A stretch of 6,744 nt of DNA. Source: Flavobacteriales bacterium (GTDB lineage Bacteria > Bacteroidota > Bacteroidia > Flavobacteriales > PHOS-HE28). The stretch spans positions 1 through 6,744 of the forward strand of contig SSGN01000060.1 in NCBI GenBank assembly GCA_008016945.1, written 5' to 3'. Position numbers and translations under genes: made by a program. The notes under the pieces were generated by a model that did no database searches, had not been told where the DNA came from, and was given only the letters and a program-made list of their open reading frames with translations. Shown here piece by piece: positions 1-6,744 of the stretch; position 1 is the stretch's first letter; every line of letters begins with the position of its first letter.

Positions 1-1
1 C

Positions 2-238
2 ATCGGCATCGGCAGCGACGCGGACATCATCCTGCTCGATCCCAACGAGCGCCACACCCTCAGCGTCAAGACCCACCACATGAACGTGGACTACAGCGGC
101 TACGAAGGCATGCAACTCACCGGTAAGGTGAAGACCACCATCCTCCGCGGCCAGGTGGCGGTACACAACGGCGAAGTGCGGATCAAGAAGGGGTACGGGA
201 AGTTCGTGAAGCGGAACAAGGTGAGTGGGATGCTGTGA
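2..238 (+). CDS. hydA: Dihydropyrimidinase, C-terminal end only
   Basis: This is the last 78 residues of a dihydropyrimidinase (D-hydantoinase family), cut by the left window edge. The enzyme hydrolyses the ring of 5,6-dihydrouracil or dihydrothymine to the N-carbamoyl-beta-amino acid in the cytoplasm, step 2 of reductive pyrimidine breakdown. The visible part holds the family's C-terminal signature: GSDADIILLDP (the strand that closes the small beta-sandwich domain), then KTHHMNVDYSGYEGM, then an RGQVAVHNGE strand. The metal-binding histidines, the carbamylated lysine and the catalytic aspartate lie upstream and cannot be checked. The frame is open from base 2 to the TGA at 236-238. Pathway partners follow on the same strand (ureidopropionase, PreT, PreA), which supports dihydropyrimidinase over a generic hydantoinase or allantoinase. 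Confidence 0.9.
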   Translation: MGIGSDADIILLDPNERHTLSVKTHHMNVDYSGYEGMQLTGKVKTTILRGQVAVHNGEVRIKKGYGKFVKRNKVSGML

Positions 239-240
239 AT

Positions 241-274
241 GATTAGCTGATGTGCTGATTCCTGATTAGCTGAT
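241..274 (+). repeat. GATTAGCTGAT repeat pair after hydA
   Basis: Two exact copies of the 11-mer GATTAGCTGAT lie at 241-251 and 264-274, separated by a partial unit (GCTGATT at 253-259). They start two bases after the hydA stop codon and end one base before the structured element at 276. The reverse complement, ATCAGCTAATC, recurs before preA at 5824-5858, and a diverged form follows preT at 5251-5284. The function is unknown. Confidence 0.75.
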
Positions 275-275
275 T

Positions 276-374
276 GGGGCGTTCCGGCGCTCAAATGCAG
301 CGCCGTCGGGCTTTCCCCTTCAAGTCCTCAGCCGGATTACCGGCTTCCGGGCTTTTCGGTACAATCCCTAACGC
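276..374 (+). repeat. Structured intergenic element, copy A (left flank of three-gene block)
   Basis: This 99-bp non-coding element has three blocks that recur in the same order, on the opposite strand, at 2206-2297. The blocks are GGGGCGT (276-282), TCGGGCTTTCC (306-316, followed by TCCTC at about 325-329) and ATCCCTAACGC (364-374). Between the first two blocks is a perfect 7-bp hairpin, CGGCGCT (285-291) with AGCGCCG (299-305). A second hairpin, GCCGG (331-335) with CCGGC (340-344), lies between blocks two and three. The architecture resembles a repeat I associate with Bacteroidota intergenic regions, but that is memory, not a search. An open frame runs through it from a TTG at 274, but the hairpins and the match to copy B argue that it is not translated. 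Confidence 0.7.
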
Positions 375-407
375 GAATGCGGTCCTGTGTTCCTATTTTG
401 TTCGCGT
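371..407 (+). promoter_or_regulatory. Possible leader or promoter region of the three-gene block, with inverted repeat
   Basis: A 7-bp inverted repeat, ACGCGAA (371-377) with TTCGCGT (401-407), frames a 23-base segment holding TATTTTG (394-400). TATTTTG is one base short of the Bacteroidota TAnnTTTG -7 consensus. A TACAAT hexamer also occurs at 360-365 without a matching -35. The region sits 38 to 74 bases upstream of the zinc-ribbon start. It could be a promoter with an operator or simply part of the adjacent repeat element; the evidence is weak. Confidence 0.25.
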
Positions 408-444
408 GTTGATAGAGTGTGAACAGTGCCAACCAGTATCGGCC

Positions 445-651
445 ATGAAGCAAGGAACCCCTACCGCAGGTGCGGTTATCGCTAACCAGAATGGTAGCCA
501 GATGAGCTACTGCAACAAGTGCGAGAAATGCGGTGAAACAAGCCGAAGCTCGAACACAGTGAGTATCCCGTCGAAAGGGAACAAGTACACCAATAACTTC
601 CGCTGCATGAAGTGTGGCAATCAGCAACGAGTGGAGATCATAGGATATTGA
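445..651 (+). CDS. Small zinc-ribbon protein, function unknown
   Basis: A 68-residue protein whose only recognisable feature is a zinc ribbon. One knuckle is CNKCEKCG (residues 23-30) and the other is CMKCG (54-58), so C26/C29 and C54/C57 form a standard CxxC...CxxC metal site, with C23 as an extra cysteine. About 24 polar residues rich in Ser, Asn and Lys lie between them. No signal peptide or membrane segment is visible. Such ribbons usually bind nucleic acid or protein partners, but no function can be assigned. The start is uncertain: the frame is open further upstream (TTG 274, ATG 295), but that stretch is the structured repeat, so ATG 445 is preferred. ATG 502 (MSYCNKC) would also keep the whole ribbon. 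The stop is one base before the next gene, indicating co-transcription with it. Confidence 0.65.
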   Translation: MKQGTPTAGAVIANQNGSQMSYCNKCEKCGETSRSSNTVSIPSKGNKYTNNFRCMKCGNQQRVEIIGY

Positions 652-652
652 A

Positions 653-1357
653 ATGAGCACATTGAGCGCCGTCGAGACCTACCCAGCTTGGCTTGAGATA
701 GAGATCGGACTGGACAGCCATGCCGTCGCTCTTTCGCATGAGCGCCGTACCGAGTTGTTCGAAGAACGGATCAAGCAAGGACTTGAGGCACTGGAACGTG
801 CATGCCCTGGTATCGGATCCAAGCTTGAGGTGTTCCCCGGTCGCCCCTTTGCCTTCACTGGATCGTTAGCCGAGGAAGAGATCCGAGCGATCTGGCACCT
901 TCCTGAATTACGACTGCTTGCTGATCGTGGCGATCCGGACCCTGGCGAACCGCAACCTGACGAGCTGGGCATGCGCCCATTCATCATTTCTGTGCATCAG
1001 TATATTCAAGCAGAGGCAAGCGCTGTGATCAATGTCGAGGCATACACATTGCTCGTGAATGCAAAGGATGAAGAGGATGCGAAGACCAGCGCCGTTGATC
1101 AGTGCTCATCCGCCATGCCGGAGCACTTCATGGGCAGCGACTATGTCATTCATCGGCGCTGGTGGACGGCAGAGCATACCCATGTGAATTCATGGAAGGA
1201 GGATGTGCGGAGCACCTTCGGAAGTGCGGTTGTTTTGGATCGTCGAACGGTTCGCAAGAAGAAGGAAGGAGTATGGCGTCCAGATGGCAGTATTGAAGGT
1301 GTGACATATGGCAGTCCTGCACAACGTCCGAAAGAATGGGAATGGATGTTGGGTTGA
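653..1357 (+). CDS. Uncharacterised two-domain protein (second gene of the block)
   Basis: I do not recognise this 234-residue protein with confidence. Residues about 10-92 alternate strand and helix and contain RPFAFTGSLAEEEIRAIWHLP. This resembles the ferredoxin-like fold of subtilisin-propeptide/inhibitor I9 domains, where a Gly-containing strand precedes an L-x-x-E-x-I helix and a short LPxxR strand. A Pro/Asp/Glu-rich linker (about 92-106) follows. Residues about 107-180 form a second alpha/beta unit (RPFIISVHQYIQ, EAYTLLVNAKDEEDAKTSAVDQ) reminiscent of DUF4288-type domains. The C-terminus is basic, then Trp-rich. Both fold comparisons are inference from pattern. No catalytic motif, signal peptide or membrane helix is seen. 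ATG 653 lies one base after the zinc-ribbon stop, and the 3' end overlaps the next gene by 22 bases, so the three are probably translated as one unit. Confidence 0.75.
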   Translation: MSTLSAVETYPAWLEIEIGLDSHAVALSHERRTELFEERIKQGLEALERACPGIGSKLEVFPGRPFAFTGSLAEEEIRAIWHLPELRLLADRGDPDPGEPQPDELGMRPFIISVHQYIQAEASAVINVEAYTLLVNAKDEEDAKTSAVDQCSSAMPEHFMGSDYVIHRRWWTAEHTHVNSWKEDVRSTFGSAVVLDRRTVRKKKEGVWRPDGSIEGVTYGSPAQRPKEWEWMLG

Positions 1358-2175
1358 ATGCGCTGGAACGCAACCTGCTTGAATCTTATCGACAGCACTT
1401 CAGCGAGGCCCCAAGTTGGGCCTTCCCTGTGGCGCCACCGATTCCGTTCGTTGGTAGAAGCTATCCTGAGAATGGTGGAGGAGTGCTGCTTTATGCAAGT
1501 GCGGAGAACCTTGGCTACACTTGGGATGATGCGAATCCGACGAGGGTTGGATGGGAACTTCACTCAAGCGAAAGGGTCAACAAATGGCCTTGGCTCGGGA
1601 ACTGTTGGAGTCAAATGTTAAGGGGAAGAATCATGCTGGAAAGTGTGGGTGGTACTTCTGTCCACATCGGTCCGATCAACGATGGCACACAACTGAAGGT
1701 CGCACGACACATTGTTCAATGCCTTCGGCCTTTGTCAGGGTTTGCCGAAGCATCGGCCAGGGATTTCTTGGAGCAGATCGCCGTTTCGAATCCGGGCAAG
1801 TACAGCATCTTCTCGCGAACCAATATGGACTATGCAAGAGACGTGGGCAAGTTCAAGGAGATGGTCCCATACATACTTGCTGACTTGAATGCACTGCGTC
1901 CTGAGGTCCTGATCATCCCCGGAACCATCTACAATACGCTACAGCGCACTACTTTGAAGGACAGGTTGGCAGAGGTCCCGAAAGTCGTTCTCATTTCACA
2001 AGTTCAACCGCGACCGATCAGGGTTTGGAGAAGGCCCCTTGCCGAAAAGGAGAGGTGGTGCGTGAACACGGTGCGTTATCGTTGGGATGTTGCGGCACAT
2101 GCCGATCAGTACGTTCAATGGATCGAGGAAAGGAGCATGACCACGAAGTGGGGCGAGCGCATCATCCGACTTTGA
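1336..2175 (+). CDS. Uncharacterised protein, possible uracil-DNA-glycosylase-like fold
   Basis: A 279-residue protein and the third member of the block. Its pattern of strands suggests the uracil-DNA glycosylase superfamily fold: a first strand GGVLLYASAEN (48-58), SIFSRTNMD (157-165) where the family has a strand and Asn-containing motif, LRPEVLIIPGTIYNTL (187-202) resembling the family's L-x-P-x-V-I-x-x-L-G segment, and a late strand VVLISQ near 217. The catalytic GxxPG/GExPG and HPS motifs are not evident, so glycosylase activity should not be assumed. Translation may start at ATG 1336, ATG 1342 or TTG 1354; all overlap or abut the upstream stop at 1355-1357, which points to translational coupling. 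No export signal is visible. Element copy B begins 30 bases after its stop. Confidence 0.75.
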   Translation: MGMDVGLNALERNLLESYRQHFSEAPSWAFPVAPPIPFVGRSYPENGGGVLLYASAENLGYTWDDANPTRVGWELHSSERVNKWPWLGNCWSQMLRGRIMLESVGGTSVHIGPINDGTQLKVARHIVQCLRPLSGFAEASARDFLEQIAVSNPGKYSIFSRTNMDYARDVGKFKEMVPYILADLNALRPEVLIIPGTIYNTLQRTTLKDRLAEVPKVVLISQVQPRPIRVWRRPLAEKERWCVNTVRYRWDVAAHADQYVQWIEERSMTTKWGERIIRL

Positions 2176-2205
2176 TGTCCAAGTGTACTCCTGATCTGAT
2201 AGGTT

Positions 2206-2297
2206 GCGTGAGGGATAGGAGCGGCACCCCGCAGCGAGGAACGAGCGAGGAGTACAGCGGATAGCCCGACCCGAGGCTTTTGCGAGGGGTACGCCCC
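2206..2297 (-). repeat. Structured intergenic element, copy B (right flank, inverted)
   Basis: Read on the - strand, this 92-bp element begins GGGGCGT (2297-2291), continues with TCGGGCTATCCGCT (2269-2256) and TCCTC, and ends ATCCCTCACGC (2216-2206). These are the three blocks of copy A at 276-374 in the same order and with similar spacing. The segment between the first two blocks is again an imperfect palindrome (ACCC...GGGT on the + strand, about 2269-2290), though its sequence differs from that in copy A. On the + strand an AGCGAGGA octamer is repeated at 2233-2240 and 2244-2251, and GCGG/CCGC (2221-2224 with 2229-2232) can pair. No open frame of interest crosses it. Confidence 0.7.
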
Positions 2298-2390
2298 ACA
2301 CCCCATCCAGTCCAGCAGTCCTTTTCAGATCCGCGTTGATCTGCTTCATCAGCATCATCTGCGTTCCATTCCCACATCCCGCCCCGACCC

Positions 2391-2414
2391 GTAGGAAATC
2401 CGCCTACTTCCTCT
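2391..2414 (+). terminator. Weak terminator-like hairpin
   Basis: GTAGG (2391-2395) can pair with CCTAC (2403-2407) around a 7-base loop, followed by TTCCTCTT. The stem has only 5 bp and the tail is interrupted, so termination of the three-gene transcript here is possible but poorly supported. Confidence 0.25.
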
Positions 2415-2460
2415 TAACATTGGGTTCCATCAGAACGAACCATCAGCGCCGATCCGCGGA

Positions 2461-2485
2461 CCCCGGCCGGAACATTGTGCCGGGG
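2461..2485 (+). other. GC-rich hairpin upstream of ureidopropionase gene
   Basis: CCCCGGC (2461-2467) and GCCGGGG (2479-2485) form a perfect 7-bp GC stem with an 11-base loop, ending 32 bases before the ATG at 2518. There is no T-tract, so it is not a classical terminator. It sits between two copies of the family-II repeat and may simply be the internal palindrome of that repeat. Alternatively it could act on the mRNA leader of the downstream gene. Confidence 0.4.
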
Positions 2486-2517
2486 CCTGCGTCATCAGCG
2501 TTCCAATCAGACAACCC

Positions 2518-3384
2518 ATGCCGAGGAAGATCAAGAGCGGACTGATCCAGATGAGCCTCCCGAAGACGGAGGGCGAAGGCAGCATCCAGGAGATCGTGGA
2601 TGCCATGGTGCAGAAGCACATCCCGTACATCGAGAAGGCGGGCCAGCAGGGCGTGCAGATCCTTTGCCTCCAGGAGATCTTCAACACGCCGTACTTCTGT
2701 CCGGGGCAGGACAAAGCCTGGTACGCCAGCGCGGAAACGGTGCCCGGCCCCACCACGGAGCTGATGGCGCAGTACGCGAAGAAGTACAACATGGTGATCA
2801 TCGTTCCGATCTACGAGAAGGAACAGGCCGGCGTGCTGTACAACACCGCCGCGGTGATCGATGCGGACGGCACCTACCTGGGCAAGTACCGCAAGAACCA
2901 CATCCCGCACACGAGCGGTTTTTGGGAAAAGTTCTTCTTCAAGCCCGGCAACCTGGGTTATCCGGTGTTCCAGACGCGCTACGCGAAGGTGGGCGTGTAC
3001 ATCTGCTACGACCGCCACTTCCCCGATGGCGCACGCTGCCTGGGCCTGAACGGGGCGGAGATCGTGTACAACCCAAGTGCTACGGTGGCTGGTCTCAGCG
3101 AGTACCTGTGGAAGCTGGAACAACCCGCGCATGCCGCAGCGAACGGCTACTTCATGGGGTGCATCAACCGGGTGGGGGAGGAGAAGCCCTGGAACCTCGG
3201 GAAGTTCTACGGCCAGAGCTACTTCGTGGATCCACGCGGCCAGATCTTCGCACAAGCCTCGCGCGATGATGATGAGCTGCTTGTCGCGGAATTCGACCTG
3301 GATATGATCGAGGAGGTGCGCAGCACGTGGCAGTTCTTCAGGGATCGCAGGCCGGAGACTTACGGGAGGTTGACGGAGTTGTAA
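2518..3384 (+). CDS. Beta-ureidopropionase (nitrilase superfamily amidohydrolase)
   Basis: A 288-residue carbon-nitrogen hydrolase. The expected reaction is hydrolysis of N-carbamoyl-beta-alanine (or N-carbamoyl-beta-aminoisobutyrate) to the beta-amino acid, CO2 and NH3, the last step of reductive pyrimidine breakdown, in the cytoplasm. The nitrilase Glu-Lys-Cys triad is complete: E53 in CLQEIFN, K126 in YRKNHIP and nucleophile C163 in ICYDRHFP. The length matches the single-domain family, and the PGPTT (76-80), NPSAT (185-189) and GQSYFVDPRG segments are typical. N-carbamoylputrescine amidase is a close relative and cannot be excluded by sequence alone. The neighbours (dihydropyrimidinase upstream, PreT and PreA downstream) make the pyrimidine role much more likely. 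No Shine-Dalgarno precedes ATG 2518. The stop overlaps the first base of an inverted family-II repeat. Confidence 0.92.
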   Translation: MPRKIKSGLIQMSLPKTEGEGSIQEIVDAMVQKHIPYIEKAGQQGVQILCLQEIFNTPYFCPGQDKAWYASAETVPGPTTELMAQYAKKYNMVIIVPIYEKEQAGVLYNTAAVIDADGTYLGKYRKNHIPHTSGFWEKFFFKPGNLGYPVFQTRYAKVGVYICYDRHFPDGARCLGLNGAEIVYNPSATVAGLSEYLWKLEQPAHAAANGYFMGCINRVGEEKPWNLGKFYGQSYFVDPRGQIFAQASRDDDELLVAEFDLDMIEEVRSTWQFFRDRRPETYGRLTEL

Positions 3385-3423
3385 GAACGCTGATGACGCG
3401 GATCTTTATGATGAACGCGGATC
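3384..3423 (-). repeat. Inverted family-II repeat after ureidopropionase gene
   Basis: On the - strand this reads GATCCGCGTTCATCAT, then AAAGATCCGCGTCATCAGCG, then TTCT: two tandem copies of GATCCGCG-T-TCATCA. Its GCGTCATCAGCGTTC core is identical to 2489-2503 on the + strand, so copies in opposite orientation bracket the ureidopropionase gene. It begins at the last base of that gene's stop codon. Confidence 0.65.
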
Positions 3424-3436
3424 AAAGCGAATTGCC

Positions 3437-3844
3437 ATGCCTGACCTGAACAAAGAGAATTACATGCATTCTGAATTGACCGAGCAGGTCATTCAGATGT
3501 TCTACAAGGTATACAACGCTTTGGGGTATGGCTTCTTGGAGAAGGTCTATGAGAACGCGATGTTCCATGAGTTGACCTTGGCAGGACTTCAGGTGAAGCG
3601 CCAACAACCGATCACCGTGTTTTATAATGGTGTGGAGGTCGGTAGCTATTACGCTGACCTCATTGTCGAAGGTCTCGTCATCGTGGAACTCAAAGCTGCG
3701 GAGAGTATTTGTGAGGAGCACGAGTGCCAGTTGATCAACTACCTTAAAGCCACCGACATGGAAGTAGGATTGCTCCTGAACTTCGGCAAGAAGCCTCAAA
3801 TCAAGCGAAAGGTCCACTCAAACTCCTATCAGCGGATATCATAG
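3437..3844 (+). CDS. GxxExxY family protein (PD-(D/E)XK nuclease-like)
   Basis: A 135-residue member of the GxxExxY family. The naming motif is G32-F-L-E35-K-V-Y38, and the PD-(D/E)XK-like core follows: D74 in YYADLIVE, then E84-L-K86 in VIVELKA. All putative metal and catalytic residues of the fold are present. Biological substrates of the family are not known to me, so nuclease activity is inference. The second Met (M10, ATG 3464) is an attractive start, because family members typically begin a few residues before ELTE-x-VI, and AAAGAG at 3452-3457 is the best Shine-Dalgarno-like stretch I noticed before any start in the window. The coding region would then be 3464-3844. The last codons (SYQRIS-stop) are made by a 20-bp direct repeat. 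The gene is unrelated to the pyrimidine pathway on either side and looks like an insertion. Confidence 0.88.
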   Translation: MPDLNKENYMHSELTEQVIQMFYKVYNALGYGFLEKVYENAMFHELTLAGLQVKRQQPITVFYNGVEVGSYYADLIVEGLVIVELKAAESICEEHECQLINYLKATDMEVGLLLNFGKKPQIKRKVHSNSYQRIS

Positions 3845-3902
3845 CCATCCGCGCCACTTGCGTCCCACCTCTCGCTGACACATCCTATCAGCGGGTATCA
3901 TA
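3824..3902 (+). repeat. 20-bp direct repeat pair spanning the GxxExxY stop codon
   Basis: TCCTATCAGCGGATATCATA (3824-3843) and TCCTATCAGCGGGTATCATA (3883-3902) differ at one base and start 59 bases apart. The first copy encodes the end of the GxxExxY protein and two bases of its TAG stop; the second lies in the gap before preT. The spacer (CCATCCGCGCCACTTGCG, CTCGCTGACA) carries further pieces related to the family-II unit. Confidence 0.8.
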
Positions 3903-3913
3903 AAGACCAGCGC

Positions 3914-3928
3914 GATCAGCGTTCCATC
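3914..3928 (+). repeat. Short family-II repeat abutting the preT start
   Basis: GATCAGCGTTCCATC directly precedes ATG 3929 and matches the ATCAGCGTTCC part of the copy at 2489-2504 upstream of the ureidopropionase start. It occupies the place of a ribosome binding site, and no purine-rich Shine-Dalgarno is present. Confidence 0.5.
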
Positions 3929-5251
3929 ATGGCAGAGTACAAGAAACCCACCACCGAAGCCGAGTTCGCGGCCAACTTCCACCCGAAGAAGCCGTTGATG
4001 AGCGACACCGAGGCGTACTACGAGAGTTCGCGCTGTCTGTACTGCTACGATGCGCCGTGCATCAATGCGTGCCCCACAGGGATCGATATTCCGCTCTTCA
4101 TCCGCCAGATCAACGATGGAAACAAGGAGGGTGCGGCCAAGACGATCTACGAGAGCAACTGGTTCGGTCATGCGTGCGGGAATGTTTGCCCCACGGAGGA
4201 ACTGTGCGAAGGTTCGTGCGTGTACAACAACAGCGACGTGAAGCCGATCGAGATCGGGCGCTTGCAGGCGCATGCCACCGACAAGGTGATCCGCAGCAAG
4301 AAGCGGTTGTTCATCACCGCGAAGCCCACAGGCAGGAAGGTGGCAGTGATCGGTGCGGGTCCGGCGGGTGTTTCGTGTGCGTGTGAACTGCGGATGCATG
4401 GGCATACGGTGGACATCTACGAGGCGAAGGCCAAACCGAGCGGCCTTTGCGTGTATGGCGTGGCACCGTACAAGCTCACGAACGAGGAAGCGCTGGACGA
4501 GATGAGCTATCTGCAGGAGCAGTTCGGCTTCAGTATCCACTACAACAAGCCGGTGACCGGTCGTGCCGAACTGGACAAACTGGAGAAGGACTACGACGCC
4601 ATCTTCATCGGCATCGGTCTAGGCGGAACCTCATCGCTTGGTATTCCCGGCGAAGACAAGAAGGGTGTGATGGGTGCACTGGAGTTCGTGGAAGAACTGC
4701 GGAACAAGCACCATGCGACGCCGGTCGGTAACAAGGTGATCGTGCTGGGTGGTGGCAATACGGCCATGGACGCCGCGAGCGAGAGTTGCCGCATGGGCGC
4801 GGAAAGCGTGATCATCGCGTACCGTCGTGGACCGGAAGAGATGGGCGCCTACAGTTTCGAGTTCGATCTGGCGAAGAAGAGCGGAGCGAAGGCCATGTTC
4901 AATGTGACGCCGGTGGAAGTCTTGGGCAATGGTTCGGTGACCGGCGTGAAGTTCATCCGGAACCGTTCCGCCAACGGCAAGCTCGAGCCGATCGCAAGCA
5001 GCGAATTCGTGGAGCCCTGCGACATGGTGCTGCTTGGGACAGGTCAAGGCAAGCAAGCCAATTTGTTGGAACAGGTTTCAGACCTCACGTTGGACCAGAA
5101 TGGTCGCATCGTGGTGAACGAACACTTCCAAACGACCAACGCCAAATACTTCACCGCAGGCGATGCGATGAACGGTGGGGTGGAAGTGGTGAACGCCGCG
5201 GCGGAGGCGAAGAAGGCGGCGCATGGGATCGATGAGTTCCTGAAGAAGTGA
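3929..5251 (+). CDS. preT: NAD-dependent dihydropyrimidine dehydrogenase, flavin/Fe-S subunit PreT
   Basis: This 440-residue FAD/NAD and iron-sulphur subunit passes electrons between NAD(H) and the PreA catalytic subunit for reduction of uracil or thymine. It corresponds to the N-terminal half of eukaryotic DPD and to the GltD-like family. Cysteines C36, C39, C44 and C48 (CLYCYDAPCINACP) and C83, C87, C93 and C97 (CGNVCPTEELCEGSC) lie in the N-terminal domain. Q113 (GRLQA) is 16 residues after C97, the same spacing as C140 to the unusual cluster ligand Q156 in mammalian DPD, so two [4Fe-4S] clusters with one Gln ligand are likely. The FAD site is GAGPAG (142-147), the NAD site GGGNTAMDAA (274-283), and the second FAD contact is TAGDAMNGGVEVVNAAAEAK near the C-terminus. 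Length is normal. PreA follows after one inserted gene. Confidence 0.95.
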   Translation: MAEYKKPTTEAEFAANFHPKKPLMSDTEAYYESSRCLYCYDAPCINACPTGIDIPLFIRQINDGNKEGAAKTIYESNWFGHACGNVCPTEELCEGSCVYNNSDVKPIEIGRLQAHATDKVIRSKKRLFITAKPTGRKVAVIGAGPAGVSCACELRMHGHTVDIYEAKAKPSGLCVYGVAPYKLTNEEALDEMSYLQEQFGFSIHYNKPVTGRAELDKLEKDYDAIFIGIGLGGTSSLGIPGEDKKGVMGALEFVEELRNKHHATPVGNKVIVLGGGNTAMDAASESCRMGAESVIIAYRRGPEEMGAYSFEFDLAKKSGAKAMFNVTPVEVLGNGSVTGVKFIRNRSANGKLEPIASSEFVEPCDMVLLGTGQGKQANLLEQVSDLTLDQNGRIVVNEHFQTTNAKYFTAGDAMNGGVEVVNAAAEAKKAAHGIDEFLKK

Positions 5252-5284
5252 TCAGCTGATGGGATGATTAGCCGATCAGCTGAT
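5251..5284 (+). repeat. Palindromic ATCAGCTGAT repeats at the preT 3' end
   Basis: The perfect 10-bp palindrome ATCAGCTGAT occurs at 5251-5260 (its first base is the last base of the preT stop) and at 5275-5284. Between them, GATTAGCCGAT (5266-5276) is a one-mismatch copy of the GATTAGCTGAT unit found after hydA and, inverted, before preA. The possible long start of the next gene (ATG 5264) lies inside this repeat. Confidence 0.7.
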
Positions 5285-5299
5285 GAAATACCTGACGTG

Positions 5300-5806
5300 A
5301 TGGAAGAGTTCGAGGAGTTCATTCCGGGTGATCGAGCTGATTGGCTCGCGATCTGTGATGCTGTGATCGAGGAAGATCGCTCGGAGCAGCTCGACGGTAT
5401 GGTCGCTCAAGAGCCTCAGGCGAGTTACTCCGGTAGTCCGCTTTATCGCGACAACCTGTTGCTCAAGGAAACCTTTGAATTGTCCGTTCGGACCATCCGG
5501 TTCGTGAACCAACTCGGTTGTGAGCGGGCATGGTTGATCGACCAGTTCGAACGTTCGGCTTGTTCGCCGGGAGCGAATTCTAAGGAAGCCCAGAATGCAG
5601 AAAGTCTAAAGGATTTCGTCCACAAACTGAAGATCGCGCTGAAGGAAGCCGACGAGGCAGAATACTGGTATTACCTCATCGCCGCCACACATGATAAGGG
5701 CATCGACGAGGATCTCATCGCCCGTATCCAACGCGTCATGCGCATCCTGAACAAGATCTTAGGCACCTCAAAACAACGCCTATTATCGCGCAAGAACACC
5801 AAGTAG
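5300..5806 (+). CDS. Four-helix-bundle protein (S23/TIGR02436-like)
   Basis: A 168-residue protein whose residues about 45-150 fit the four-helix-bundle family historically called S23 or 23S-rRNA intervening-sequence protein. The hallmarks are LLLKETFELSVRTIRFV (helix 1), WLIDQFERSACSPGANSKEA (the family's QL-x-RSA-x-S-x-x-AN-x-xE signature, degenerate), then DFVHKLKIALKEADEAEYW (the K-x-x-IA-x-x-E-x-x-E-x-x-YW helix). About 45 acidic N-terminal residues precede the bundle, making it longer than the usual roughly 120. The function is unknown; relatives form pentameric bundles, and one branch is the Avd accessory protein of diversity-generating retroelements, but no reverse transcriptase is present here. 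ATG 5264 would add MISRSADEIPDV encoded by repeat DNA, so ATG 5300 is preferred; ATG 5399 is a third option. The gene splits preT from preA. Confidence 0.85.
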   Translation: MEEFEEFIPGDRADWLAICDAVIEEDRSEQLDGMVAQEPQASYSGSPLYRDNLLLKETFELSVRTIRFVNQLGCERAWLIDQFERSACSPGANSKEAQNAESLKDFVHKLKIALKEADEAEYWYYLIAATHDKGIDEDLIARIQRVMRILNKILGTSKQRLLSRKNTK

Positions 5807-5823
5807 CTGTCGCCCACCAAGCC

Positions 5824-5858
5824 ATCAGCTAATCGTCAAATCAGCTAATCAGCTAATC
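5824..5858 (+). repeat. Triple ATCAGCTAATC repeat before preA
   Basis: ATCAGCTAATC occurs at 5824-5834, 5840-5850 and 5848-5858, the last two overlapping by three bases. It is the exact reverse complement of the GATTAGCTGAT copies after hydA. The array ends two bases before the preA ATG and leaves no room for a Shine-Dalgarno sequence. Confidence 0.8.
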
Positions 5859-5860
5859 AA

Positions 5861-6744
5861 ATGGCCGATCTCCGAACCAACCTCGCAGGCATCAAGAGTC
5901 CCAATCCATTCTGGCTGGCGTCCGCCCCACCCACCAACTCCGGCTACCAGATCATGAAAGCCTTCGACGCGGGCTGGGGCGGTGCTGTATGGAAGACATT
6001 AGGTGTGCCCGTGGTGAACGTGAGCAGCCGCTACGGCAGCGTGAACTACCGCGACAAGCGCATGGTGGGCTTCAACAACATCGAGCTGATCACCGACCGG
6101 CCGTTGAAGGACAACCTGCGCGAGATCAGCGAGGTGAAGAAGCGTTTCCCGGACCATGCGGTGATCGCGTCATTGATGGTGGAGACGAAAGAAGAATGGC
6201 ACCAGATCGTGCGCGACGTGGAAAACGCGGGTGCAGACGGTATCGAACTGAACTTCGGTTGTCCGCACGGCATGTGCGAGCGCGGCATGGGTAGCGCGGT
6301 GGGGCAGGAGCCGAAGGTGTTGCAGATGATCGTGGAGTGGGTGAAGGAGGTAGCGAAAGTCCCGGTGATCACGAAGCTCACGCCGAACATATCGGACATC
6401 ACGCGCCCGGCGCGGGCGGCAAGGGCCGGTGGTAGTGACGCGATCTCGCTGATCAACACCATCCAGAGCATCGTGGGTGTGGACATCGACCAGTTCGTAC
6501 CCTACCCGATCGTGGATGGCAAGAGCACCAACGGCGGCTATTGCGGCCCGGCCGTGAAGCCCATCGCGCTGAACATGGTGAAGAACTGCGCGCAGCATCC
6601 TGAAGTCAACCTGCCGATCAGCGGCATCGGTGGCGTGGAGAACTGGCGCGATGCAGTGGAATTCCTCCTGCTCGGCGCCACGAGCGTTCAGGTCTGCACG
6701 GCCGTGATGCACTTCGGCTTCGGCATCATCCGCGATCTGAAGAG
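5861..6744 (+). CDS. preA: NAD-dependent dihydropyrimidine dehydrogenase, catalytic subunit PreA (3' truncated by window)
   Basis: The first 294 residues of the FMN-dependent catalytic subunit, which reduces uracil or thymine to the 5,6-dihydro form with electrons from PreT; the right window edge cuts the gene. The TIM-barrel part shows the DPD signatures: NPFWLASAPPT (15-25), WGGAVWKTLG (39-48), FNNIEL (71-76), the active-site loop N131-F-G-C134-P-H-G-M with C134 as the likely general acid, MGSAVGQ (143-149), KLTPN (172-176), substrate-contacting N199-T200, and the FMN-phosphate region ISGIGGVENWRDAVEFLLLGA. DPD of mammals has Ser where G133 stands; Gly is, as I recall, usual in this bacterial branch. 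The C-terminal ferredoxin-like domain with two [4Fe-4S] clusters expected for PreA lies outside the window. The start follows directly on the ATCAGCTAATC array. Confidence 0.95.
   Translation, partial: MADLRTNLAGIKSPNPFWLASAPPTNSGYQIMKAFDAGWGGAVWKTLGVPVVNVSSRYGSVNYRDKRMVGFNNIELITDRPLKDNLREISEVKKRFPDHAVIASLMVETKEEWHQIVRDVENAGADGIELNFGCPHGMCERGMGSAVGQEPKVLQMIVEWVKEVAKVPVITKLTPNISDITRPARAARAGGSDAISLINTIQSIVGVDIDQFVPYPIVDGKSTNGGYCGPAVKPIALNMVKNCAQHPEVNLPISGIGGVENWRDAVEFLLLGATSVQVCTAVMHFGFGIIRDLK

Follow-up and report, generated by a model that had tools for sequence, protein, structure and literature searches.

Flavo-1-like structured elements as probable borders of an exchangeable gene cassette in a Flavobacteriales bacterium

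The window, that is, the whole stretch of 6,744 nucleotides analysed here, carries a three-gene cassette between two inverted structured elements. It is fairly probable that these elements serve as polar borders for a cargo cassette, which occupies a conserved docking site in the chromosome, and that they recombine as single-stranded DNA by means of a RAYT. The border role of the elements is well supported by comparison with related genomes, and we infer the recombination enzyme and its chemistry. Seen together with their relatives, the elements look like the borders of a gene-swapping system whose cargo is often, and not always, anti-phage.

The element pair and its cargo in the window

The first-pass annotation had described two related elements in inverted orientation, and re-reading of the sequence confirmed both at the same coordinates (Table 1). 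Both are copies of a single element, about 95 bases long, which extends from an outer GGGGCGT (276 and 2297) to an inner GCGT(T/G) (374 and 2206). Their outer ends, GGGCGTGCC and GGCACGCCC, are inverted repeats of each other. An Rfam scan of the window, independent of the analysis's own model R1, matched both copies to Flavo-1 (RF01705), at 300-379 on the minus strand (E 0.0039) and at 2197-2275 on the plus strand (E 0.0085). Both matches fall below the family cut-off of 42 bits, yet they are the top two Rfam matches of the window, the remaining five having E values of 0.32 or worse. Model R1, whose training set contained both copies, scored the left one at 93.2 bits and the right one at 82.7 bits. 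The absence of a visible target-site duplication, recorded earlier, was borne out on re-inspection of the window.

The three genes that had been placed between the elements are present, but the extent given for the first of them did not hold, as the first 57 residues of its frame (274-651) run through the left element. Outside L004, the best homologue aligns from residue 58 onward only, so that the true extent of this gene, as judged by homology, is probably 445-651. Residues 58-124 of the longer orfA frame have a 76% identical homologue that adjoins an element at another site (L210, in genome G022), and the Pfam scan gave orfA a weak TFIIS zinc-ribbon match below the cut-off. For orfB, no Pfam family exceeded the cut-off, and none of 27 database proteins, orfB itself included, carried a Pfam domain. 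The right flanking gene, which we take to be a beta-ureidopropionase as annotated before, has an orthologue with 93-100% identity in 10 of the 45 genomes of its environmental Flavobacteriales family (E 1e-60 or better).

Table 1. Features of the cassette and its surroundings in the window
Feature	Coordinates	Strand	Remarks
Left flanking gene, 3' part (hydA in the first-pass annotation)	2..238	+	Orthologue in L001-L006, L009 and L284-L286
Left border element (putative), Flavo-1-like	276..374	-	5' inner end 374, 3' outer end 276; Flavo-1 29.5 bits
Cargo gene 1, trimmed orfA, 68 aa	445..651	+	CxxC zinc-ribbon-like; extent from homology
Cargo gene 2, orfB, 234 aa	653..1357	+	Without known domain
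Cargo gene 3, orfC, 279 aa	1336..2175	+	Predicted uracil-DNA-glycosylase superfamily fold
Right border element (putative), Flavo-1-like	2206..2297	+	5' inner end 2206, 3' outer end 2297; Flavo-1 28.2 bits
Right flanking gene, carbon-nitrogen hydrolase	2518..3384	+	CN_hydrolase 8e-66

Cargo turnover between probable border elements

Eleven alleles of the window's site were compared, namely the window and those of 10 of the 45 family genomes. The inverted element pair is found in eight of them (the window and seven relatives), although some copies have decayed: under R1 the right copies of L002 and L009 score 28.6 and 32.3 bits, and that of L284 is truncated (23.8 bits). A common cargo is shared by the window and L004 (99.3% identical) and another by L001 and L003 (77% identical). 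No shared protein cluster contains the cargo of L002, L005, L009 or L284, so six distinct cargos are counted at this site. In genome G006 the site is without cargo and the left copy is decayed (23.4 bits). The intergene of G026 and G028, 232 bp long, contains neither a model match nor cargo, and these two were not counted as clean empty sites because a decayed copy is possible by eye. The comparison of hydA/ureidopropionase sites that had been recommended to find an empty site has revealed exchange of cargo inside the pair and gave three cargo-less alleles and no clean empty site; none was found among the loci assigned to a genome, and no excision product was seen.

The right copy of the window is 97% identical to that of L001 and 96% to that of L003, two alleles with cargo unrelated to the window's. 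Between L002 and L003, the left copies show 99% identity and the printed outer flanks are the same, the identity ending at the inner GCGTG. In such cases, copies at one site are 96-99% identical as far as the inner GCGTG, with unrelated cargo past it. Since near-identical copies adjoin unrelated cargo in sister species, it is the cargo that changed at these sites and the borders that remained. Residence of the borders is not universal, because orthologous copies with different inner DNA have a mean identity of 0.76 (304 pairs), only moderately above the 0.70 of unrelated copies.

Across the family, R1 detected at least 375 copies in 43 of the 45 genomes; the counts are lower bounds, with at most 150 first-look candidates scored per genome (90 in one search), and they merge searches run at E 0.01 (one) and E 0.001 (two). 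Among 81 pairs of neighbouring copies less than 6 kb apart, 38 are outward-facing (-+), 19 are +-, 16 are -- and 8 are ++. The outward-facing excess amounts to p 1.6e-5 against a quarter and 0.016 against +-, values that are inflated by shared ancestry because orthologous sites recur in several genomes. The question raised in the first-pass annotation, whether inverted pairs are more frequent than chance, can therefore be answered in the affirmative from these 38 of 81 neighbouring pairs. Its further point, that elements occurring singly would speak against pairing, is half borne out: 84 of 171 mapped copies belong to outward-facing pairs and 87 do not. Its interpretation of paired boundary elements around a cargo is retained, with the correction that half of the mapped copies lie outside such pairs. 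Copies without a neighbour retain polarity, as 22 of 28 have the more variable DNA on their inner side.

Polarity was measured as the distance from each element end to the point where homology with another genome resumes. For 105 elements and 635 comparisons, the median distance was 82 bp for outer ends and 1,239 bp for inner ends, the inner being the larger in 87 of the 105; for the 28 copies without a neighbour, the medians were 68 and 870 bp. Exceptions include L072, L084, L239, L006 and L041. Because homology resumes near the outer end and far from the inner end, the element, as judged by comparison of genomes, marks a side, with conserved DNA outside and variable DNA inside. Grouping of the fetched regions according to the similarity of their flanks left 19 of 130 items alone and placed 111 with one or more others; a few of the groups are confined to a single genome or a single duplicated locus, and the regions are biased toward some genomes and toward pairs. 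The largest group, site 0, comprises 27 items and 15 cassettes and lies, in one representative, between a FadB-like gene and a thiolase gene. Site 1, that of the window, and site 2 each comprise 12 items and 8 cassettes; in one representative of the latter, the neighbours are 4-hydroxyphenylpyruvate dioxygenase and, on the opposite side, a gene that lacks a solved relative. The other sites are smaller. L065, which overlaps L223, and L004, which has the window's cargo, were excluded from the cassette catalogue, the copy-identity comparison and the pair count of 171, and were kept in the polarity count and the site grouping. Beyond the family, 14 of 60 Bacteroidia genomes contain Flavo-1 matches of cut-off strength; among the matches listed, few were neighbours and no clear outward-facing excess appeared.

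Turnover of cargo is extensive at the three largest sites. A common cargo family was found in 5 of 104 cassette pairs between genomes at site 0, in 1 of 27 at site 1 and in none of 28 at site 2. At site 6 all three pairs have a common cargo, which counts against general turnover. Cargo is also common to different sites: L075 and L242 share 1,819 bp at 79% identity, ending 17 bp from the elements, and L093 and L215 share 1,968 bp at 87%, ending 23 bp from them. A further 2,635 bp at 86% is common to L073 and L216, of which L073 was not placed at a site. The cargo genes lie in both orientations between the same borders. The transcription-boundary option of the first-pass annotation finds no support, because cargo genes face either way; a transcription terminator or operon boundary was rejected as the main reading on this ground and because most single copies have the same polarity.

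Recognised defence genes occur in at least 14 of 43 cassettes. An exclusively defensive cargo finds no support, as 29 of the 43 have no assigned defence gene in what was scanned. PADLOC was applied to 43 cargo frames singly and to 96 in bulk, two of 98 frames (L055:10928-11323 and the element-derived 274-648 of the window) having been left out of the bulk scan; as an outer control, 91 of 164 listed outer frames, some of them listed twice, were scanned. The numbers of PADLOC families were 183 among the 96 cargo proteins and 51 among the 91 outer flanking proteins (25 of each listed), and Fic proteins are present in both sets. Some outer flanking genes sit in neighbouring variable DNA. With 25 of 44 families listed, at least one DDE_Tnp_1 match was present among the 96 cargo proteins.

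Fold of the element and neighbouring RAYT genes

The fold consists of a long stem, interrupted by two 3x3 internal loops, together with a variable apical hairpin and, beside the outer end, a second hairpin. The self-complementary segment noticed earlier is part of this structure, in which the second hairpin had not been separated. Thirty-five copies, from the window and its relatives, align over their full length, and from the inner to the outer end their consensus reads GCGTGAG, the stem with its two 3x3 loops, the variable apical hairpin, the second hairpin and GGCACGCCC. In this consensus, the inner GCGTG pairs with an outer CACGC. An unfitted MAFFT alignment of these copies has 98.0% of its cells paired and contains 63 two-sided as against 2 one-sided changes in 690 cells; its covariation score was matched by none of 500 shuffles. 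In a model-fitted alignment of 147 copies, 366 changes are two-sided and 15 one-sided in 2,893 cells (98.3% paired), and by these compensatory changes the selection on structure suspected in the first-pass annotation is upheld. G-U pairs are nearly missing from the stems of the 147-copy alignment, which suggests that the selected form is DNA, or that both strands are needed. Folded as single-stranded DNA, the left copy of the window adopts the consensus (z -3.2, with 1 of 200 shuffles equally good), and the right copy alone does no better than shuffles (z 0.43, 136 of 200). The structural claim is thus one of covariation among relatives and not of the folding of the two window copies. The last bases before GCGTG have a weak consensus, GCATTTC (144 copies), because of which the conserved border may extend a few bases into the cargo side.

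A gene adjoining a copy in G001 matches the REP-associated tyrosine transposase family of NCBIfam (NF047646) with 47 bits, the cut-off being 80; no Pfam family matched it. A query (A2) made by aligning this gene with four relatives detected A2-type RAYT genes in 31 of the 45 genomes. The 61 matches were reduced to 50 places by merging eight rows into four and dropping seven short or weak ones. With the dropped rows included, the share within 1 kb of a copy is at most 10/57 unless one of them is close, and none lies within 3 kb of a listed copy. Ten of the 50 places are less than 1 kb from a copy, against 0 of 95 PF13366 control genes (Fisher 1.2e-5), and 17 of 50 are less than 3 kb away, against 2 of 95 (Fisher 1.6e-7). 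Nine of the ten close RAYTs are 7-970 bp away on the inner side, and one, G013:C74, is inside an inverted pair; the ten cases are not all independent, because the query itself was met beside an element. That RAYTs generally flank the copies was rejected, as 33 of the 50 places have no copy within 3 kb. Of the 14 family genomes that lack an A2-type RAYT, 12 contain copies. Five Pfam-recognised Y1 transposases, from three of the first eight genomes, had no copy in their loci of about 3 kb (L121-L125). The available part of PMC6006769 describes a TnpAREP subclass, 2.6, of Bacteroidetes with "atypical secondary structures" on its flanks, further copies of which occur at other places in the genome. 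As judged from that description, the elements studied here may belong to this kind.

Mechanism, rival explanations and known systems

In the proposed mechanism, the elements would be recombination sites that are read as single-stranded DNA, like REP sequences. The enzyme that reads them would most likely be a HuH transposase of the RAYT type, whose own gene often occupies the cargo position. The inverted pair would behave as a very large REPIN with genes in its middle, and the cargo between the two elements could be exchanged or lost, the borders mostly staying and being inherited.

The strongest rival is homologous recombination, acting on the flanks or on the repeated elements, and it may do part of the work. 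As the whole explanation it is doubtful: the sites would be ordinary defence hotspots at which RecA-dependent recombination joins the flanking genes, or the elements as plain repeats, and no dedicated enzyme would be needed. The flanks extend over long distances and have, for the most part, about 75-95% identity between genomes, same-site copies are more alike across genomes than unrelated copies, and many genomes have copies without an A2-type RAYT, all of which agrees with this reading, as do the core defence hotspots of P. aeruginosa, which in the available part of PMC10250203 have no single defining mobile element. It leaves unexplained, however, the recurrence of one structured element, in a fixed polarity, at many unrelated sites, the compensation that preserves its fold and the abutment of some RAYTs on copies. 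Movement of the whole cassette with its elements as a transposon, cut at the outer ends of inverted termini of about 95 bases, is improbable. The mutual inversion of GGGCGTGCC and GGCACGCCC, the finding of the same cargo at different sites and the RAYT-bearing cassette G013:C74, which resembles an autonomous unit, would suit it, but near-identical copies stand beside unrelated cargo at the same site in sister species, and neither a target-site duplication nor a clean empty site was seen.

It is very unlikely that the elements are attC-like folded single-stranded sites of a tyrosine integrase, with capture at the GCGTG/CACGC closing stem. Their imperfect inverted-repeat topology, variable apical part and precise cargo junction are reminiscent of such sites, but outward-facing is the commonest arrangement, the pairs being inverted and not arranged in direct arrays, and no integron core-site box is recognised by eye in the element consensus. 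In integron cassettes, exchangeable cargo lies beside the folded attC recombination site, whose core boxes are RYYYAAC and GTTRRRY. The present cassettes resemble them in that exchangeable cargo adjoins a folded site, and differ in having inverted pairs at many sites and no array seen. Least likely of all is the original Flavo-1 proposal that the elements are RNA genes or cis-regulatory RNAs whose location around cargo is incidental. Flavo-1 is indeed filed as an sRNA in Rfam, but paired copies point away from the cargo on both sides whatever its orientation, G-U pairs are almost absent, and in the available part of a transcriptome study (PMC9723704) Flavo-1 matches lie indifferently in sense and antisense, many of them untranscribed.

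The reading of the elements as single-stranded DNA borders remains the preferred one, and it can be set beside known systems. The Flavo-1 RNA motif was described by Weinberg et al. in 2010 (PMC2864571, as far as available), and no function for it was found in the open-access literature, so far as its text was available. The present element agrees with it in its conserved letters and in the stem with its pair of 3x3 internal loops, but both window copies score below the family cut-off, and the element is longer, with a second hairpin and a closing stem, and behaves as a DNA border. Among the first eight relatives, 76 of 78 Flavo-1 matches are below the cut-off and 2 reach it, with E values of up to 1, so that weak matches may be due to chance. 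With the REP/REPIN/RAYT systems, as described in the available part of PMC6006769, the elements have in common that they are structured intergenic repeats, form inverted doublets and adjoin a REP-associated tyrosine transposase. The differences are that the element has about 95 bases, whereas a REP is a palindrome of 20-40 bp, that a REP has a GTRG foot at its 5' end, whereas the present copies start with GCGTGAG and, by eye, lack the foot, and that the pairs enclose about 0.5-6 kb of genes and not the short spacer of a REPIN. A simple canonical REP was rejected on length and on the missing foot. The core defence hotspots of P. aeruginosa, again from the available part of PMC10250203, are similar in being fixed sites between core genes, in their hypervariable anti-phage content and in the lack of a defining mobile element; the present sites are small (about 1-6 kb) and bordered by a structured repeat common to several of them. 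No open-access paper was found that ties Flavo-1 to cassettes or RAYT/REPIN to cargo genes, and no open-access description was found of defence cassettes with such border repeats.

As a wider and more tentative possibility, Flavo-1 and its relatives might be not RNA genes but the single-stranded DNA borders of RAYT-driven cassettes, that is, of cargo-bearing giant REPINs, by which mainly defence genes would be swapped at fixed docking sites across Bacteroidota. An orphan structured motif known since 2010 would thereby gain a concrete and testable role. The elements would supply physical borders for chromosomal defence hotspots and would take REP/RAYT biology beyond silent repeats to units that carry genes. 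A rule for finding new anti-phage genes would also follow, namely, to inspect the inner side of the element; in the window, this would make the predicted glycosylase-fold protein and its partner candidates for new anti-phage genes.

Hairpins and inner ends of the border elements

The outer hairpin of the folded border elements occurs in two types, CCC/GGG and CGG/CCG. When the loci L005 and L001 of two relatives are compared, the left and right borders exchange these outer hairpin types, and the core stems show no such exchange. On the inner side, the weak consensus of 144 copies has GCATTTC directly before the inner GCGTG, and GCATTTG is found in the hairpin 2 loop of many copies. A guide-like base match is known from the ends of IS200/IS605 elements, and by analogy the two heptamers could form a match of this kind.

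Cargo genes and variable neighbours

Homologues of orfB and of orfC are listed with contigs of the same sizes (3,459 and 13,682 bases), and the two cargo genes may therefore constitute a conserved two-gene module. In the window, GATTAGCTGAT-like repeats flank the end of hydA and a four-helix (23S IVP-type) gene. The presence of GxxExxY and IVP-type genes, located in adjacent intergenes, varies among relatives.

Features and their coordinates
Feature	Locus	Position
GATTAGCTGAT-like repeats	window	241-275, 5246-5290, 5822-5858
orfB	window	653-1357
orfC	window	1336-2175
Outer hairpin comparison	L005	5810-6935
Outer hairpin comparison	L001	5680-6394
Duplicated stretch	L241	4978-6221
Duplicated stretch	L238	1123-2366
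Neighbouring cassettes	L003	947-4116, 5618-6367
Neighbouring cassettes	L205	42-4253, 5725-9011

Contents of the docking regions

Two docking regions of one genome, G010, share a 1,244-bp stretch that is 99.9% identical between them and has a counterpart of about 90% identity in the family genome G027; this common stretch is possibly an insertion sequence. In L003, two cassettes separated by hydA lie close together in one docking region, and L205 also holds two close together in one region. These neighbouring pairs indicate that docking regions can carry more than one cassette.
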